From positions 1,593,488 through 1,657,487 of the forward strand of contig NZ_CP070608.1 in the NCBI RefSeq assembly GCF_017068455.1: DNA of 64,000 nt, given 5' to 3'. The notes under the pieces are model-generated. The model saw nothing but the letters and a program-made list of their open reading frames with translations. It was not told the origin of the DNA and ran no database searches. Source of the DNA: Fulvivirga lutea (GTDB lineage: Bacteria; Bacteroidota; Bacteroidia; Cytophagales; Cyclobacteriaceae). Below are positions 1 through 64,000 of this stretch, one piece after another (positions within the stretch are counted from its first letter, which is position 1; the number at the start of each line of letters is the position of its first letter). Made by a program: the position numbers and the translations under genes.

Positions 1-626
1 GTCATTAACTGAAATAATGTAAGAGCAGCTGCCGGAAGGTCTGAGAAGTCAGCCTTTTCAAAAGCATGATGGCCGAAAAGGTATATACCAATGATTGAAT
101 AAATATATATAAGTATGCCTAATAGTAGAGCAAAGGAAAACACTGTTGGAATGATGGTGATGATTTTCTTTTCAACGTTGCGCAGTTCACTACTAATTTC
201 AAGGAGACGAAATATTCTTGATACTCGGAAGAGTCTGCTTACCACAAGAAACTCCGGATGTTCTACCCAATGTGACATCAGACCTATCACACTCAATACA
301 ACGATAGTTGTGTCAAACACATTCCAAAATCCTTTTTCTTCAAATAGAAATTGCAGCTTATTAACGGTTCGATTTCTTTTCTGTTTTTTCTTTATTCTTA
401 TCGTACAAATGTGAAAAAAAGAGGACAAGCTCTTTGCTGCTAACAGGCGCAGTATTATTTCGACCACAAAGAACAAAGTAAATATTAAGTCGACAGCTTC
501 GAACAATACGAGCTTTTTATAAAAGAAGGTTTCGATACCTAATACAATGGAGCAAAATATGATTACAAAAACAACGGTGTTCTGAAATTCAACACTCTCG
601 ACTAACTGTCTGATTTGACGTCTCAT
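1..626 (-). CDS. Voltage-gated ion channel, C-terminus cut by window edge
   Basis: This is the N-terminal 208 residues of a six-helix ion-transport channel (PF00520-like) in the inner membrane. Translation from the ATG at 626 shows S1 (about 17-35), S2 (about 42-62), S3 (about 102-120), and an S4 voltage sensor with arginines at 131, 134, 137 and 140, the classic every-third-residue pattern. S5 (about 160-184) follows, and the first pore helix starts (ALTLFQLM) where the window ends, so the selectivity filter is not visible. Between S2 and S3 lies an unusually long basic insert (about 70-100, containing KKKQKRNR). Sodium is the likeliest ion from the general family look, but ion choice cannot be read without the filter. 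The gene has no stop in the window; 116 nt separate its start from the next gene's stop. Confidence 0.85.
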   Translation of the reverse strand, partial: MRRQIRQLVESVEFQNTVVFVIIFCSIVLGIETFFYKKLVLFEAVDLIFTLFFVVEIILRLLAAKSLSSFFHICTIRIKKKQKRNRTVNKLQFLFEEKGFWNVFDTTIVVLSVIGLMSHWVEHPEFLVVSRLFRVSRIFRLLEISSELRNVEKKIITIIPTVFSFALLLGILIYIYSIIGIYLFGHHAFEKADFSDLPAAALTLFQLM

Positions 627-742
627 GAGGTTTATTTAAAAGCCATAAACCGATAAATATAGGCATTTCGGGTATTGAATGAAATACCCATTTTCGGTGA
701 TTTTTCTACTCTTCACCTGAACTAATAAAAACTTGAAAGGTA

Positions 743-1216
743 CTATTGATAGAATTTTCGCCCCTCAGCCAACTTATCCATCATCTCAATTATACGTTTG
801 GCTCTTTTTTCTTCAGTTTTAGCGTCATAAATCCAATCGAGATAGACTTTTTGTTCATCTTGAGTGAGCGAATTGTAGAAATCGAATGATGATTTTGGCT
901 CATTGGCAAAACAGTCAAGAATTTCCTGAGGTGTCTCTAATGATGATTGGTCAATTTCCATTATGACATGAACAGTATCACCGGCCTCCTTTTTTATCTT
1001 CTTTCTAATTTCAGCTTTTACTGGTAGAAACAATTGACCGTTGCCCATGGGCATGAGCTTGTACTTCTTCATCTCAAAACCATCGATACTTACATTTACT
1101 CTTACCCAACCAAAAGGAGATTTTGGGTCCATGGGTATTTCAGGAATCTCAGCGTATGTCCAGCCGCCTTTTCCGGGGAATTTTTTTAATAGGTAGTCTT
1201 TATCAATTTTAGGCAT
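743..1216 (-). CDS. YdeI/OmpD-associated family protein (DUF1905 plus YdeI-type C-terminus)
   Basis: A 157-residue soluble protein with no signal peptide. The N-terminal ~90 residues form a DUF1905-like beta domain (GWVRVNVSIDGFEMKKYKLMP is the recognisable stretch, split here only as a landmark), and the last ~60 residues are the helical YdeI/OmpD-associated segment, with the typical LDWIYDAKTEEKRAKRI pattern and several acidic/basic heptads. Family members are annotated as bacteriocin-protection or stress proteins on slim evidence; no enzyme activity is established. Its start overlaps the 3' end of gltD by 8 nt, so it is probably translated as the last gene of the gltB-gltD operon. A link to nitrogen assimilation is inference from position only. 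Confidence 0.75.
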   Translation of the reverse strand: MPKIDKDYLLKKFPGKGGWTYAEIPEIPMDPKSPFGWVRVNVSIDGFEMKKYKLMPMGNGQLFLPVKAEIRKKIKKEAGDTVHVIMEIDQSSLETPQEILDCFANEPKSSFDFYNSLTQDEQKVYLDWIYDAKTEEKRAKRIIEMMDKLAEGRKFYQ

Positions 1217-2678
1217 TTTCCAGAGCTGTAATACTATTACTTTTACGCTCTAAATTACTGCTTCCCATTAAAAATTCATCGACATAATAGGCGGCTTCCC
1301 TACCTTCAGAAATTGCCCAAACCACTAGTGATTGTCCTCTGCGGGCATCACCGGCAGTAAAAATTTTGGTTCTATTTGTTTTATAGTTGTTCGATCTGAT
1401 AATCCCACTTGGGGCTACTTTAACGTTGAATTGGTCTAACACACCTTTTTCGGGTGCCGTAAAACCAACGGCCAATAGCGCTAAATCGCACTTAATGGTA
1501 TATTCTTGATCTGTGCGTTCTTCAAATGACTTTTTGCCATTTTTATCTTCAATCCATTCCAATGGTACTAGTTTTAACTCCTTTACCTGGCCATGTTCAT
1601 CAGTCACAAACTCTTTTGTAAGTACAGACCACTTTCTTTCACCCCCTTCTTCGTGGCTACTGGAAGTACGTAAGGTCATAGGCCACAATGGCCAAGGGTC
1701 TTTATCCGTTCTTTGATTTAAAGGCTTTGGCATTAGTTCTAGTTGCACAACAGATTTAGCCCCTTGTCGGTGTGAAGTCCCAATACAGTCTGAGCCGGTA
1801 TCACCACCTCCAATCACTACAACATGCCGATCTTTAGCAGATATAATGTCTTTAGGGTTGATTGTGTCGCCAGATACCTTTTTGTTTTGTTGTGTTAAAA
1901 ACTCCATGGCAAAATGGACGCCCTTGGCATTTCTACCAGGAATGTTGAGATCTCTTGGAATGGTGCTCCCCGTGCAGATCACAATCACATCAAAATCTTC
2001 CATTACTTCAGCGGCCAATTTATCTTTGCCTATCTCGCAGTTAGTGATAAAGATGATTCCTTCTTCTTCCAATAACTTAACTCTTCTTTCCACTACCCAC
2101 TTTTCAAGCTTAAAATCCGGGATGCCATAGCGCAATAATCCTCCAATTCTATCATCGCGCTCAAAAACAGTAACGGTATGCCCCGCTTTGTTTAGCTGAT
2201 CGGCTGCCGCTAGTCCTGCTGGTCCTGAACCTATAACAGCTACAGTTTTACCCGTTCTGTTCAGTGGTGGGTTGGGAGTAATATAGCCTTTATCATACGC
2301 CTTTTCAGCGATAGTTTTTTCGATATGTTCTATAGCAACAGGAGGCTTATTTATTCCCAAAACACAGCTGGCTTCGCAAGGTGCCGGGCAAATTCTACCT
2401 GTGAATTCAGGAAAGTTATTGGTGGATAGAAGTAATTCAATGGCTTCATCCCAATGTTCACGATAAACAGCATCGTTAAATTCAGGTATGATGTTACCGA
2501 GTGGACAGCCCTTGTGACAAAAAGGTATGCCACAATCCATGCATCGTGCAGCCTGCTCCCTCGTTTTTTGTTCTGGAAACTCTTCATAAATCTCCTTAAA
2601 ATCATCTGTCCGCTTATCTGCCGGCCTCGATTTTGGCAGCTCACGATCGTATTTTAAAAAACCATCAACTTTTCCCAT
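1209..2678 (-). CDS. gltD: Glutamate synthase small subunit
   Basis: The FAD-binding NAD(P)H-oxidising beta subunit of glutamate synthase (GOGAT), 489 residues, the usual length. It passes electrons through iron-sulfur clusters to GltB for making glutamate from glutamine and 2-oxoglutarate in the cytoplasm. The N-terminal cysteine pairs are visible: CMDCGIPFCHKGCPLGN near residue 47 and CPAPCEASC near 97. A FAD dinucleotide fold GSGPAGLAAA lies near 150, a second NAD(P) fold GGGDTGSD near 290, and GDARRGQSLVVWAI near 442 closes the FAD site. Its ATG shares one base with the gltB stop (TAATG), implying translational coupling. Confidence 0.97.
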   Translation of the reverse strand: MGKVDGFLKYDRELPKSRPADKRTDDFKEIYEEFPEQKTREQAARCMDCGIPFCHKGCPLGNIIPEFNDAVYREHWDEAIELLLSTNNFPEFTGRICPAPCEASCVLGINKPPVAIEHIEKTIAEKAYDKGYITPNPPLNRTGKTVAVIGSGPAGLAAADQLNKAGHTVTVFERDDRIGGLLRYGIPDFKLEKWVVERRVKLLEEEGIIFITNCEIGKDKLAAEVMEDFDVIVICTGSTIPRDLNIPGRNAKGVHFAMEFLTQQNKKVSGDTINPKDIISAKDRHVVVIGGGDTGSDCIGTSHRQGAKSVVQLELMPKPLNQRTDKDPWPLWPMTLRTSSSHEEGGERKWSVLTKEFVTDEHGQVKELKLVPLEWIEDKNGKKSFEERTDQEYTIKCDLALLAVGFTAPEKGVLDQFNVKVAPSGIIRSNNYKTNRTKIFTAGDARRGQSLVVWAISEGREAAYYVDEFLMGSSNLERKSNSITALENA

Positions 2679-5600
2679 TATGCCACTTTTGAGGTTTGAA
2701 CTTTCTTACTCTTTTCCAAAATAGCTTTGTATTCATGCGGAATAACTTTCACCACTGAATGTTTGATATTATTCCAATCAGACAGGGCTTCCTTCGCAAC
2801 TTTACTATCAGTCTCATTAATATGCTTCTCAAGCATTTCTTTTAGGTATGATTCGTCCTCAACATCCAAAGCATCAATACCTACCATGCCCATGTTGCAT
2901 TTCTTTTTAAATGATTTAGAGTCATCAAAAACATAGGCAATGCCACCGCTCATGCCAGCAGCAAAGTTTTTACCTGTTTTACCTAGGATAATCACTCTTC
3001 CGCCCGTCATGTACTCGCACGCATGGTCACCAACACCTTCTACTACCAATTCGGCACCCGAATTTCTCACAGCAAATCGCTCACCAGCAGAACCATTAAT
3101 AAATGCTTTGCCGCTAGTAGCACCGTAGAATGCTACGTTACCAATTATAATATTTTGTGCGGCTTCAAAAGTAGATTTCAGGCTTGGGTAGATCGTTAAT
3201 TGTCCGCCTGATAAACCTTTGCCGAAATAGTCATTTGCTTCGCCTTCCAATTTGAAAGAAACTCCTTTGGTTAAGAAACCACCGAAAGTTTGCCCTGCTG
3301 AGCCCTCAAATTTGAAATTAATAGCGTTATCATTAAGGCCTTTGCTGCCATGTACTTTGCTTATTTCATTGGAAAGCATGGCGCCAACTGTTCTGTCTGT
3401 GTTTTTTATGGGAAAAGTGCCAGTTGCATTTCCCTGATTGTGGATGGCTTCTTTAGCGGAAGCTATCAACTGTCTGTCTAGCACATTATCCAATTCATGG
3501 TCTTGTTCTATTTGCTTGAAGGTACCTATACTATCAGGCGTATATTCTTTGTATAAGATTGGAGATAGGTCAAGGTCTTTAAGCTTCCAGTGTTCAATAT
3601 TATTTCTGATTTTCAACACCTCGGTTTTACCTACCATTTCATTAATGGTTCTAAATCCTAACGATGCCATAATTTCCCTTAAATCATTCGCTAAAAAGGT
3701 GAAGAAATTCACCACATGATCCGGATTGCCCGTAAAAAGTTTTCGTAGTTCTTCATTTTGAGTGGCAATGCCAACGGGGCATGTATTCAAATGACATTTG
3801 CGCATCATAATACAACCTTCTACCACCAATGCAGCTGTTGAAATTCCCCATTCTTCTGCCCCTAACAATGTGGCAATGGCCAGGTCTCGGCCTGTCCTTA
3901 TCTGCCCATCGGTCTGAACTGTAATGCGGTTTCTTAGATTGTTTTTAACCAATGTTTGATGTGCTTCAGCTAACCCTAATTCCCAGGGTAAACCTGCATG
4001 TCTTATCGAACTGATAGGAGAAGCTCCTGTTCCACCATCAGCTCCGGAGATAAGTACAACATCTGCATTGGCTTTTGAAACACCGGCAGCCACTGTGCCA
4101 ACACCCGCTTCAGAAACTAGTTTTACATTTATTCTAGCTTGCTGGTTAGCATTTTTTAAATCATAAATCAGTTGGGCTAAATCTTCAATGGAATAAATAT
4201 CATGATGGGGTGGAGGTGATATTAAACCTACTCCTGGGGTAGCGTGCCGTACTCTGCCTATCCAATCATCTACTTTATGGCCGGGAAGTTGACCGCCTTC
4301 GCCAGGTTTAGCACCTTGTGCTATTTTTATCTGAATTTCATCAGCATTGGTTAAGTAATTGCTGGTAACACCGAAACGACCAGAGGCTACCTGTTTAATT
4401 GCAGAGCGCTCCCAGTCGCCATTTTCTTTACGCTCAAAGCGGATTTCATCTTCACCGCCCTCACCGCTGTTACTTTTTGCGCCTATGCGATTCATGGCAA
4501 TGGCTAACGTGCTGTGCGCTTCATGCGAAATGGAACCAAAAGACATAGCTCCTGTTGCAAAACGCTTGAAAATATTTTCTACTGGCTCAACTTCTTCGAT
4601 AGGAATTGGAGCACGATTTCTAAATTCCAATAACCCGCGTAATGTCAATGAGTCTTTTGTCTGATCATTAATCAGGTTTGCATATTTTTTATATAAACCG
4701 TAATTCTTAGTTCTTGTAGAATGCTGTAATAAGTGAATGGTATCAGGGTTAAATAAGTGTTTTTCACCCCTTTGTCGCCATTGATAAACACCACCTACTT
4801 CTAATCTTTTTCTATTAGTCTTAAATGCGGCCTGATGTTTTGCCAATGCTTCACGCGCCAAACCATCAAAATCCAACCCTTCTATTCTTGTGATTGTACC
4901 CTTGAAACACCGATCAACCACTCTTCTGCTAATACCCAGTGCTTCAAAAATTTGAGCCGACTGATACGATTGCAGTGTACTGATGCCAATCTTGGATAGA
5001 ATTTTAAGTAATCCATAACCAATAGCCTGTTGGTAATTGCTGAGAGATTCTTGCAAGGTAATTGTGCTCTCTAGTTCATTATTTAAATGAAGATGACGGA
5101 TAGTTTCTAGTGCAAGGTACGGATTGATTCCACTGGCTCCATAACCAATAATTGTTGCGAAGTGATGTGTTTCCCAAACGTCTCCTGCCTCTACAATCAG
5201 GCCAACTTCAGTACGTAAATTGTTTGCAACTAAATGATGATGTACTGCACCTATGGCAACAAGTGATGGGATTGGGGCTCTATCTTCATTAATTGCTTTA
5301 TCAGAAATTATTAATATGCTTTTCCCTTCCTTCACCGCCTTAGTCGCCATAAGACATAATTCATCCAAGCCTTGTTCTAAACGCCCAGGAAGTCCATCTG
5401 CATTAAATGTGGAATTTAGTACAGCATAATCTAAACCCATTTTCCCGAATTGCTTGAACTTTTCAATATCTGAGTTTAGAAGTACTGGCTGCGAAATGTG
5501 CACTTGTTTGGTGTGCTCGGGAGTTTCGGCTAATAGATTTAAACTTTTACCTACCCTGGTAAATAACGACATAACCATTCTTTCCCTAATCGGGTCGATG

Positions 5601-7171
5601 GGTGGGTTGCTTACCTGAGCAAAGAGCTGCTTAAAGTAATTTGATATATGCTGACTTTGGTTGGACAATACTGCCAATGGAGTATCGGCACCCATAGACC
5701 CAACAGGTTCCGTAGCTTTTTCGGCCATTGGCTTGAGTATCAATTTTAAATCTTCGGCCGTATAGCCATATGCCTGTTGCAGTGTTGTCAGTTTTTGCTG
5801 ATCCAGATTTAAATCTTTTGATTCATTTGCCTTAATTAATCGAAGCTTTACACGATGTTTTTTGATCCAATCATCATAAGGCTGCTGATTGGTTATTTCT
5901 TTCTTGATTTCATTATCATACCTAACCTCGCCTTTTCTTAAATCAGCGATTAGCATTTTACCCGGCTGTATGCGGCCATTCTTCTCCACATTGGAAAAAT
6001 CAATGGGCAATGCTCCGGCTTCAGATGAAATGATTAACCGACTATCTTTTGTGATGCAATATCTCGAAGGTCGCAGGCCATTACGGTCTAGGGTTGCGCC
6101 TACCATATTACCATCTGAGAAAATTAATGCCGCAGGACCATCCCAGGGCTCCATCATTGAGGCATGATATTTATAAAAAGCCTTTCGCTGTTTATTCATT
6201 AGCTTATTATCCTGCCAGGCTTCGGGTACTAACATCATCATTACATGGGGCAAGCTTCTCCCATTGATGGTGAGCATTTCCACCAACGCATCGAGATTGG
6301 CAGAGTCAGAATTCTGCGGATCTGTTATAGGAAGCAATTTTTGAAACTCTTCGTCTGAGTAATACTCAGATTTCATAATGGCCTCCTTAGACTTCATCTT
6401 AGTTACATTCCCTTTTATTGTATTTATTTCGCCATTATGTGCGATGTACCGGAATGGTTGAGCAAGCTTCCAATTAGGGAAAGTGTTTGTTGAAAAACGT
6501 GAATGAACAACAGCTAAGGCGCTTGTTAAATCTTTGCTTTGCAAGTCCAGGTAATAGGATCTCAGTTGATCTGTACGAAGCTGACCTTTGTAAATGATTA
6601 CTTTGTAAGAGAGGCTCGGAAGATAAAATTCGCCATTACTTCCTATTACTTCTGAGTTGATTTTATGTGTTGCATAATTTCTAAAGAGAAGAAGTTTCCT
6701 CTCCAATTCTTCTTCTTTGGCTGATTGATGCGCTAAAAATACCTGCTCAATAATGGGTTCTACCCTTCGAGATTCTGAGCCTGGAATGGTATGGTCTACA
6801 GGCACAGTCCGATAGCCAATAATACTAAAACCCATTTCTTTGGCTATTTCGGTCATTAACGCTTTACATGCTTCACGTACAGACTTAATCCTAGGGAAGA
6901 AAATCATTCCTATACCATAGTGGCCAAAATTTGGAAGCTGAAACCCCAAATCAGATACCTTTTTAGCTAAGTAATTATGCGGAACTTGCATGAGTATTCC
7001 TGCGCCATCCCCAGAATCAGGATCGCTACCAGTACCACCACGGTGCTCCATGTTTTCAAGCATTGTAAGGGCATCTTGTATAATGTCAGCAGAAGCGTGA
7101 CCATCAATATTAGCAATACAGCCAATGCCGCATGAATCATGCTCAAGTTCGGGGGTATAAAGTCCTTTCAT
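2678..7171 (-). CDS. gltB: Glutamate synthase large subunit
   Basis: The 1497-residue alpha subunit of glutamate synthase, full length for the bacterial family. The N-terminal class II glutamine amidotransferase has its nucleophile at Cys14 (HDSCGIG), after a short leader that is normally removed. The middle carries the synthase/FMN domain (GEGGEDEIRFER, GGQLPGHKVDDWIG, SGADGGTGASP landmarks). The [3Fe-4S] cysteines appear around residues 1120-1135 (CIMMRKCHLNTCPVG), and the C-terminus is the GXGXG beta-helix (about 1250-1450). It is first in the operon gltB-gltD-YdeI-like. The 319-nt upstream region is full of inverted AT-rich repeats that could bind a regulator. This operon gives the cell the GS-GOGAT route for ammonium. 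Confidence 0.98.
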   Translation of the reverse strand: MKGLYTPELEHDSCGIGCIANIDGHASADIIQDALTMLENMEHRGGTGSDPDSGDGAGILMQVPHNYLAKKVSDLGFQLPNFGHYGIGMIFFPRIKSVREACKALMTEIAKEMGFSIIGYRTVPVDHTIPGSESRRVEPIIEQVFLAHQSAKEEELERKLLLFRNYATHKINSEVIGSNGEFYLPSLSYKVIIYKGQLRTDQLRSYYLDLQSKDLTSALAVVHSRFSTNTFPNWKLAQPFRYIAHNGEINTIKGNVTKMKSKEAIMKSEYYSDEEFQKLLPITDPQNSDSANLDALVEMLTINGRSLPHVMMMLVPEAWQDNKLMNKQRKAFYKYHASMMEPWDGPAALIFSDGNMVGATLDRNGLRPSRYCITKDSRLIISSEAGALPIDFSNVEKNGRIQPGKMLIADLRKGEVRYDNEIKKEITNQQPYDDWIKKHRVKLRLIKANESKDLNLDQQKLTTLQQAYGYTAEDLKLILKPMAEKATEPVGSMGADTPLAVLSNQSQHISNYFKQLFAQVSNPPIDPIRERMVMSLFTRVGKSLNLLAETPEHTKQVHISQPVLLNSDIEKFKQFGKMGLDYAVLNSTFNADGLPGRLEQGLDELCLMATKAVKEGKSILIISDKAINEDRAPIPSLVAIGAVHHHLVANNLRTEVGLIVEAGDVWETHHFATIIGYGASGINPYLALETIRHLHLNNELESTITLQESLSNYQQAIGYGLLKILSKIGISTLQSYQSAQIFEALGISRRVVDRCFKGTITRIEGLDFDGLAREALAKHQAAFKTNRKRLEVGGVYQWRQRGEKHLFNPDTIHLLQHSTRTKNYGLYKKYANLINDQTKDSLTLRGLLEFRNRAPIPIEEVEPVENIFKRFATGAMSFGSISHEAHSTLAIAMNRIGAKSNSGEGGEDEIRFERKENGDWERSAIKQVASGRFGVTSNYLTNADEIQIKIAQGAKPGEGGQLPGHKVDDWIGRVRHATPGVGLISPPPHHDIYSIEDLAQLIYDLKNANQQARINVKLVSEAGVGTVAAGVSKANADVVLISGADGGTGASPISSIRHAGLPWELGLAEAHQTLVKNNLRNRITVQTDGQIRTGRDLAIATLLGAEEWGISTAALVVEGCIMMRKCHLNTCPVGIATQNEELRKLFTGNPDHVVNFFTFLANDLREIMASLGFRTINEMVGKTEVLKIRNNIEHWKLKDLDLSPILYKEYTPDSIGTFKQIEQDHELDNVLDRQLIASAKEAIHNQGNATGTFPIKNTDRTVGAMLSNEISKVHGSKGLNDNAINFKFEGSAGQTFGGFLTKGVSFKLEGEANDYFGKGLSGGQLTIYPSLKSTFEAAQNIIIGNVAFYGATSGKAFINGSAGERFAVRNSGAELVVEGVGDHACEYMTGGRVIILGKTGKNFAAGMSGGIAYVFDDSKSFKKKCNMGMVGIDALDVEDESYLKEMLEKHINETDSKVAKEALSDWNNIKHSVVKVIPHEYKAILEKSKKVQTSKVA

Positions 7172-7490
7172 AGTTAGTAGTCAGTTCTGAGAACTTAAAT
7201 CAATGAATAGGTATGCCGTCATTGATTGGAGTATATTAAATATAATCAATATTTATTTAATGAATTTTTGATTATGATGTCATGATCATAATTTAATAGT
7301 CAATTCTTTAAATAAATTTTAATGAAAATCATAAAGTGATGATCAATTGATAATCGATAACGTTTGCATATAGTAGAATCTGAATAATTCATTGTGGATT
7401 AAGCAACTATTCAAATACGGGGTGGTCTTTGCAGAGTGTAACCTATTTAGGATATGCGAGTCAAACAATTCAGAACCAACCAATTTACCC
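7172..7490. promoter_or_regulatory. Divergent intergenic region with nested inverted repeats
   Basis: This 319-nt gap separates gltB (minus) from the FtsX-type permease (plus), and both promoters must lie here. It is very AT-rich and contains several dyads. ATTATGAT (7271-7278) pairs with ATCATAAT (7285-7292) across a 6-nt spacer. ATAATCAA (7242-7249) pairs with TTGATTAT (7268-7275). A further ATTGATT half-site (near 7231) and the palindrome ATCAATTGAT (near 7341) repeat the same TGAT/ATCA theme. I found no clear TAnnTTTG box. An open frame runs in from 7392, but its first 33 codons look non-coding. Confidence 0.45.
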
Positions 7491-9851
7491 ATGTTTTTCA
7501 AAATAGCCCTCAGAAACCTGATTAAAAGAAAAGTGTATGCATCCATAAATATTGCAGGTTTAGCAATAGGACTGGCCGCATGCCTCACCATCTATCTCTA
7601 TGTAAAGGATGAGCTTTCCTACGATAAGTTTTATTCTGATTCAGATAGAATCTATAGAGTAGTAAGAGAATTTGGGCAAGGTGGCGATAAGTCATACCAC
7701 GCAGCTAATAATTATCAGTTGGGGGTTTTAATGAAGGAAAACCTATCTCAGATTAAAGAGCTAACACAATTTTCTCAGCGTATTGAAGTGAAAGTTGAAA
7801 ATGAAGAAAAGATTTACCGTGCAAAGAATGCCCATTTTGCTGACAACCAGTTCTTTGACTTATTTGGTGTCGAGTTTATCCATGGTGATAGAAAAGGTGC
7901 GCTGGATGGCGCTAATAAAATTGTTCTTACCGAAGAGTCGAGCTCCAAGATTTTTGGAGATCAGGATCCAACAGGAAAACTAATTAAAGTAAATGACTTG
8001 GAATACCAGGTTACGGGAGTGGTGCGAGATTTTCCTGAAAAAGCCCATTTTCATTTTAACTATTTGTTGTCAATGGAAACATCCAGACAGGTTTACAGTG
8101 AGAGCATGTTTGAGCATTGGGGCAATATTTGGGTCTACAACTATGTGAAGCTAAATGAAGGTGTTAAGGTTGATGAGTTTGACGAAGCTGTGAATCAAAT
8201 GGCACTTACGCATGGTCCTGTAGATGCATTAAAACATTTTAATGTTCGTTTTTTCAGTCAAAATGTTGAAGACATCCACTTACATTCAAACTTATCCAGT
8301 GAGTTGGAGCAAAACGGAGATTTTGAACTACTGAGCATTTTAGGTGCTGTGGCAGTTTTAATCTTATTGATAGCCTGCTTTAACTTCATTAATCTTTCCA
8401 CTGCTAGATCTATGTGGCGAGCTAAAGAGGTGGGCGTAAAGAAAGTGCTGGGTATTCATAGAAGCTCACTCGTCAAGCAATTTTTAGGAGAGTCGCTTCT
8501 TATAACATTTTTATCACTCATTTTAGCAGTGTTTCTCATAGCTACCATTTTGCCCTTCTTCAATGATTTTACGGGTAAATCCATTGGGTTGATTGATCTG
8601 TTTTTATCTCTCCCTGCTTTGGTTGTTATTGTGCTAACAGTTGGAATTGTTGCAGGATCTTTTCCAGCCTTTATTCTATCTTCTTTCGAGCCAATCAAAA
8701 TATTGAAAGGGCAATCTGCGCAAGGCGATTCTAAATTGGCAGGTGGTTTTAGACAAGTGTTGGTAGTGTTGCAATTTGCCATTGCTATTGTGTTAATAGC
8801 AGGCGCAACAATAATCTATCAGCAGCTAAATTATATCCAATCAAAAGATTTGGGAGCCGACATAGAAGGTGTGGTTGCTTTGCAATTGAAAAATAGTGCA
8901 ACCAGAGAAAATAGAGAACCCATGCAAAATGCGTTGCGTCAATTGCCAACGGTTACATCAGTTAGCTCCACCAGCGATTTACCTTTCGAATCTTTAAACT
9001 CTTGGAGAACTAAACCTAAAGGGGCCGACATTGACCCTGAATTAATCAATCTAATGGCCATTGATGATGAATTTATCAAATCACTCGATATTAAAATTGC
9101 TGAAGGTAAAGTATCAGAGTTAGATGAAAAAGAGGTAGTGGTTAATGAGGCATTTGTGAGGCATTATATGTTGACAAACCCCATTGGTGCTGAGATTGAA
9201 ATTGGCCATTTGGAAGAACCTTTGCGAGTTGTAGCTGTGGTAAAAGACTTTCATTTTGAATCGTTGCACACAGCTGTGAGGCCATTAATGTTGTACAAAC
9301 ACCCAAGTTGGTATAATAAGCTGGCAGTAAGAGTTGCCACTAAAGATTTAGACCAAACATTAGCAGTTATAGAAACTCAGTGGAAGAAAGTTAATGCCGA
9401 TGAAGAGTTCGACTATTTCTTTTTGGAAGATCGATTTGATCGTTTGTATTCTTCTGAACAGAAAACAGCTAAAATGGTGGCTTACTTCTCAGGTTTTTCG
9501 ATTTTTATCGCATGCCTTGGTTTGTATGGGTTGGCAGCTTTTTTAGCGGAAACCAAGCTTAAAGAAATTAGTATTAGAAAAGTACTTGGAGCATCTGTTA
9601 ATGAGCTGGTTTCAATACAGTTTAAGATATTTCTAAAACTGGTAATACTTGCAGCAGTACTAGGTTTACCTGCGGCTTATCTATTAATGGATGGTTGGTT
9701 AAGTGGCTTTGCCTATAGAGTGCAAATTCAAACCTGGGTGCTAATTTTGGCAGTGGCTGTAATACTTATTTTTACAGTTCTAAGTGTTGGCTATAGTTCG
9801 TTAAAAGCAGCATTGACCAATCCTAGCGATAATTTAAGAATTGATTCATAA
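7491..9851 (+). CDS. FtsX/MacB-type ABC transporter permease
   Basis: A 786-residue inner-membrane permease of the MacB/FtsX family, the kind that works with a separate ATPase as a mechanotransmission device or exporter of lipoproteins, peptides or antibiotics. The first helix (about 21-41) is followed by a MacB-type periplasmic core domain. A three-helix FtsX block starts near 280, with the cytoplasmic KEVGVKKVLG motif. A second core domain and a second FtsX block start near 420 and 662 (KEISIRKVLGAS), so the protein is an internal duplication. I chose the ATG at 7491 because MFFKIALRNLIKRK is the standard start of this family; the frame is open to 7392 but that part is unlike the family. 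No ATPase gene is next to it, so its partner is unknown. Confidence 0.9.
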   Translation: MFFKIALRNLIKRKVYASINIAGLAIGLAACLTIYLYVKDELSYDKFYSDSDRIYRVVREFGQGGDKSYHAANNYQLGVLMKENLSQIKELTQFSQRIEVKVENEEKIYRAKNAHFADNQFFDLFGVEFIHGDRKGALDGANKIVLTEESSSKIFGDQDPTGKLIKVNDLEYQVTGVVRDFPEKAHFHFNYLLSMETSRQVYSESMFEHWGNIWVYNYVKLNEGVKVDEFDEAVNQMALTHGPVDALKHFNVRFFSQNVEDIHLHSNLSSELEQNGDFELLSILGAVAVLILLIACFNFINLSTARSMWRAKEVGVKKVLGIHRSSLVKQFLGESLLITFLSLILAVFLIATILPFFNDFTGKSIGLIDLFLSLPALVVIVLTVGIVAGSFPAFILSSFEPIKILKGQSAQGDSKLAGGFRQVLVVLQFAIAIVLIAGATIIYQQLNYIQSKDLGADIEGVVALQLKNSATRENREPMQNALRQLPTVTSVSSTSDLPFESLNSWRTKPKGADIDPELINLMAIDDEFIKSLDIKIAEGKVSELDEKEVVVNEAFVRHYMLTNPIGAEIEIGHLEEPLRVVAVVKDFHFESLHTAVRPLMLYKHPSWYNKLAVRVATKDLDQTLAVIETQWKKVNADEEFDYFFLEDRFDRLYSSEQKTAKMVAYFSGFSIFIACLGLYGLAAFLAETKLKEISIRKVLGASVNELVSIQFKIFLKLVILAAVLGLPAAYLLMDGWLSGFAYRVQIQTWVLILAVAVILIFTVLSVGYSSLKAALTNPSDNLRIDS

Positions 9852-9878
9852 TAAATTCAGAATCTATGGTGGTAACTC

Positions 9879-9942
9879 CGCTTGTTAGAGTATATTCGTT
9901 GTTTATTTCTAAGTTGGAATTGCACTTTTTACCTAACAAGCG
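9879..9942. promoter_or_regulatory. Long-armed inverted repeat upstream of the ketoacyl synthase gene
   Basis: CGCTTGTTAG at 9879-9888 is perfectly complementary to CTAACAAGCG at 9933-9942, 44 nt apart. The right arm ends 6 nt before the ATG at 9949. A near-match to the -7 box (TATATTCG) lies between the arms. The dyad could be two operator half-sites flanking the promoter, or, if transcription starts upstream, a hairpin that covers the ribosome entry region. Confidence 0.4.
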
Positions 9943-9948
9943 TTTGTT

Positions 9949-11016
9949 ATGCACACTACAAAAATTACAGGAACAGGTTCTTACATACCTCAAATAACAA
10001 AGACAAACAGAGATTTTACGTGTAACGATTTTTACCTACATAATCAGGAAAAAATTGATAAAGACCCATTGGAGGTTATTGAAAAGTTTCAGCAGATTAC
10101 GGGAATTGAAGAGCGAAGATATGCCAATGAAGACATGAACGCCTCGTGCATTGGGGCCATCGCTGCCAAAGCAGCTATCGCTGAATCAGGCATAGATCCG
10201 GAATCGATAGATCAGATTATCGTAGCTCATAATTTTGGTGATGTAAATAAGCATTCTAATCAGACAGATGCTATGCCTTCGCTGGCATCCAGAGTAAAAC
10301 ACGAGCTTGGCATTAAAAACCCCAAATGCATTCCTTATGATATTTTATTTGGTTGCCCTGGTTGGGTGCAAGGCGTAATACAAGCGGATACTTATATAAA
10401 AGCAGGCGTAGCAAAGAAATGCCTTGTTATAGGCACCGAAACTTTATCGAGGGTGCTCGATCCTTATGATAGAGATAGCATGATATTTTCAGATGGAGCA
10501 GGAGCCTGCATTGTTGAGAAGGTGGAGCAGGATGGGTCAGGAATTTTATCGCACAGTACTCTGGCACATTGCGAGGAAGAAGTGGATTATTTGTACATGG
10601 GCAAATCAAATTTCCCAGAATCAGACCCGCGTGTACGTTATATAAAAATGTTGGGCAGAAAGGTGTATGAATATGCCATTACTCATGTACCTGCCGCTAT
10701 GAAGCATTGTTTAGATGAGGCCGGAGTGGGAATTGAAGAAGTAAAGAAAGTGTTTATCCATCAAGCTAATGAAAAGCTGGATGAGGGTATCATTAAACGT
10801 TTTTATAGGCTCTTTGGTCAGCGCGATTTACCCGAAGGCATCATGCCAATGAGTATTCATAAATTGGGTAATAGCTCTGTGGCTACTGTACCTACTTTAC
10901 TGGATTTGGTGAGAAAAGGTGAAATGGAAGGTCATCAGTTGAGTAAAGGAGATGTGATCATTCTTGCTTCTGTTGGGGCTGGGATGAATATAAATGCAGT
11001 GTGCTATAAGGTCTAA
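9949..11016 (+). CDS. 3-oxoacyl-ACP synthase III (KAS III) family condensing enzyme
   Basis: A 355-residue thiolase-fold enzyme of the FabH type, which condenses an acyl-CoA starter with malonyl-ACP. The full catalytic triad is present: Cys136 in FGCPGW, His271 in IHQANEK and Asn308 in KLGNSSVAT. The C-terminal glycine loop ILASVGAGM is normal. It is somewhat longer than housekeeping FabH (about 320-335), and the segment after the start (DFYLHNQEKIDKDP) is unlike E. coli FabH. It may therefore be a second KAS III with a special starter unit rather than the housekeeping copy. It is preceded by a permease gene on the same strand but separated by 97 nt with a perfect inverted repeat, and it stands alone. 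The exact substrate cannot be read from sequence. Confidence 0.88.
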   Translation: MHTTKITGTGSYIPQITKTNRDFTCNDFYLHNQEKIDKDPLEVIEKFQQITGIEERRYANEDMNASCIGAIAAKAAIAESGIDPESIDQIIVAHNFGDVNKHSNQTDAMPSLASRVKHELGIKNPKCIPYDILFGCPGWVQGVIQADTYIKAGVAKKCLVIGTETLSRVLDPYDRDSMIFSDGAGACIVEKVEQDGSGILSHSTLAHCEEEVDYLYMGKSNFPESDPRVRYIKMLGRKVYEYAITHVPAAMKHCLDEAGVGIEEVKKVFIHQANEKLDEGIIKRFYRLFGQRDLPEGIMPMSIHKLGNSSVATVPTLLDLVRKGEMEGHQLSKGDVIILASVGAGMNINAVCYKV

Positions 11017-11019
11017 ATT

Positions 11020-12915
11020 TTAAGGTACGTTTATAGTAATTCGTTTGTCAGGATATATTATTTCCTGCCCATGTGCTTTGGCCGGTACCCAGTCCGGCCC
11101 ATTGAGTATTAGTTTTTTACCAGCACTAATAAGTTTGCTGTCATCCGTACCCAATACGCGTACATTGTACGGTCGGTAATTATCATCCACATTAAACAGA
11201 AGTTCTATGCTCGTATCATAGCCTTTGGTTTCTTCTTCCTCAAAAAAGTTGTTCACGTAATTATTAAAGAATGTATCACCTTTTAACGGGTGAGGTATGA
11301 ATGTGGAAATATCATATGTGTAGGTTGAGCCGTCCTCAGAATAGCTTATTCCTTCTTTCAAGTACCCATTTACATAATACTCTTTATAGTGCAATTTGCC
11401 CGATTCATGATTGCCATAGCTAATACTATCTAACAATCCATCTTTATACTTTTCATAGTATTTTGTAATTCCATTCTCATGCCATTCTCTCAAATGTCCA
11501 TTGCCTTCATTCACTCGCTGAATACCGAACTCGTCCCATGCATTTAAAAGATAAGCTCTATCATTAAACCTCATTTCCCTTGCCATTTTTCCGTTAGGGT
11601 GAAAATACTCCCACTTACCTATGTTGTAATTGTCTTTCATCCTGCCAGCAGCTTCGTACGTATTTTCTTTGCTGTAAAAGAGAAAAATGCCTTCTCTTGC
11701 GTCTTTTTTATACATGCCTTTCATTTGAATTTCACCTGAAATATAATAGTCATACACCCAGCCATCCCAACGACCCAGACTGTCTTGTATTCCTACTCGG
11801 TAATAGTCGGCATTTATTACAGAACTAGGCTTCCAGTTTTCATCGTAATAGACGGTTACAGGTTCTTTTTCATTGCCTGAGGGTTGGTCTTCTTTTGGTT
11901 CTTTGCCTTCTAACCTCAATGGATGATTGAACTTTCCGGCATTTCTTAAATTTTGCCTTACAATTCCAATGCTGTCATGATAGATGTAAGACTCACGTTC
12001 AATACCTGTGATAAAATATCTTATTTCATTTTTTCTAAATGATTGTAATCTTCTAATTAAATCAATATCCTCTTCAATGGATGGTGGCATGTTTTGAAGG
12101 GAATCGAAATGATAAACTAGACTATCCCATTTAGTGTCTAACTTTTTTAGGCTTTCAGCAAACTTATAGTCGTCAGAAAAAGATTCATTGTACGTGTCTA
12201 CTGTTTTATCATCGATGTTAATAAAATGCTGAAAAGCTTTAAAATATTTTACCTGGTAATCAGGCAAGTTGGGGATTATTAGAAACACAAGAAATGATGC
12301 TGCAAAGGTGATACCTGCAATTTTTGGAAAATGTATTTCGTGAAGTACTAAAAATAGTACACCTAAGACAATGCCTGAAATGGCACCGCCTATGTGAGCC
12401 GCATTATCGAAAAATAATTTAGAGCCAATAAAAGTGATCACTATCAGGTAGATTATAAAGCTAACTATTGATGTTCTGATGAGTTTTTTATCTTGCCAGT
12501 TAGATTTTAATGAAAGGATCAGTTCAAAACCATATAATCCAAAAATGGCTCCGCTGGCACCCATGCTAAACACAAACAAATTATAGTACGAACTGGCAGA
12601 GCTGGCCAGAATTCCGCAGGTGAGATAAACAATACTAAATAATAGACTACCAACTTGAAGCTCAACGTTTCTACCAATAGAATACAATGCAAACAGGTTA
12701 AACCCTAAATGAAAGATATTGTAGTGAATAAATGTTGACGAGAATAATCGCCAATATTGGCCATCTAAGGTGAATGGAGTAAAATTAACACCCCAATTGA
12801 GTGCAGAAATTGGGTCGTTGAGGTCAATATTTTTCCAGAGTTGAACTAAGAAAATTGATACATTCAAAAATATCAATACATAGGTGGCCAGAGGAAAATG
12901 TTTGCCTGTTTTCAT
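11020..12915 (-). CDS. Rhomboid protease fused to MORN-type repeats and a TonB-C-like tail
   Basis: A 631-residue three-part protein. Residues ~1-225 are a rhomboid intramembrane serine protease with about six helices; the dyad is visible as Ser121 in GASGAIFG and His174 in AHIGGAISG. A hydrophilic linker (~225-355) follows. Residues ~370-540 hold MORN/YwqK-type repeats (IGKWEYFHPNGKMARE is the clearest). The last ~70 residues resemble a TonB C-terminal domain: a beta strand with FNVDDNYRPYNVRVLG, then PDWVPAKAHGQEI and a final ITINVP strand. Rhomboids cut transmembrane helices of substrates; the tail could recruit an envelope partner. The gene ends 3 nt from the convergent ketoacyl synthase. 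The rhomboid call is firm, the TonB-C call tentative. Confidence 0.87.
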   Translation of the reverse strand: MKTGKHFPLATYVLIFLNVSIFLVQLWKNIDLNDPISALNWGVNFTPFTLDGQYWRLFSSTFIHYNIFHLGFNLFALYSIGRNVELQVGSLLFSIVYLTCGILASSASSYYNLFVFSMGASGAIFGLYGFELILSLKSNWQDKKLIRTSIVSFIIYLIVITFIGSKLFFDNAAHIGGAISGIVLGVLFLVLHEIHFPKIAGITFAASFLVFLIIPNLPDYQVKYFKAFQHFINIDDKTVDTYNESFSDDYKFAESLKKLDTKWDSLVYHFDSLQNMPPSIEEDIDLIRRLQSFRKNEIRYFITGIERESYIYHDSIGIVRQNLRNAGKFNHPLRLEGKEPKEDQPSGNEKEPVTVYYDENWKPSSVINADYYRVGIQDSLGRWDGWVYDYYISGEIQMKGMYKKDAREGIFLFYSKENTYEAAGRMKDNYNIGKWEYFHPNGKMAREMRFNDRAYLLNAWDEFGIQRVNEGNGHLREWHENGITKYYEKYKDGLLDSISYGNHESGKLHYKEYYVNGYLKEGISYSEDGSTYTYDISTFIPHPLKGDTFFNNYVNNFFEEEETKGYDTSIELLFNVDDNYRPYNVRVLGTDDSKLISAGKKLILNGPDWVPAKAHGQEIIYPDKRITINVP

Positions 12916-12932
12916 CCACTTAAACTTACAAA

Positions 12933-12964
12933 TTCGTTACAATAATTGACTAATCATATATTTG
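12933..12964 (+). promoter_or_regulatory. Probable promoter of the TldD-like pair
   Basis: TATATTTG at 12957-12964 is an exact match to the Bacteroidota -7 box TAnnTTTG. A one-mismatch -33 element, TTCG (12933-12936), lies 20 nt upstream. Transcription would start near 12971, giving a leader of about 24 nt to the ATG at 12995. Confidence 0.5.
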
Positions 12965-12994
12965 CGGATTATATAGTTAGAAATGGGCGTAGAG

Positions 12995-14665
12995 ATGAAT
13001 AAAATTTTACTATCGGTACTTTTAATATTTTGTGGAACTTCAGTTTTTTCACAAGATACTTTGCTAACTATTTTAGAAGAAGAGTTAGAGCGCGAGTTTA
13101 AAGTATTATCAAAAGCAGAGGTACCTGTTTACTACATGGATTACCGCGTAGAGGATGAAACTGCATTAACCATTACAAGTAGTTTTGGCAGTTTGATGGA
13201 TGAGTCTAATGCAAGAATGAGGGTATTACAACCAACTTTAAGAGTTGGAAATTATAAATTAGATAATACCAGAGAGTTAGCTAACTATTATGGTGGAGGC
13301 TATTTTGGCGCAAATCAGGCACAGTACCTGCCAATCAACAATAATTCAAAAGCAATAAAGCAAGTTCTTTGGAGAGTGACCGACTTCGCATATAACAATG
13401 CAAAAGAGCGCTTTCAGGAAGTAAAGAACTCAGATATAAAGAATGAAATTGATGACTTCAGTAAAGAGAAGCCAACTAAATATTATGAACCTCCTGCCTT
13501 AGGCAGCCTAGACGAATCTTATTGGAAAAATACAGCTAAGAAACTGTCAGCACAATTTTTAGGAGATTCAAAAATAATTTCAGGTACAGTTACCATTAGC
13601 GGGTCATTTTCCCGAAAATATTTTGTTTCCTCCGAAGGCGCCTCAGTAGTTCAAAATTTCAATTTCATTCAAGTTTTTGTTAGCGGAGAAGTAGTGAATG
13701 AAGATGGTGAAATTGCTTCATTGTATAATTCTTATACAGCTTCGAACGAAAAAGGATTACCATCTTTTGATACTTTGATGGCAGAAACAAAAAGTCTCGT
13801 AGAAAACCTGCAAAAATTAAAAGAGGCACCATTTGCAGAACCATATACAGGGCCAGCTATTTTGCATCCGAGAGTATCTGCCGTATTCTTTCACGAAATA
13901 TTCGGGCACAGAATTGAAGGACACCGCTTAAAAAGTGAGCAAGACGGTCAGACATTTAAAGAAAAAGTAGGCTCACAAATTCTACCTGATTTTATAAGTA
14001 TTTATTCAGACCCAACGCTTAAAAACGTGGAAGGGATAGAACTGTCGGGTAACTATAAAGTAGATGATCAGGGCATTGAATCGCGGAGGGTGGAGATTGT
14101 TAAAAATGGGAAATTACAGAACTTTTTAATGTCACGTTCGCCCATTGAACAATTCTCGAATTCTAACGGGCATGGCAGGTCACAAATTGGAGCAGACCCG
14201 GTAGCAAGGCAATCGAATTTAATAATTGAAACAACCAGTAACATATCAGATGACAAGCTTAGAAAGCAACTGATAGAAGAGTGCAAAAAACAAAATAAAC
14301 CTTATGGGTATTACTTTGAAGACGTAACGGGCGGGTTTACACAAACATCTCGTTACGCTACCAACGCATTTAACATTATGCCTACATTGGTATATCGCGT
14401 TTATGCCGATGGCCGACCTGATGAGTTGGTAAAAGGGGTAGATTTAATAGGCACACCACTGGCCATGTTTGCCGAGATTATGCAAGCAGGAAAATCCATT
14501 GATGTATTTAATGGCATATGTGGTGCTGAATCAGGCAATATACCTGTAAGTGCAGTGGCTCCTGCTATATTGGTTCGAAGAATTGAAACACAGAAGAAGC
14601 CAATTGTTGATATAAAGGCCGAGGAGCCAATTCTTGCCAGCCCATTATTAAATAAGAAGAACTGA
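12995..14665 (+). CDS. Exported TldD/PmbA-family metalloprotease (active subunit)
   Basis: A 556-residue TldD-like peptidase with an N-terminal signal peptide (MNKILLSVLLIFCGTSVFSQ). The zinc site is intact: HExxxH at 300-305 (HEIFGH), and the third ligand Cys509 in GICGAESG, corresponding to the known TldD cysteine. Classical TldD/TldE act in the cytoplasm on unfolded peptides, antitoxins and RiPP precursors, so a signal peptide makes this a periplasmic version by inference. The ATG at 12983 is 12 nt upstream in frame; I prefer 12995 because the signal peptide then begins MNK. The next gene, 11 nt downstream, encodes its degenerate homologue, as expected for a TldD/TldE heteromer. Confidence 0.88.
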   Translation: MNKILLSVLLIFCGTSVFSQDTLLTILEEELEREFKVLSKAEVPVYYMDYRVEDETALTITSSFGSLMDESNARMRVLQPTLRVGNYKLDNTRELANYYGGGYFGANQAQYLPINNNSKAIKQVLWRVTDFAYNNAKERFQEVKNSDIKNEIDDFSKEKPTKYYEPPALGSLDESYWKNTAKKLSAQFLGDSKIISGTVTISGSFSRKYFVSSEGASVVQNFNFIQVFVSGEVVNEDGEIASLYNSYTASNEKGLPSFDTLMAETKSLVENLQKLKEAPFAEPYTGPAILHPRVSAVFFHEIFGHRIEGHRLKSEQDGQTFKEKVGSQILPDFISIYSDPTLKNVEGIELSGNYKVDDQGIESRRVEIVKNGKLQNFLMSRSPIEQFSNSNGHGRSQIGADPVARQSNLIIETTSNISDDKLRKQLIEECKKQNKPYGYYFEDVTGGFTQTSRYATNAFNIMPTLVYRVYADGRPDELVKGVDLIGTPLAMFAEIMQAGKSIDVFNGICGAESGNIPVSAVAPAILVRRIETQKKPIVDIKAEEPILASPLLNKKN

Positions 14666-14676
14666 AAAATAGGACA

Positions 14677-16299
14677 ATGAAATATTTCATTTTAATCGTA
14701 CTTACAAGCATCACAGTATCTTCATATTCTCAGCAGGTTGACAGTCTAAAACTTGCCATGCAAGATGAGTTGGCAAGAAGTATCAAAGAACTCGACCACA
14801 AGGAATATGGTGCTCCATTTTACATTGCCTATGATGTGAATGACTATACCAATACCATTGTTAGTGCTTCTTTTGGAGGATTGATTAATTCGAACCAATT
14901 CAAGCAGAGGAATATTAACGCGAGAGTTTTGGTAGGCGATTATGAATTTAATGATGAAAGTTTTTCTGCCGATAACGTAGAGCCGCATTATTCAGCTGAT
15001 GATATGTTATTGCCTGTGGATAATGATTATCATGGAATAAGAAGATCGCTATGGTCTGTAACAGATAAAATTTTTAAAACGGCAGGCGAAGTATTTGTAG
15101 CTCATAAACAAGACTTAAAGGATAAGAAAAAGAAAATTAGTGAGGTGCCTCATTTAAAATTTGGTAAACAAGAGGCCGTTAAGATTACCACCAAATCAGA
15201 TCGAATAACCATAGAAAAATCGGAGCTCGAATCTCAGATTTTATCCATTTCACGCGAGTTTCTCAAATACCCCGAAATAAGTGTTTCTAGCGTTGTACTT
15301 AATCTGTATGAAGGGAAAAACTATTTTATAAATACCGAGGGCACAGATGTTTATGAAGAACAGACCATTGTTACTTTAGTTATGTCATGCGCCTATCAAA
15401 ATGAAGAAGGTGAATATTTTTATGATCAGAAAAAATACTTGTCTAAATCTCCTAAGCAATTATTTACCGATACAGACTTTAGCTCGGAAGTAAAGGAAAT
15501 GAGTGAGCTTGTATTGACTTTAAAAGATGCTCCAGTTTTTGAAGATAGTTACGAAGGGCCAGTGATTTTTATGGAATCAGCCGTGCCGGCTTTATTTAGT
15601 TCTATTATACCTCAGTTTGTGCCTAAGCCTTTAGAGGAGGAAGACAATTTTTATGGCTACAGTGCATCTACATCTTTAGAAAGAAAAATTGGCAAGCAAG
15701 AATTTTCTAAAAGTCTGTCGCTCACACTTAAGCCATCATTAACAGAATACAAAGACATGCAATTATTAGGATCTTATTCAATTGATAATGAAGGAGTTAA
15801 GCCTGACGATGAAATTGTGCTTGTAAAAAAAGGCGTAGTAAACGATTTAATGGTAAGTAGAAACTATACCGGTAAAGAGTTTCAACCAAATGGAACTTCA
15901 AGTAGTCAGGGAGTTCTTCATATTGAAATTGATAATACTGTAGAAGGTACCGATGATTTGCAACAGCTTATGTTGAAAAAGATTAATGATGAAGATCTGA
16001 CTTATGGATTAATAATTACTAAATTTTTTAATGATCAGTTCTTTCATGTAAAAAAAGTATTGCCAAATGGTGAAACCGAATATTATCGTAACGCCAGATT
16101 AATGGATTTTGATAAAAAGTCACTTAGAAAAATAGTTGCTGCCAGCCAGGAAGAAACTGTAACAAACGAGACAAACCTGAACTCTTACATTGCACCAAAG
16201 GCCGTGTTAATTGATGACGTTGAAATTGAGCCGGCAAGAATACCGAAACCTAAGAAAAAACCGGCTTTGGTAGAGAGCCCCTTGCATTCTATCAACTAA
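14677..16299 (+). CDS. Exported TldE/PmbA-like partner lacking the zinc site
   Basis: A 540-residue homologue of the preceding protein, with its own signal peptide (MKYFILIVLTSITVSSYSQ). It aligns along its length: EGPVIF matches the partner's TGPAIL, and LLGSYSIDNEGV matches LSGNYKVDDQGI. Where the partner has HEIFGH, this protein reads ALFSSIIPQF, with no histidine, and the late cysteine motif is missing too. It is thus the non-catalytic subunit, like TldE (PmbA) in E. coli, where TldD and TldE work together and the protein gates access to the active site. The C-terminus is proline/lysine-rich (PKPKKKPA). It is 11 nt behind the TldD-like gene, so they are certainly co-transcribed, and it ends 3 nt before the stop of the convergent membrane-protein gene. 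Confidence 0.84.
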   Translation: MKYFILIVLTSITVSSYSQQVDSLKLAMQDELARSIKELDHKEYGAPFYIAYDVNDYTNTIVSASFGGLINSNQFKQRNINARVLVGDYEFNDESFSADNVEPHYSADDMLLPVDNDYHGIRRSLWSVTDKIFKTAGEVFVAHKQDLKDKKKKISEVPHLKFGKQEAVKITTKSDRITIEKSELESQILSISREFLKYPEISVSSVVLNLYEGKNYFINTEGTDVYEEQTIVTLVMSCAYQNEEGEYFYDQKKYLSKSPKQLFTDTDFSSEVKEMSELVLTLKDAPVFEDSYEGPVIFMESAVPALFSSIIPQFVPKPLEEEDNFYGYSASTSLERKIGKQEFSKSLSLTLKPSLTEYKDMQLLGSYSIDNEGVKPDDEIVLVKKGVVNDLMVSRNYTGKEFQPNGTSSSQGVLHIEIDNTVEGTDDLQQLMLKKINDEDLTYGLIITKFFNDQFFHVKKVLPNGETEYYRNARLMDFDKKSLRKIVAASQEETVTNETNLNSYIAPKAVLIDDVEIEPARIPKPKKKPALVESPLHSIN

Positions 16300-16302
16300 A
16301 GG

Positions 16303-16866
16303 CTATTCGTCATGCAACGTTTTCTTTAACTTTTTCAGTTCGTTATACTTATTCACATACCATTTGTGTTCCCATGTACTGGCGTAAAGTACAAAGGCAA
16401 AAACTCCAATAAGTATGAGCGTAAAGCTTAGGTTTTCGAAACCTTTCGTAAATACGGTTAACGTGGCAATTACCACAAAATAGTATTGCATGGTTTTCGA
16501 CATTCTCACCACATAACGGGCATCGGACAAGCCATGCTCTAAATCGCCCTGAATGCTTCGGTCAAATTTATCTTTTCCTGATAACCTCTGGCTTCTGAAG
16601 TAGAGGATTATTGCAGCCGTTGCCAACATGAATACTGCCATAACCAAATCGAGAATAAGATCTTTTCCTTTTACAAAGTGGGCAATAATAATGGCTGATC
16701 CAGCTAGCAGGTTAGTACCAACCAATATATACTCCATGAACTTGGCTTTATGTATGGCGCCTTTCTTCTTACTCGTAATAATAGAATGCAACGCGCTTTC
16801 GTCTATCGTGTACATAGTCTTCTTGTTTTGTTCGTCCCAAACTTTTTTTAATTCATCAAACTCCAT
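16303..16866 (-). CDS. Membrane protein coupled to an ECF sigma factor, possible anti-sigma
   Basis: A 187-residue protein starting MEFDELKKVWDEQNKK at the ATG at 16866, 11 nt inside the sigma-factor gene; an in-frame ATG at 16875 would also work. The frame stays open to 17019, but that part lies inside the sigma gene and is a shadow. The cytoplasmic N-terminus (~1-40) precedes two helices (~45-62, ~68-85) and two more (~123-140, ~147-162), then a basic tail. No FecR or zinc anti-sigma domain is seen. The overlap with a sigma gene and a soluble N-terminal stretch before the helices are what one expects of an anti-sigma factor, but this is inferred from context. Confidence 0.7.
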   Translation of the reverse strand: MEFDELKKVWDEQNKKTMYTIDESALHSIITSKKKGAIHKAKFMEYILVGTNLLAGSAIIIAHFVKGKDLILDLVMAVFMLATAAIILYFRSQRLSGKDKFDRSIQGDLEHGLSDARYVVRMSKTMQYYFVVIATLTVFTKGFENLSFTLILIGVFAFVLYASTWEHKWYVNKYNELKKLKKTLHDE

Positions 16867-17359
16867 GATTCTCATAAGTTTTTGACCTTTCGACCAGGTG
16901 ATTTTTAATTCGATAGATTTTGACTCCCACGTTTGATTCAGAAATACCAACCATTTCAGCCATTTCTTTGTAGCTGTAACCATCAAGTAAGAGCAAAGCA
17001 AGGGATTTATCAATCTCATTCATCTGTGCTATTTGATAGTAAAGCCAGTCCAATCGTTCGTCATGATTATCGGGCTTGTATTCCAATAAATGAGCCGACT
17101 TGTCAATATCCTGCTTACCATTAGAATTCCTTTTCTCTTTTTTAGACCATCTGATGGCCGTGTTAAAAGCTATTCTGTACAGCCAGGTACTCACTGCAGA
17201 CTCACCTCTGAAATTCGGGATGCTCTTCCAAACCTGAATAGCAATTTCTTGGAACAGGTCGTTGGCATCGTCATTATTTAAAGTGTAAGCGCGCACCACC
17301 TTAAATAATAAAGCCCGGTAATCTTTTATCCACGAATTAAAAGTTTCCTGTTGATTCAA
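16856..17359 (-). CDS. ECF-type RNA polymerase sigma factor
   Basis: A 167-residue sigma-70 family ECF factor. Region 2 is seen at about 10-75 (DDANDLFQEIAIQVWKSI, then GESAVSTWLYRIAFNTAIRW), and region 4 at about 110-160, with helix-turn-helix YSYKEMAEMVGISESNVGVK. It lacks the adjacent FecR gene found in the second sigma system at 24-25 kb, and instead overlaps a four-helix membrane protein by 11 nt. It should direct transcription of a small regulon in response to an envelope signal. The upstream 168-nt gap is shared with the divergent TerB-like gene; I saw no exact -7 box for either there. Confidence 0.93.
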   Translation of the reverse strand: MNQQETFNSWIKDYRALLFKVVRAYTLNNDDANDLFQEIAIQVWKSIPNFRGESAVSTWLYRIAFNTAIRWSKKEKRNSNGKQDIDKSAHLLEYKPDNHDERLDWLYYQIAQMNEIDKSLALLLLDGYSYKEMAEMVGISESNVGVKIYRIKNHLVERSKTYENHGV

Positions 17360-17527
17360 AAGGTTTTTTCTTTTAAGTCTTTGATACAGTAGTAACCTGA
17401 TGCGGGCATATTATTACAAATAATGAATAAAAAAATTATAATTCGTTGATAGTCAGTAAATAGACTGGCAATAATTTGCAAATACTAAAGAAAGGTATCA
17501 ATTTTATTTATTATAAGTTGGCGAAAA

Positions 17528-18220
17528 ATGGATAGTACTAATCATTTAAAGAATTTGGTGGTTCTTGCTTACTCCGATGGAGTTTTCGAAGAATCAGAAT
17601 TACATAATTTGCGAAATGCCGCAAAAGAATTGGGTGTACCAATAGAGCAACTAGATAAATGGATTGCCGATGCCGATAACATTGTGCTTACGTTACCTGA
17701 AGATAATGCTGAAAGGGAAAAGCAATTAATCAGCATGATTAAAATGTCCACAGCAGATGGGTATTTCTCACAGGATGAATATGATTTGTGCCTTAGAATA
17801 GCAGAAAAGCTAGGGTATGATGGGCTTGGACAGGCATTGAATTTCTGCATGAATGAATCCAATTTAAAGAACCTGATTGCTTTGGCAAGTGCCGATGGTA
17901 AAATTGATGATTCTGAAATGGCTGTAATTGAGGAGGCCGCTGAAAATGCCGGAGTGGACAAAGCTCGACTTGCAGAAATGCTGGCAATGGGTAGCGAGTT
18001 TGTACATGTTATTCCCGAACTAGAAGAGGACAGGGAAACGCAATTAATTCAAATGTTAAGTCTGGCTATTGCCGATGGGGAATTTACCGCAGATGAGTAT
18101 CAACTTTGCAAAACTGTGGCTGAGCGTCTTGGTTTTACTCAGACAGAGTTGGATATGATTATTAAGCTTTCCTTTCAAGGTAAAATTGAGCTTGACGGAA
18201 TTCGTGAAGTAGACGAGTAG
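17528..18220 (+). CDS. Tandem TerB-like domain protein
   Basis: A 230-residue acidic cytoplasmic protein with two copies of a ~110-residue helical TerB-like domain. The copies align well: NLVVLAYSDGVFEESEL (near 8) with NLIALASADGKIDDSEM (near 119), and MSTADGYFSQDEYDLC (near 77) with LAIADGEFTADEYQLC (near 182). Each half has paired acidic DG-x-x-D/E loops that could bind metal ions, as in tellurite-resistance TerB. No other ter genes are present, so a role in tellurite resistance is not supported. The job is unknown; TerB-like folds often act as adaptor or metal-sensing modules. It stands alone and ends 7 nt from the stop of the convergent plug-domain gene. Confidence 0.75.
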   Translation: MDSTNHLKNLVVLAYSDGVFEESELHNLRNAAKELGVPIEQLDKWIADADNIVLTLPEDNAEREKQLISMIKMSTADGYFSQDEYDLCLRIAEKLGYDGLGQALNFCMNESNLKNLIALASADGKIDDSEMAVIEEAAENAGVDKARLAEMLAMGSEFVHVIPELEEDRETQLIQMLSLAIADGEFTADEYQLCKTVAERLGFTQTELDMIIKLSFQGKIELDGIREVDE

Positions 18221-18227
18221 CAGAATT

Positions 18228-20237
18228 TTAATTACTTACCAGGCTAGAGTAGGGTATTTCTTTAGTGAGAGAAACAAAGTTTCTGTTTTGGTCTATGCCT
18301 TCGATTTGTATTACTAAAGTGCCGGGAATTGTTAAAGGCTCTATATTAAATTGCGCGACTTTATTCTCCTCGATTTCGATATTACTATTCCAATAGACAC
18401 AAGATTCTATGGCTTTATTGGGTGTGAAAGGTATTTCATTTTTATAAAATGAGGCGATAGCTGTGTAATTCATTTCCTTAGTTTCAATAGGTTTAATTAT
18501 TTCTGGCACAACTTCTTTGGTAGTTACTAGAACAACACCTCCTTTGGCTCTAATGCCAAACTGTGTTACTGCACCTAAATTTTTAATAACCTGAATCTCT
18601 TTAACATTCTCAGCCCTAACAATATTTAAACTGTTGACATTAAAGCCCATTGGCATTCCATTTAATACAAAAAGAACAGGGGAACCGCTGTAATATGCCC
18701 TGTCTAACAGTATATTTCCATTGGTAGGGTTATAAAGGCTGATATTCAAAAATTGTCTTAATAAGTCAACAAATGGATCAGCACCTACACTGCTCAAATC
18801 TTCACCCTTAACAGTTTGCACTTTAACATTATTGAAGTATGTGAAAAGCGGCCTTTCATTAATAGATTTTTGTTCAATTTTAGAATCCTCAACTGTCACA
18901 CCTTCTAAAAGTTGATAATCGAGTTGGTCATCGAAATAAAAATCAACAGGTTGAATTTTATCTTCATTATTGCTTCTATATACTTTTTTATTCCAAAGTA
19001 AGTCTTTGGGCATTCGATATTTTACTGTGTCAAACAATACTACTTCAAGCGGCTTACCTTTTTTTCTTGATGCACTCACAATAAAATCATGATCTTTATA
19101 CTTTGGGTCAATCCTAGTATAAAAGGTATTATTGTCGATGTTATTAATCTCAATAATTTCGGAAGTTTCCAGATCTAAGGCCCAAGCTTTATATTTCAGA
19201 GTTTTATTGCCAGGGGTTATTACCTTCCCACTAACAATGTATTCTTCATCTTCAGTAAATAGGATGTTTTTATTTTTATGGTATGGTTGGATAGTTGAAC
19301 TAGTCATGTACTCAATAATGTTTGAGCTGGAGTTGTATTTCGGATTTAGCTCCTTTATGTAAGCAGAAACAGAGACATTTCCTTTAACCCGTTTACCTTC
19401 TTCATCAATTAGTTCAATAGCAAATAATTTAGAATTACCTAAAGCACTCTCTTCTATGGGCGATAGCCTTATAGAAGTTTTTTTGAGGTTAATTGGAAAC
19501 ACGTGTTCATCTATTGATAAACCTTTTTCATTAAATAAAATTACTTGGGCAGTGCCTTGATTAAAATCATTAAATTTTAATTCTACTAGATGCTTTTTAT
19601 CGGTTGCTGCCCAAATTATTTCGCCATTTACTAACACTATTAGGTTTGTGAGTTTATTTAAAGTATCCCCAGAGGTTATCACTGCACCCTCATTATTCGA
19701 TTGAATTGAAAAATATTTGGATGTTGATATGTACTCTACATCCATGGGTTTATTTCGATTTTTAGATCTTTTGTTAGTTGATTGAAGGCTTTCTACTTCA
19801 ATAGTTTTTGAAAAAAAAGAATCGGAATTTAAAGATTTATTTGTTGAGAATACAAGATTGTAAGTACCAGGAACAACTGTTGAATCAATGGAGAATGTTC
19901 CAGAACTTAACCCACTTTTGACCGCGTACCTATTTATTTTAATTAGATTTTGAGCGGAATCATAAAGTTGAGCGTATAGTGTATTGGAATTACTTGGCTT
20001 ATTATTAACTCCTGTTAAGTATGCCTTGAACCATAAATTTCCACCTGTTAGATATGTTTCTTTATTCGTTTGAACATAGATTTTCTCATAATAGCTCTGA
20101 TTATAATTTTCAATATTGTTGATGAGAGAGTCTAGTATGTTCCTTTGATTTGAGCTTGATTGGCCTTGAACTTCATAATAAATCACTGAAAATTGAATCA
20201 ACAAAATCAGACTAGTCAATGCTCTTTTCTTTATCAT
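18228..20237 (-). CDS. Exported MG2/plug-domain protein B, without a beta-barrel
   Basis: A 669-residue secreted protein with a signal peptide ending near residue 26. The N-terminal region has an MG2-like beta domain (about 50-150; VQTNKETYLTGGNLWFKAYL) of the type found in alpha-2-macroglobulins and Bacteroidota surface proteins. A TonB-receptor plug-like domain lies at about 490-590 (PVLFVLNGMPMGFNV, EIQVIKNLGAVTQFGIRAKG, GVVLVTT). About 80 residues with a conserved ESCVYW motif end the protein. There is no room for the 22-strand barrel of a true TonB receptor. It is the last gene of the fecI-fecR operon and a full-length paralogue of the gene 12 nt upstream. A surface or periplasmic role in signalling or assembly is inferred. 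Confidence 0.8.
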   Translation of the reverse strand: MIKKRALTSLILLIQFSVIYYEVQGQSSSNQRNILDSLINNIENYNQSYYEKIYVQTNKETYLTGGNLWFKAYLTGVNNKPSNSNTLYAQLYDSAQNLIKINRYAVKSGLSSGTFSIDSTVVPGTYNLVFSTNKSLNSDSFFSKTIEVESLQSTNKRSKNRNKPMDVEYISTSKYFSIQSNNEGAVITSGDTLNKLTNLIVLVNGEIIWAATDKKHLVELKFNDFNQGTAQVILFNEKGLSIDEHVFPINLKKTSIRLSPIEESALGNSKLFAIELIDEEGKRVKGNVSVSAYIKELNPKYNSSSNIIEYMTSSTIQPYHKNKNILFTEDEEYIVSGKVITPGNKTLKYKAWALDLETSEIIEINNIDNNTFYTRIDPKYKDHDFIVSASRKKGKPLEVVLFDTVKYRMPKDLLWNKKVYRSNNEDKIQPVDFYFDDQLDYQLLEGVTVEDSKIEQKSINERPLFTYFNNVKVQTVKGEDLSSVGADPFVDLLRQFLNISLYNPTNGNILLDRAYYSGSPVLFVLNGMPMGFNVNSLNIVRAENVKEIQVIKNLGAVTQFGIRAKGGVVLVTTKEVVPEIIKPIETKEMNYTAIASFYKNEIPFTPNKAIESCVYWNSNIEIEENKVAQFNIEPLTIPGTLVIQIEGIDQNRNFVSLTKEIPYSSLVSN

Positions 20238-20249
20238 TCCAGACTATAT

Positions 20250-22253
20250 TTATAAACCCTGTAGGTTTAATTCTTTTTCAAAAGAGACAAAAGTGGAGTT
20301 AGAATCAATGCCCTCAATTTTCAGGATAAGAGTCCCTTTAATGTCTGGTTTTTTAAAACTTAAAGTAAAATCACCTTTTTCATTAGGTATAATGTTGTCT
20401 TCCCAAAAAATGCAAGACTCTAAATTTCCGGAAGGCGTAAATGGTTCATTTTCAGAATAGTAACTTGTAATTTCTACTTTACTTTCAATATTATCATTAT
20501 AAGTTAATTGAATGTCAGTAATAAAATCTTCTGTATCGATCAGTATCACACCTCCTGCAGCTTCTGAACCAAATTGAATAACAGCACTTAAGTTTTTAAT
20601 TATCCTTACGCTCTTTATGTAATTTAAATTTATGTCATTCAAGAGTAAAAGGTTTGTTCCTCTTGGGTAACCATTTACGACAAATAGCACAGGGGGAGGA
20701 TATAAAAGACTAATAAAAGACTTGCTAAAATATACTTCTCTAGAATTAGGCAATTCTTTTACTAGAGCGAAAGTTGTATAGTTTCTTAGAAGCGAGAGTA
20801 AGTCGTCACCACCAACAACATTAATTCTGTCTTTAGTGATCTCCTCCACTTTCACATTATTAAAATAACTAAAAAGCTTAGTGTTGTTTACAGTATCTTT
20901 CTTTTCTGTTGTTACTCGGGATGAAGACACTACTATTTCTGGAAGAACCAGATGATCGAGATAATCTTTAATTTCATTTAACTGTTTTTCAGAATTATCA
21001 TTCTCATCAGCTAGAATAGGTTCTTTAGAAGTTTGGTAATTAAATTGAGGAGGAAAAAAACTATACTTCACTGTATCATAGAGTACTATATCCATAGGTT
21101 TTCCTTTATAATTAGCGCCTACTACAAATTCAGAATCATAATCTGTGCTATCAATTTCAATTGAAAATATTCCATTATCCTCAATTTCTGATTCGTAAAA
21201 TTTTCCTGCATTTATGTCAACGGCTGTTACTTTTATATTTTCTATTTTTCTAGGACGCGATTCAACTTTACCCGAAATGATATATTTGTCTTCAACGCTT
21301 TCTGACTCAAGGTTGTCACCTGTTAAGTTGAGATAGATTTCATTTCTATTGTATGAATAACTTGCTATATCAGTTTTTTCATTACGATATGGATTCAATT
21401 CCTTAATGTATACTGCTGCAGATAAATTACCTCTTAATGGGTTACCGTTTTTGTCTGTTAAAGTGACTTTGTGGGTTACCTGATTTTCAACTATATCAAC
21501 TTCTTCCTCAGAAAATACACCGGTTATATCATTTAACTTTATTGGATGTGAAAGGCTTTCCAACAACTGATTATTTCTATCGAAGCAGAATATCGTAGCT
21601 ACACCTTTTGGTAAAATGATATGTGGAATTGATATTTTACGTGTACCGATGAAACTACTTGCCCATAATAACTCTCCATTTACCTGCAGAATTATACTAT
21701 AAAATGGATCGCTTGTGGTTTGATAATTAATTATTAATGAGTCGTTTTTCGATTCTATTGCCAGATTTTGTGGTGTTATAGGCTTGTCGAAATTATCAAA
21801 CCTAATATTTCTTGGTGAATTAAAATTGTTGATAGCCAAAGGCTTAATAAATGAATTTTTGGTCTTTTTAGATTTTAAGGTGGAAAACACAAGATAATAC
21901 GCTCCTGCATTCAAATCGGATTTTGTTTCAAAAGTTCCAGCCGATATGCCCTGTTCGATCTTATATCTTTTTACATGAATTAAGTTTTTTAAAGAATCAA
22001 ATAACTGAACGTATAAAGTGGATGATGTCGAAGCACTATTAGATACGCCTGTTACATACGCCTTGAACCAGAAAGATTCCCCGGGTTGATAAATCTCTTT
22101 ATTGGTGTGAGCATAGATATTTTCATAATATTCACTATTGTACTCTTCAATCGAGTCAATTAAATTGTCAATATAAGCGTTAACATCTTGGCTACTAGCA
22201 GCTGATGCTAGTGTTAAAATAAGCTGGAACAGAACAAGTATTCGCTTAATCAT
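20250..22253 (-). CDS. Exported MG2/plug-domain protein A, without a beta-barrel
   Basis: A 667-residue paralogue of the next gene, with the same order of parts: a signal peptide (to about 22), an MG2-like domain (AHTNKEIYQPGESFWFKAYV near 48), middle beta domains, a plug-like domain (PPVLFVVNGYPRGTNL, SVRIIKNLSAVIQFGSEAAG, GVILIDT near 530-590) and the C-terminal ESCIFW motif. The two copies differ widely in the middle, so the duplication is old. Its ATG overlaps the end of the STN-domain gene by 8 nt, implying coupled translation. Plug domains normally sit inside TonB-dependent barrels; here they are free-standing, so they may bind another receptor or oligomerise. Function unknown. Confidence 0.8.
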   Translation of the reverse strand: MIKRILVLFQLILTLASAASSQDVNAYIDNLIDSIEEYNSEYYENIYAHTNKEIYQPGESFWFKAYVTGVSNSASTSSTLYVQLFDSLKNLIHVKRYKIEQGISAGTFETKSDLNAGAYYLVFSTLKSKKTKNSFIKPLAINNFNSPRNIRFDNFDKPITPQNLAIESKNDSLIINYQTTSDPFYSIILQVNGELLWASSFIGTRKISIPHIILPKGVATIFCFDRNNQLLESLSHPIKLNDITGVFSEEEVDIVENQVTHKVTLTDKNGNPLRGNLSAAVYIKELNPYRNEKTDIASYSYNRNEIYLNLTGDNLESESVEDKYIISGKVESRPRKIENIKVTAVDINAGKFYESEIEDNGIFSIEIDSTDYDSEFVVGANYKGKPMDIVLYDTVKYSFFPPQFNYQTSKEPILADENDNSEKQLNEIKDYLDHLVLPEIVVSSSRVTTEKKDTVNNTKLFSYFNNVKVEEITKDRINVVGGDDLLSLLRNYTTFALVKELPNSREVYFSKSFISLLYPPPVLFVVNGYPRGTNLLLLNDINLNYIKSVRIIKNLSAVIQFGSEAAGGVILIDTEDFITDIQLTYNDNIESKVEITSYYSENEPFTPSGNLESCIFWEDNIIPNEKGDFTLSFKKPDIKGTLILKIEGIDSNSTFVSFEKELNLQGL

Positions 22254-23589
22254 TAGGCTCGTAGTTTAGTGGTAAGATATCGGCTGTCCTTTTCCAGCCC
22301 CAATAACCATGTTGAATTAATGATGTAGGATCGTCTAGTTTGCCATCTTTAATTACAGCATATCCTTTAGGAGAATTTATTTCTAAAATTGAGGTTTGAG
22401 GTCGAGTATTTGTAGTTTCCCTTTGATAACTGGATTTCACAAGATGCCTAAACTCTTTATCTATATAATTGCGATAGCTACTTTCCTCTAGTTCTTTATA
22501 CCTTACTTCGAGGTATTGGTCAAATTCAAGAAGCTTTATACTGTCTCGATCGTCCAAAAGTGTTTTTTTCCACAAGGGAAGTCTGAGCCTATCAGGCTCC
22601 AATGAATTAACTAGAGAGATTTCAAAACCATCTTTTTTAAGATTCTTATTAACTAATGAATTAATGAAATGATCTAATGAACCTTTGTATGCTTCATCTC
22701 TCCTTTTCTCCCACCTTCTCTCTTGTATTCTATTTTTATGCTCTAAATAATCATATTTGGGTTTGGTTACGTACTTTACCTGATCGTTTTTGTACTCAAA
22801 AAGTACGAGCAAATGACTTACCTTATATCCTAAAGATTCGTTCTCAACGATAATCAATTCATTTGCGGACGCAGTGAGTATATTTTTTTCCTCATCAAAG
22901 TCAAAATTGATTACTTCCGGGTTTAGTATTTCACATTTCGCAGAATTACGAGTAGTGCCTATAAATTCCCTCTTGAATATTTTAAGTTGATCCTCCCACT
23001 CTTTATTCGAAAAATTAATCACTACTTCGTTTAATTCGCTTACATTTTCTTTCAACTCAATCTCTATTTTATTCAGGTTGGAAATTGATTTGAGATAAAA
23101 TATATAAGGGTGATAGCTAATGTGTGAGGCCACTAACTCAAAATTATCCTCAACTAATGCCTGGAAATGAAATTCACCATTAACATCAGTAGATGCTCCA
23201 TTGAAAGTATTAGATATAAAGACATTTACTCCAGGTATTGGCTCTTTGGTATTTTTATCAATCACACGTCCCTTAATGAATCTGTAGGTCTTAGTAACTT
23301 TCCTTTGTTCGGCATATATTATTACCGTATTATTTTCAATCTTGTATTTTAACCTATATGGATTAAGTAGTTGATTCAACACTATTTCAAGTGACTTACC
23401 ACCAATTTGAATGCTTGCAATTTTATTGGTTGGTAGTATTTCAGGGTTGTAGGAAAAATCCACTTTGTAATTTTTACTAATTTCTTCTATGGCTTCAGTG
23501 AGTACAATGTTTTCCAACGTGTGGATGTCTTCTTGAGAAAAGGAAAATAGAGGTATTAAAACCACTAGAACGATAATTGTAATTTTCAT
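22246..23589 (-). CDS. STN and CarboxypepD_reg-like domain protein, no barrel
   Basis: A 447-residue exported protein starting MKITIIVLVVLIPLFSFSQ at 23589, one base after the fecR stop; an in-frame ATG at 23607 would overlap fecR. Residues ~20-95 are an STN domain (AIEEISKNYKVDFSYN, LEIVLNQLLNPYRLKYKI), the part of FecA-type receptors that contacts the anti-sigma factor. A CarboxypepD_reg-like domain (~103-185; GRVIDKNTKEPIPGVNVFIS) is next. The last ~260 residues are the Bacteroidota-type region with GTTRNSAKCEILNP and an arginine-rich helix (KNRIQERRWEKRRDE). It looks like the signal-giving half of a FecA receptor detached from its barrel. Confidence 0.83.
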   Translation of the reverse strand: MKITIIVLVVLIPLFSFSQEDIHTLENIVLTEAIEEISKNYKVDFSYNPEILPTNKIASIQIGGKSLEIVLNQLLNPYRLKYKIENNTVIIYAEQRKVTKTYRFIKGRVIDKNTKEPIPGVNVFISNTFNGASTDVNGEFHFQALVEDNFELVASHISYHPYIFYLKSISNLNKIEIELKENVSELNEVVINFSNKEWEDQLKIFKREFIGTTRNSAKCEILNPEVINFDFDEEKNILTASANELIIVENESLGYKVSHLLVLFEYKNDQVKYVTKPKYDYLEHKNRIQERRWEKRRDEAYKGSLDHFINSLVNKNLKKDGFEISLVNSLEPDRLRLPLWKKTLLDDRDSIKLLEFDQYLEVRYKELEESSYRNYIDKEFRHLVKSSYQRETTNTRPQTSILEINSPKGYAVIKDGKLDDPTSLIQHGYWGWKRTADILPLNYEPND

Positions 23590-23590
23590 T

Positions 23591-24550
23591 TTAACAAGAA
23601 CTTCCATTTATAATAATTTTACTATTCTGATTTGAAATACTGAGATGATACGTTTTCTTTAAAAGACTAATTATTTCATCGATAGTTTTATTTTCAAACT
23701 TGGCAGTTAAAGTGCATTGGGCTAAGTATGAATTAGCCAACTCAATTTCTACTTCATAGGTTTCTTCCAGAGTATTAATTACATCACTGAGTTGATCATT
23801 ATTAAAAGTTATAATACCTGTATTCCATGCATAAGCATTCTCATTTCTCATTTTGTCCTTCACTAACTCATCATTTACAGCAACTACTTGCTCATTTTTT
23901 TCAATTTTTATACTACCTGATTTCGAAAGGTTAGACACTTCAACTATTCCGCTTTTTACATGAACCGATGCTTTTTTACCTGATCTTGCATTCACATCAA
24001 AGGATGTCCCCAACACTTTCACTTTCAAAGATTCGGTGGTAATAATGAATGGGTTGTTTTCATCTCTTACTACATCAAAAAAGGCCTCACCAGTTAATTT
24101 GATGTTTCTTGAAGATTGAAAATTGCTAGTGTATTCAATAGATGAATTTTTGTTCAATGTGATTAGAGAACCATCAGGAAGTATTATCTCCTTTTTGGCT
24201 GACTTCGAATGAACTACAGTTGTTGAATCATTTAAAAATGAGTCTGTCTTATCAGAATTAAAGTATAAATAGGACAATCCTATAGTTGCGATTAAAAGTA
24301 TGGAGGCGGCAACTTTCCAGATTTGTTTCAATTGGAATGTTCTTGGCTCATTCATTTCAGACTGAATGGCATACCAAACTCGCGCTTTGCTTGAACTGTC
24401 TTTTGATGCAGCAGCAATCCAAATGGATTTTATTCTTTGAAATTCAGCTGCATTTTCTTCAGATTCATTAATCCATTGTTCAATAAATGTTCGCTCCTCT
24501 TGCGAGCAATCATTTGATAGGTATTTTCCAATTAATTCGTAATTAGGCAT
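23591..24550 (-). CDS. FecR-family anti-sigma factor
   Basis: A 319-residue membrane regulator. The cytoplasmic N-terminus (~1-80; LSNDCSQEERTFIEQWIN, AAEFQRIKSIW) binds the sigma factor. A single helix (~83-100) spans the inner membrane. The periplasmic FecR domain lies at ~108-215 (ILPDGSLITLNKNSSIEY, LTGEAFFDVVRDENNPF, KVLGTSFDVNAR), and the DUF4974-like C-terminus at ~245-315 is itself STN-like. It should hold FecI inactive until an outer signal arrives, here probably through the STN protein encoded next. The 65-nt gap to fecI carries a 7-5-7 inverted repeat, ending 12 nt upstream of its ATG. Confidence 0.93.
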   Translation of the reverse strand: MPNYELIGKYLSNDCSQEERTFIEQWINESEENAAEFQRIKSIWIAAASKDSSSKARVWYAIQSEMNEPRTFQLKQIWKVAASILLIATIGLSYLYFNSDKTDSFLNDSTTVVHSKSAKKEIILPDGSLITLNKNSSIEYTSNFQSSRNIKLTGEAFFDVVRDENNPFIITTESLKVKVLGTSFDVNARSGKKASVHVKSGIVEVSNLSKSGSIKIEKNEQVVAVNDELVKDKMRNENAYAWNTGIITFNNDQLSDVINTLEETYEVEIELANSYLAQCTLTAKFENKTIDEIISLLKKTYHLSISNQNSKIIINGSSC

Positions 24551-24561
24551 AGTTATTTAGG

Positions 24562-24580
24562 TGTCTATATATCATAGACA
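24562..24580. promoter_or_regulatory. Inverted repeat between fecI and fecR
   Basis: TGTCTAT (24562-24568) and ATAGACA (24574-24580) form a perfect 7-bp dyad around ATATC. It lies 12-30 nt upstream of the fecR ATG, so as RNA it would fold over the ribosome entry site. As DNA it could be an operator. Either would let fecR and later genes be set separately from fecI. Confidence 0.45.
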
Positions 24581-24615
24581 GCTTATCAAACAAATACCCC
24601 TATGTTAATTGTGAA

Positions 24616-25170
24616 TTATTTTAAAAAGGCACTCATAATAATGACAGGCAAGTAGTCAATGAGAGCATCTCTTAATATAGATAGGGCTTTACCCATTTGG
24701 TTCTCAACGGTTTTGATAGAAATATTCAGTTCCTGTGCAATCTCCTTATTTTTCCTGCCCTTAAACCTACTTTTTATGAACACTTCTTTACATTTCTCCG
24801 GAAGGGAATCAATACTGGTGTTTAGTTTTTCTATGAAAAATGGGTCTGTGAATTGTTGTGTGTTTGGCTCAACAGTGTTGCTTAAATAGTTAATATAACT
24901 TAACCGGGTTTTCTTTCTTTCAAGCTTGTTTAAGCAACTGTTTTTTACCGCATTATTTAAATATGCCTCAATGGATCCTGTTATTTCAAGGTTTTCTCTG
25001 GATTTCCATAGTTTTAGAAATACATTCTGAATGACATCTTCGGCCTCTTCTTTACTTTCCAAAAAATAAGTTGCACGAAATATTAGTTTGTTAAATAAGG
25101 CATCATATAAACTTTTAAATGCCTGCTCGTCTCCCTCTTTAATTTTTGACCAAGTAAAGTTTTGAGTCAT
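24616..25170 (-). CDS. FecI-like ECF sigma factor
   Basis: A 184-residue RNA polymerase sigma factor of the Bacteroidota FecI-like expansion. Region 2 spans about 10-75 (LESKEEAEDVIQNVFLKLWKS), and region 4 spans about 118-172 (LPEKCKEVFIKSRFKGRKNKEIAQELNIS split by the standard helix-turn-helix, then TVENQMGKALSILRD). It heads an operon with fecR, an STN protein and two plug-domain proteins, which are its likely targets. In most Bacteroidota such pairs control a SusC/SusD pair; none is present here. No exact -7 box was seen in the upstream 285-nt gap. Confidence 0.94.
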   Translation of the reverse strand: MTQNFTWSKIKEGDEQAFKSLYDALFNKLIFRATYFLESKEEAEDVIQNVFLKLWKSRENLEITGSIEAYLNNAVKNSCLNKLERKKTRLSYINYLSNTVEPNTQQFTDPFFIEKLNTSIDSLPEKCKEVFIKSRFKGRKNKEIAQELNISIKTVENQMGKALSILRDALIDYLPVIIMSAFLK

Positions 25171-25417
25171 ATCTACTAAGAAAGTAATAAAATTTAATTA
25201 AATCTTGATACATGTCAATTTCTAGGCATAGGATTGATTTTTCTAGACAGCCTTATCTTTATTGATTGGATTATCGGTTATGGATTAAAGTATTCTGATA
25301 AATTACAGCTTACTCACTTAGGCAGATTAAAATAATTAAACCTTTTTGTAAACCATTTTAAAGCAATGGTGTTTTAATGTTGTATTTCAAAATACATGAG
25401 TGGTTTGATTGATTAAT
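25171..25417. other. AT-rich gap upstream of fecI, with two small dyads
   Basis: Nothing coding is visible. It must hold the fecI promoter, but I find no TAnnTTTG on the minus strand. Two perfect small dyads lie near the distal end: ACCATT/AATGGT (25352-25370, 7-nt loop) and TGTATTT/AAATACA (25381-25396, 2-nt loop). They sit just beyond the terminator of the giant T9SS gene and may be part of the same 3' structure. Confidence 0.4.
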
Positions 25418-25449
25418 AGAAACCCTAGGCAGCCCTGCCTAGGGTTTCT
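25418..25449 (-). terminator. Intrinsic terminator of the giant T9SS protein gene
   Basis: AGAAACCCTAGGCA (25418-25431) and its exact complement (25436-25449) form a 14-bp stem with a 4-nt loop. It lies 6 nt past the stop codon of the 1536-residue protein. The U-tract after the stem is weak, so termination may depend on stem strength. Confidence 0.75.
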
Positions 25450-25455
25450 TGTGTA

Positions 25456-28400
25456 TTAATTCTTAATTATTTTAACCTCATGTGTTTCTCCATCAAGGTT
25501 AACTTTAAGTATATAAAGACCTTTACTTAGTTCCACAACATTATGTGTAGTAAGTGAAGATTCTAATTGTGTTTTAAAAATAAGTCTTCCGGAAAAGTTA
25601 TATATTTCTAATTCCCCATTTTTGAAAGACTTTTGGATATTTAAATGAAGTGTCTCATTTGTGGGTACTGGATAAGCAGTTACTTCCATTCTCAAGTCAT
25701 CATCAAGGCTTGTAATCTCTTCTGCTTCAAATATTTCAAAACTTTGTAGTACCTCTGCAGGTAGGAATTGTACTGTTCCTCTATTATAAGCCTTTACTTC
25801 AATTATACCAGCTTCACTAATTGTAATTACATTATCATTAATTTCAGCTATTGAAGAACTAGTTTCGAAATTAACATCTAACCCTACAGATGAAGAAGCA
25901 TTAAGCGATAACATACCATCTTCTGGCATTTCCTGATCTTCTATTTCATCAAATGATATAGTTTGGTCTGATTTTTTCAACCTAAAAATTCTGGCACCAT
26001 ATTGAAATCTATTTGTGAAGATCATGTTACCAGAAGGATCGAAAGTTAGGCCTTCATTTTGATTGATATATCTAGATGTATTCGGTTGTCTATGTGAAGA
26101 TTTAAATTCAGGACTACCTAATACAACCTCAGGTGATAAGTTCTCAAAACCATTTTCAAGATTATACAATGAAATAGTCAGTTGTGAGTTACCAACAGCT
26201 AAAATACCATCATTGCTTATGGCAAGTCCAGTACCTTCAACTCCTGTTATTATTTCTCTATTTAATCCATCACTAAAAAAGTCTTCTTGTCCAAGTACAT
26301 AATCGGCAGATGCACCATTACTCGTTGGTATTTCATTAAATACCAATACTCTGTTGTTGTTAGCATCAGATACTAACAACTCACCATTATCCGTTATGGC
26401 TAATTGTCTTACAATATTGGAAGATCGATTAGGGCCAAGTTCATATGTGGCAGTGTAGAAATTATCCTGAAATATTACATAGTCAGCCGGTGCGTAATTT
26501 GTTGTTGGTATTGAATTATATATTAATACTCTTCCATTATCAATTATTAGTAGTTTTCCATCCTTTGAAACTTCAATATCCTGAACGAAACTGAATTTTC
26601 TACTTGAAATTTCAGTAGTAATGCTTCTTGTATAGAAATCTGGTTCGCCTAAAACTACGTCAGCAGCTTGACCATTTACAGTAGGAATTGAATTCCAAAT
26701 TAAAACTCGCTGCTCATCACTAACAATGAGCTTTGTTCCGTCATTGCTAAACGCGAGGCCTCTACTATTCCTCATTATAGATGGACTTGTTCCGCCTTCA
26801 ACTTGACTGAAATTCTCTCTTCCTATTACTACATCAGCAGGTGTACCACTTTCTGTAGGTATTGAGTTCCATATTAAAACTCTGCCACCGTGGTTAATAC
26901 CTGTATTAGTGTCTTTCACGCTGGAAGAAATGGCTAGTACTCCATTAATGCTGACAGCAGATTGATAAGTGATACCCGTATGTACGTTATCCACTAGATC
27001 AGAATTTTCGTCAAAAGCAGTTTGTCCCAATATTATACTCGCAGACTTATAATTTACTGGCAAATCAGGGTGATTAGGATCTAGGACATTGAAATAAAAT
27101 TCAACAGGTTCTGCAGCTGCAAAGTTGCTATTACCATTATCACGAACTACTATTTTTACCAGTCCAGAATCTGAAGGAGTGTATTCATTGCCTGATAAAG
27201 AACCAGGACCTTTTTCAATTTGAAAATCCAATTCTTCACCTGAATTACTTGTTCCTGTTAAGGTAACAGAGCTGGTAGTCGTAAATATATCATCAATATA
27301 GTCAACAGTAATTTCATTAGGTTGGAGTAAAGTTCCATTCCAGCCTTGTACATTACCCATATCAACTGAATTAGCAGCAGTAAATGTGGCGCCACCAATG
27401 GCATGATTATTTTTTAAGTTGACAAACTCAACATCAATATTACCCGAAGCAACAGATATGTATGCCTCATTATCACCACTACCACCTGCATTGGTAATGG
27501 TAATCATATTATCAGCGGTACCATTAGCAGTTAAATTCTGAAGGGTGTAAGTAGAAAGACCGTTTAGTGCAAGCGTAGAACCTGGTTCTAAAATTAGATC
27601 TTGAATAGTCAAGTCGTTATTTATTACTAAGCTCTCTTCTACAATAATCTTGTTAAATGCAGTTCCTGAGGCAGCTATTAAAGTACCAGATTCTTTGAAA
27701 GTGATACTATTAAGGTTTGTCTCAAGCACATTGATGCTGTAGCCAACCCATGAATTAGTATAAATATCTGAACCTGTGAAATTGATATTATCAGAAAGAT
27801 TTGTGATTTCCTCGCAGTTAATAGCTGCATCTTCAGCTACAATATTTGCATCTGCTAAAATTGTTTTAACCGTTATGGAATCATTAAGAATTACATTACC
27901 AGAAAGTTCTAAAATAGAAGATTCACCAAAAGATAAGGCTCCGGGGACAATTTCAGAATCAATTCTATCTTCGATAATAATATTTACTAATTCTTTAGTA
28001 ACCAGATCAGAGAATAGCAGGTTTTCTTGAATTACTAAATTATTAGGTTTTTCCTTAGCTTCTAAATTAGCTTGATGAGTTACATCAGACCAATTCATAG
28101 AATTGCAGTAATTGTATGGTAAATCTAATACAACCGTTTGTCCGTCATTGTCAAATGAATTTTCATCAAAAAATACATTGTCAAATTTTCCAGGTATTTC
28201 ATTCGGTGAAGTAGTTCCACCAGATGTGGTTGCCCAATTAGCGACCTCAGACCAGTTTCCACTGTTGCCAACCCAGAATAAATTGTTTACAGTTGGTTCA
28301 TTAAAAATCCAACCCGTAGAAAGGCTTCTCCCTATGGAATTATTGGCTATAAAGGATGCGCCTCCGGAAGCTGTATTGTTGTTAATTTCAACATATTCGA

Positions 28401-30066
28401 CAGTAATAGTACCTGAAGATTTTGAAAACCCTGAAGAGGGTATATAAGAATTAATTTCAATCATTTTACTTCGGGTACCATTGGCGATTAAATCGTTAAG
28501 AATTGTAACTGTGATAATTTCTAAATCTAAACGAGAACCGGCAACTATTTCTAAGGTATTCACACTAAATGAATTATTAAAATTGCAATGATTAAGCACC
28601 GTTATCTCATTGTATTCTATATTGTTGGTTTCAAATTCACTTGGACCTACAATTAATTCTGTATCGAAAATAAGATGACTGTTAGTTGTTGTAAGATTGT
28701 CAGTGGCATTATCAAATGTACCAGCCGTTATTTCAGAATTTGAAATATCTACTGTTGAACCAAAATTGAATTGAATATCTCTAGCTGAAATGCTGTTCGA
28801 ATTAGTCATAAGAATAGCACCATCATTTACAGTTAGTCCAGCAACTGTTAGTTCATTCATTAAGGTACCTGTACCTGCGCCATATAGTGAAAGGTTTGAA
28901 TTGCTGATAGCATTATTACCTATTTCTATGGTAAAGTCACTTTCTGACCAGAAATTGATATTAGGTATTTCTCCTTTAGCTTGATTTGATAACTCTAGAC
29001 TGCCATTTAAATCTAATTGGAAATGGTTGCTTTGAGGTTCGAATTCAATGCCGAATGAAGTATTTACAGTAAAATTATTTGCTTGAGCAATGTTTTTGTC
29101 TAGGCTTACTTTGCCAGCTTCAGTAAATGAATTATTATCAAAAATAACATTATCATCTATGCTTGGGACACGATTATGAAAATCACTACCTCCAGAAGAT
29201 GTCGCCCAGTGATTAGCGAAATCACTCCAATTACCACTATTGCCAACCCAATAAAAATCAGCTCCAGCAACAGGATCTAATGAAGCGCAAACGGTGTTAG
29301 AATATTTATTCAAAGCAGTAATTGCAACAACTCTATATAAGTAGGTATTATTTGGGAGCACATCTTCATCAGTATATGTTGTCTGGTTAGGCGCAACACC
29401 TCCAATGGATTGCCAACTGTCATTCGTAAATCGTTCTACCCTGAAAAATTCTTCATTCTCGCTATTATCAGTCCAGGTGAGAAGAACGCTTGCCTCTTGA
29501 GAAGTAGCAATTAGATTTGAAGGGTTTTCAGTGTCAGTATCTATAACTGTGATAGTGGCTATTCCATAAATAGAATTAAAATCATCTTCCCATTCAACAG
29601 TAAGTATAGATGTATTTGGATTCCAATTACCGTCAGTACCGTTAACAATACTAAATTGGTTTTCTTCGCTTTTTCTAGTGATATAGACTGAATTATCATC
29701 ACGAATTTTTAAATAGACTGGTTGATTAACATTGAAATCATAATACGAATAAAACCCTCCGGTAATGTCAGATATCAGAAATTCATCAAAACCAGTTTGC
29801 TCAATCGTTACTGAGTTATTTGTAGCAGTTGGTACACCATAGTCTGAATAGCCACCAGAATTTAGTTGATTAGAAGTAACAGACCAAGTAACATTGGTAG
29901 GTATAGTTGGTAAGCAGTTTTGACCAATTCTGCTAGTGTTTTCTGATTTAGACTTGAGAAGAGTATTTTGTTTTTTAGACTCGACAGCCAATTTGGGTAC
30001 TTTTTGAGAAATACCAGAAATGGATATCAACAGCAATAATGATAAGGTGAGTAGTAATTTTTGCAT
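25456..30066 (-). CDS. Giant T9SS-exported protein with FN3, repeat and propeller domains
   Basis: A 1536-residue extracellular protein. A signal peptide (to ~20) and a C-terminal type IX sorting domain (about 1460-1536; YPVPTNETLHLNI, LEIYNFSGRLI, LSKGLYILKVN) show export through the Por system and surface attachment or release. Between them are an FN3 domain (~183-258), two related blocks opening with FYWVGNSGNWSDFANHW (~270) and LFWVGNSGNWSEVANW (~594) followed by Asn/Ile-rich repeats likely to form a beta-helix, a beta-sandwich (~945-1030), and an NHL-like propeller (~1036-1330) with repeated RVLIWNSIPT and PADVVIGRENF motifs. No catalytic domain is seen, so an adhesin or matrix protein is the best guess. 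Confidence 0.88.
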   Translation of the reverse strand: MQKLLLTLSLLLLISISGISQKVPKLAVESKKQNTLLKSKSENTSRIGQNCLPTIPTNVTWSVTSNQLNSGGYSDYGVPTATNNSVTIEQTGFDEFLISDITGGFYSYYDFNVNQPVYLKIRDDNSVYITRKSEENQFSIVNGTDGNWNPNTSILTVEWEDDFNSIYGIATITVIDTDTENPSNLIATSQEASVLLTWTDNSENEEFFRVERFTNDSWQSIGGVAPNQTTYTDEDVLPNNTYLYRVVAITALNKYSNTVCASLDPVAGADFYWVGNSGNWSDFANHWATSSGGSDFHNRVPSIDDNVIFDNNSFTEAGKVSLDKNIAQANNFTVNTSFGIEFEPQSNHFQLDLNGSLELSNQAKGEIPNINFWSESDFTIEIGNNAISNSNLSLYGAGTGTLMNELTVAGLTVNDGAILMTNSNSISARDIQFNFGSTVDISNSEITAGTFDNATDNLTTTNSHLIFDTELIVGPSEFETNNIEYNEITVLNHCNFNNSFSVNTLEIVAGSRLDLEIITVTILNDLIANGTRSKMIEINSYIPSSGFSKSSGTITVEYVEINNNTASGGASFIANNSIGRSLSTGWIFNEPTVNNLFWVGNSGNWSEVANWATTSGGTTSPNEIPGKFDNVFFDENSFDNDGQTVVLDLPYNYCNSMNWSDVTHQANLEAKEKPNNLVIQENLLFSDLVTKELVNIIIEDRIDSEIVPGALSFGESSILELSGNVILNDSITVKTILADANIVAEDAAINCEEITNLSDNINFTGSDIYTNSWVGYSINVLETNLNSITFKESGTLIAASGTAFNKIIVEESLVINNDLTIQDLILEPGSTLALNGLSTYTLQNLTANGTADNMITITNAGGSGDNEAYISVASGNIDVEFVNLKNNHAIGGATFTAANSVDMGNVQGWNGTLLQPNEITVDYIDDIFTTTSSVTLTGTSNSGEELDFQIEKGPGSLSGNEYTPSDSGLVKIVVRDNGNSNFAAAEPVEFYFNVLDPNHPDLPVNYKSASIILGQTAFDENSDLVDNVHTGITYQSAVSINGVLAISSSVKDTNTGINHGGRVLIWNSIPTESGTPADVVIGRENFSQVEGGTSPSIMRNSRGLAFSNDGTKLIVSDEQRVLIWNSIPTVNGQAADVVLGEPDFYTRSITTEISSRKFSFVQDIEVSKDGKLLIIDNGRVLIYNSIPTTNYAPADYVIFQDNFYTATYELGPNRSSNIVRQLAITDNGELLVSDANNNRVLVFNEIPTSNGASADYVLGQEDFFSDGLNREIITGVEGTGLAISNDGILAVGNSQLTISLYNLENGFENLSPEVVLGSPEFKSSHRQPNTSRYINQNEGLTFDPSGNMIFTNRFQYGARIFRLKKSDQTISFDEIEDQEMPEDGMLSLNASSSVGLDVNFETSSSIAEINDNVITISEAGIIEVKAYNRGTVQFLPAEVLQSFEIFEAEEITSLDDDLRMEVTAYPVPTNETLHLNIQKSFKNGELEIYNFSGRLIFKTQLESSLTTHNVVELSKGLYILKVNLDGETHEVKIIKN

Positions 30067-30097
30067 CTGATTTGTTTATTGAAATTTTAACAAGCCG

Positions 30098-30105
30098 CAA
30101 ACTTA
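30098..30105 (-). promoter_or_regulatory. -7 promoter box of the giant T9SS gene
   Basis: Read on the minus strand this is TAAGTTTG, an exact Bacteroidota -7 box, followed by CGG. Transcription would start near 30091, about 25 nt before the ATG at 30066. No clear TTTG -33 element lies at the expected distance. Confidence 0.45.
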
Positions 30106-30174
30106 CCTCCTTAATTTGTAAAAAGAAATGTCGATTTTATTATATTTCTTACATGATGAATAATCGCCTTATAA

Positions 30175-30711
30175 TTATTGATATCTAGATTTATATAAAA
30201 CACACTTTTTCAAATCAGGGTAATCACTTAATTGAGGATGCTCAAAATGGCATTCAAATTTCATCCCAATCTTTTGCATAACATTAATAGAAGGTAAGTT
30301 TACCTCAGGGGCAATTGCAACAATTTCTTTTAGTTTAAGACTCTCAAACCCAAATTCAAGACATCTTTCGGCACCTTCAGTGGCCAATCCTTTGCCTTGA
30401 AATTTGGTGGCTAGCCTCCAACCAATATCAGTACATGGAGAAAAGTCTGTGTCTAATTCTTTGTATGATAAACCAATGAAACCTATAAGTTCATGCGTAT
30501 CTAACAGATCCACTGCATAGTAGCAATAGCCATACTTTTTATAATCGCCATTTTGTTTATTTATCCACTTAGCGGTGTCGGATTCATTTACCGTAGAAGG
30601 AAAATATTTCATAACCGCAGGATCAGCATTCAATTGGGCGAGGGGAGTAAGGTCGTTATCTGACCAAAGGCGAAAACCTATTCGTGATGATTGAAATAGG
30701 TATTGTTCCAT
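30175..30711 (-). CDS. GNAT-family N-acetyltransferase (RimJ/RimL type)
   Basis: A 178-residue single-domain acetyltransferase of the Acetyltransf_3 type. The N-terminal strand/helix (RLWSDNDLTPLAQLNADPAVMKYFP), the acetyl-CoA pyrophosphate loop region (WRLATKFQGKGLATEG, near 92-107) and the late motif LPSINVMQKIGMKFE (near 142) are all there. Members acetylate ribosomal proteins, small metabolites or antibiotics; this one most resembles the broad class with no fixed substrate. It stands between the giant T9SS gene and the repeat-protein gene on the same strand, with 52 nt between it and the latter's stop. Confidence 0.88.
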   Translation of the reverse strand: MEQYLFQSSRIGFRLWSDNDLTPLAQLNADPAVMKYFPSTVNESDTAKWINKQNGDYKKYGYCYYAVDLLDTHELIGFIGLSYKELDTDFSPCTDIGWRLATKFQGKGLATEGAERCLEFGFESLKLKEIVAIAPEVNLPSINVMQKIGMKFECHFEHPQLSDYPDLKKCVLYKSRYQ

Positions 30712-30763
30712 AAGTAATTAAAGTATTTGAGAAAGATGCTTGTAGCTTTTCAAATGAAAATAA

Positions 30764-31441
30764 TTAATCGTTGGAGACTTTTACAGCAGCAATACTATAA
30801 TGCGGCTGTGCTGCTTCTTTCCATACTACTTTTTTCAATTGCGAGTCGTAAGCACCCGTTATTTCATAGTTTGGATAACTGGTTTCTTTCCATTCTACTT
30901 TCTTGGTTTCAGGATTATAAACCCCATGAACGTCATATCTTGGATAAGTAGATTGTTTCCATTCAACAACTTTTAGTGCAGCGTTATATACTCCCATGAT
31001 AGTATAATTAGGCCAGAGAGACTCTTTCCATTCTATTTCATTAATTGCAGGATTATATACACCGCTGATAGTATACCTTTTTGATGATGATTGTTTCCAT
31101 TGAACACTTTTTGAAATGGGATCATAAACACCAGAAATATCGTAACGCGGCCACTCTGATTGCTTCCACTCAATTGATTTAGTATTGGGGTTATACACTC
31201 CTGCAATTGTATAATTCGGATAATCGGTTTGTTTCCATTCAGTTTGCCCTGTTGCAGGATTGAACACACCCACTATTTGATAGTTGGGATAATCTGATTC
31301 TTTAAATTCAATGATATTATTTCCACTTTGACTATGTTCCTGCCCGAATGAGATGGTAGTCACTATAATCAGGCACATAAATAAAATGCCCAATTTATTG
31401 GCTGAAGTTTTTATTTTTTCCTGCTGCAATCTAATTCTCAT
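30764..31441 (-). CDS. Exported protein of seven and a half 23-residue repeats
   Basis: A 225-residue protein, nearly all one repeat. A signal peptide (to ~33, ending ISFGQ) is followed by seven gap-free 23-residue units from residue 46 to 206 and a partial eighth to the end. The consensus is W-K-[QE]-[ST]-x-[YW]-P-x-Y-x-[IV]-x-G-V-Y-[ND]-P, then four variable residues, [VI] and [EQ]. One Trp, two Tyr and a Gly-Val-Tyr turn recur in each. The regular spacing suggests a beta-hairpin stack or a small propeller. I do not recognise the family; it is not the WG or MORN repeat. Function unknown; likely periplasmic or surface located. Confidence 0.72.
   Translation of the reverse strand: MRIRLQQEKIKTSANKLGILFMCLIIVTTISFGQEHSQSGNNIIEFKESDYPNYQIVGVFNPATGQTEWKQTDYPNYTIAGVYNPNTKSIEWKQSEWPRYDISGVYDPISKSVQWKQSSSKRYTISGVYNPAINEIEWKESLWPNYTIMGVYNAALKVVEWKQSTYPRYDVHGVYNPETKKVEWKETSYPNYEITGAYDSQLKKVVWKEAAQPHYSIAAVKVSND
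30824..31306 (-). repeat. Seven tandem 69-bp coding repeats
   Basis: Seven in-frame units of exactly 69 bp encode the 23-residue repeats of the exported protein; a 19-residue partial unit continues to 30767. The DNA copies have diverged in many third positions, while Trp, Pro, Tyr and Gly codons hold, so the array is old and under protein-level selection rather than a recent slip. Confidence 0.85.
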
Positions 31442-31542
31442 GAGATAACAAAATTAATGAGTTTTGAACTCTTATACCCGATCTGGTTAAATTCTTGGTT
31501 TCGGTTTTGAAGAATTCTTCAATTGTTTTGACCTAGATATAG

Positions 31543-32118
31543 TTAATTCAAATTATCTATATAAACGTAAATAATATTGCAATTCGTCATGCTAGATATT
31601 GAGATTTCTTTGGCATCTGAATCTAGTGAAATCTGGGTTAGAGATTTAACCGGAATTGTTTGTTGTTCATTATAAGTGAGTTTAACTGGTTGATGATAGT
31701 TATAGAAGAAGTGATCTCCTTTATCTAATTTGAGCAATTTTTGTTCGCCAGCTTTTAATTGAATGATCGATACTTTGCTACTGATATCGCCTTTAGTCAT
31801 CAGATTGAAATCAGTACACTTACCTTTAGATATTGTTTCCCAATTACCGGAAAAGTGATCCATTTCAAATGGAATTAAAAGTTTTTGGTGGTGATTAGTG
31901 TGTTCTAACTTCATTTGCCCTTCTAACACCACAAGTGTTCTATTTACGTTTGGCAATTTTGTAAATACAGATTCATCTATTTCAACAGTTGCAGTACTTA
32001 GCCTTAATTTAAAACCTCCAGACTTGAAGTCGGCATTTGCAGGAAAAATGAAAAGCTCCGTGGTAGTGCCGCCCGACCATTGCGTTGTTTTGAATGAGTT
32101 ATGTAACTGGATTTGCAT
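31543..32118 (-). CDS. HutD/Ves-family cupin protein
   Basis: A 191-residue double-cupin-like protein of the HutD family (PF05962). Landmarks are TTQWSGGTTTELFIFP near the start, LSTATVEIDESVFTKLPNVNRTLVVLEG, and later FSGNWETISKGKCTDFNLM. HutD proteins are often linked to histidine use, and E. coli Ves is cold-induced, but biochemical activity is unknown. No hut genes are in this window; instead the start codon abuts the stop of an AlkB-like dioxygenase, making HutD the last gene of a three-gene operon. A histidine-use role is thus not supported by local context. Confidence 0.83.
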   Translation of the reverse strand: MQIQLHNSFKTTQWSGGTTTELFIFPANADFKSGGFKLRLSTATVEIDESVFTKLPNVNRTLVVLEGQMKLEHTNHHQKLLIPFEMDHFSGNWETISKGKCTDFNLMTKGDISSKVSIIQLKAGEQKLLKLDKGDHFFYNYHQPVKLTYNEQQTIPVKSLTQISLDSDAKEISISSMTNCNIIYVYIDNLN

Positions 32119-32724
32119 TTATTCAACTATCGTTCTAAAAGTAAGGTTTACTCTTGGTGAATGCACTTTTTTAGTAAGAGGTAGCCGGTGTTTCCAGTAG
32201 GTTTGGCAGGTGCCTTTCATTACTAGCAATGACCCATGTTCTAGAAAGGTCGTTACCGTTTCACCTGATTCTATATGCTTAAATAAAAATTTGCGCTCAG
32301 CACCAAAAGTTAATGAAGCAATGGCCCCGTTTGGCTTTAAATCTTTTTCGCCATCACTATGATATGCCATACCCTCCGAACCATCGTGATACAGATTTGT
32401 AAGGCATGAGTTGTAAGATTCACTAGTAACCTTTTCTGTCAGATTTTTTAACTCTTTTAATTCTTTAGTCCACGGAAGCGCCTTTTTAATACTATTTGAA
32501 TATTTGTATTCATAAGGCCTGCTTCCATACCAGCCATACTTTCGTTTAGTTACATAGTGTTTGCCAAAAATGTAAGCTTCATCATTACGCCATTCAAGCG
32601 TTTCCATTAGCACTTTAAAATAGTTGTCGGCATCTTGTTGATTGATCACTTTACCATAGTAATAAACTTCACCATCGAATGGCAATAGATTCTTTTTCGG
32701 GTCATGTGGAAAATCGAATAACAT
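32119..32724 (-). CDS. AlkB-like 2-oxoglutarate/Fe(II) dioxygenase
   Basis: A 201-residue dioxygenase of the AlkB family, which oxidatively removes alkyl groups from nucleic acid bases. The iron ligands are complete: His122 and Asp124 in YHSDGE and His179 in WKHRLP. The oxoglutarate-binding arginine is in SPRVNLTFR at the end. The front part has the AlkB-typical RKYGWYGSRPYEYKYS substrate lid. I start it at the ATG at 32724, 2 nt after the stop of the radical SAM gene; the frame is open to 32781 but that part is inside the neighbour. It resembles AlkB homologues acting on DNA (ALKBH2/3-like), so DNA repair is likely. Confidence 0.9.
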   Translation of the reverse strand: MLFDFPHDPKKNLLPFDGEVYYYGKVINQQDADNYFKVLMETLEWRNDEAYIFGKHYVTKRKYGWYGSRPYEYKYSNSIKKALPWTKELKELKNLTEKVTSESYNSCLTNLYHDGSEGMAYHSDGEKDLKPNGAIASLTFGAERKFLFKHIESGETVTTFLEHGSLLVMKGTCQTYWKHRLPLTKKVHSPRVNLTFRTIVE

Positions 32725-32726
32725 AC

Positions 32727-34898
32727 TTAAATGACTAACAACCCTGATTTTCTCAACGTATTGATTGGTTTCGAATACCAAAATATTTCGAAGTCATCAT
32801 AATGCTCCTCAAAAGACTTTTTAACCTTTGCTAGCGTCAAAGGTGTTTTTGATTCTGGCTTGGCTTGATTGAGAATACTAACAACCCAATCTACTTTTTC
32901 ATTATCGATGCTCAACTGAGTAATACCTATATTATTATGGAAAATAAGCTTTGCCTTTTTGTTTTTCTTGGCAATATCTATTGTAGGCGTATTACCAACC
33001 CAAATTACTTTGGCAGACGGCTGAGGAGATTGGTATTCTTCCTCTTCCAGGCTATTTAGAATAAAATCTTCAGGAATTGTCGTTTGTGGAATGTTAAAAT
33101 CAAACCACTCCTGCAAGTCAAATTCAAAACAAAGGCCATGCATGTAATTGAATAAGGACTTTTTCAATCCGTAACTAAATTGGTCATGATCTATTCCGGT
33201 GGAATCAGTGAATTGAACATCGTTATGGGCAAATGTTATTTCCTCTTTTTCAGGAGTAACTCCATATAACTCAGGATGTAGCCCAACAGGGCTATGTGCA
33301 GTTAAAGCAAATTGATGCCAAAACCCAGATTGAATAATTCCTTGCTCAAACATTTGTCTTACCATTTCCAAACTGTCAACAGTTTCTTGAACAGTTTGAG
33401 TAGGGTAACCATACATCAAGTAGGCATGCACCATAATACCTGCTTCTGTAAAATTTCTAGTTACTTTAGCTACTTGCTCTACCGTCACACCTTTATCTAT
33501 CAGCTTTAGCAACCTATCTGAAGCTACTTCTAACCCTCCTGAAACGGCTATGCAACCTGAAGCTTTTAACAACTGACATAAATCGTATGTGAAGCTTTTT
33601 TCAAAACGAATGTTAGTCCACCAGGTTACTGTTATTTTCCTTCTTACTATTTCTAATGCCAACTCTCGCATAAGTGCGGGCGGTGCAGCTTCATCAACAA
33701 AGTGAAAACCAGTATCACCTGTTTGAGTAATAAGATTTTCCATTCTGTCAACAAGTATTTTAGCTGCTATAGGCTCATATAGTTTTATATAATCTAATGA
33801 GATATCGCAAAAGGTGCATTTACCCCAATAGCATCCGTGCGCCATAGTTAACTTGTTCCAGCGCCCATCACTCCACAAGCTGTGCATCGGGTTAGCGATC
33901 TCGATAAATGATATGTACTTGCCTAGATGGAGATCTGAATAATCCGGTGTGCCCAAATCAACCTGTTTGTAATCAGGTTTAGAGGATAAGTTGTTATAAA
34001 ATACTTTACCATCCTTCAAGTGAAAAGTTCTTTTGAGTTCAACGGTATTCCTATCTGTTTCCAGATTCTCTACGAGTAATTCAATCGGGACTTCACCATC
34101 ATCTAACGTAATAAAATCGAAGTATTCAAAAACTCTTGAGTCAGAAACAGAGCGTAATTCGGTATTTGGGAAACCACCACCCATGGCTGTTTGAATGTTG
34201 GAATCAAATGACTTTATCCATTGGGCACAACGGAACGCACTGTATAAATTACCCGGGAAAGGAACAGAAAAACATACCAGTTTGGGTTGTGTTTCTTTAA
34301 TGCGTTTTTCAAGCAATTCCAATGTGAGCTGATCAATAAAACTTGGTTTGCGTTGTAGGCTTTGATGTAATTCATCAAAGCTATTAGCACTCATTCCCAG
34401 CCGTTCAGCATATCTGCTAAAACCGAAATTATCATCAATGCATTCGATAATAAAATCAGATAAATCTTCTAGAAAGAGTGTAGCCAGGTGCTTAGCCTTA
34501 TCCTGCATACCCATATTTCCAAAAGCCCATTCAAGATCGTCTAACTGATTAAATCGGGATGCCTGTGGCAAATAGCCCTCTGTGCAAATTGATCTGGCGT
34601 AGGAATGATTATTGCCTTGCAAAAAGGTGATAACATCATTAATCTTGGCAAGGTATTCTTCCCGTAATGCTATGATTCTCTGTGAGTTATCAGAATAGTC
34701 AACGTTAGCTTTGCTGGCAATTTCAAATAGCTTAATCAGGTTTTTCTTAGTGAAAAGCTCATTTATTACATCAATCCCCAGGTCCATCTGATAGGAATCA
34801 ATATTTTTAGTATTTAGAAATCCTTTTAAATAAGCTGTTGCCGGATAGGGTGTATTCAGCTGAGTAAAAGGTGGAGTTATTAAAAGAAGCTTTCTCAA
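32727..34898 (-). CDS. B12-binding-type radical SAM protein
   Basis: A 723-residue radical SAM enzyme with a long N-terminal region and a cobalamin-binding-like fold before the catalytic core (VCFSVPFPGNLYSAFRCAQWI, MGGGFPNTEL; about 210-290). The cluster cysteines are Cys356, Cys361 and Cys364 (GCYWGKCTFC), that is CX4CX2C, as in RiPP-maturation-like radical SAM enzymes rather than the usual CX3CX2C. The barrel follows (GFHFVDEAAPP, GGLEVASDRLLKLIDKG, LMYGYPTQT). The last ~100 residues are a separate small domain. Reaction unknown: methyl transfer or cyclisation of an unseen substrate. It is first in the operon with AlkB-like and HutD genes. Confidence 0.87.
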   Translation of the reverse strand: MRKLLLITPPFTQLNTPYPATAYLKGFLNTKNIDSYQMDLGIDVINELFTKKNLIKLFEIASKANVDYSDNSQRIIALREEYLAKINDVITFLQGNNHSYARSICTEGYLPQASRFNQLDDLEWAFGNMGMQDKAKHLATLFLEDLSDFIIECIDDNFGFSRYAERLGMSANSFDELHQSLQRKPSFIDQLTLELLEKRIKETQPKLVCFSVPFPGNLYSAFRCAQWIKSFDSNIQTAMGGGFPNTELRSVSDSRVFEYFDFITLDDGEVPIELLVENLETDRNTVELKRTFHLKDGKVFYNNLSSKPDYKQVDLGTPDYSDLHLGKYISFIEIANPMHSLWSDGRWNKLTMAHGCYWGKCTFCDISLDYIKLYEPIAAKILVDRMENLITQTGDTGFHFVDEAAPPALMRELALEIVRRKITVTWWTNIRFEKSFTYDLCQLLKASGCIAVSGGLEVASDRLLKLIDKGVTVEQVAKVTRNFTEAGIMVHAYLMYGYPTQTVQETVDSLEMVRQMFEQGIIQSGFWHQFALTAHSPVGLHPELYGVTPEKEEITFAHNDVQFTDSTGIDHDQFSYGLKKSLFNYMHGLCFEFDLQEWFDFNIPQTTIPEDFILNSLEEEEYQSPQPSAKVIWVGNTPTIDIAKKNKKAKLIFHNNIGITQLSIDNEKVDWVVSILNQAKPESKTPLTLAKVKKSFEEHYDDFEIFWYSKPINTLRKSGLLVI

Positions 34899-34991
34899 GA
34901 TAGTTGCAATTTATGCATTGCTGCGTACGCCTACGGTTGAATTACCTAATTATTTCAATTTTTGGGATAAGCTATTACAATTAGTTTTTCA

Positions 34992-35672
34992 TTATTTCAG
35001 TTGCTCCAAATCCCTAATTAGAATCTTTCTTCTATCGAAATTAATAAGATTGGCCTCCTTTAATTCATTAAGAATGGTTGTAACGGTTTGCCTTGAAGTA
35101 CCGGTTAGATTAGCGATATCCTTGTGAGTAAGTTTAGTAGGGATCATTGTTTCGAAGCCTACTTTTTTGCCCTTCCACGCTGCCGCATCTTTCAAGAATT
35201 CTATTACTCTTGTTCTGGCATCTTTAAATACAAGCGACTCCACTTTTCTTTCGAGCTTTCTGATGCGTAAACCAATAAGCTTGTAAATTTTAAAGCTCAG
35301 CTCTTTATTATCGGCCATAAGCCCACGCATTTCATCAATACTTACTGGGCACACGTTGGTATTATCATCCATGGCTTGGGCAAAATCGGCTCTGCGCTCT
35401 TCACCAGTAAGGGCCAACTCACCAAAAATTTCACCTGCGCCTAAAATGGCTTTCACAATCTCCTTACCGTCATCAGAGTAATGACCTATTTTAACACGCC
35501 CTTCGGCAATCATGTAAATATATTTTGCCTGCTCATCAGCAAAATAGATAAACTCATTCTTTTTGTATGTTGTAAACTCATGCTTATCCTGTAGGCCTGC
35601 AGTTTTATGTGGACATAATACATTAAATAGGTCTACCTCTTCAAAAAACCAAAGGTTGGATTTTTCATTCAT
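34992..35672 (-). CDS. Crp/Fnr-family transcription regulator
   Basis: A 226-residue regulator with an N-terminal cyclic-nucleotide-binding-type beta-roll (about 20-140; YIYMIAEGRVKIGHYSDDGKE, GEIFGELALTGEERR) and a C-terminal Crp-type winged helix (about 170-215; LTHKDIANLTGTSRQTVTTILNEL). There is no N-terminal Fnr-type cysteine cluster: only Cys16 and one central Cys (NVCPV) are present. It is therefore more likely ligand- or redox-controlled in another way. It lies upstream of the radical SAM operon on the same strand (93 nt gap) and is divergent from the MOSC gene, but which genes it governs is not shown. Confidence 0.92.
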   Translation of the reverse strand: MNEKSNLWFFEEVDLFNVLCPHKTAGLQDKHEFTTYKKNEFIYFADEQAKYIYMIAEGRVKIGHYSDDGKEIVKAILGAGEIFGELALTGEERRADFAQAMDDNTNVCPVSIDEMRGLMADNKELSFKIYKLIGLRIRKLERKVESLVFKDARTRVIEFLKDAAAWKGKKVGFETMIPTKLTHKDIANLTGTSRQTVTTILNELKEANLINFDRRKILIRDLEQLK

Positions 35673-35743
35673 GTCTGGTGGCGTTTAATCAATGAAATTA
35701 CTGAATATTGTTAAGTTAGTAAAGATCAAAGTTCGTTTCGTTT

Positions 35744-36565
35744 ATGAAATTATCACGCATTATTATCTATCCCATTAAATCTTTAGGTGGCATTGAACTT
35801 CAAAGCTCTTTAGTTACTGAAAGAGGTTTAAAGTACGATAGAAGATTCATGTTGGTAGATGATAATAACAAGTTCTTAACCATCAGACAGCATAAAGAGT
35901 TCTTGTTTTTTACTGTTGAATTAACTGATGACGGCTTTGTTGTTAAAAACAAGGAATCTGATGAGTCGATTAATGTGCCTTTTGATATTACAGAAGGCCA
36001 AAAAGTGCCAGTTAGAATTTGGGATGATTCAGTTGATGGGATTGTAGCTGCAGACTCGATAAATAAATGGTTTTCATCACAATTGAAAATGTCATGCCGG
36101 CTGGTTTATTTGCCAGACGAATCTCCAAGAAGAGTACAACCTGATTGGGTAAAACAGGAAAATCACGTGAGTCTGGCAGATGCATATCCTTATTTAATTG
36201 TTGGTGAATCTTCGGTTTCAGACTTAAATAATAAAATCGAAGAAGATATAACTTATCAACGTTTTAGACCTAATTTGATATTTAGTGGAGGCCAACCTTA
36301 TGACGAATTTTTATGGAAAGAAATCATCATTGGTGAAACTACATTTCAATGTATTAAGCCTTGTACACGTTGTATTGTAACTACTATGAATCCTGAAACC
36401 GCTGAAATAGGGAAGGAACCCTTGAAAACGCTCTTCAAGCAAAAGATAAATGATAAGATGGTTTTCGGAGAAAATTCTGTTTTACTTTCGGGGCAAGAGG
36501 TGCGAGTTGGTGATGATATCTCGGTGACCTCTAAAAAACAAGACCCTTATGAGAGTATTGAATAA
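35744..36565 (+). CDS. MOSC-domain protein with MOSC N-terminal beta-barrel
   Basis: A 273-residue protein made of the MOSC N-terminal domain (~1-120; IIIYPIKSLGGIEL, GLKYDRRFMLVD) and the MOSC domain (~125-265; FRPNLIFSGGQPYDE, KPCTRCIVTTM). The conserved cysteine in CTRC is the expected molybdenum-cofactor or sulfur-binding residue. Members such as the amidoxime-reducing component (mARC) and YcbX reduce N-hydroxylated bases with molybdenum cofactor. The protein here lacks the C-terminal ferredoxin of YcbX, as in mARC. A separate MobA-like gene occurs 11 kb away, but no moa/moe genes are seen. Confidence 0.9.
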   Translation: MKLSRIIIYPIKSLGGIELQSSLVTERGLKYDRRFMLVDDNNKFLTIRQHKEFLFFTVELTDDGFVVKNKESDESINVPFDITEGQKVPVRIWDDSVDGIVAADSINKWFSSQLKMSCRLVYLPDESPRRVQPDWVKQENHVSLADAYPYLIVGESSVSDLNNKIEEDITYQRFRPNLIFSGGQPYDEFLWKEIIIGETTFQCIKPCTRCIVTTMNPETAEIGKEPLKTLFKQKINDKMVFGENSVLLSGQEVRVGDDISVTSKKQDPYESIE

Positions 36566-36614
36566 AAACCTTGAAGTTTAAAGCTTAACCAAAGTTGATG
36601 TTTAATTTTACGGC

Positions 36615-37154
36615 ATGTCATATCTATACATAAAGGCATTACATTTAATTTTTGTTGTCACCTGGTTTGCGGGTTTGTTCTACATTGTAAGAATCTTTAT
36701 TTATCAAACCGAGGCAAGTCAAAAAGCAGAACCTGAAAAATCCATACTTGAAAAGGAGTATCAGAAGAATGCAAAATTACTTTGGTATGCTATTACCTGG
36801 CCTTCCGCCATTTTAACCTTGATTTTTGGTTCTCTTTTATTATTCGTTTATAGATTTGATTACCTCACCCAAGGATTTATGCATATCAAATTAGCATTGG
36901 TAGTTCTTCTCTATATATATCAGTTTATATGCCATGGGATATTCAAAAATCAACAAAGAGGTATTTATAAACGCACCTCAATACAGCTAAGAATATGGAA
37001 CGAAGTGGCTACTATTCTGTTAGTAGGTATAGTATTTATTATAGTTCTAAAAAGTGCCCTAAGCCTTGTTTGGGGGATTATTGGGCTTATTTGTTTTAGT
37101 GTTTTAATTATGGCAGCCGTAAGGTTGGTTAAAAATATTCGAGAGAAAAAATGA
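36615..37154 (+). CDS. hemJ: Protoporphyrinogen IX oxidase, HemJ type
   Basis: A 179-residue four-to-five-helix inner-membrane protein of the HemJ (UPF0093) family, which oxidises protoporphyrinogen IX to protoporphyrin IX late in haem synthesis. The N-terminal helix holds the family signature KALHLIFVVTWFAGLFYIVR, with the conserved His10, and later HIKLALVVLLYIYQFICHGIF matches the second conserved block with the key lysine. It is slightly shorter than some homologues, but all helices are present. It overlaps the SCO gene by 4 nt (ATGA), so haem and cytochrome assembly genes are co-expressed. hemC is in another operon at 51.9 kb. Confidence 0.87.
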   Translation: MSYLYIKALHLIFVVTWFAGLFYIVRIFIYQTEASQKAEPEKSILEKEYQKNAKLLWYAITWPSAILTLIFGSLLLFVYRFDYLTQGFMHIKLALVVLLYIYQFICHGIFKNQQRGIYKRTSIQLRIWNEVATILLVGIVFIIVLKSALSLVWGIIGLICFSVLIMAAVRLVKNIREKK

Positions 37155-37765
37155 AATATATCTGGGTGGCAATAATTGGCTTATCGCTTTTGGCTTGTGA
37201 AAAGGAGGAGAACCGCTTGAAAATCTATGGTAGGAGCGAGGTCACGGATGCTGGTGATACTATTTACCACAAAATAGCTGATTTTAAATTTGTAAATCAG
37301 GATAGCAATTGGGTGACACAAGATACTTTCAAAGACAAGATTTATGTGGCTGATTTTTTCTTCACCTCTTGTCCAACTATTTGCCCAATAATGAAAACTC
37401 AAATGTTGCGTGTGTATGATAAAATTGAGAATAATCCGGAGGTAATGATTTTATCGCACAGTATTGACCCAAAACATGATACGGTGGCTGTTCTAAAAGA
37501 ATTTGCTGATCGCTTGGGTGTTACATCTGATAAATGGCATTTTGTAACGGGTAATAAGGAAGATATTTTTAAAGTAGGGCAGACAAGTTATATGGTTAGT
37601 GCAAGTGAAGATCCAACAGCACCTGGTGGATACTTACACAGCGGAGCCTTTATATTAATAGATAAAGAAAGGAGAGTTAGAGGTTTGTATGATGGGACTA
37701 AACCTGAAGCGGTTGATAAATTGATGAATGATATTGACAGACTTTTAAAAGAATATGAAAAGTAA
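37151..37765 (+). CDS. SCO1/SenC-family copper-binding lipoprotein
   Basis: A 204-residue periplasmic lipoprotein with the thioredoxin-like SCO fold, used in putting copper into cytochrome oxidase or as a thiol-disulfide protein. A lipobox ends at Cys16 (SLLACEK). The copper-binding CxxxC motif is in FFTSCPTICPIM (near residues 77-81), and the third ligand histidine is in GGYLHSGAFILID (near 167). It lies between hemJ and a c-type cytochrome gene, overlapping both, which fits a part in terminal-oxidase maturation. Length is normal for bacterial SCO proteins. Confidence 0.92.
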   Translation: MKYIWVAIIGLSLLACEKEENRLKIYGRSEVTDAGDTIYHKIADFKFVNQDSNWVTQDTFKDKIYVADFFFTSCPTICPIMKTQMLRVYDKIENNPEVMILSHSIDPKHDTVAVLKEFADRLGVTSDKWHFVTGNKEDIFKVGQTSYMVSASEDPTAPGGYLHSGAFILIDKERRVRGLYDGTKPEAVDKLMNDIDRLLKEYEK

Positions 37766-38186
37766 GTTATTCTTATTAATATTTCTTGTAGCAGGTTGCA
37801 CCGGAAAGAAGGGCTCTGAAAATGCCTCTGCTTCTCAAAATGTGAAGTTTGAACAATACTTGGTGGAAGGGCAGCAGTTGTATCAAATTCATTGTGCTAA
37901 CTGCCATCAGTTAAACGGGGAAGGCTTGGCCAAATTATATCCACCATTAGCTAAGTCTGATTATTTAATGGCTGACATTAATAGGGCAATTTGTATTCAG
38001 AAAAACGGACAGCAAGGCGAGATAATTGTCAATGGAGTTACATTCAACCAACCAATGCCGGGTATTGGCACACTCACTAACCTCGAAATTGCCGAACTGA
38101 CTACCTACATCACTAATAGTTGGGGCAATGAGCATCGTATGGTTTCTATTAAAGAAGTAGAAAGTGCGCTGAAAAGCTGCGAGTAA
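37755..38186 (+). CDS. Single-haem c-type cytochrome lipoprotein
   Basis: A 143-residue monohaem cytochrome c. A lipobox (LVAGC, Cys15) tethers it to a membrane on the periplasmic side. The haem site CANCH is near residue 50, and the distal methionine is probably in QPMPGIG near 97. It starts 11 nt inside the SCO gene. An extra Cys pair (AICIQK and the C-terminal SCE) could form a disulfide. It likely shuttles electrons to a terminal oxidase, though no oxidase genes are here. A GC-rich palindrome follows 24 nt after the stop. Confidence 0.9.
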   Translation: MKSKLFLLIFLVAGCTGKKGSENASASQNVKFEQYLVEGQQLYQIHCANCHQLNGEGLAKLYPPLAKSDYLMADINRAICIQKNGQQGEIIVNGVTFNQPMPGIGTLTNLEIAELTTYITNSWGNEHRMVSIKEVESALKSCE

Positions 38187-38209
38187 TTCTTGAGAAATTA
38201 TTTAAATTA

Positions 38210-38227
38210 TCCCCCGCTGGCGGGGGA
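38210..38227. repeat. GC-rich palindrome between convergent genes
   Basis: TCCCCCGC (38210-38217), TG, then GCGGGGGA (38220-38227) form a perfect dyad in an otherwise AT-rich gap. It may serve both the cytochrome gene and the convergent DUF2141 gene as a terminator stem, but no T-run follows on either side. Its base composition is unlike its surroundings, as with short dispersed palindromic repeats. Confidence 0.6.
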
Positions 38228-38290
38228 CAACTGAATGAAAAAAGTAAATCGGAATACAAAAAGAAAATTACTAAAGGGGTTTGAGTGAAA

Positions 38291-38719
38291 TCACAACATC
38301 TTCCTCAGGTCGATAACTATTTCCTGATGATCGTTTAGTTCAATTCCACAATCTTCAAATGAAGGCGGTCCGAAACGGCCCATTTTGTTATTTGAAAAAC
38401 CAAAGCTTTCAGTAGGTATGCCCACAAAGTTCGTATCTAAAACACCATTTTCATTTTCATCGTGAATGATACTTACCGCATACTTGCCTTTAGGAATATT
38501 ATTGAAAGTTACTGTAAACTCATTTTTGCCGGCTACTGAAATCTGTTGATTTAAAAAGTCCTCCTCCAAGAACCTTTCTTCATTGTTGAATAGCGCTACA
38601 ATTAAGTTTCCCTTTTGTGATTCAACCTTGTTAATCGTTATGGATAAGCTTGCCTGTTCCGTTACAGCGGGTTGAAGAAACGATAGCGAAATCATAGAAA
38701 TAAGGAGATAGATATACAT
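38291..38719 (-). CDS. DUF2141 exported protein
   Basis: A 142-residue protein with a signal peptide (to about 19) and a DUF2141 domain (about 25-140): GNLIVALFNNEERFL, FNNIPKGKYAVSIIHDENENGVLD and GIPTESFGFSNN are the family signatures. DUF2141 proteins are small periplasmic or surface beta-sandwiches of unknown role, common in Bacteroidota. The DENENGVLD loop looks like a calcium site. It starts 7 nt after the stop of the helical/propeller gene, so it is probably the last gene of the TPR-CHAT operon. Confidence 0.87.
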   Translation of the reverse strand: MYIYLLISMISLSFLQPAVTEQASLSITINKVESQKGNLIVALFNNEERFLEEDFLNQQISVAGKNEFTVTFNNIPKGKYAVSIIHDENENGVLDTNFVGIPTESFGFSNNKMGRFGPPSFEDCGIELNDHQEIVIDLRKML

Positions 38720-38726
38720 ATACAGC

Positions 38727-40910
38727 TTAAATGTCAGAGTGCAGTATGTCAGGCCCGTAATTCACTATTATATGAACGTTTTTGCTTTCAGGTGTTTCAA
38801 TAGTACCCGATTTTCCCAGTAAGTTGATAATCTTATCATTCACTTTAATCACATCATTAATGAAGTAATTACCTGTTGATTCAACAGGTTGAACGGAGAT
38901 CATTTTACCATTATTACCAAAACGAGCTGCAAAAGCGATGGTTTGTCCACTTGCAATTCTAGTACGGTAATTCTTGCCTTCTTCGTCAGTAATTTCAGAG
39001 TAGTTACCAACGAGCATAAAACCTTTATCCAGCGTTAGCAAATCAACGATGGTTCCTGCATACTCGAACGTTTGAGACCAAAGTACATCTCCTAAAATGT
39101 TCACGCTAATCAATTGTGCTGCTTCTTTGGTATTAATTGATTGTTTAATGGTCGCTCCTTTATAAACCATTACAAAAGCATTAGTAGCTTCAATGTATTT
39201 GATTTCTCGAGGGTACAGCGGTAAATCGAGCGGCTTTTTAAATATTTCTTCACCATTTTCATTAACATAATACAGCGTGTTAGACATTCCACTTACACCT
39301 TTTGTACGAATCATTATCGCACAACCTTCAGGGGTAATCGCCATGCCTCCAACTTCGTTAATGCCTCCGCCAACTTCGCTCATATCGTATTCTTTGTACC
39401 ATTTAATTCGATTGTTCGCATCAGTTTTTAACAAAAACGCCAATACTGAATTATCTTTTTGTTTTTGAACACCCGATAAGTATTTGCTGCCATCGGCATT
39501 TTCGGCAATGGCAATTGTCAATGGCTCACTGTTAAGTGAATCAAGGCTAATAAGCTTTTGTGGGGTGAGTGATATATTGCTTCTTTTATAAGATATTGAT
39601 GCATTCTTTACATTATTTTCAGACAATGAATTAAGCGTTGATAGCATTTCATTCACCCCTGTATTTTTAGAATCTGTAACTAATTTCTTCTCATCAGTAA
39701 CAAATTGGTTAATGCCCGGTAACCCTTTGTAATGAGTATGAAAGAAACTCTCGTATTTTTCATAGTTCTCTTCATTTACGCGTGATTCCACTATTTGTAT
39801 TAAACTATCGGCATCTTTTGATTTATAAATCAATTCGCCAAGGTTTACCAAATAAACCTGATCGGAACCTGTTGTATCTCTATCATTCACCTGGCCTAAT
39901 TGATAAATTAAATCCTGCTTATGTTGTTTGTATTTTAGCAATGCCAATGGTAATGACTGAGCATCGTATTTAACTAATTCAAAAATGAGTTTATTATCTA
40001 ATTGATACGGTGTGTAATCAGGGATGCTCACCAAAGGGCTCATTGGCTTTAATTTGTTTGACAGCTCTAATTCAGCTGCATTTAGCTGTGTTCTTAGGGT
40101 TTGAACTTCTGTTTCAACTTCCTTAATTACCTCCTGTGCCCATTTTTTGTAATTCCATATTTCGATATTCTTCGTTAGGAAATTGGGGCTGGTAAGCAAA
40201 CCTTGCAATCGGTAGGTATCTATTTCTTTTATCTTATATGATTGATTAAAATGGTCAGGATCATACCCTTTACCTGCCGCTAAATATTTATCAAGATTCA
40301 CAATACTACTGTCGTAATCTGAAATCAAATCTTCCAGTTTGAATTGAAGATTGGTGTTATGCAGCAGTAATAACTTATCTCTGCTATTAAATTGTCCATT
40401 AATCTCATTAAACAATTTAATGGCTCGATCATGGTAATCTACACTCCGTGTAAAGTATTCATAAATCTGGGGCATTTTTTCAGTAAACAGTTTCGCTGAA
40501 TCATATGCATTTCTAATCTTTTGATTAATTGTATTATAACTAACTATTGGGCGGCCTTTACTATCAAATCCGGTGGCAAATTCAACATAATACCCCTCGT
40601 TTTTACTTACCTCCCGATCATCCACTACCGCTGCAGCTTTTGTAAATCGCAGTTTGGCTTCATTAGCGTTGGCCATTGCCCGCTCATATTCTGTGATCGG
40701 GTCACTTTCCAAATACCTTTTCTCATAAATAAGAGCTAATCTAAAATTAGCATTAGGATGATCCAGATCTTCAATGATATAAGACTTTAAGATAGATAGT
40801 GCTTCTTCATCAGAAGCTTTGGCCAATAATGGATGTACGTCTTTGTATCGTTGGCCAAGTAATGGGAATGCCACCAATAGCACTGCTGAAAAGATGAGTA
40901 GTTTTTTCAT
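38727..40910 (-). CDS. Exported helical/beta-propeller-like protein of the TPR-CHAT operon
   Basis: A 727-residue secreted protein I cannot assign to a family. A signal peptide (to ~19) is followed by a mostly helical half (~25-460) with TPR-like starts (LSILKSYIIEDLDHPNANFRL, then EYERAMANANEAKLRF) and a coiled-coil segment near 270-295. The second half (~470-727) is beta-rich with propeller-like repeats (KWYKEYDMSEVGGGINEV, GDVLWSQTFEYAGTIVDLL, GFMLVGNYSEI). The helical front plus propeller recalls PorE-type T9SS proteins without the OmpA end. It overlaps the OmpA/PD40 gene by 4 nt, so the two products probably work together. Confidence 0.7.
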   Translation of the reverse strand: MKKLLIFSAVLLVAFPLLGQRYKDVHPLLAKASDEEALSILKSYIIEDLDHPNANFRLALIYEKRYLESDPITEYERAMANANEAKLRFTKAAAVVDDREVSKNEGYYVEFATGFDSKGRPIVSYNTINQKIRNAYDSAKLFTEKMPQIYEYFTRSVDYHDRAIKLFNEINGQFNSRDKLLLLHNTNLQFKLEDLISDYDSSIVNLDKYLAAGKGYDPDHFNQSYKIKEIDTYRLQGLLTSPNFLTKNIEIWNYKKWAQEVIKEVETEVQTLRTQLNAAELELSNKLKPMSPLVSIPDYTPYQLDNKLIFELVKYDAQSLPLALLKYKQHKQDLIYQLGQVNDRDTTGSDQVYLVNLGELIYKSKDADSLIQIVESRVNEENYEKYESFFHTHYKGLPGINQFVTDEKKLVTDSKNTGVNEMLSTLNSLSENNVKNASISYKRSNISLTPQKLISLDSLNSEPLTIAIAENADGSKYLSGVQKQKDNSVLAFLLKTDANNRIKWYKEYDMSEVGGGINEVGGMAITPEGCAIMIRTKGVSGMSNTLYYVNENGEEIFKKPLDLPLYPREIKYIEATNAFVMVYKGATIKQSINTKEAAQLISVNILGDVLWSQTFEYAGTIVDLLTLDKGFMLVGNYSEITDEEGKNYRTRIASGQTIAFAARFGNNGKMISVQPVESTGNYFINDVIKVNDKIINLLGKSGTIETPESKNVHIIVNYGPDILHSDI

Positions 40911-42943
40911 ATTCCTATTACTATTAATTCAACACGTCTGTTTTTAGCTCGGTTCTCATCAGAGTCATTGGCTACTTTTGGTTGAGATTCGCCATACCCA
41001 TTATACTCAAAACGATTTTCGGCAATCTTGTTTTCCTCCAAAAAGGTGACAACGCTATTGGCACGCTTGTTAGATAAGATTTTGTTATAAGAATCGGAAC
41101 CTACGTCATCTGTATGAGCAGCAACTTCAACCCTCAATGTTGGGTTTTCATTCATCAGTTTGATTACACGCTCCAACTCAATATATGAGATGTCTGATAG
41201 GGTTGCAGAGTTTGACTCAAACAAAATATCCTTCAATTCTAACTTAGCATTTTGCTCTAGCTTCAAAAGTTTCAGGTCTACACCCTGAGAGTTTTTACCA
41301 ACTTCCAATGTGGTTGAGTTAAAGGCATATCCCTGATCACTGGTGGCTTCAATTTCATATCTATCACCCACACGAAGCGAAACCATGTTGTTTCCATCTA
41401 CTTCAATCCGCTCATCTCTATCTTTATTTCTAAGAATAATTTTTGATTTTACTCTGGAGTTGTTCACAAGGTCTGCCACATTGATCATTACCTCTTTTTT
41501 CTCAGGTACAAGTGGGATCTCTTTTTCAAAGTTTCGGTAAAGCACCAGGTTGGATAAGTCAAGCGTGAAAAGCTCACTTTTAAAATTAGGTGCGGATACG
41601 TAAAACTCATAGTTAGAACCAATTGGCAAGGCTATTTGTGTTGTGCCATTTGGCAACCTTGTTTTTACCGTTTTAAAGAAGGTGGAGGCACCGTCTCTTT
41701 TTACCTGCACATCAGCCACCAACCCTTCAAATAATTCAGCATCACTAACAGCCACATCTAAAAAAGCATTTTGAAATAACTCAATATTTACTTCACTCTC
41801 TTGGTAAGTGGTGACCTTTCTCAAGTCAAAAGATTGAATGAAACTCGAATAACCTTCTTTTACCACCTCGATGTTGTAGTACTTTCCTGCTGCTAATACT
41901 ACAGTATAAGCACCGTCTTCAGGGTTATTATCTATTTCGGAAATGATACTGGACGTTAACGCATCCCTAACAATAATTTTAGCTGCTATGCCCTGATCAG
42001 TGTCAGCATCCGTAATTTTCCCTTGAATAATGTTATTCACAAACTGGCGTAAGTCTGGTGGGATGACCACTGAATAAATATCCTGATTGTTATATACAAA
42101 ATACATCAAATCTCCTTGGGCGGCTATGGTTGGTAGCTGATCGCTCGCAGCAGAATTGGCATAAGTTAATGGCACCGGTCTAGACCACTCTCCTAATGGA
42201 GTAAAAGTTGATTGGTACATATCATAATCTCCTTGCCCACCCGGCCTGTTAGATGAAAAGATAAGGGTTTTACCATCAGCCATAATTCTAGGTGCTTTTT
42301 CACAATCCAGATTGATTGGGTAAGGTAATTTTCTAGGTGTACCCCACTCTCCGTTTGCATTCCGTTCTGCTCTCCAAATTGAAGAACAAAAGCCTTCATA
42401 TCTCTTTAGGTCTCGAGATTGCGGACCTTCCATGTTTTGCCTTACAAAATATAAGTATTTACCATCCGCAGAAATAGAAGGAAAGGCTTCGTAGCCATCC
42501 GTGTTGATAGCTGCCCCAATAGTTTGTGGTACACTCCAACCGGATTTATCTCTTGTGGAATAATAGATATCAGAACTGTTACCAAAACCAATAGATGCAA
42601 AGAAATAAAGGGTATTGCCATCAAAACTTATACTAGGTCCCCCTATCAAGTCAGTGGAGTCCCCAAAGTTATTTACGTTTTCGATGGGTTCAGGAAGTTG
42701 CCAATCATCATTTATAAATTTAGACTCAAACAGCTTGTAGCTGCCACCTTTGTTAGCTTCAAAGATGATTGTTTTTCCATCAGCAGAAATTGACGGAGCA
42801 TACTCAACTGCTGCAGGGTCACTGAGGTTTTCTATAATCCGCTTTGTTTTTGAGTAGTCGACAGTATCTGCTTGACCTACAGCAATTTGTTCCATGCCCG
42901 TAAAAAGGATAAGGCATAGCATTAAAAATAAATTTTTAACCAT
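40907..42943 (-). CDS. PD40 propeller, CarboxypepD-like and OmpA-domain protein (PorE-like)
   Basis: A 678-residue periplasmic protein. After the signal peptide (to ~24) come WD40-like PD40 repeats (about 45-300; YAPSISADGKTIIFEA, AFPSISADGKYLYFVR, KAPRIMADGKTLIFSS), a CarboxypepD_reg-like domain (~305-390; GKITDADTDQGIAAKI), two further beta domains, and a C-terminal OmpA domain (~565-678; FESNSATLSD, AAHTDDVGSDSYN, NRRVEL) that binds peptidoglycan. This is the layout of PorE, the peptidoglycan anchor of the type IX secretion machine, minus PorE's front TPRs and lipobox. It may fix the neighbouring TPR-CHAT protease to the cell wall. It starts 13 nt after the CHAT gene. Confidence 0.87.
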   Translation of the reverse strand: MVKNLFLMLCLILFTGMEQIAVGQADTVDYSKTKRIIENLSDPAAVEYAPSISADGKTIIFEANKGGSYKLFESKFINDDWQLPEPIENVNNFGDSTDLIGGPSISFDGNTLYFFASIGFGNSSDIYYSTRDKSGWSVPQTIGAAINTDGYEAFPSISADGKYLYFVRQNMEGPQSRDLKRYEGFCSSIWRAERNANGEWGTPRKLPYPINLDCEKAPRIMADGKTLIFSSNRPGGQGDYDMYQSTFTPLGEWSRPVPLTYANSAASDQLPTIAAQGDLMYFVYNNQDIYSVVIPPDLRQFVNNIIQGKITDADTDQGIAAKIIVRDALTSSIISEIDNNPEDGAYTVVLAAGKYYNIEVVKEGYSSFIQSFDLRKVTTYQESEVNIELFQNAFLDVAVSDAELFEGLVADVQVKRDGASTFFKTVKTRLPNGTTQIALPIGSNYEFYVSAPNFKSELFTLDLSNLVLYRNFEKEIPLVPEKKEVMINVADLVNNSRVKSKIILRNKDRDERIEVDGNNMVSLRVGDRYEIEATSDQGYAFNSTTLEVGKNSQGVDLKLLKLEQNAKLELKDILFESNSATLSDISYIELERVIKLMNENPTLRVEVAAHTDDVGSDSYNKILSNKRANSVVTFLEENKIAENRFEYNGYGESQPKVANDSDENRAKNRRVELIVIGI

Positions 42944-42956
42944 ATGTAGTTATCCT

Positions 42957-45900
42957 TTAGTCTGTTCCGATAATGATGAATGCTCCCCAATGAAATGGGT
43001 CTGCATATTTTTGTTTAAGTTCCAATTGCGCATTTTTAAAAGATTCGAATTTGTTAGTTCCGCTTAACCAGTTCTTGTAAAAATTAACCATTAATTGCTG
43101 AGTAGTATTATCATCTACTTGCCACAAACTCATAATAACTGCTTTAGCACCTGCCACCATAAACGACCGCTGTAAGCCATACACACCTTCACCATTTTTT
43201 ACTTCGCCAATACCAGTCTCACAAGCTGACAATACAACAAGCTCTGTATTGTCAAGGTTTAAGTTCATGGCCTCATAAGCTGTTAAAACCCCATCCTCCT
43301 GATCAAAATTATTACTAGCCTGTGTGGTTTGTGCAGAACCTGCAAAAAGTAAACCTGATCTAAATAAAGGGTTTTTCTCTGCATTATTAAAGCTAGCTTG
43401 CTCATCTAAAGATTCTTCAAAAACTACATCGCTTTTAAAGAAACCGTGTGTAGCAATGTGTAGAAGCTTAGGTGGCTCAATACTTTTTAATTTGTTTTCA
43501 CTGGCATCTTCTCTTAGGTATAAATTGGCGTCCCAGGCCTTTTCCCCTAATAGCTCGTTTAGTTTGTTTACTTCATCTCTGGTACCTGGCAATTCAGGTA
43601 TAATATCACTAAATCCAAATTCACTTGCCCTTGTTCTAGCTAATGTATTGTCAATTTCGGTTTCATTTGCCAAATCGTAATCTGGAAAACCAAATACCTG
43701 AGCAGTGTTATCAGCAATGAATCCATCATTATCTGCTATTAATATTTCTTTAGTATTACTTATGTTTCTTACAATATATTCATCAATCACATATTCACTA
43801 TTATCAGTGTCCCATAAGGTATTGATATTGATTTTGTTGAAAATACCATCCGTTGAGGCATACACCTGACTTACATCGTCAAGATATTTATCAAATGGGT
43901 GCCAAAACTCTTTGTAAGAGATATCATCGCCCACAGTAAATTTTATGGCATTTCTATAATAATTAAAAAAGCGATTCTCTAGTTTCTCACCATCTTTTAG
44001 TAGTACCATTTCTGGTGATTCTATGCTATTTTTCTTTACGATTAACCCAACATACAATACAGAGTCTTTAGCAAATCGTTTCTTTACTCGGATTATCTCA
44101 AGAGCAGCTTGGCCCTCATTCAATACATCGCGAATGTCTTGCCATTTGAATGCTTTTTGATCTACATCTTCGGCAAATAATTCGGACCGTTGTGAAAGTG
44201 ACTTTTCAAGGCTATTGATCTCATTGGAGAGATCTGAAATATTGATTTGTTGTTCTCTTAGCTCCTCTTCAGAATAAGCCAGGTATTTAGAAAGGCGCTC
44301 TTTCAGCTCGGTCCATGACAAGTACTCATCTATCAACTGCTGATTATTACTTGAAAATATTCTATTCCGCACTTTGTTAGAAGAGTGCAAGAGTAGGGCT
44401 TTGGTTCTTAGCTGTAGATTGTACAAGTCTCCAATAGCACTTTTAGCATCAGGCTCTGAGCCACGTGCATAATCAATGCAAAAATCTTGATACGACTCAA
44501 TTACAGGTCTGATTTTGGCATAGAATGCTCCTTTTTCATTCTCACTCAGTGAAGGGAAGAATTCAGTGATCTGTGATAAGTAATTTACGATCACCTCATC
44601 ATAGTAAGGTTTGGCTAGTTTCAGTCGTTTAGTACCATGGTAAAGCCCTGCCAAACCATATAATGAATACGCATAGTCTGGATGATTATCACCCAAAATT
44701 TCTTTTCTGATATCCAATGATTTTTTAAAGTTCGTTTCCGCCTGATCAAACTGTTGCAACTGCTGATTTAGCGTTGCCAGATTGTAAAGCGTTGACGCGT
44801 ATGCAGGGTGTTTTTCTCCATAAACGGCCTTGTCAATATCCAGTGCCTGTTGATATAAGCTACTTGCTTGTTCCACGTTGCCTAAACCTTCGTATAATGA
44901 GGCCAGGTTGTGCAGAGTAGTCGCATACCTTGGGTGGTTGGTTCCGTAAATATTTTTGTCGATTTCAAGTGCGGTTTCTAGCAGTTGTAAAGACTGCTCA
45001 TTTTTACCTTCAAGCTTGTAGAGGGTTGCTAAGTTTTCTAATGCTGTTGCATATTCAGGGTGATTGGAGCCATATCTGGCTTTAAATATATCGGCACTTT
45101 TAATGAATAGTGGCTCGGCTTTTTCAAAGTTACCCATGGTTTGATACAATAATGCAGAGCTGTTTAATGCATTGGCATATTCAGGGTGAGATTCACCAAA
45201 GGCTTTTTTCTTCATTTCCAGAGCTTGCGCAAAAAGCGGTTCTGCTTCCTGATACCTTCCTTTAAGCTGCTTTAGTCTACCCAAATTCTGCAATGCATTT
45301 GCGTATGCCGGGTGTGCATCACCTACATTGCTTTTTCTGATTTGGATACTTTGATTTATTAATTCTTCAGCTCTGCTGTATTCGCCAAGTTGTGTAAGCG
45401 TTAACCCCAGGTTTTCAATTACTCCTGCATACTCATCGCTATTGGTGCCTGCCTGTTGAGTAACTATGCTTTTTGATCGCTCCAAATAACTTTGTGCATC
45501 CAGAAACTCTGCCTGGTTTTGCTTTACAATACCTAAATTATTTAATGTGATGGCATAGGATAGAGTACCTTTTAAGTTGTTTTGATCCATCAGCTGCAAT
45601 TGTTGCATAAAGTAGTTCTCAGCATTTTTATAGGCTCCATTTTCCTGATGAACAACAGCGATGGCACTTAATGTATTCATTTTTAAAGTGCCTGTATTTG
45701 ATGTAGTGTTTAAAATGGCTAGCGCACTTTCAAAGTCTGTTAATGCATCATTCCAGCTGCCAATAGCATTTTTGTAAATACCTGAGTGATATAAATATTT
45801 AGCACGCAATTCATCATTTGTATTAAGTCCATCAACTGCCGGCTTAATCTCATCTAAGATGGTCTTGCTTTCTTCAAGTTTGTTGAGAGCCAGTTTCGCA

Positions 45901-46976
45901 CTTACTAAATCTATAGAGGTTTCGACATAGCCTTTAGGGTTGGTTGTTTTATCGATAGAGGAAAGGGCATTTGAAAAAGAATTTTCGGCTTCTTCATATT
46001 TACCTTCCTGCATGCGCATCATGCCTTCATTAGTGCTTGCCAAGCTTTTAGAGGCGTCATCACCCGAATCGCCAATCAATTCTAATAACTTGGCCGCTCG
46101 GTTAGGATCACCTAGCTTCTCGAAGTTTACTGCTCTCAGGTTTATCATGTTAAAATAAGCCTGACTATTCTCCTCGTTGATACTTCTAAATAAGTTATCT
46201 GCTTCAAGGTAAGCTTCTTCTGCTCCTTTATAGTCGTTCGCCTTGTGTAGGCACAATCCTTTATTTGTATGAATTAACGCTTGCTCATACTCTGTGCCAT
46301 CACCCAATTGCTCATATACACTTTCCAAAATAAGAATGTAGCGATAAGCCTCAGTGTAATTATTCCTATCTATTAAAATATTAGAGAAATCATAAGTGGC
46401 TTGCACATAGTCCATAGATAATCCTTCATCTATGTTGTAGTTTGGTACCGTAGCATTGTAAATTTCATATGCATTTTCAGTTTCACCTAGAATATATTGG
46501 CAGTTAGCTATTTTCCACTGACAGTCAATCAAGGCCTGATCTGCCGCGGTATAAAACTGTTGGTAAATATCATTTACACTATTGAAGGTGGCTAAAGCCT
46601 CTTCTACTTTACCAAGAATTAACTCTAAAGAACCCTTGTTGTATAATGCATTGGCATGCTCAAGATTATTTAAGTTTCCTGTTTTGCTTTTAACATCAAG
46701 TTCTTTTTTGCAATACTCTAAACCTTCTTCATAGTTGCCAATGCTAAATGAGATATCAGTAAGGAGTCTTAAAATGCTCTCGTAATTGCCGGAGAGAGAG
46801 CCATCCTGGCTTTGATAAGTTTTAAGACAGTTTTTGGCACTTACCAATGCTGATTCAAGATTGCCACCATTATATTCCTGAAGAGAGGTATTATACATAC
46901 TCACCCAATCCTGTCCCTGAACTGAAAATCCTGCACCGCAAATGAAAACCAGTATAGCTAATCCTCTTTGAATCAT
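42957..46976 (-). CDS. Exported TPR-CHAT (caspase-like) protease
   Basis: A 1339-residue protein with a signal peptide (MIQRGLAILVFICGAGFSVQGQ), about 17 tetratricopeptide repeats (~25-870; the later ones have the regular Kinesin-light-chain form with HPEYANAL and NHPRYATTL), a coiled-coil region (~920-960), and a C-terminal CHAT domain (~1030-1339). The caspase-like dyad is intact: His1177 in HIATHGFF and Cys1252 in SACETGIG. CHAT proteases cut protein substrates, usually when the TPR part senses a partner. Well-studied TPR-CHAT proteins (for example the one guided by type III-E CRISPR) are cytoplasmic; this one is exported. It leads an operon with an OmpA/PD40 anchor. Function untested. Confidence 0.9.
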   Translation of the reverse strand: MIQRGLAILVFICGAGFSVQGQDWVSMYNTSLQEYNGGNLESALVSAKNCLKTYQSQDGSLSGNYESILRLLTDISFSIGNYEEGLEYCKKELDVKSKTGNLNNLEHANALYNKGSLELILGKVEEALATFNSVNDIYQQFYTAADQALIDCQWKIANCQYILGETENAYEIYNATVPNYNIDEGLSMDYVQATYDFSNILIDRNNYTEAYRYILILESVYEQLGDGTEYEQALIHTNKGLCLHKANDYKGAEEAYLEADNLFRSINEENSQAYFNMINLRAVNFEKLGDPNRAAKLLELIGDSGDDASKSLASTNEGMMRMQEGKYEEAENSFSNALSSIDKTTNPKGYVETSIDLVSAKLALNKLEESKTILDEIKPAVDGLNTNDELRAKYLYHSGIYKNAIGSWNDALTDFESALAILNTTSNTGTLKMNTLSAIAVVHQENGAYKNAENYFMQQLQLMDQNNLKGTLSYAITLNNLGIVKQNQAEFLDAQSYLERSKSIVTQQAGTNSDEYAGVIENLGLTLTQLGEYSRAEELINQSIQIRKSNVGDAHPAYANALQNLGRLKQLKGRYQEAEPLFAQALEMKKKAFGESHPEYANALNSSALLYQTMGNFEKAEPLFIKSADIFKARYGSNHPEYATALENLATLYKLEGKNEQSLQLLETALEIDKNIYGTNHPRYATTLHNLASLYEGLGNVEQASSLYQQALDIDKAVYGEKHPAYASTLYNLATLNQQLQQFDQAETNFKKSLDIRKEILGDNHPDYAYSLYGLAGLYHGTKRLKLAKPYYDEVIVNYLSQITEFFPSLSENEKGAFYAKIRPVIESYQDFCIDYARGSEPDAKSAIGDLYNLQLRTKALLLHSSNKVRNRIFSSNNQQLIDEYLSWTELKERLSKYLAYSEEELREQQINISDLSNEINSLEKSLSQRSELFAEDVDQKAFKWQDIRDVLNEGQAALEIIRVKKRFAKDSVLYVGLIVKKNSIESPEMVLLKDGEKLENRFFNYYRNAIKFTVGDDISYKEFWHPFDKYLDDVSQVYASTDGIFNKININTLWDTDNSEYVIDEYIVRNISNTKEILIADNDGFIADNTAQVFGFPDYDLANETEIDNTLARTRASEFGFSDIIPELPGTRDEVNKLNELLGEKAWDANLYLREDASENKLKSIEPPKLLHIATHGFFKSDVVFEESLDEQASFNNAEKNPLFRSGLLFAGSAQTTQASNNFDQEDGVLTAYEAMNLNLDNTELVVLSACETGIGEVKNGEGVYGLQRSFMVAGAKAVIMSLWQVDDNTTQQLMVNFYKNWLSGTNKFESFKNAQLELKQKYADPFHWGAFIIIGTD

Positions 46977-47088
46977 GTAGTTTCTTTTATAATCTACTAA
47001 GTTAATAATTAGTCGTTACCCCACTATTAAGCTTATGTATTTAACCGATTAAAATTCTTGCAAATTACCCCCTTTTTGGGGCATTTAG

Positions 47089-47110
47089 TTATACCCGATA
47101 ATGGGTATAA
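47089..47110. promoter_or_regulatory. Inverted repeat at the start of the MobA-like gene
   Basis: TTATACCC (47089-47096) and GGGTATAA (47103-47110) form a perfect 8-bp dyad with a 6-nt spacer. It overlaps an upstream in-frame ATG (47101) and ends 8 nt before the preferred ATG (47119). A second small dyad, CCCC(C) with GGGG around five T (47068-47081), lies just upstream. Confidence 0.4.
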
Positions 47111-47118
47111 TTATCCCT

Positions 47119-47718
47119 ATGAATGAGTATGGTATAGTCGTATTAGCTGCGGGAGCAAGTAAACGATTGGGTTTTCCCAAACAATTGCTGGAAGTTAATA
47201 ATGAATCGTTTTTGAGAAGCACTTTATCAATGGCAAGTCGAGTCACTCAACCAGTGGTTTGTGTTTTGGGATATAACTACAATCGATTTGAAAAGGAAAC
47301 AAAGGGATTGGACGTAGAGGTTGTCTTTAATTTAAACTGGAATAAAGGTGTAGCAACTTCCATTAAAGAAGGGTTTAACTATATCCATAAGCATTACCCT
47401 TATTTAAAAGGAGTTTTATTTCTTAATTGCGATCAACCTTATGTGGATTCTGAGTTGATTAGGAAAATAATGAATGCTCATGGTGAAGCAAATTCGATCG
47501 TCTCATCGATAAATAACCAAATAATATACATGCCTATATTGATCGGGAAGAATCACTTTAAAGACATCTTTAAATTAAAAGATGATGAAAATCTTTTTAC
47601 CTTAACTTCAGCATTTGGTTCTCATGGAGTGCAGTTTGATAATGCCGCTGTAAATATTAATACCGAACAAGATTGGCTCAATTTCTTCAACCAAATTCGG
47701 CAAAACCGGGCATCCTAA
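47119..47718 (+). CDS. MobA-like nucleotidyltransferase
   Basis: A 199-residue NTP-transferase (NTP_transf_3, MobA/MocA-like). The nucleotide-binding signature LAAGASKRLGFPKQLL is at the very front, and the metal-site LFLNCDQPYVDSELI lies near 104. MocA-type members add CMP or GMP to molybdopterin; others load sugars. The DQP (rather than DxP of strict MobA) and the size suit the MocA/YgfJ branch. I use the ATG at 47119, since MNEYGIVVLAAG is the family front; an ATG at 47101 adds six residues. The gene's stop overlaps the stop of the convergent penicillin acylase by 2 nt. Confidence 0.83.
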   Translation: MNEYGIVVLAAGASKRLGFPKQLLEVNNESFLRSTLSMASRVTQPVVCVLGYNYNRFEKETKGLDVEVVFNLNWNKGVATSIKEGFNYIHKHYPYLKGVLFLNCDQPYVDSELIRKIMNAHGEANSIVSSINNQIIYMPILIGKNHFKDIFKLKDDENLFTLTSAFGSHGVQFDNAAVNINTEQDWLNFFNQIRQNRAS

Positions 47719-50045
47719 TTTTCTGATTTAAAAATCACGGTCCCCATCGCTTTTTGTTCGATTTCTTCTTTGTTCATCATCATTTTACGCCATTTGCCTT
47801 TGGTATAAAACTCTGCCTGATCATCATAGTAATCACTTAATGGATTTCCGCTTTGACCAGTTGGTAAAATACTCTGTGAATTTTCAATATCAGCAAAATT
47901 GATCAGTCTTCTGGTTGAAGGACCAGATGTAATAGGGTAAAGGCCAGTAGAGGTTCTTACGAAGGATAATTTATTCAAAACAGCGTCACTTGCATCCATT
48001 TTAAAGGTACCTACATTAAAGTATTCTCTCAGCATTTCCACTTTTCCAATGGGGTGGGGGTGTTCAAGCGTATGCACATTCCCCCATTTCCATTTTTTCA
48101 CATCACCCAGCTGAGCGGTTAATTCTTCCAAACTCACCACAAAAGCTTTATTAAATACTTGTTTTCTGGTTTCTTTAGCTTCCGTCTTAAGATCATCCCA
48201 CCATTTAGAAGAGTCATTATGGAATAAAGGATCAAAAGTTCGCTTCATTAAATGGGTATTTAGCCATCCTTCAAACTGACCAGAGTCCAGCTTGTTTTCC
48301 ATCGCTAACTTAAGTGAGTGGTAGATAATTTTTTGATAGATAACTGGCGCTTTAGATTCTCTTGAATGACTACCATCCCAATTAGCCAAAAGTTCTTTTG
48401 CTTCTTTTTGTAGCTCGTTTTGAGGCTCTATTTGCCTCGCAAACTCATGTGCTATTTTTGCTGATACTGTAGAGGTGTTATCCAGAAAGAAAGCCTTGTA
48501 ATCATCAACAGAAATTTTCTCTTTACTTTCAAGAAGGCTGGTGATTCTAAGAGCCCGATCTTCCGGGGCATAATACCCGGGGTAATAGCCACCTCTGATA
48601 CTATCTGGTTGGTTATTCGTGCTATAAACGTAATTCCAAGGTGTATTCTCTGCCTGTGGGTTTTCAGTAAAATCTAACCATCGGAAATTAGTATGGGTAG
48701 AATCTTTGGCATTTAAAACAAGATTTCTGTCAACATTATCCCCGAGTAAATGAAGCTTTGCACTGGCCCACCAGGCAATGTTTCCATCCTTATCTCCATA
48801 CATAACGTTTAAACCCGGAGCTTTAATTTTAGAAGCTCCCTTTCTAACGTCATCCATGTTTTTGGCATGGTTTAAAAGATGAATTGCTTCCATTGATTCC
48901 TGTTCTGTTTGCAAATACGTCCACCACATGGCAATAGGTTTGTCCTCTAATCCATCAATAACATCGCTAACAATTGGCCCAAACTCTGAAATCTGAACCT
49001 CAATAGTTACGGGGTCAGCATCTTTGATTTTAATTTCTTCTTTAATGGTTGCTGTTGGCTCAACATTATAGTAAAAGTCAATGTCATCGTTCTCAAACAT
49101 GGTAAGCCCAATGGCATAATTTCTATTGTGAAGCAACAGGGCAAAAGGAAATAGGGCAGCATGGTAGCCATATCTTTCCCATTCTGGCGTTACAACATGT
49201 GCCTCAAACCAAACACAAGGTTGACTGAATCCCATATGTGGGTCATTCGCAAAGATAACCGCACCAGTAGCTGATTTCGTTGGATTGACCACCCAGCTAT
49301 TACTTCCAATCCAGGTAGGAGCAGGTAATGAATTCATAATCTCATCAGCTTTGGCCGACAGTTTTTCCATGGTAGCATTTTGCGGATAGTTTCTAATCAT
49401 TTCAGTTTTACCATGCCCTGCTAAGTCTAAATCAGCTACATATTCAGGCCCTAAATTTTTAGCTATGGCAGTAACGATAGGATCGCTTTTTTGAGCTTGA
49501 GCAAAAGAAAATGAGATATACCCCATTACATTGTAAATGTCTTCAATGGTGTATTCACTTTTGTCTAAACCCAACAAAGTAAACTCAACAGGAGTGGGAC
49601 CATTTTTTATAAAATAATTGACACCATCTAAATATGATTGCGCCAATTGAAATTCTATAGAGTTTGAAGATTTTAGTCGTGCTGCTTCTTCCTTTGCCAT
49701 ACGATGGATACCTACTGTTTTGAAGAATTTATCAGTTTCCAATAAGTCTTTTCCAAACATTTCTGAGAGCCTTCCAGGGGCAATTCTTCGCATAAGCTCC
49801 ATCTGGAAAAGGCGCTCCTGAGCATGTACATAGCCTAAAGCCTTATATGCGTCCATCGTGTTTTCTGCATAAATATGTGGGATGGCATGGTTATCGAAAT
49901 GTACTTTTACTTCACTACTCAGATTGGGCAGTTGTAGCTGACCGTCATAAGTTGGCTTCAAGCCCGATAAGTAAAAAGTAAAGGCGATGGCAAGAATAAA
50001 TACAACTACAAGTAGAGTTAGGAAGATTTTTTTAACAGCTCTCAT
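47715..50045 (-). CDS. Penicillin acylase family Ntn-hydrolase
   Basis: A 776-residue periplasmic N-terminal-nucleophile amidase, translated as one chain and expected to cleave itself before Ser248 (IGSNSWVV) to give alpha and beta subunits. The alpha part has the usual HAQERLFQMELMRRIAPGRLSE block near 75. After the serine, TGAVIFANDPHMG and later TNNQPDSIRGGYYPGYYAPEDR are family marks. The first 27 residues form a signal anchor. Family members hydrolyse acyl-amides such as penicillin G, cephalosporin side chains or acyl-homoserine lactones, so it may degrade quorum signals, but the substrate is unknown. It follows the RmlD-like gene by 46 nt. Confidence 0.92.
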   Translation of the reverse strand: MRAVKKIFLTLLVVVFILAIAFTFYLSGLKPTYDGQLQLPNLSSEVKVHFDNHAIPHIYAENTMDAYKALGYVHAQERLFQMELMRRIAPGRLSEMFGKDLLETDKFFKTVGIHRMAKEEAARLKSSNSIEFQLAQSYLDGVNYFIKNGPTPVEFTLLGLDKSEYTIEDIYNVMGYISFSFAQAQKSDPIVTAIAKNLGPEYVADLDLAGHGKTEMIRNYPQNATMEKLSAKADEIMNSLPAPTWIGSNSWVVNPTKSATGAVIFANDPHMGFSQPCVWFEAHVVTPEWERYGYHAALFPFALLLHNRNYAIGLTMFENDDIDFYYNVEPTATIKEEIKIKDADPVTIEVQISEFGPIVSDVIDGLEDKPIAMWWTYLQTEQESMEAIHLLNHAKNMDDVRKGASKIKAPGLNVMYGDKDGNIAWWASAKLHLLGDNVDRNLVLNAKDSTHTNFRWLDFTENPQAENTPWNYVYSTNNQPDSIRGGYYPGYYAPEDRALRITSLLESKEKISVDDYKAFFLDNTSTVSAKIAHEFARQIEPQNELQKEAKELLANWDGSHSRESKAPVIYQKIIYHSLKLAMENKLDSGQFEGWLNTHLMKRTFDPLFHNDSSKWWDDLKTEAKETRKQVFNKAFVVSLEELTAQLGDVKKWKWGNVHTLEHPHPIGKVEMLREYFNVGTFKMDASDAVLNKLSFVRTSTGLYPITSGPSTRRLINFADIENSQSILPTGQSGNPLSDYYDDQAEFYTKGKWRKMMMNKEEIEQKAMGTVIFKSEN

Positions 50046-50091
50046 GTCAATTTTATTGAAGTAAATCTAACCTTCAATATACCAATTTTCC

Positions 50092-50994
50092 TTAGCTGCT
50101 TTGTAATTGACCCGCCAAAACTTTTAGACCTTCTGTGAAACTATGGGGTTGATAGCCGAGTTGTTTCTTAGCTTTTTCGATAATAAAACCTGTTTTGGGC
50201 GGTCGTTTTGCCGGTTGTGTAAACTTCGAACCATCGGTTTCTTCAATAAGACTAGCATCTAAATCGAAAAAATCAGCAGTTTTTATCGCTATTTCGTAGG
50301 GAGTAAGCATGTCGCTTCCACTTATATGAAAGATACCTTCCGCTTTATTCTTGGTAACTAAATAACAGCCTTCGGCCAAATCTTCAGCCAGGGTAGGAGT
50401 TCGCCATTGATCATTCACTACCTGAATGTTTTTGCCATTTTCCAAACTATTCTTCACCCAAAGTATAATGTTTGATCGGCTCATGTCATGAGCAATACCA
50501 TACACTAAAACCGTTCTGATAATGCTCCATTTTTTACTATCCTTCTTGACCAGTTGTTCTGATTTCAGCTTACTCTCGCCATAATAGCTGATTGGATTGG
50601 GCTGTTCATCTTCGGCCAGCGGGCCATGACTGCCATCAAATATAAAGTCAGTTGAAAGATGAATTAGATGTGCATGTATATGATTACATCCTTCAATTAA
50701 ATGTTTGACAGCTTCTACATTTAATAAATCACAACCTTCTTTATCCTTCTCGCATTCATCCACATTAGTCATGGCTGCTGTATTAATAACAGCTTCAGGG
50801 TTATGTTTTTGCAGTACCTTCTGTACGCTAACAGGATCTGTAATATCCATTACCTCGAAGGTGTAGCCGGAATATTTAGCAGGAAGGCGATTTCCATTAT
50901 GGGCAGTAGCAATAACTTCTTCATTATTTTCAATGAGAAGCTTTACAAGTTTCTGGCCTAAAAGCCCATTACTGCCCGTAATTAATATTTTCAT
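50092..50994 (-). CDS. RmlD-like NAD-dependent sugar epimerase/reductase
   Basis: A 300-residue extended short-chain dehydrogenase of the RmlD_sub_bind type. The N-terminal Rossmann motif is TGSNGLLGQ (near 6), and the catalytic YxxxK is in SYYGESKLKSE (near 137-141), with the serine/threonine partner in HLSTDFIFDG (near 112). The enzyme class reduces dTDP-4-keto-rhamnose or modifies related sugars; however no rml genes are near, so the substrate is uncertain. Its ATG overlaps the end of the cyclophilin gene (ATGA). It is the last gene of the GlmU-like-holB-hemC-cyclophilin operon. Confidence 0.87.
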   Translation of the reverse strand: MKILITGSNGLLGQKLVKLLIENNEEVIATAHNGNRLPAKYSGYTFEVMDITDPVSVQKVLQKHNPEAVINTAAMTNVDECEKDKEGCDLLNVEAVKHLIEGCNHIHAHLIHLSTDFIFDGSHGPLAEDEQPNPISYYGESKLKSEQLVKKDSKKWSIIRTVLVYGIAHDMSRSNIILWVKNSLENGKNIQVVNDQWRTPTLAEDLAEGCYLVTKNKAEGIFHISGSDMLTPYEIAIKTADFFDLDASLIEETDGSKFTQPAKRPPKTGFIIEKAKKQLGYQPHSFTEGLKVLAGQLQSS

Positions 50995-51848
50995 TTCTCT
51001 TCAGCAGGATATTCGTATCCGTAGAGTTTTGTAATTTTCTTCTTTGGTAGTTCTTCAACTTCCATAGTAACAACTACATTCTCTTTTGGTCTGTCGGTTC
51101 TATCTGTTTCTACAGCAGCTATTTTATCAATTACATCGAGCCCTTCTACTACTTTACCAAATACAGTGTACTCATCATCTAAGTGCGGAGCACCACCAAT
51201 TGTAGTATATGCATCTAGTCGCTCTTGCGGAATTTCTTTATCTACATCTACTTGCATGTCTTCTTCAATGAAATCTTTCAGTTCCACAAGTTTTTTACCA
51301 TAAGCATTCGGCCCTTCAGTTTGATAAATGTTGATAAGCATATTTTTGATCGAATCGTTTTTAGGCTTTTGCATCATCTGTTGGCCAGCTCTGCCCAATT
51401 TGTTCATGTCAACAGTCAACTCTTCTTCGCTCCAAACTTTACCCTGCACAATATAAAATTGACTTCCGCTAGATTCTTTTTTAGGGTTTACCTGATCGCC
51501 TTGTCTGGCGGCTGATAATGCACCTTTCACATGAAATAAATCTTTATTGAATTCTGCCGGGACGGTATAACCAGGCCCGCCATTTCCAAGTCTAGCGCCA
51601 GGCTCAGTTCCTTTAGAGTTAGGGTCACCACCCTGAATCATAAAGTCTTTGATAACACGGTGAAACAATGTGCTATCGAAGTAACCTTCTTTAGCCAGTT
51701 TGATAAAATTCTCTTTGTGTTTTGGAGTTTCATCAAATAATACCGCTTTCATATCGCCATGCGTAGTGTGGATAGTAACGATATAATCCTTGTCTGTAGC
51801 ACAAGAGGCTAGTACAACCAAAATCACTAAATAGATTACTTTCTTCAT
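50991..51848 (-). CDS. Cyclophilin-type peptidyl-prolyl isomerase lipoprotein
   Basis: A 285-residue periplasmic lipoprotein (lipobox ASC, Cys16) with a cyclophilin fold. Landmarks are FHRVIKDFMIQGGDPNSKGT (near 62), with the catalytic Arg, and SSGSQFYIVQGKVW (near 125). An insert of ~75 residues (about 140-215, acidic and lysine-rich) splits the domain before EYTVFGKVVEGLDVIDKI, as often seen in Bacteroidota cyclophilins. It helps folding of envelope proteins by cis/trans isomerisation of proline. It lies 5 nt after hemC. Confidence 0.93.
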   Translation of the reverse strand: MKKVIYLVILVVLASCATDKDYIVTIHTTHGDMKAVLFDETPKHKENFIKLAKEGYFDSTLFHRVIKDFMIQGGDPNSKGTEPGARLGNGGPGYTVPAEFNKDLFHVKGALSAARQGDQVNPKKESSGSQFYIVQGKVWSEEELTVDMNKLGRAGQQMMQKPKNDSIKNMLINIYQTEGPNAYGKKLVELKDFIEEDMQVDVDKEIPQERLDAYTTIGGAPHLDDEYTVFGKVVEGLDVIDKIAAVETDRTDRPKENVVVTMEVEELPKKKITKLYGYEYPAEEK

Positions 51849-51853
51849 TGCTC

Positions 51854-52783
51854 TTACTTCTTTAATTCTTCTTTTATTTCTTTTAAAATTTCCGCTCCAC
51901 CAGCATTTAATACCTCATTGGCTAATTTTTCGCCCAGGCTCTTGGCATCTTCAGCGGAGCCTGTCACTTCCTTAATTATTATTTCTTGCCCATCCAGACT
52001 AACGATACCGCCTTTCATTTTCACTGTTTTGTTATCGAGATCCGCGAGTCCAAATACTGGTATGCTACAGCCGCCTTCCAGTGTTCTCAAAAATGCACGC
52101 TCGGTTTCCAATCTTATTTCAGTTTGAGGGTGGGAAACGGCCTTTTTTATTGCTTGTTTTTTCTCAGGATTTATTGATTTATAACATTCAATAGCCACGC
52201 TACCCTGACCAACCGCTGGAATAAACTCATCAAGGTCAAGCCTTTTTCTAATTAATGAGCTGTAACCCATTCGATGCATTCCTGCATACGCCAATAGTAA
52301 AGCATCACAAGCACCATCTTTCATTTTCTGGATTCTTGTTTGCAGATTCCCTCTTACAGGCACAGTCTTAATATGCGGATAGTAGTGTTTCAATAGTGCT
52401 ACGCGCCTTGTGGAAGAAGTACCAATCACTAGGTTTTCATCGCTAAGGCTTATATCTGATTTTTCACTAACTAAAACATCATTAACAACTTCTCTCTCAG
52501 TGAATGCAATGAGCTCAAATCCATCAGGTAAAACCGACTGCATATCTTTGGCACTATGCACAGCAATATCTATTGTGCCAATGCTTAACTGCTCTTCTAT
52601 TTCTTCGGTAAACACACCTTTACTTCCAATTTTAGCAATACTTACGTCAAGTATTTTATCGCCTATGGTTTCAATGGTGATAATCTCAGATTCTAATCCT
52701 GCCGCAGCTAACAAGTCTTGAATGTGATAAGCTTGCCATAATGCGAGCTTGCTTCCCCTCGTTCCTATTTTTATTTTATCCAT
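51854..52783 (-). CDS. hemC: Hydroxymethylbilane synthase (porphobilinogen deaminase)
   Basis: A 309-residue cytoplasmic enzyme which joins four porphobilinogen units into hydroxymethylbilane for haem. The family start KIGTRGSKLALWQA and the central HSAKDMQ and STRRVALL arginines are present. Cys239 in GGCSIPVFG carries the dipyrromethane cofactor. Length is standard. Its start shares one base with the holB stop, so the two are translated in tandem; the pairing with a replication gene is not functional in an obvious way. The later-step gene hemJ lies 15 kb away. Confidence 0.97.
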   Translation of the reverse strand: MDKIKIGTRGSKLALWQAYHIQDLLAAAGLESEIITIETIGDKILDVSIAKIGSKGVFTEEIEEQLSIGTIDIAVHSAKDMQSVLPDGFELIAFTEREVVNDVLVSEKSDISLSDENLVIGTSSTRRVALLKHYYPHIKTVPVRGNLQTRIQKMKDGACDALLLAYAGMHRMGYSSLIRKRLDLDEFIPAVGQGSVAIECYKSINPEKKQAIKKAVSHPQTEIRLETERAFLRTLEGGCSIPVFGLADLDNKTVKMKGGIVSLDGQEIIIKEVTGSAEDAKSLGEKLANEVLNAGGAEILKEIKEELKK

Positions 52784-53898
52784 TATTTAATGCTTCCGGC
52801 TATTTGAAGTGATAAATCAAGGAATATCATTTTAGGACTTCCATTCCTTTCTAAATGATACAACGCTTCGCTTATTAATGTAGAGATTTTAGAAATTTTG
52901 GTTTCATCCAATGCTGCACTAAACTTCTTGGTGAATTCTAAAACCTGCCCATTCACTTTATTTATTTGAGGGGCATTCTGATAAATTAAAGCCTCTCTGT
53001 AAATGGAAAGTGCATATTTAAATAAACTACGTTGCGATAGCTTACTAGTTTTGTGATAATCTTCAGAAAGCTGAACGAGTGAGCCAAAATCACGCTTAAA
53101 ACAAGAGCGCATCCAGTTAGCAAATAATTCATGACTATCATCTTCTAAGTTATTGGCAATGCGAAGTGCTGTGTTTAGGTCGCCATCTGCCACAGGGGCA
53201 ATTTTATTTGCCTGCTCTTGATCAATGCCCTCCTTTACCAATAATTCTATGATGGCAGAATCATCAAATGGCGGAATTGTTACCATCTGAGTTCTTGAAG
53301 TGATGGTAGTTAAAAGCCTATCGTAGTCATTAGATACCAGAATGAATACCGTATCTTCTGGTGGTTCTTCGAGTATTTTTAGAATGCCGTTAGCAGCAGT
53401 AGTGTGCATATATTCCGGTAGCCAAACAATCATTATTTTGTACTTACCTTCAAATGCTTTTAATGAAAGTCTTTTGATGATCTCTCTACTCTCACGTTTT
53501 GAAATATTTACCTGTTTGTTCTCCCCGCCATAAACTGCCGTCCAGGCATCCAGATTTCCAAAGGGTGTAGAGGTTAAATATTTACGCCAATCGGGCATAA
53601 ATTTTTCGCTTATCGCTTCATCAGACTTTATATCTTTTGTAGCACTTACCGGAAACACAAAATGCACATCAGGGTGTACATATTTTGAGTTTTTAGAACA
53701 ACTCGGGCATTCACCACACGAGTCATCATCTGTTGGGCTTTCACAATTAAGATAAGATGCATAAGCTATAGCCATTGGTAAGTTGGGGCTACCTTCCTTG
53801 CCAGCAAATAATTGAGCATGAGCTACATTATTATTCTTTACTGCACCAATGAGCTGCTTTTTCTTTTCCTCTAAACCTGCTATTTCAGAAAATCTCAT
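52783..53898 (-). CDS. holB: DNA polymerase III delta-prime subunit
   Basis: A 371-residue clamp-loader subunit. The N-terminal AAA+ region has a degenerate P-loop (LFAGKEGSPNLP) typical of delta-prime, then a zinc-binding cysteine cluster (CESPTDDDSCGECPSC near 53-68). It also has ILKILEEPPEDTVFILVSN (near 172-190) and SRTQMVTIPPF, the SRx motif that fires the gamma-subunit ATPase. The C-terminal half is the helical collar. It overlaps the GlmU-like gene by 4 nt (ATGA) and hemC by 1 nt. Confidence 0.93.
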   Translation of the reverse strand: MRFSEIAGLEEKKKQLIGAVKNNNVAHAQLFAGKEGSPNLPMAIAYASYLNCESPTDDDSCGECPSCSKNSKYVHPDVHFVFPVSATKDIKSDEAISEKFMPDWRKYLTSTPFGNLDAWTAVYGGENKQVNISKRESREIIKRLSLKAFEGKYKIMIVWLPEYMHTTAANGILKILEEPPEDTVFILVSNDYDRLLTTITSRTQMVTIPPFDDSAIIELLVKEGIDQEQANKIAPVADGDLNTALRIANNLEDDSHELFANWMRSCFKRDFGSLVQLSEDYHKTSKLSQRSLFKYALSIYREALIYQNAPQINKVNGQVLEFTKKFSAALDETKISKISTLISEALYHLERNGSPKMIFLDLSLQIAGSIK

Positions 53899-55082
53899 TT
53901 CTTATCCCAAATTCTGTAGTCAGCAGATAATTCAAAAATGTGATGCATGATTTCCTTTTCCTGCTCTGTGTAATCAATATTTCTTCTGGCCATTACTCTT
54001 TCTGCTACTTCATCAGCTTTTGGTTTTTGAAATGTAGTAAAGCCTGCTGCTCCGCCCCAAGCAAAAGAAGGTATAAAATTACGCGGGAAGCCAGAACCAA
54101 AAATATTGGAAGACACACCCACTACCGTTCCAGTATTGAACATGGTATTGATGCCGCATTTAGAATGATCACCCATAATTAACCCGCAGAATTGCTCACC
54201 AGAATCTTTAAATCCACCTTTTTCGTAACTCCACAGCTTTACGGTGTCATAGTTGTTTTTGAGGTTGGAGGTATTGGTATCGGCACCCAAATTACACCAT
54301 TGGCCAATGACTGTATTTCCTATAAAACCATCGTGTCCTTTATTACTATACCCAAAAATTACCGAGTTGCTTACTTCACCACCCACTTTAGAAAATGGGC
54401 CTATGGTGCTGTCACCTTTAATTTTAGCTCCCATATTTACGTGGGCACCTTCGCAAAGCGCAAATGAACCTTTAATAATGGCGCCTTCGTGAATATGACT
54501 ATTCTTCCCAATATAAACAGGGCCATTTTCAGCATTGATGATGGCAGATCTAATAGAGGCGCCTTCTTCAATAAATATATTTTCTTTCCCGTATGTAACG
54601 GTATGTAAATCTGTGATAGTTGCTGATGATCTTCCTTTTGTTATTAAGGTAAAGTCTTCCTGAATTTGAGCAGCGTTTTGTTTAAAAATCTTCCATGGCT
54701 GGTTGATCAAAGCAACTTCAATTTCATATTCTGTTGTCTTTAATGAGGAAAGGTCGGCTAAATTCAGTTCGCTACATTTTGCTGCTAATGTTGTTCTGTT
54801 TTTTATTAAAGCTTCGTTATCTCCAAGTTTATTAATTGCAGCTATTAGTTTTCCATCCGGACACAAAGCACCATTAATAAATAAATTCTTTTCTTCAGTT
54901 ACTTCAGGGTATTTGGCTGAGAGATAATCTTCCGTTCTGTAAGAAACAGGATTATCAAATCTCTTCTGCCATTTTTCAGTAATTGTTAGTATTCCTACAC
55001 GTATTTCAGAAACAGGCCTGGTATAAGTTAGAGGCAAAAGCGATTTTCTGATGGTCGGATCATCAAACAGTATTATGTTCAT
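53895..55082 (-). CDS. GlmU-like putative sugar nucleotidyltransferase
   Basis: A 395-residue protein with a nucleotidyltransferase-like front and a left-handed beta-helix acyltransferase-like back. Front landmarks are MNIILFDDPTIRKSLLPLTYTRPVSEIRVG; these differ from the GG-x-GTR loop of true GlmU and suit the Bacteroidota GlmU-like family. The hexapeptide repeats run from ~180 to 340 (IYIGKNSHIHEGAIIKGSF, ISNSVIFGYSNKGHDGFIGN). It probably acts in cell-wall or surface sugar activation, though the activity is unproven. I start at the ATG at 55082; a GTG two codons earlier (55088) is the only longer choice. Confidence 0.86.
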   Translation of the reverse strand: MNIILFDDPTIRKSLLPLTYTRPVSEIRVGILTITEKWQKRFDNPVSYRTEDYLSAKYPEVTEEKNLFINGALCPDGKLIAAINKLGDNEALIKNRTTLAAKCSELNLADLSSLKTTEYEIEVALINQPWKIFKQNAAQIQEDFTLITKGRSSATITDLHTVTYGKENIFIEEGASIRSAIINAENGPVYIGKNSHIHEGAIIKGSFALCEGAHVNMGAKIKGDSTIGPFSKVGGEVSNSVIFGYSNKGHDGFIGNTVIGQWCNLGADTNTSNLKNNYDTVKLWSYEKGGFKDSGEQFCGLIMGDHSKCGINTMFNTGTVVGVSSNIFGSGFPRNFIPSFAWGGAAGFTTFQKPKADEVAERVMARRNIDYTEQEKEIMHHIFELSADYRIWDKK

Positions 55083-55096
55083 GCCCACAAAAATAA

Positions 55097-55132
55097 AAAA
55101 GTCTTCAAGATAAGCTCATCTTGAAGACTTTT
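55097..55132 (-). terminator. Intrinsic terminator after rpmE
   Basis: AAAAGTCTTCAAGAT (55097-55111) and its exact complement (55118-55132) make a 15-bp stem with a 6-nt loop. On the minus strand a T-rich tract (TTTTTTATTTTT) follows. It ends rpmE transcription just before the GlmU-like gene, which must have its own promoter or read through. Confidence 0.87.
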
Positions 55133-55154
55133 ATAAAGTAGAAACTTGTGTTTC

Positions 55155-55397
55155 TTACTTCTTATATTTTTTGTTGAATTTCTCTACTCTACCAGCAGTA
55201 TCAACGAATAATTTCTTACCAGTGTAAAATGGGTGAGAAGCAGAGCTTACTTCCACTTTTACTAAAGGGTATTCATTGCCATCTTCCCACTTCATTGTTT
55301 CATTCGTGTCAATGGTAGATTTCGTCATAAATTTGAAATCACTTGAAGTATCGTGGAAAATAACTTCTCTGTAATTAGGATGTATATCTTTTTTCAT
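55155..55397 (-). CDS. rpmE2: 50S ribosomal protein L31, type B
   Basis: An 80-residue ribosomal protein, [19 protein letters not shown] at the front and [25 protein letters not shown] at the end (the second stretch split by family marks SHPFYTGK and GRVEKF). It lacks the zinc cysteines CxxC found in type A L31, so it is the zinc-independent form, the one kept or induced when zinc is short. It stands alone, between an exact promoter and a strong terminator. It lies about 7 kb from the candidate zinc operon; no palindrome like the 62180 box was seen before it, so zinc control is not shown here. Confidence 0.97.
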
Positions 55398-55437
55398 TGT
55401 AGTAACCTTTTCTAACTCGTTCTTCTCAAAAGAGGCA

Positions 55438-55468
55438 CAAAATTAAAAGTTTGATGAATAACAACAAA
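55438..55468 (-). promoter_or_regulatory. Promoter of rpmE2
   Basis: On the minus strand, TTTG (55468-55465) is followed 19 nt later by TAATTTTG (55445-55438), an exact fit to the Bacteroidota housekeeping promoter TTTG-N19-TAnnTTTG. Transcription should start near 55431, leaving a leader of about 34 nt. Confidence 0.8.
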
Positions 55469-55525
55469 ACTTTTCCTTACTTTATTCTTCAAAGATAAAA
55501 CCATTTTTTATGTATTTTGCAAAAT

Positions 55526-57217
55526 ATGGGTAAAAGCATCATTCTAACACTTTTTTTGGCGTTATCGTTCTATCAATTTGCTACTGCACAAAGTAGTTTA
55601 GCACCACTAAATGAAGATTATTATCATCTCATAGATAGATATGAAATAAAGTACGGACAATTAAACCCATATTTTCATACCAGTTTGAAAGGTTATACAA
55701 GATCTTCCATTGGTCAGTATGCCGATTCTCTTTTAAATGCAGATGAGCAATTGTCGCATCAGGATAAGTTTAACCTGGAGTATTTAAGAAATGATAACTG
55801 GGAATGGACCGGCACGGAAGAGAATGTAAGCAGAAAACCATTTCTAAAACATTTTTATAGGTCAAAGTCAGACTTATACCATGTAAGAGAAAAGAATTTT
55901 GATCTTCATATTAACCCTGTTTTACACTTAAGTGGTGGCAAAGAGTCTGAAGATGATGTCACTACTCAAACTAATACGCGTGGAGTACAAATTCGTGGTG
56001 TGGTAGATAATAAGGTTGGTTTCTATTCTTACATTGGCGAAAATCAAATTATAAACCCATTCTATGTTCGGCAAAATATTGCAAGCAATTTTGTAGTACC
56101 GCACGAAGGGTTTTGGAAGGGGTATAAAGATGATGGTGTAGATTTTTTTACTGCCCGAGGTTATATAACCTTTAATGCCACCAAACATATTAACCTTCAA
56201 TTTGGACATGATCGGTTCACAATTGGAAACGGACACCGATCTATGATACTTTCAGATAATGCCCCTGCCTACCTCTTTTTGAAGTTGAATACACAGGTTT
56301 GGAAGATTAATTACACGAATATTTTTGCTAATCTAACTTCAGATGTTTTTGGCAATGCTGGAGGCCTAACTGCCAATAATGGCTATCCTGAAAAATACAT
56401 GGCATTTCACCACTTAGGTATCAACATAGGTAAAAAATTAAATATCGGTGTTTTTGAATCTGTTATTTTCGATCGTACAGATTCTCTTGGAAATCATAAT
56501 ATAGATATTAGGTACTTAAATCCGATCATATTCTATAGAGCCGTGGAGCAGCAAAACGGCAGTACTGATAATGTTCTGTTAGGGCTCGATTTTAAATGGC
56601 TGGCAGCAAAAGGCATTTCCTTTTACGGACAATTCACGCTGGATGAATTTCTACTTGAAAACCTAAAAGAAGGTTCTGGCTGGTGGGCAAACAAGTTTGC
56701 AGTGCAGTTAGGTGCAGAGTATATCGATGCTTTTGGAATTAATAACCTGGACTTGCAAGCAGAGGCTAACCTGGCAAGACCTTATACATACTCTCACAGC
56801 TCACAATATGGTAGTTATTCACACTACCGACAGTCTTTAGCTCATCCATTAGGAGCAAATTTCTATGAAGGAATAGGTATCGTGAGATATCAACCAATTG
56901 ATAGGCTTTATCTAACGGGAAAGCTTATTTATGCTCAGTATGGTTTTGATGGAGCTGGCGAAAATTGGGGTGGTAATATTTTGTTAAATAATGTTTCTCG
57001 AGAAATGGATTTTGGTAACGAAATAGCCCAAGGCCAGAAAGCAGAATTAACATATATTGATTTAACGGCCAGTTATATGTTTAAGCATAACTTTTTTATT
57101 GATGGTAAGCTTGTGAGCAGAAATTTGTCCACAGATATTGCCTCAGCGGATTCAGATACAAATTTCTTATCGCTTAGCGTACGCTGGAATATTCCACAAA
57201 GGCTTCACGAGTTTTAA
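55526..57217 (+). CDS. Outer-membrane beta-barrel protein, Wzi/RemB-like
   Basis: A 563-residue outer-membrane protein with a signal peptide ending TATAQ near 22. The front (~25-100) is helical; the rest alternates short beta strands ending in aromatic residues, such as INLQFGHDRFTIGNGHRSM, FYSYIGENQIINPFYV and LSLSVRWNIPQ, and looks like a barrel. The whole resembles the capsule-assembly Wzi family and the gliding-motility RemB group of Bacteroidota. It could help hold surface polysaccharide. I use the ATG at 55526; the frame opens from a TTG at 55517. The gene stands alone; a bidirectional terminator lies 104 nt downstream. Confidence 0.76.
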   Translation: MGKSIILTLFLALSFYQFATAQSSLAPLNEDYYHLIDRYEIKYGQLNPYFHTSLKGYTRSSIGQYADSLLNADEQLSHQDKFNLEYLRNDNWEWTGTEENVSRKPFLKHFYRSKSDLYHVREKNFDLHINPVLHLSGGKESEDDVTTQTNTRGVQIRGVVDNKVGFYSYIGENQIINPFYVRQNIASNFVVPHEGFWKGYKDDGVDFFTARGYITFNATKHINLQFGHDRFTIGNGHRSMILSDNAPAYLFLKLNTQVWKINYTNIFANLTSDVFGNAGGLTANNGYPEKYMAFHHLGINIGKKLNIGVFESVIFDRTDSLGNHNIDIRYLNPIIFYRAVEQQNGSTDNVLLGLDFKWLAAKGISFYGQFTLDEFLLENLKEGSGWWANKFAVQLGAEYIDAFGINNLDLQAEANLARPYTYSHSSQYGSYSHYRQSLAHPLGANFYEGIGIVRYQPIDRLYLTGKLIYAQYGFDGAGENWGGNILLNNVSREMDFGNEIAQGQKAELTYIDLTASYMFKHNFFIDGKLVSRNLSTDIASADSDTNFLSLSVRWNIPQRLHEF

Positions 57218-57320
57218 TCCGGTATCAAGTCTGATAGAATTTGATTAGTGGAATTTTCAGATGATTGGAATAGGTATTGGAAAGTTAAGTATGTAGCTGG
57301 TATTCCTAAATAGAGTAAAG

Positions 57321-57354
57321 AAAGAACCTTCATATTGCTATGAGAGGTTCTTTT
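57321..57354. terminator. Bidirectional terminator
   Basis: AAAGAACCTTCATA (57321-57334) pairs with the downstream TATGAGAGGTTCTTT (57339-57353) over 14 bp with one bulged G and a TTGC loop. T-runs occur on both sides. It serves the outer-membrane protein gene (plus) and the His/Met lipoprotein gene at the end of the metal operon (minus). Confidence 0.78.
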
Positions 57355-57362
57355 CAAATTAA

Positions 57363-57884
57363 TTAGTCCTCGTTTTCTTCAGTTACCGGCATTGATTGAT
57401 GCTCACTTTTCATGTTTTCATGATCTGCTTTTACTTTCTCATGTTCGCTGACCATAGCTTCATGATCAGCCTTCATAGTTTCATGTTCGGCTTTCATGTT
57501 TTCGTGTTCCTTCATCATTGATTCCATGTCTACCTCTCCGGCTGCATGCTTATCTTCCAATTCTTTGTGGCTATTTAACAAAGTTTTGTGTGAGGCTATC
57601 AATTCCTCATGTTTGGAAATCATTGCACCATGAGATGCTTCCATTGCCATGTGAAGGCTGTCTGGTGCATCACCTGACATTGCCTGATGATCTGCTAACA
57701 TCTGCTCATGTAAGCTTTCCATTTCTGAATGAAGCTTTTCCATCTCTTCATGTGCCGCTTCCATAGATTCATGGTCGCTTACTAAATTCTTATGTTCCTC
57801 TGATTCGGCAGGATTTGAGCTACATGCAGCAAAAAACATTGCGACACCCAGAGATAATGCTATAATAAAGGATTTTCTTTTCAT
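57363..57884 (-). CDS. Lipoprotein with a heptad ladder of His and Met
   Basis: A 173-residue lipoprotein (lipobox FAAC, Cys21); nearly all of the mature chain is one long predicted helix. All 18 histidines keep a seven-residue spacing in three runs of six: 31, 38, 45, 52, 59, 66; then 78, 85, 92, 99, 106, 113; then 127, 134, 141, 148, 155, 162. A Met sits three residues after the His in twelve cases (HESM, HEEM, HSEM and so on), and Leu in three of the middle run. His and Met thus take the a/d core positions of a coiled coil, an unusual core that suggests Zn, Cu or haem binding, or a pH switch. It starts 37 nt after the DUF5916 gene's stop, so it is probably in the metal operon. No known family is recognised. 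Confidence 0.8.
   Translation of the reverse strand: MKRKSFIIALSLGVAMFFAACSSNPAESEEHKNLVSDHESMEAAHEEMEKLHSEMESLHEQMLADHQAMSGDAPDSLHMAMEASHGAMISKHEELIASHKTLLNSHKELEDKHAAGEVDMESMMKEHENMKAEHETMKADHEAMVSEHEKVKADHENMKSEHQSMPVTEENED
57390..57794 (-). repeat. 21-bp coding repeats for the HxxM heptads
   Basis: The region encoding residues 31-165 is a series of 21-bp (seven-codon) units giving xxHxxMx, many with the core CATGAA or similar. Drift at other codons shows that the His/Met spacing is what has been kept. The phase slips once, between His66 and His78 (12 residues). Confidence 0.8.
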
Positions 57885-57921
57885 GTTTTAGATTGTTTTG
57901 TTAATTGATAATTACAATATA

Positions 57922-60132
57922 TTAAAATTGCTTGAGAAAAGTCAGCTTACCTATGAATTGTTGCTCTTCAAACGGAGTTTCAAACTGATCGATTCGGGTA
58001 TCATTGAATACTAGATAAATAAATGAAAGTGGTCGATACTCCCAGCTTGCCCGCACATTCCATCGACCTTGCTCATCAAAGGTATTGTACTGATAAAAAG
58101 CCGATAACTGCACTCTGGGATTTAAAGCAAACCGAGAACCAATGGTGGTGAGATGTGTGGTTAAATCTTCGCGATTCTCACCGAGACTAGTAAGATCATT
58201 ACGCTCATAATAGGCTGTTATAGCGATATGTGGAATAGGGGCTAAACGGCCAAAAGCACTAAAGGTCTGTCTCTGCCCATTATAGAAATTACCAAAATCA
58301 TAAGTACCTGATAATGACCACTTCTTAGATTGATCGGTATTATACCGAATTAAATAACGTGTATAAAAGTATTGATCTTGCGGAATTGGAATCCCGAGAG
58401 GAGCAAATTCAAAATTTATATTTTGCCATGTTGGTGTCATTGAAACTTCTACGAAGCTATTGTCTTTAAACCATGTGTATACTGGAAAAATGTAGATGCT
58501 TGCTTGTTGAAATTGGCTAGGGTCATTAAAATCATGATTGTAATTAAAAAAAAATCCCGGGTCTGATCGTCTAATCCAAGGTGTTTTTTTTGGGCGCCAA
58601 ATGTAGTACCCACCGGGACTGTGGCGAACTACATTTTTCTGAAATACAAAACCCATATCTGGGTTGTAGTCTTCCGATACTATATCAGTAATATATCCCA
58701 AATAGTACTTATTGGTACGGGTCTGCACGGCAATCCGTCCGGCAATTCCTAATGTGTCATTAGAATTATCTCTCGAGCCTGATACAAGGTAGGAGACATT
58801 CCATGTATCTTTTGGTCTTACAAACCCATCTAAAGTTATGGTTGTATTGTCACTTTGGCGAACGCCTAATTCTTGTGATTGTTGATCGAGGCGATGGGTC
58901 ACCATTACACCGATGTTGTTTTCATTCCCATAGTTTTGAAGGTAACGGCCTACCATAAAGCTGGCTCCAGCTGAATTCTCCGTTTCGGCCTGATTGATAT
59001 ATAATCCTGCAATAGACCTGTTCTCATTGCGCATAGTGTAGCGGCCACCGGCATTAATTCTGGCAGGCTCAGCGTTGAAGTTCCCTTGCAAGCCAATGGT
59101 TCTACTAAAAAATGGAACAACAGCTCTATTATTTGCCCCCGCCCAAATGCCCGAATTCTCCAGAAAGAATTGCCGTCTTTCTGGGAAGAAAATGTTAAAT
59201 CGCTCCAGGTTATTAACCGCCCGATCCACATCAGCTTGGGCGAAGTCAGTGTTAAAAGTAAGGTCTAATACTGATTGAGGATTAATAGCCCACTTTACAT
59301 CACCTCCAAATTTCATATCGCTTTTGGTTGAGGTGCCATCACCATCTTCAATCCTGTCGTATTGAAAAAGAGTATAAGGTTCTACTCTTATGTTCGCACT
59401 TGGTTCAGGAAGCTCAAGCCCTTCTAACGTAGCGGCATAGGTCATGCGATAAGGTGAGAATGATTGAGGAATGGCTGGAAATACAGTTTGCTCATAATCT
59501 CTTCGAGCTAATCGGCTGAATGTAATCCCCCAACTAGGCTGTGTGTCTTGCCCGGTATCTTCATATCTGATAGACTTGAATGGGATGGCAAATTCAGCAT
59601 AATATCCGGAATCTGTTCGTTGAGTTCGAACTGACCACAGAGCATTCCAGTCATTATCGGTATTGTTGTCATTGAAATTTTGAAGGTCTCTTTGGTTACC
59701 ATAAGGTGTTGTTTGGAAAGAAACACAATACTGTTTCAGGTTTTGTGGGTCTAGCTGTACAAAAAAAATATCGTTTTCATTAGAGTCAAAGTCTCTCCTT
59801 AAATCCTGAACCCTAACACCGCTTTTCCCTAAAGAATCCTTGCAAAATGCTCCAATATATAAATTTTTTTCATCGTAAAGCAGTCTTACTTCCGTATCGT
59901 ATAGATAATCTCTTCCCTGTCTAGGCTCCATACGAAAGAACTCTTTTACAACCTTTGCGTTTTGCCAATCACCCTCAATAAGCTTACCATCAATTTTAAT
60001 CTGTCCGGTTGCTTTTTGTGCTGTAACAGAAGGTGGGTTTTGTGGAGGTGGGAAATTTTGGTCATCTTGAGCAAAACAAGTGATAGTTTTGAAAAACACA
60101 ATAGTCAAAAAAACGTAATAGAAGAATTTCAT
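57922..60132 (-). CDS. DUF5916 outer-membrane protein with CBM9-like front
   Basis: A 736-residue exported protein. After the signal peptide (to ~22) comes a CBM9-like domain (~40-240; [48 protein letters not shown]), then the DUF5916 region (~245-736), a beta-strand-rich part likely to be an outer-membrane barrel ([29 protein letters not shown], ending [10 protein letters not shown] with the terminal Phe of OM barrels). Start at the ATG at 60132, overlapping the GTPase stop (ATGA); an ATG at 60141 would add three residues. The CBM9-like fold usually binds sugars, but co-transcription with metal genes raises the thought of a metal-complex transporter. No TonB plug is seen. Confidence 0.86.
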
Positions 60133-61355
60133 AACGGCCAATTGTCTTCAAATCCAATTCCTTCCTCCATCTCCTTAATCTCCACCTCACTCAACAAGCA
60201 TTGATCTAATTCAGATACAATTTTTTCTTTATCCATATCCATGCCGATGAACACAAGCTCGGTCATGCGATCGCCCCATTTTTTATCCCATTTGGCCTGT
60301 AACTCTTCCTGATGCTCTAGATAGTTAGGATTCATGGCACGTTCTCGCATGGAGACACTGACCCACCACCTTCCATATATTTCGGCTTTCATTGAGCCTC
60401 CAGCCTGACTCCACAGGAGGGCATATTCAGGTCTTGAGGCTAACCAGAATATGCCCTTACTACGAACCACAGATGGCGGAAAACTGCGGGCCGCATATTC
60501 TAAAAATCGTTGTGGATGAAATGGTTTAGCTTGTCGATAAACGAATGAGCCTATACCATATTCTTCTGTTTCAGGGCTATGCGAAATTCCTTTTTGCGCT
60601 AGTTCTAATTCCTTTTGCCATCCAGCTGATTGTTCTGCCACATCGTAATCAAATAATCCCGTATTGAGAATTTCTTTCGGGTCTATTTGGCTATTTGATG
60701 TTCGAATAATCTTGGCAGTTGGATTTAGTTTATGAATTGTATTTTCTAGTAATCCAAGCTGAACTTCATTGACCAGATCAGTTTTGTTAAGTAAAATCAC
60801 GTTGGCAAATTCAACCTGATCTGTAAGTAAATTAACTATGGATCGATGGTCTTGATCATCATCAGTCATGTTGCGATCCAAAACAGTATCGGCACTTCCA
60901 AAATCCTTAAAGAAATTGAAGGCATCAACTACCGTTACCATAGTGTCCAGTTTACTAAACTTGGTGAGATCATACAACTCATCGCCTGTAGCAAAAGAGA
61001 AAGTCTGAGCCACCGGAATAGGTTCAGAGATACCGGTGCTTTCAATCAATAAATAATCGAATTTGTTCATTTTTGCTAGTTTCTCCACTTCGATCATCAA
61101 ATCTTCACGAAGTGTGCAGCAAATACAACCATTACTCATTTCCACCAACTTTTCATCCGTTCTCGAAAGTTTGGCACCATTAGCTATGAGCTTTTCATCA
61201 ATATTTACTTCACTCATATCGTTGACAATCACAGCTACCTTTAATCCTTGACGGTTGTTAAGTATGTGATTGAGGAGCGTAGTCTTACCGGCTCCTAGAA
61301 ATCCACTAAGAACTGTAACCGGTAGCTTTTTTGACCGCTTTAATATATTCAGCAT
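60129..61355 (-). CDS. COG0523 GTPase, putative zinc metallochaperone
   Basis: A 408-residue G3E GTPase of the CobW/COG0523 family. The Walker [14 protein letters not shown] is at 18-30, the metal-binding CxCC (NGCICC) at 77-80, and the guanine-binding NKTD later (LLNKTDLV). The long C-terminal part with [14 protein letters not shown] and [18 protein letters not shown] matches the Zn-linked ZigA/YciC-type subgroup. Such proteins deliver zinc to essential enzymes when zinc is short. Its ATG lies 50 nt inside the MerC gene, an unusually long overlap, and its stop overlaps the DUF5916 start. Confidence 0.92.
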
Positions 61356-61719
61356 GTTTTCTTTTTGATTTTAGATTTAAATAATGGGCTCCAATGATTA
61401 CAAGAACTCCCAGGAATAGAAGGACCAATTGCACCCATAGCATGGTTATGTTTTCACTGATTTTTAATAGGACGAAACCACCAATAAAAAGTCCCATGAA
61501 ACCATAATTATGGTGTATAATGAACTGAGGCAGCATTGCTGTGATGCCAATAAGTAATAGGCTCGCAGATATGGCTAACTCTACTTGTTCATTGAGTATG
61601 AAATTAAAAATGTCAAATGTGCCTAGACCTAAAATAATGGTGGTAACCAAGCATTTCACACCACAACATAAGGAAAGACAGATCCCTAATTTGTCAATCC
61701 AAATAGATTTTTCAGTCAT
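61306..61719 (-). CDS. MerC-family membrane protein
   Basis: A 137-residue inner-membrane protein with four helices (about 13-32, 45-63, 68-86, 92-112) and a Cys-rich first helix: [15 protein letters not shown]. This is the MerC fold (PF03203), originally found as a mercury importer. No merA, merR or merP is nearby; Bacteroidota MerC-like genes often sit with COG0523 GTPases instead, suggesting metal (zinc) uptake or sensing. The C-terminus is basic. It overlaps the GTPase gene by 50 nt. The 114-nt gap upstream has a small hairpin at 61795-61811. Confidence 0.83.
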
Positions 61720-61794
61720 AGATTATCTGAAGTATACAAGACAACTTCTTCCAGCATTGGAATAATTGTTATGATTAATGTTAAACAGAGTAAG

Positions 61795-61811
61795 CCATCC
61801 ATTTTGGATGG
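61795..61811. promoter_or_regulatory. Small hairpin between the DUF2946-like and MerC genes
   Basis: CCATCCA (61795-61801) and TGGATGG (61805-61811) form a perfect 7-bp stem with a TTT loop in the 114-nt gap. No T-run follows on the minus strand, so it is a pause or mRNA-processing site rather than a full terminator. Confidence 0.4.
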
Positions 61812-61833
61812 GTATTAATAGATAAAAGGTAGA

Positions 61834-62151
61834 TTATACGAACACCGGAGGTGCGCGGGATGAAGCAACTGAACTAGCTAATATGATTAGATCACAATGG
61901 CTTGAAAGTGCAATGGTTTCTATTATTAAATCTTGATTTAGCGGAAAGGCCTTTTCAAATGTTTCAGTTTGTTTTTTGAGATAATAATCACAGAAACTAC
62001 ATTCAGTAGACAGCTCAGCAGTTTTAAAAACTAATTGATTGTCAACCTCATATTCATGAGTATGTGTTTTGCTGTGTAATGCGTATACTAATGGCAGCAG
62101 CAGAAAATAGCTGGCTAAAAACAGATGTGATATGATTACAAGCCGTTTCAA
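61834..62151 (-). CDS. DUF2946-like small membrane protein
   Basis: A protein of about 105 residues with no ATG in frame. I place the start at the TTG at 62151 (LKRLVIISHLFLASYFLLLP, a normal signal anchor); the frame also has a TTG at 62187, but that lies inside the operator palindrome. After the helix are His pairs (HSKTHTHEYE), a CSFCDYY pair of cysteines, and the ending SSRAPPVFV. This set, a CxxC and a terminal RAPP/RGPP, is typical of DUF2946-like small proteins found beside copper or zinc transport genes. It heads the metal operon. Being short with a rare start, it is the least sure gene of the set. Confidence 0.62.
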   Translation of the reverse strand: MKRLVIISHLFLASYFLLLPLVYALHSKTHTHEYEVDNQLVFKTAELSTECSFCDYYLKKQTETFEKAFPLNQDLIIETIALSSHCDLIILASSVASSRAPPVFV

Positions 62152-62179
62152 GGTAGCTAATGTAAAAGAAGATTTTTTT

Positions 62180-62200
62180 AAATGCAACAGTGTTGCATTT
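62180..62200. promoter_or_regulatory. 21-bp Fur/Zur-type palindrome, candidate zinc operator
   Basis: AAATGCAACA (62180-62189), a central G, then the exact reverse complement TGTTGCATTT (62191-62200). Both length and outer AAATG/CATTT arms match the shape of the E. coli Zur box, whose inner bases differ. It lies 29 nt upstream of the TTG at 62151 and 120 nt upstream of the divergent ABC exporter. The genes downstream on the minus strand (MerC, COG0523 GTPase) are of kinds known in Zur regulons. Confidence 0.62.
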
Positions 62201-62319
62201 GATTATTTATAAAACTCATAAATCATGTTGTTAACAATTACTCGTCACTCAAAGGGGTAAATTATGCTAAAAGCATCATTCGGGTTTAAACTTTTATCCG
62301 CTACTTTGCGGCACATTAT

Positions 62320-64000
62320 ATGAAAGTATTTTTTCGAATATTCAGTTACGCCAAAAATTTAAGACTTTATGTCCCTCAATATGTGATCTTCACAATTCTG
62401 AGCGTAACCTTTAGCGTATTTAACCTGGCATTATTAATACCGCTCTTAAATGTTCTCTTCGGGCAGGAAAAAACTGTAGTATACGCCAAGCCGGAAGGCT
62501 TTGAATTAAGCACATCGTATTTAACGGATTCATTCAACTATCACTTTTCACAAATAATCATCAACTATGGGCCAAAGGATGCGCTTCTGTTTGTTTGCTC
62601 CATTGTTTTAGTGTCTGTGTTCTTTACTAATATTTTCAGGTACCTGGCAGCTATTATAAGTGCAAAGATTAGGTTGGATGTAGTGAAGTACTTACGTATG
62701 GATGTATACGATAAAGTATCACGCATGCATTTGGGCTTCTTTAGTACAGAACGTAAAGGGGATTTAATCTCCAGGGTAACGAACGATGTCCAAGAGGTAG
62801 AAGTATCTGTATTAAACAGTCCGAAGTCGATGTTCCGAGAACCAATGACGATCATCATTTACTTCATTGCACTTTTTACTATTTCTGTAGAGCTTACTTT
62901 ATTTACAATATTAATACTTCCAACAGCAGGTGGAGCCCTTGGTTATTTGGTGAGGAAACTAAAAAGAAAAGCCGTTCAAAGTCAGGAGTCATTGGGTCGT
63001 ATTGTAAACATTTTGGATGAGACATTAGGCGGCATGCGAATTATCAAAGCTTTCAATGCACGTGATTATGTGAGCGATAAAATCAATCAGGAAACAGATT
63101 ATTACAGAAGAGTTAACTTATCCTATTCATATAGAAAAGAATTGGGTTCGCCTATTTCAGAGTTCTTAGGCATCGGTATTGTTACGGTTATTTTATGGTT
63201 TGGTGGTTCAATGGTATTGGATAATGAGTCTTCCATAAATGCCGCTCAGTTTATAACATATCTGGCTATTTTTTCACAGATTATCTCACCAGCCAAAGCA
63301 TTTTCACAAGGTATTTCTGGAGTGCAAAAGGGTATAGTTTCTGGGGAAAGAATTTTTCAGGTGGTTGATAATGTGCCTGCCATACAGAATAAGCCAAATG
63401 CTAAGGTGTTAACCGGCTTTGAGAATAGCCTGACATTTGAAAATGCATCATTTGCTTACGAACCTGGCAATTATGTACTGAAAGGCATCAACCTCGAAAT
63501 TAAAAAAGGGCAAACAGTGGCTCTAGTTGGCCAGTCAGGCGGGGGTAAATCTACATTAGCAGACTTGATACCGCGATTTTATGATGTTACTGATGGCGAT
63601 ATTAAAATTGATGGCATATCCATCCGGGATTGCGAAGTGGATTCCGTAAGAAAACAGATGGGTATTGTAACACAGGAATCTATTCTGTTTAATGATACCA
63701 TCTTTAATAACATAGCTTTTGGTCTTGATGAGGCTAATGAAGAAGATGTGATCAATGCAGCTAAAATTGCCAATGCACATAATTTTATTTCCGATCTGGA
63801 AAACGGATATCAAACTAATATTGGTGAGCGCGGCATGAAGCTTTCCGGTGGACAAAGGCAGCGAATAAGTATCGCAAGAGCGGTTTTAAAGAACCCGCCA
63901 ATTCTAATCTTAGATGAGGCAACTTCTGCACTTGATTCTGAATCTGAGCAACTGGTGCAAGAAGCACTGGCTAACTTAATGAAGAATAGAACTTCTGTAG
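62320..64000 (+). CDS. MsbA-type ABC exporter (permease-ATPase), C-terminus cut by window edge
   Basis: The first 560 codons of a type IV ABC half-transporter. The membrane part has about six helices (~20-340), with a ~50-residue periplasmic loop between the first two that is longer than in E. coli MsbA. The ATPase follows: Walker A VGQSGGGKST near 406, the Q-loop VTQES near 451, the ABC signature LSGGQRQRIS near 508, and Walker B ILILDEATSALD near 527. Only the H-loop end is missing. Closest known roles are lipid A or glycolipid flipping and peptide export; the substrate is not readable. A -7-like TACTTTGC (62302-62309) with TTCG 19 nt before it is a possible promoter. It is divergent from the metal operon. 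Confidence 0.93.
   Translation, partial: MKVFFRIFSYAKNLRLYVPQYVIFTILSVTFSVFNLALLIPLLNVLFGQEKTVVYAKPEGFELSTSYLTDSFNYHFSQIIINYGPKDALLFVCSIVLVSVFFTNIFRYLAAIISAKIRLDVVKYLRMDVYDKVSRMHLGFFSTERKGDLISRVTNDVQEVEVSVLNSPKSMFREPMTIIIYFIALFTISVELTLFTILILPTAGGALGYLVRKLKRKAVQSQESLGRIVNILDETLGGMRIIKAFNARDYVSDKINQETDYYRRVNLSYSYRKELGSPISEFLGIGIVTVILWFGGSMVLDNESSINAAQFITYLAIFSQIISPAKAFSQGISGVQKGIVSGERIFQVVDNVPAIQNKPNAKVLTGFENSLTFENASFAYEPGNYVLKGINLEIKKGQTVALVGQSGGGKSTLADLIPRFYDVTDGDIKIDGISIRDCEVDSVRKQMGIVTQESILFNDTIFNNIAFGLDEANEEDVINAAKIANAHNFISDLENGYQTNIGERGMKLSGGQRQRISIARAVLKNPPILILDEATSALDSESEQLVQEALANLMKNRTSV

Follow-up and report, generated by a model that had tools for sequence, protein, structure and literature searches.

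The window, a 64-kb stretch of Fulvivirga lutea DNA, contains the five minus-strand genes of the original prediction, with a perfect palindrome at their head and a hairpin behind the last gene:

62180..62200, no strand assigned: predicted Zur box, a 21-bp perfect palindrome with its core at 62183-62197
61834..62151, minus strand: small exported-type protein with HxxxH and CxxC motifs and Pro-Pro near its end; no Pfam family
61306..61719, minus strand: MerC-family membrane protein (PF03203, 43.4 bits; cut-off, 27.6)
60129..61355, minus strand: ZigA-like COG0523 GTPase with a P-loop and a CICC motif
57922..60132, minus strand: DUF5916 protein, a CBM9-like domain plus an outer-membrane barrel; ATG start (ORF-list start, 60141)
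57363..57884, minus strand: lipoprotein with 18 His at heptad position a and three predicted helices; lipobox Cys21
57321..57353, minus strand: hairpin behind the last gene (−14.6 kcal/mol), a possible terminator with a weak T tract

Two gaps, of 114 and 37 nt, and the 50-nt MerC/COG0523 overlap are as predicted, but the COG0523/DUF5916 overlap is 4 nt (ATGA) rather than 3; the corrected DUF5916 start, ATG 60132, lies within this junction. The 50-nt overlap recurs exactly in one relative's locus (L061). What had been called a strong terminator is a real hairpin, yet one with a poor T tract, and it is absent from our terminator-scan list. A promoter scan returned 22 sites versus 21.9 expected and hence was not used.

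The first gene had been described as DUF2946-like, but its product has no Pfam DUF2946 match, and Pfam returned one chance family only for the nine members of its family, which have invariant His26, His30, Cys51, and Cys54 and Pro-Pro near the end. Its ORF-list start, TTG 62187, falls inside the palindrome, while its homologues in L061, L066, and L067 start 30 to 32 nt behind their boxes; thus, it most likely starts at TTG 62151. The other three assignments made for the upstream genes and the barrel hold: the second protein carries the MerC cysteines in addition to its above-threshold score; the GTPase has the predicted CxCC (as CICC), the P-loop GFLGAGKT, and cobW and CobW_C matches above Pfam cut-offs; and the DUF5916 protein matches PF19313 at 69.9 bits (cut-off, 22.6), with CBM9_1 also above its cut-off. 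We call the GTPase "ZigA-like" because its score against the ZigA model (NCBIfam NF038288), 547.1 bits, is below the curated cut-off of 600. The DUF5916 barrel model is moderate (mean pLDDT 71.5, pTM 0.65); the structures that match it best are CBM9 domains (N-terminal part) and, with low TM-scores, outer-membrane barrels.

The palindrome claimed for the head of the cluster is real, and it is the sole perfect 10-1-10 odd palindrome in the window. Since 60 Markov-1 simulations gave an expectation of 0.18 such palindromes per 64 kb, the decisive point is its recurrence, not its length by itself. The core is TGCAACA-N-TGTTGCA, and searching the 4.14-Mb genome for TGCAACANTGTTGCA with at most one mismatch yielded four sites, versus one for the reversed control: immediately before a TonB-dependent receptor assigned by Pfam (genome position 603544), between that receptor and a lipoprotein gene that we named LIPO2 (605986), at a ZIP zinc transporter gene (PF02535; 1133967), and at the head of the five-gene cluster. 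At up to two mismatches there were 11 sites versus 3 controls; two of the 2-mismatch sites, at 32062 and 228682, are intragenic, and we regard them as chance occurrences. Relaxing the box centre to NNN, with one mismatch, gave five sites versus four controls, so this loosest form is weak in the F. lutea genome alone, and the evidence lies in gene content and in relatives. Across 58 genomes (F. lutea and 57 relatives), the 15-mer core with at most one mismatch occurred at 234 sites versus 14 for controls, with at least one box in 51 of the 58. A 7-1-7 palindrome is a common form of Zur box (PMC6103462), and this is what stands at the operon head and is common to zinc uptake genes, as in a Zur regulon. 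The box should be usable for scanning zinc regulons of Cytophagales.

The last gene's product was predicted to carry 18 heptad-spaced His, and it does: 15 of 17 successive His are exactly 7 residues apart, while 20,000 shuffles gave a mean of 0.99 and a maximum of 7. Across an alignment of 21 family members, no variation is seen in the lipobox Cys, one Gly, or eight His; seven more His are at least 90% conserved, and the last three are 76 to 86% conserved. The invariant Cys21, which is the only Cys of the window protein, follows a hydrophobic N terminus, as in bacterial lipoproteins. AlphaFold2 predicts three helices (residues 29-70, 76-114, and 120-164; mean pLDDT 88.6, pTM 0.77), each with six His, every one at heptad position a. 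His makes up 94, 98, and 78% of aligned residues at position a in helices 1 to 3, respectively, the last value rising to 91% once position 120 is left out, and most columns at position d have Met, Leu, or Ile. Because the core of an antiparallel bundle is built from alternating a and d positions, layers of three His are not assured. More distant homologues have lost many of the His.

LIPO2 carries Cys-Asp-Asp-Asp-Asp, but in the window lipoprotein no run of Asp comes after Cys21; under what we take to be the surface-export rule of Bacteroidota, LIPO2 would face the outside and the window lipoprotein the periplasm. The latter exceeds the curated cut-off of no Pfam or NCBIfam model and has no relative in the PDB; NF047408 matched 8 of the 21 members weakly (best E value, 2.6e-5), the window protein not among them. 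From these searches, we consider the family to be undescribed. A PDB fold search gave nothing at an E value of ≤0.001, and we do not count the designed zinc trimer at rank 3 (E value, 0.5) as evidence; a PADLOC match to PglX (E value, 1.9e-5) was taken as a coiled-coil chance match. Csp copper storage proteins are Cys-lined four-helix bundles for Cu(I): the lipoprotein shares with them a helical bundle lined by one type of metal-binding residue, but that residue is His, the predicted helices number three, and there is one Cys. The lipoprotein offers a natural, if predicted, histidine-lined helical bundle for direct test.

The lipoprotein is present in 32 of 241 genomes of the order (F. lutea included), and matches were obtained in 22 of 395 genomes of the phylum (F. 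lutea and some chance hits included). For the order, 35 matches in relatives were listed, and we inspected the loci of 20. Four of these have a box (at most one mismatch) upstream of the lipoprotein gene or its operon: directly before the gene in L153 and L155, and before a folE-lipoprotein pair in L141 and L142, which belong to one genus. By our own arithmetic, with 4 to 5 boxes per genome of 5.5 to 6.6 Mb, about 2 in 10,000 genomes should have one within 250 nt of the start of a given gene. L154 has a 2-mismatch palindrome upstream, and zinc-type genes adjoin the lipoprotein gene in L150 and L158, for a total of 7 of 20 loci with a box or zinc neighbours; the other 13 have no box within 4 kb upstream and no recognised zinc gene among the neighbours displayed. 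In one genus (g61), four of five loci (L145-L147 and L149) have a RimK-like gene next to the lipoprotein gene, and each of the five genomes has a single box. The L145 copy of the RimK-like gene has a Zn_protease domain. Among 29 loci from the phylum search (∼1.5-kb flanks), the box core was found in none and zinc neighbours only in L242 (LIPO2-like and COG0523-like genes); the 29 include some duplicates and eight loci judged by eye to be chance hits (L259-L261, L264-L266, L268, and L269). Thus, the lipoprotein's proposed zinc link appears in several lineages but not around most sampled homologues (13 of 20 in the order, 28 of 29 in the phylum search lacking zinc neighbours); judged from genomic context, it seems real but partial.

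This distribution bears on an alternative in which the lipoprotein is a structural coiled coil, carried along in the operon as an envelope spacer or tether, whose His pattern tunes packing or a pH response and has nothing to do with metal. The 13 order loci with no zinc linkage are what such a protein would lead one to expect, as are the weak matches of some members to alanine-zipper and other coiled-coil lipoprotein models, but His is a poor core residue and yet it is the most conserved residue type of the family, which makes this reading unlikely. We regard as rather less probable a second alternative, that the operon is zinc controlled but its lipoprotein is a Cu(I)/Ag(I) sponge of the SilE kind, working through His-x-x-Met steps. 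The His-x-x-Met spacing along helices is shared with SilE, HX2M and MX2H motifs in isolation bind Ag+ (PMC10080550), and the window protein has 12 HxxM; however, the 21 members have anywhere from 1 to 12 HxxM but consistently 13 to 21 His, and Met at position d is often replaced by Leu or Ile. Conserved HxxM/MxxH motifs of the SilE type are therefore not found in these 21 members; His, not Met, appears to be constrained, a pattern that points to zinc rather than silver or copper. The window protein further differs from SilE in being a lipoprotein and in its zinc-type context, and boxes and neighbours are of zinc type wherever any are seen. We placed the copper/silver sponge below zinc because Met is not conserved. 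Of the metals originally proposed, "zinc (or copper)", zinc is favoured by context and by the conserved His, and copper is not.

The DUF5916 gene yields a stronger link to zinc. Among the best 80 of 514 candidate DUF5916 loci, an island marker gene is present in 72, a box in 29, and either in 76 (identity cut-offs for the markers were our own choice), while the reversed box control gave 0; L215, L230, L232, and L235 have neither. Counting only stricter zinc genes (COG0523, DUF1826, Fur family, ZIP, LIPO2, and TonB receptor of the F. lutea type), these best 80 loci have such a gene in 50 and a gene or box in 61; without the loci of marker-donor genomes (L161, L162, L174, and L188), the gene-or-box count is 58 of 76. 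For distant paralogues (20 of 24 listed at 28 to 32% identity, from 19 genomes), we found no markers and one box (L288), giving 1 of 20 on both the wide and the strict counts; at 39 to 45% identity, two of six had a marker or box. From these comparisons, the zinc link proposed for this gene is well supported, as is its membership in a subclade that sits in zinc islands; they point to an unnamed subclade of DUF5916 barrels tied to zinc starvation.

Besides DUF5916, the islands contain an ABC-2 ATPase with DUF3526 permeases, TonB receptors, a protein with a sub-threshold DUF4374 match, AstE/AspA-like enzymes, MATE exporters, and DUF1826, Fur-family, and COG0523 genes. DUF3526 is absent from the F. 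lutea genome. The island in L164, whose DUF5916 protein is ∼86% identical to that of the window, reads permease, permease, MerC, a 325-aa protein, ZigA-like, FtsX-like, DUF5916, and lipoprotein, followed on the opposite strand by LIPO2, box, TonB receptor, and Fur-family gene. A check of whether the window's gene set stays together gave a mixed answer: in the best 80 of 514 DUF5916 loci, MerC occurs in 7, COG0523 (≥50% identity) in 23, and the lipoprotein in 7. It is joined directly to DUF5916 in L164 and L200 and lies 2 to 6.5 kb from it in five Aquimarina loci, of which only L212 and L220 hold any box. None of these seven lipoprotein genes has a box of its own within 300 nt; in L211, L212, L220, and L221, the lipoprotein gene and a Fur-family gene are divergently oriented.

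These islands are anchored by Caulobacter crescentus, whose Zur represses the ABC-2 system znuGHI, three TonB receptors, and zrpW; znuGHI and the TonB receptor gene znuK have a common promoter region, and zrpW is likely cotranscribed with a COG0523 gene (PMC4176598). Like the relatives' islands, that regulon combines an ABC-2 ATPase and two permeases with TonB receptors and COG0523, and since DUF3526 occurred in Caulobacter alone among 14 control genomes, we infer that the permeases are homologous. It differs in box sequence, and the available part of PMC4176598 names neither DUF5916 nor a His-ladder lipoprotein.

F. lutea encodes exactly one Fur-family protein (135 aa; gene at about 674411-674707 of the genome), which by exclusion is likely the zinc repressor (Zur). 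An alternative in which some other regulator recognises the palindrome, and another metal or stress controls the operon, would fit this naming by exclusion and a sole Fur-family protein that could serve iron, but it is improbable given boxes at the genome's own ZIP transporter and TonB receptor and, in relatives, at COG0523, DUF1826, and folE genes. From this sequence evidence, an operon under zinc-type control is well supported, and we consider control of the cluster by zinc highly probable. The only ZnuA-type gene of the genome lies behind a gene for a DtxR-type regulator, and we left it out of the zinc uptake genes.

We therefore favour, with a probability of about 0.62, a reading in which the five genes form an operon for zinc starvation, controlled by Zur, and the lipoprotein retains zinc at the periplasmic face of the outer membrane. 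The regulation and the zinc link come from comparison between genomes; we infer the metal binding, the localisation, and the DUF5916 step. Under zinc shortage, Zur would leave the palindrome and the operon would be turned on. The boxed TonB receptor and LIPO2 would bring zinc in, and the DUF5916 barrel may contribute a step at the outer membrane, one linked to the zinc islands. Anchored in the outer membrane and facing the periplasm, the three-helix lipoprotein, with 18 His along its seam, would bind several zinc ions and hand them on, acting with the small HxxxH/CxxC protein and MerC; together with the small protein, it would hold zinc in the periplasm. ZIP, and perhaps MerC, would pass zinc across the inner membrane, and the ZigA-like GTPase would allot it in the cytoplasm. 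The boxed TonB receptor and the ZIP transporter, encoded elsewhere in the genome, would complete the route. A zinc sink made under starvation is useful only if the zinc gets released. The lipoprotein itself is a candidate zinc holder at roughly even odds. More tentatively, and at rather less than even odds, a three-helix lipoprotein that stores or relays Zn(II) at six seam His levels and a zinc-dedicated DUF5916 barrel may represent an undescribed outer-membrane zinc path in Bacteroidota.

A literature search covering few subscription journals did not find the word DUF5916, DUF3526 together with zinc, or, by title, a Bacteroidota Zur regulon; a Bacteroidota zinc study, on Riemerella ZntR, concerns another regulator (PMC11960050). 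The zinc exoprotein ZepA is likewise Zur controlled, located outside the inner membrane, and involved in zinc uptake, but it is a PEP-CTERM protein described from Cyanobacteria, Proteobacteria, Nitrospirota, and the PVC group; we rejected kinship with the lipoprotein because the available part of PMC10957091 does not report ZepA from Bacteroidota. In Francisella, Zur controls zupT, a COG0523 gene, and a DUF1826 gene (PMC5786701). Such Zur-controlled COG0523 clusters resemble the one described here in having COG0523 behind a Zur-type site, zupT/ZIP in the regulon, and, as in the relatives of F. lutea, DUF1826 as a partner (PMC2770081, PMC5786701), whereas the partners in the window are MerC, DUF5916, and the lipoprotein.

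A TonB receptor and an acidic Cys-DDDD lipoprotein, each with a predicted Zur box ahead of its gene, probably form the outer-membrane zinc uptake pair of F. lutea; for the ZnuA-type locus L291, elsewhere in the same genome, the metal is probably manganese or iron.

Genome 603544-606625: TonB receptor and acidic lipoprotein, in L012 (genome 596000-614000)
Genome 3088475-3089290: ZnuA-type binding protein, encoded together with ABC genes downstream of a FeoA-containing regulator of the DtxR type (L291)

Among the best 80 of 514 candidate loci for the DUF5916 clade (L161-L240), a gene cluster adjoining a Fur-family gene recurs (L174, L189, L192, and others); it encodes a TonB receptor, a DUF4374-like protein, an ABC-2 system that includes two DUF3526 permeases, DUF5916, and MATE, which together may export a zinc-binding small molecule and then re-import it.

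In two relatives (L141 and L142), the box is followed directly by a copy of folE (GTP cyclohydrolase I) and then by the His-ladder lipoprotein gene. Homologues in L145, L146, L147, and L149 lack the box and adjoin a RimK-like gene, whose L145 copy carries a Zn_protease domain. The lipoprotein's distant relatives (L250-L257, from the phylum-wide search) have fewer His residues, and several occupy a conserved position behind a BMP-like lipoprotein gene.
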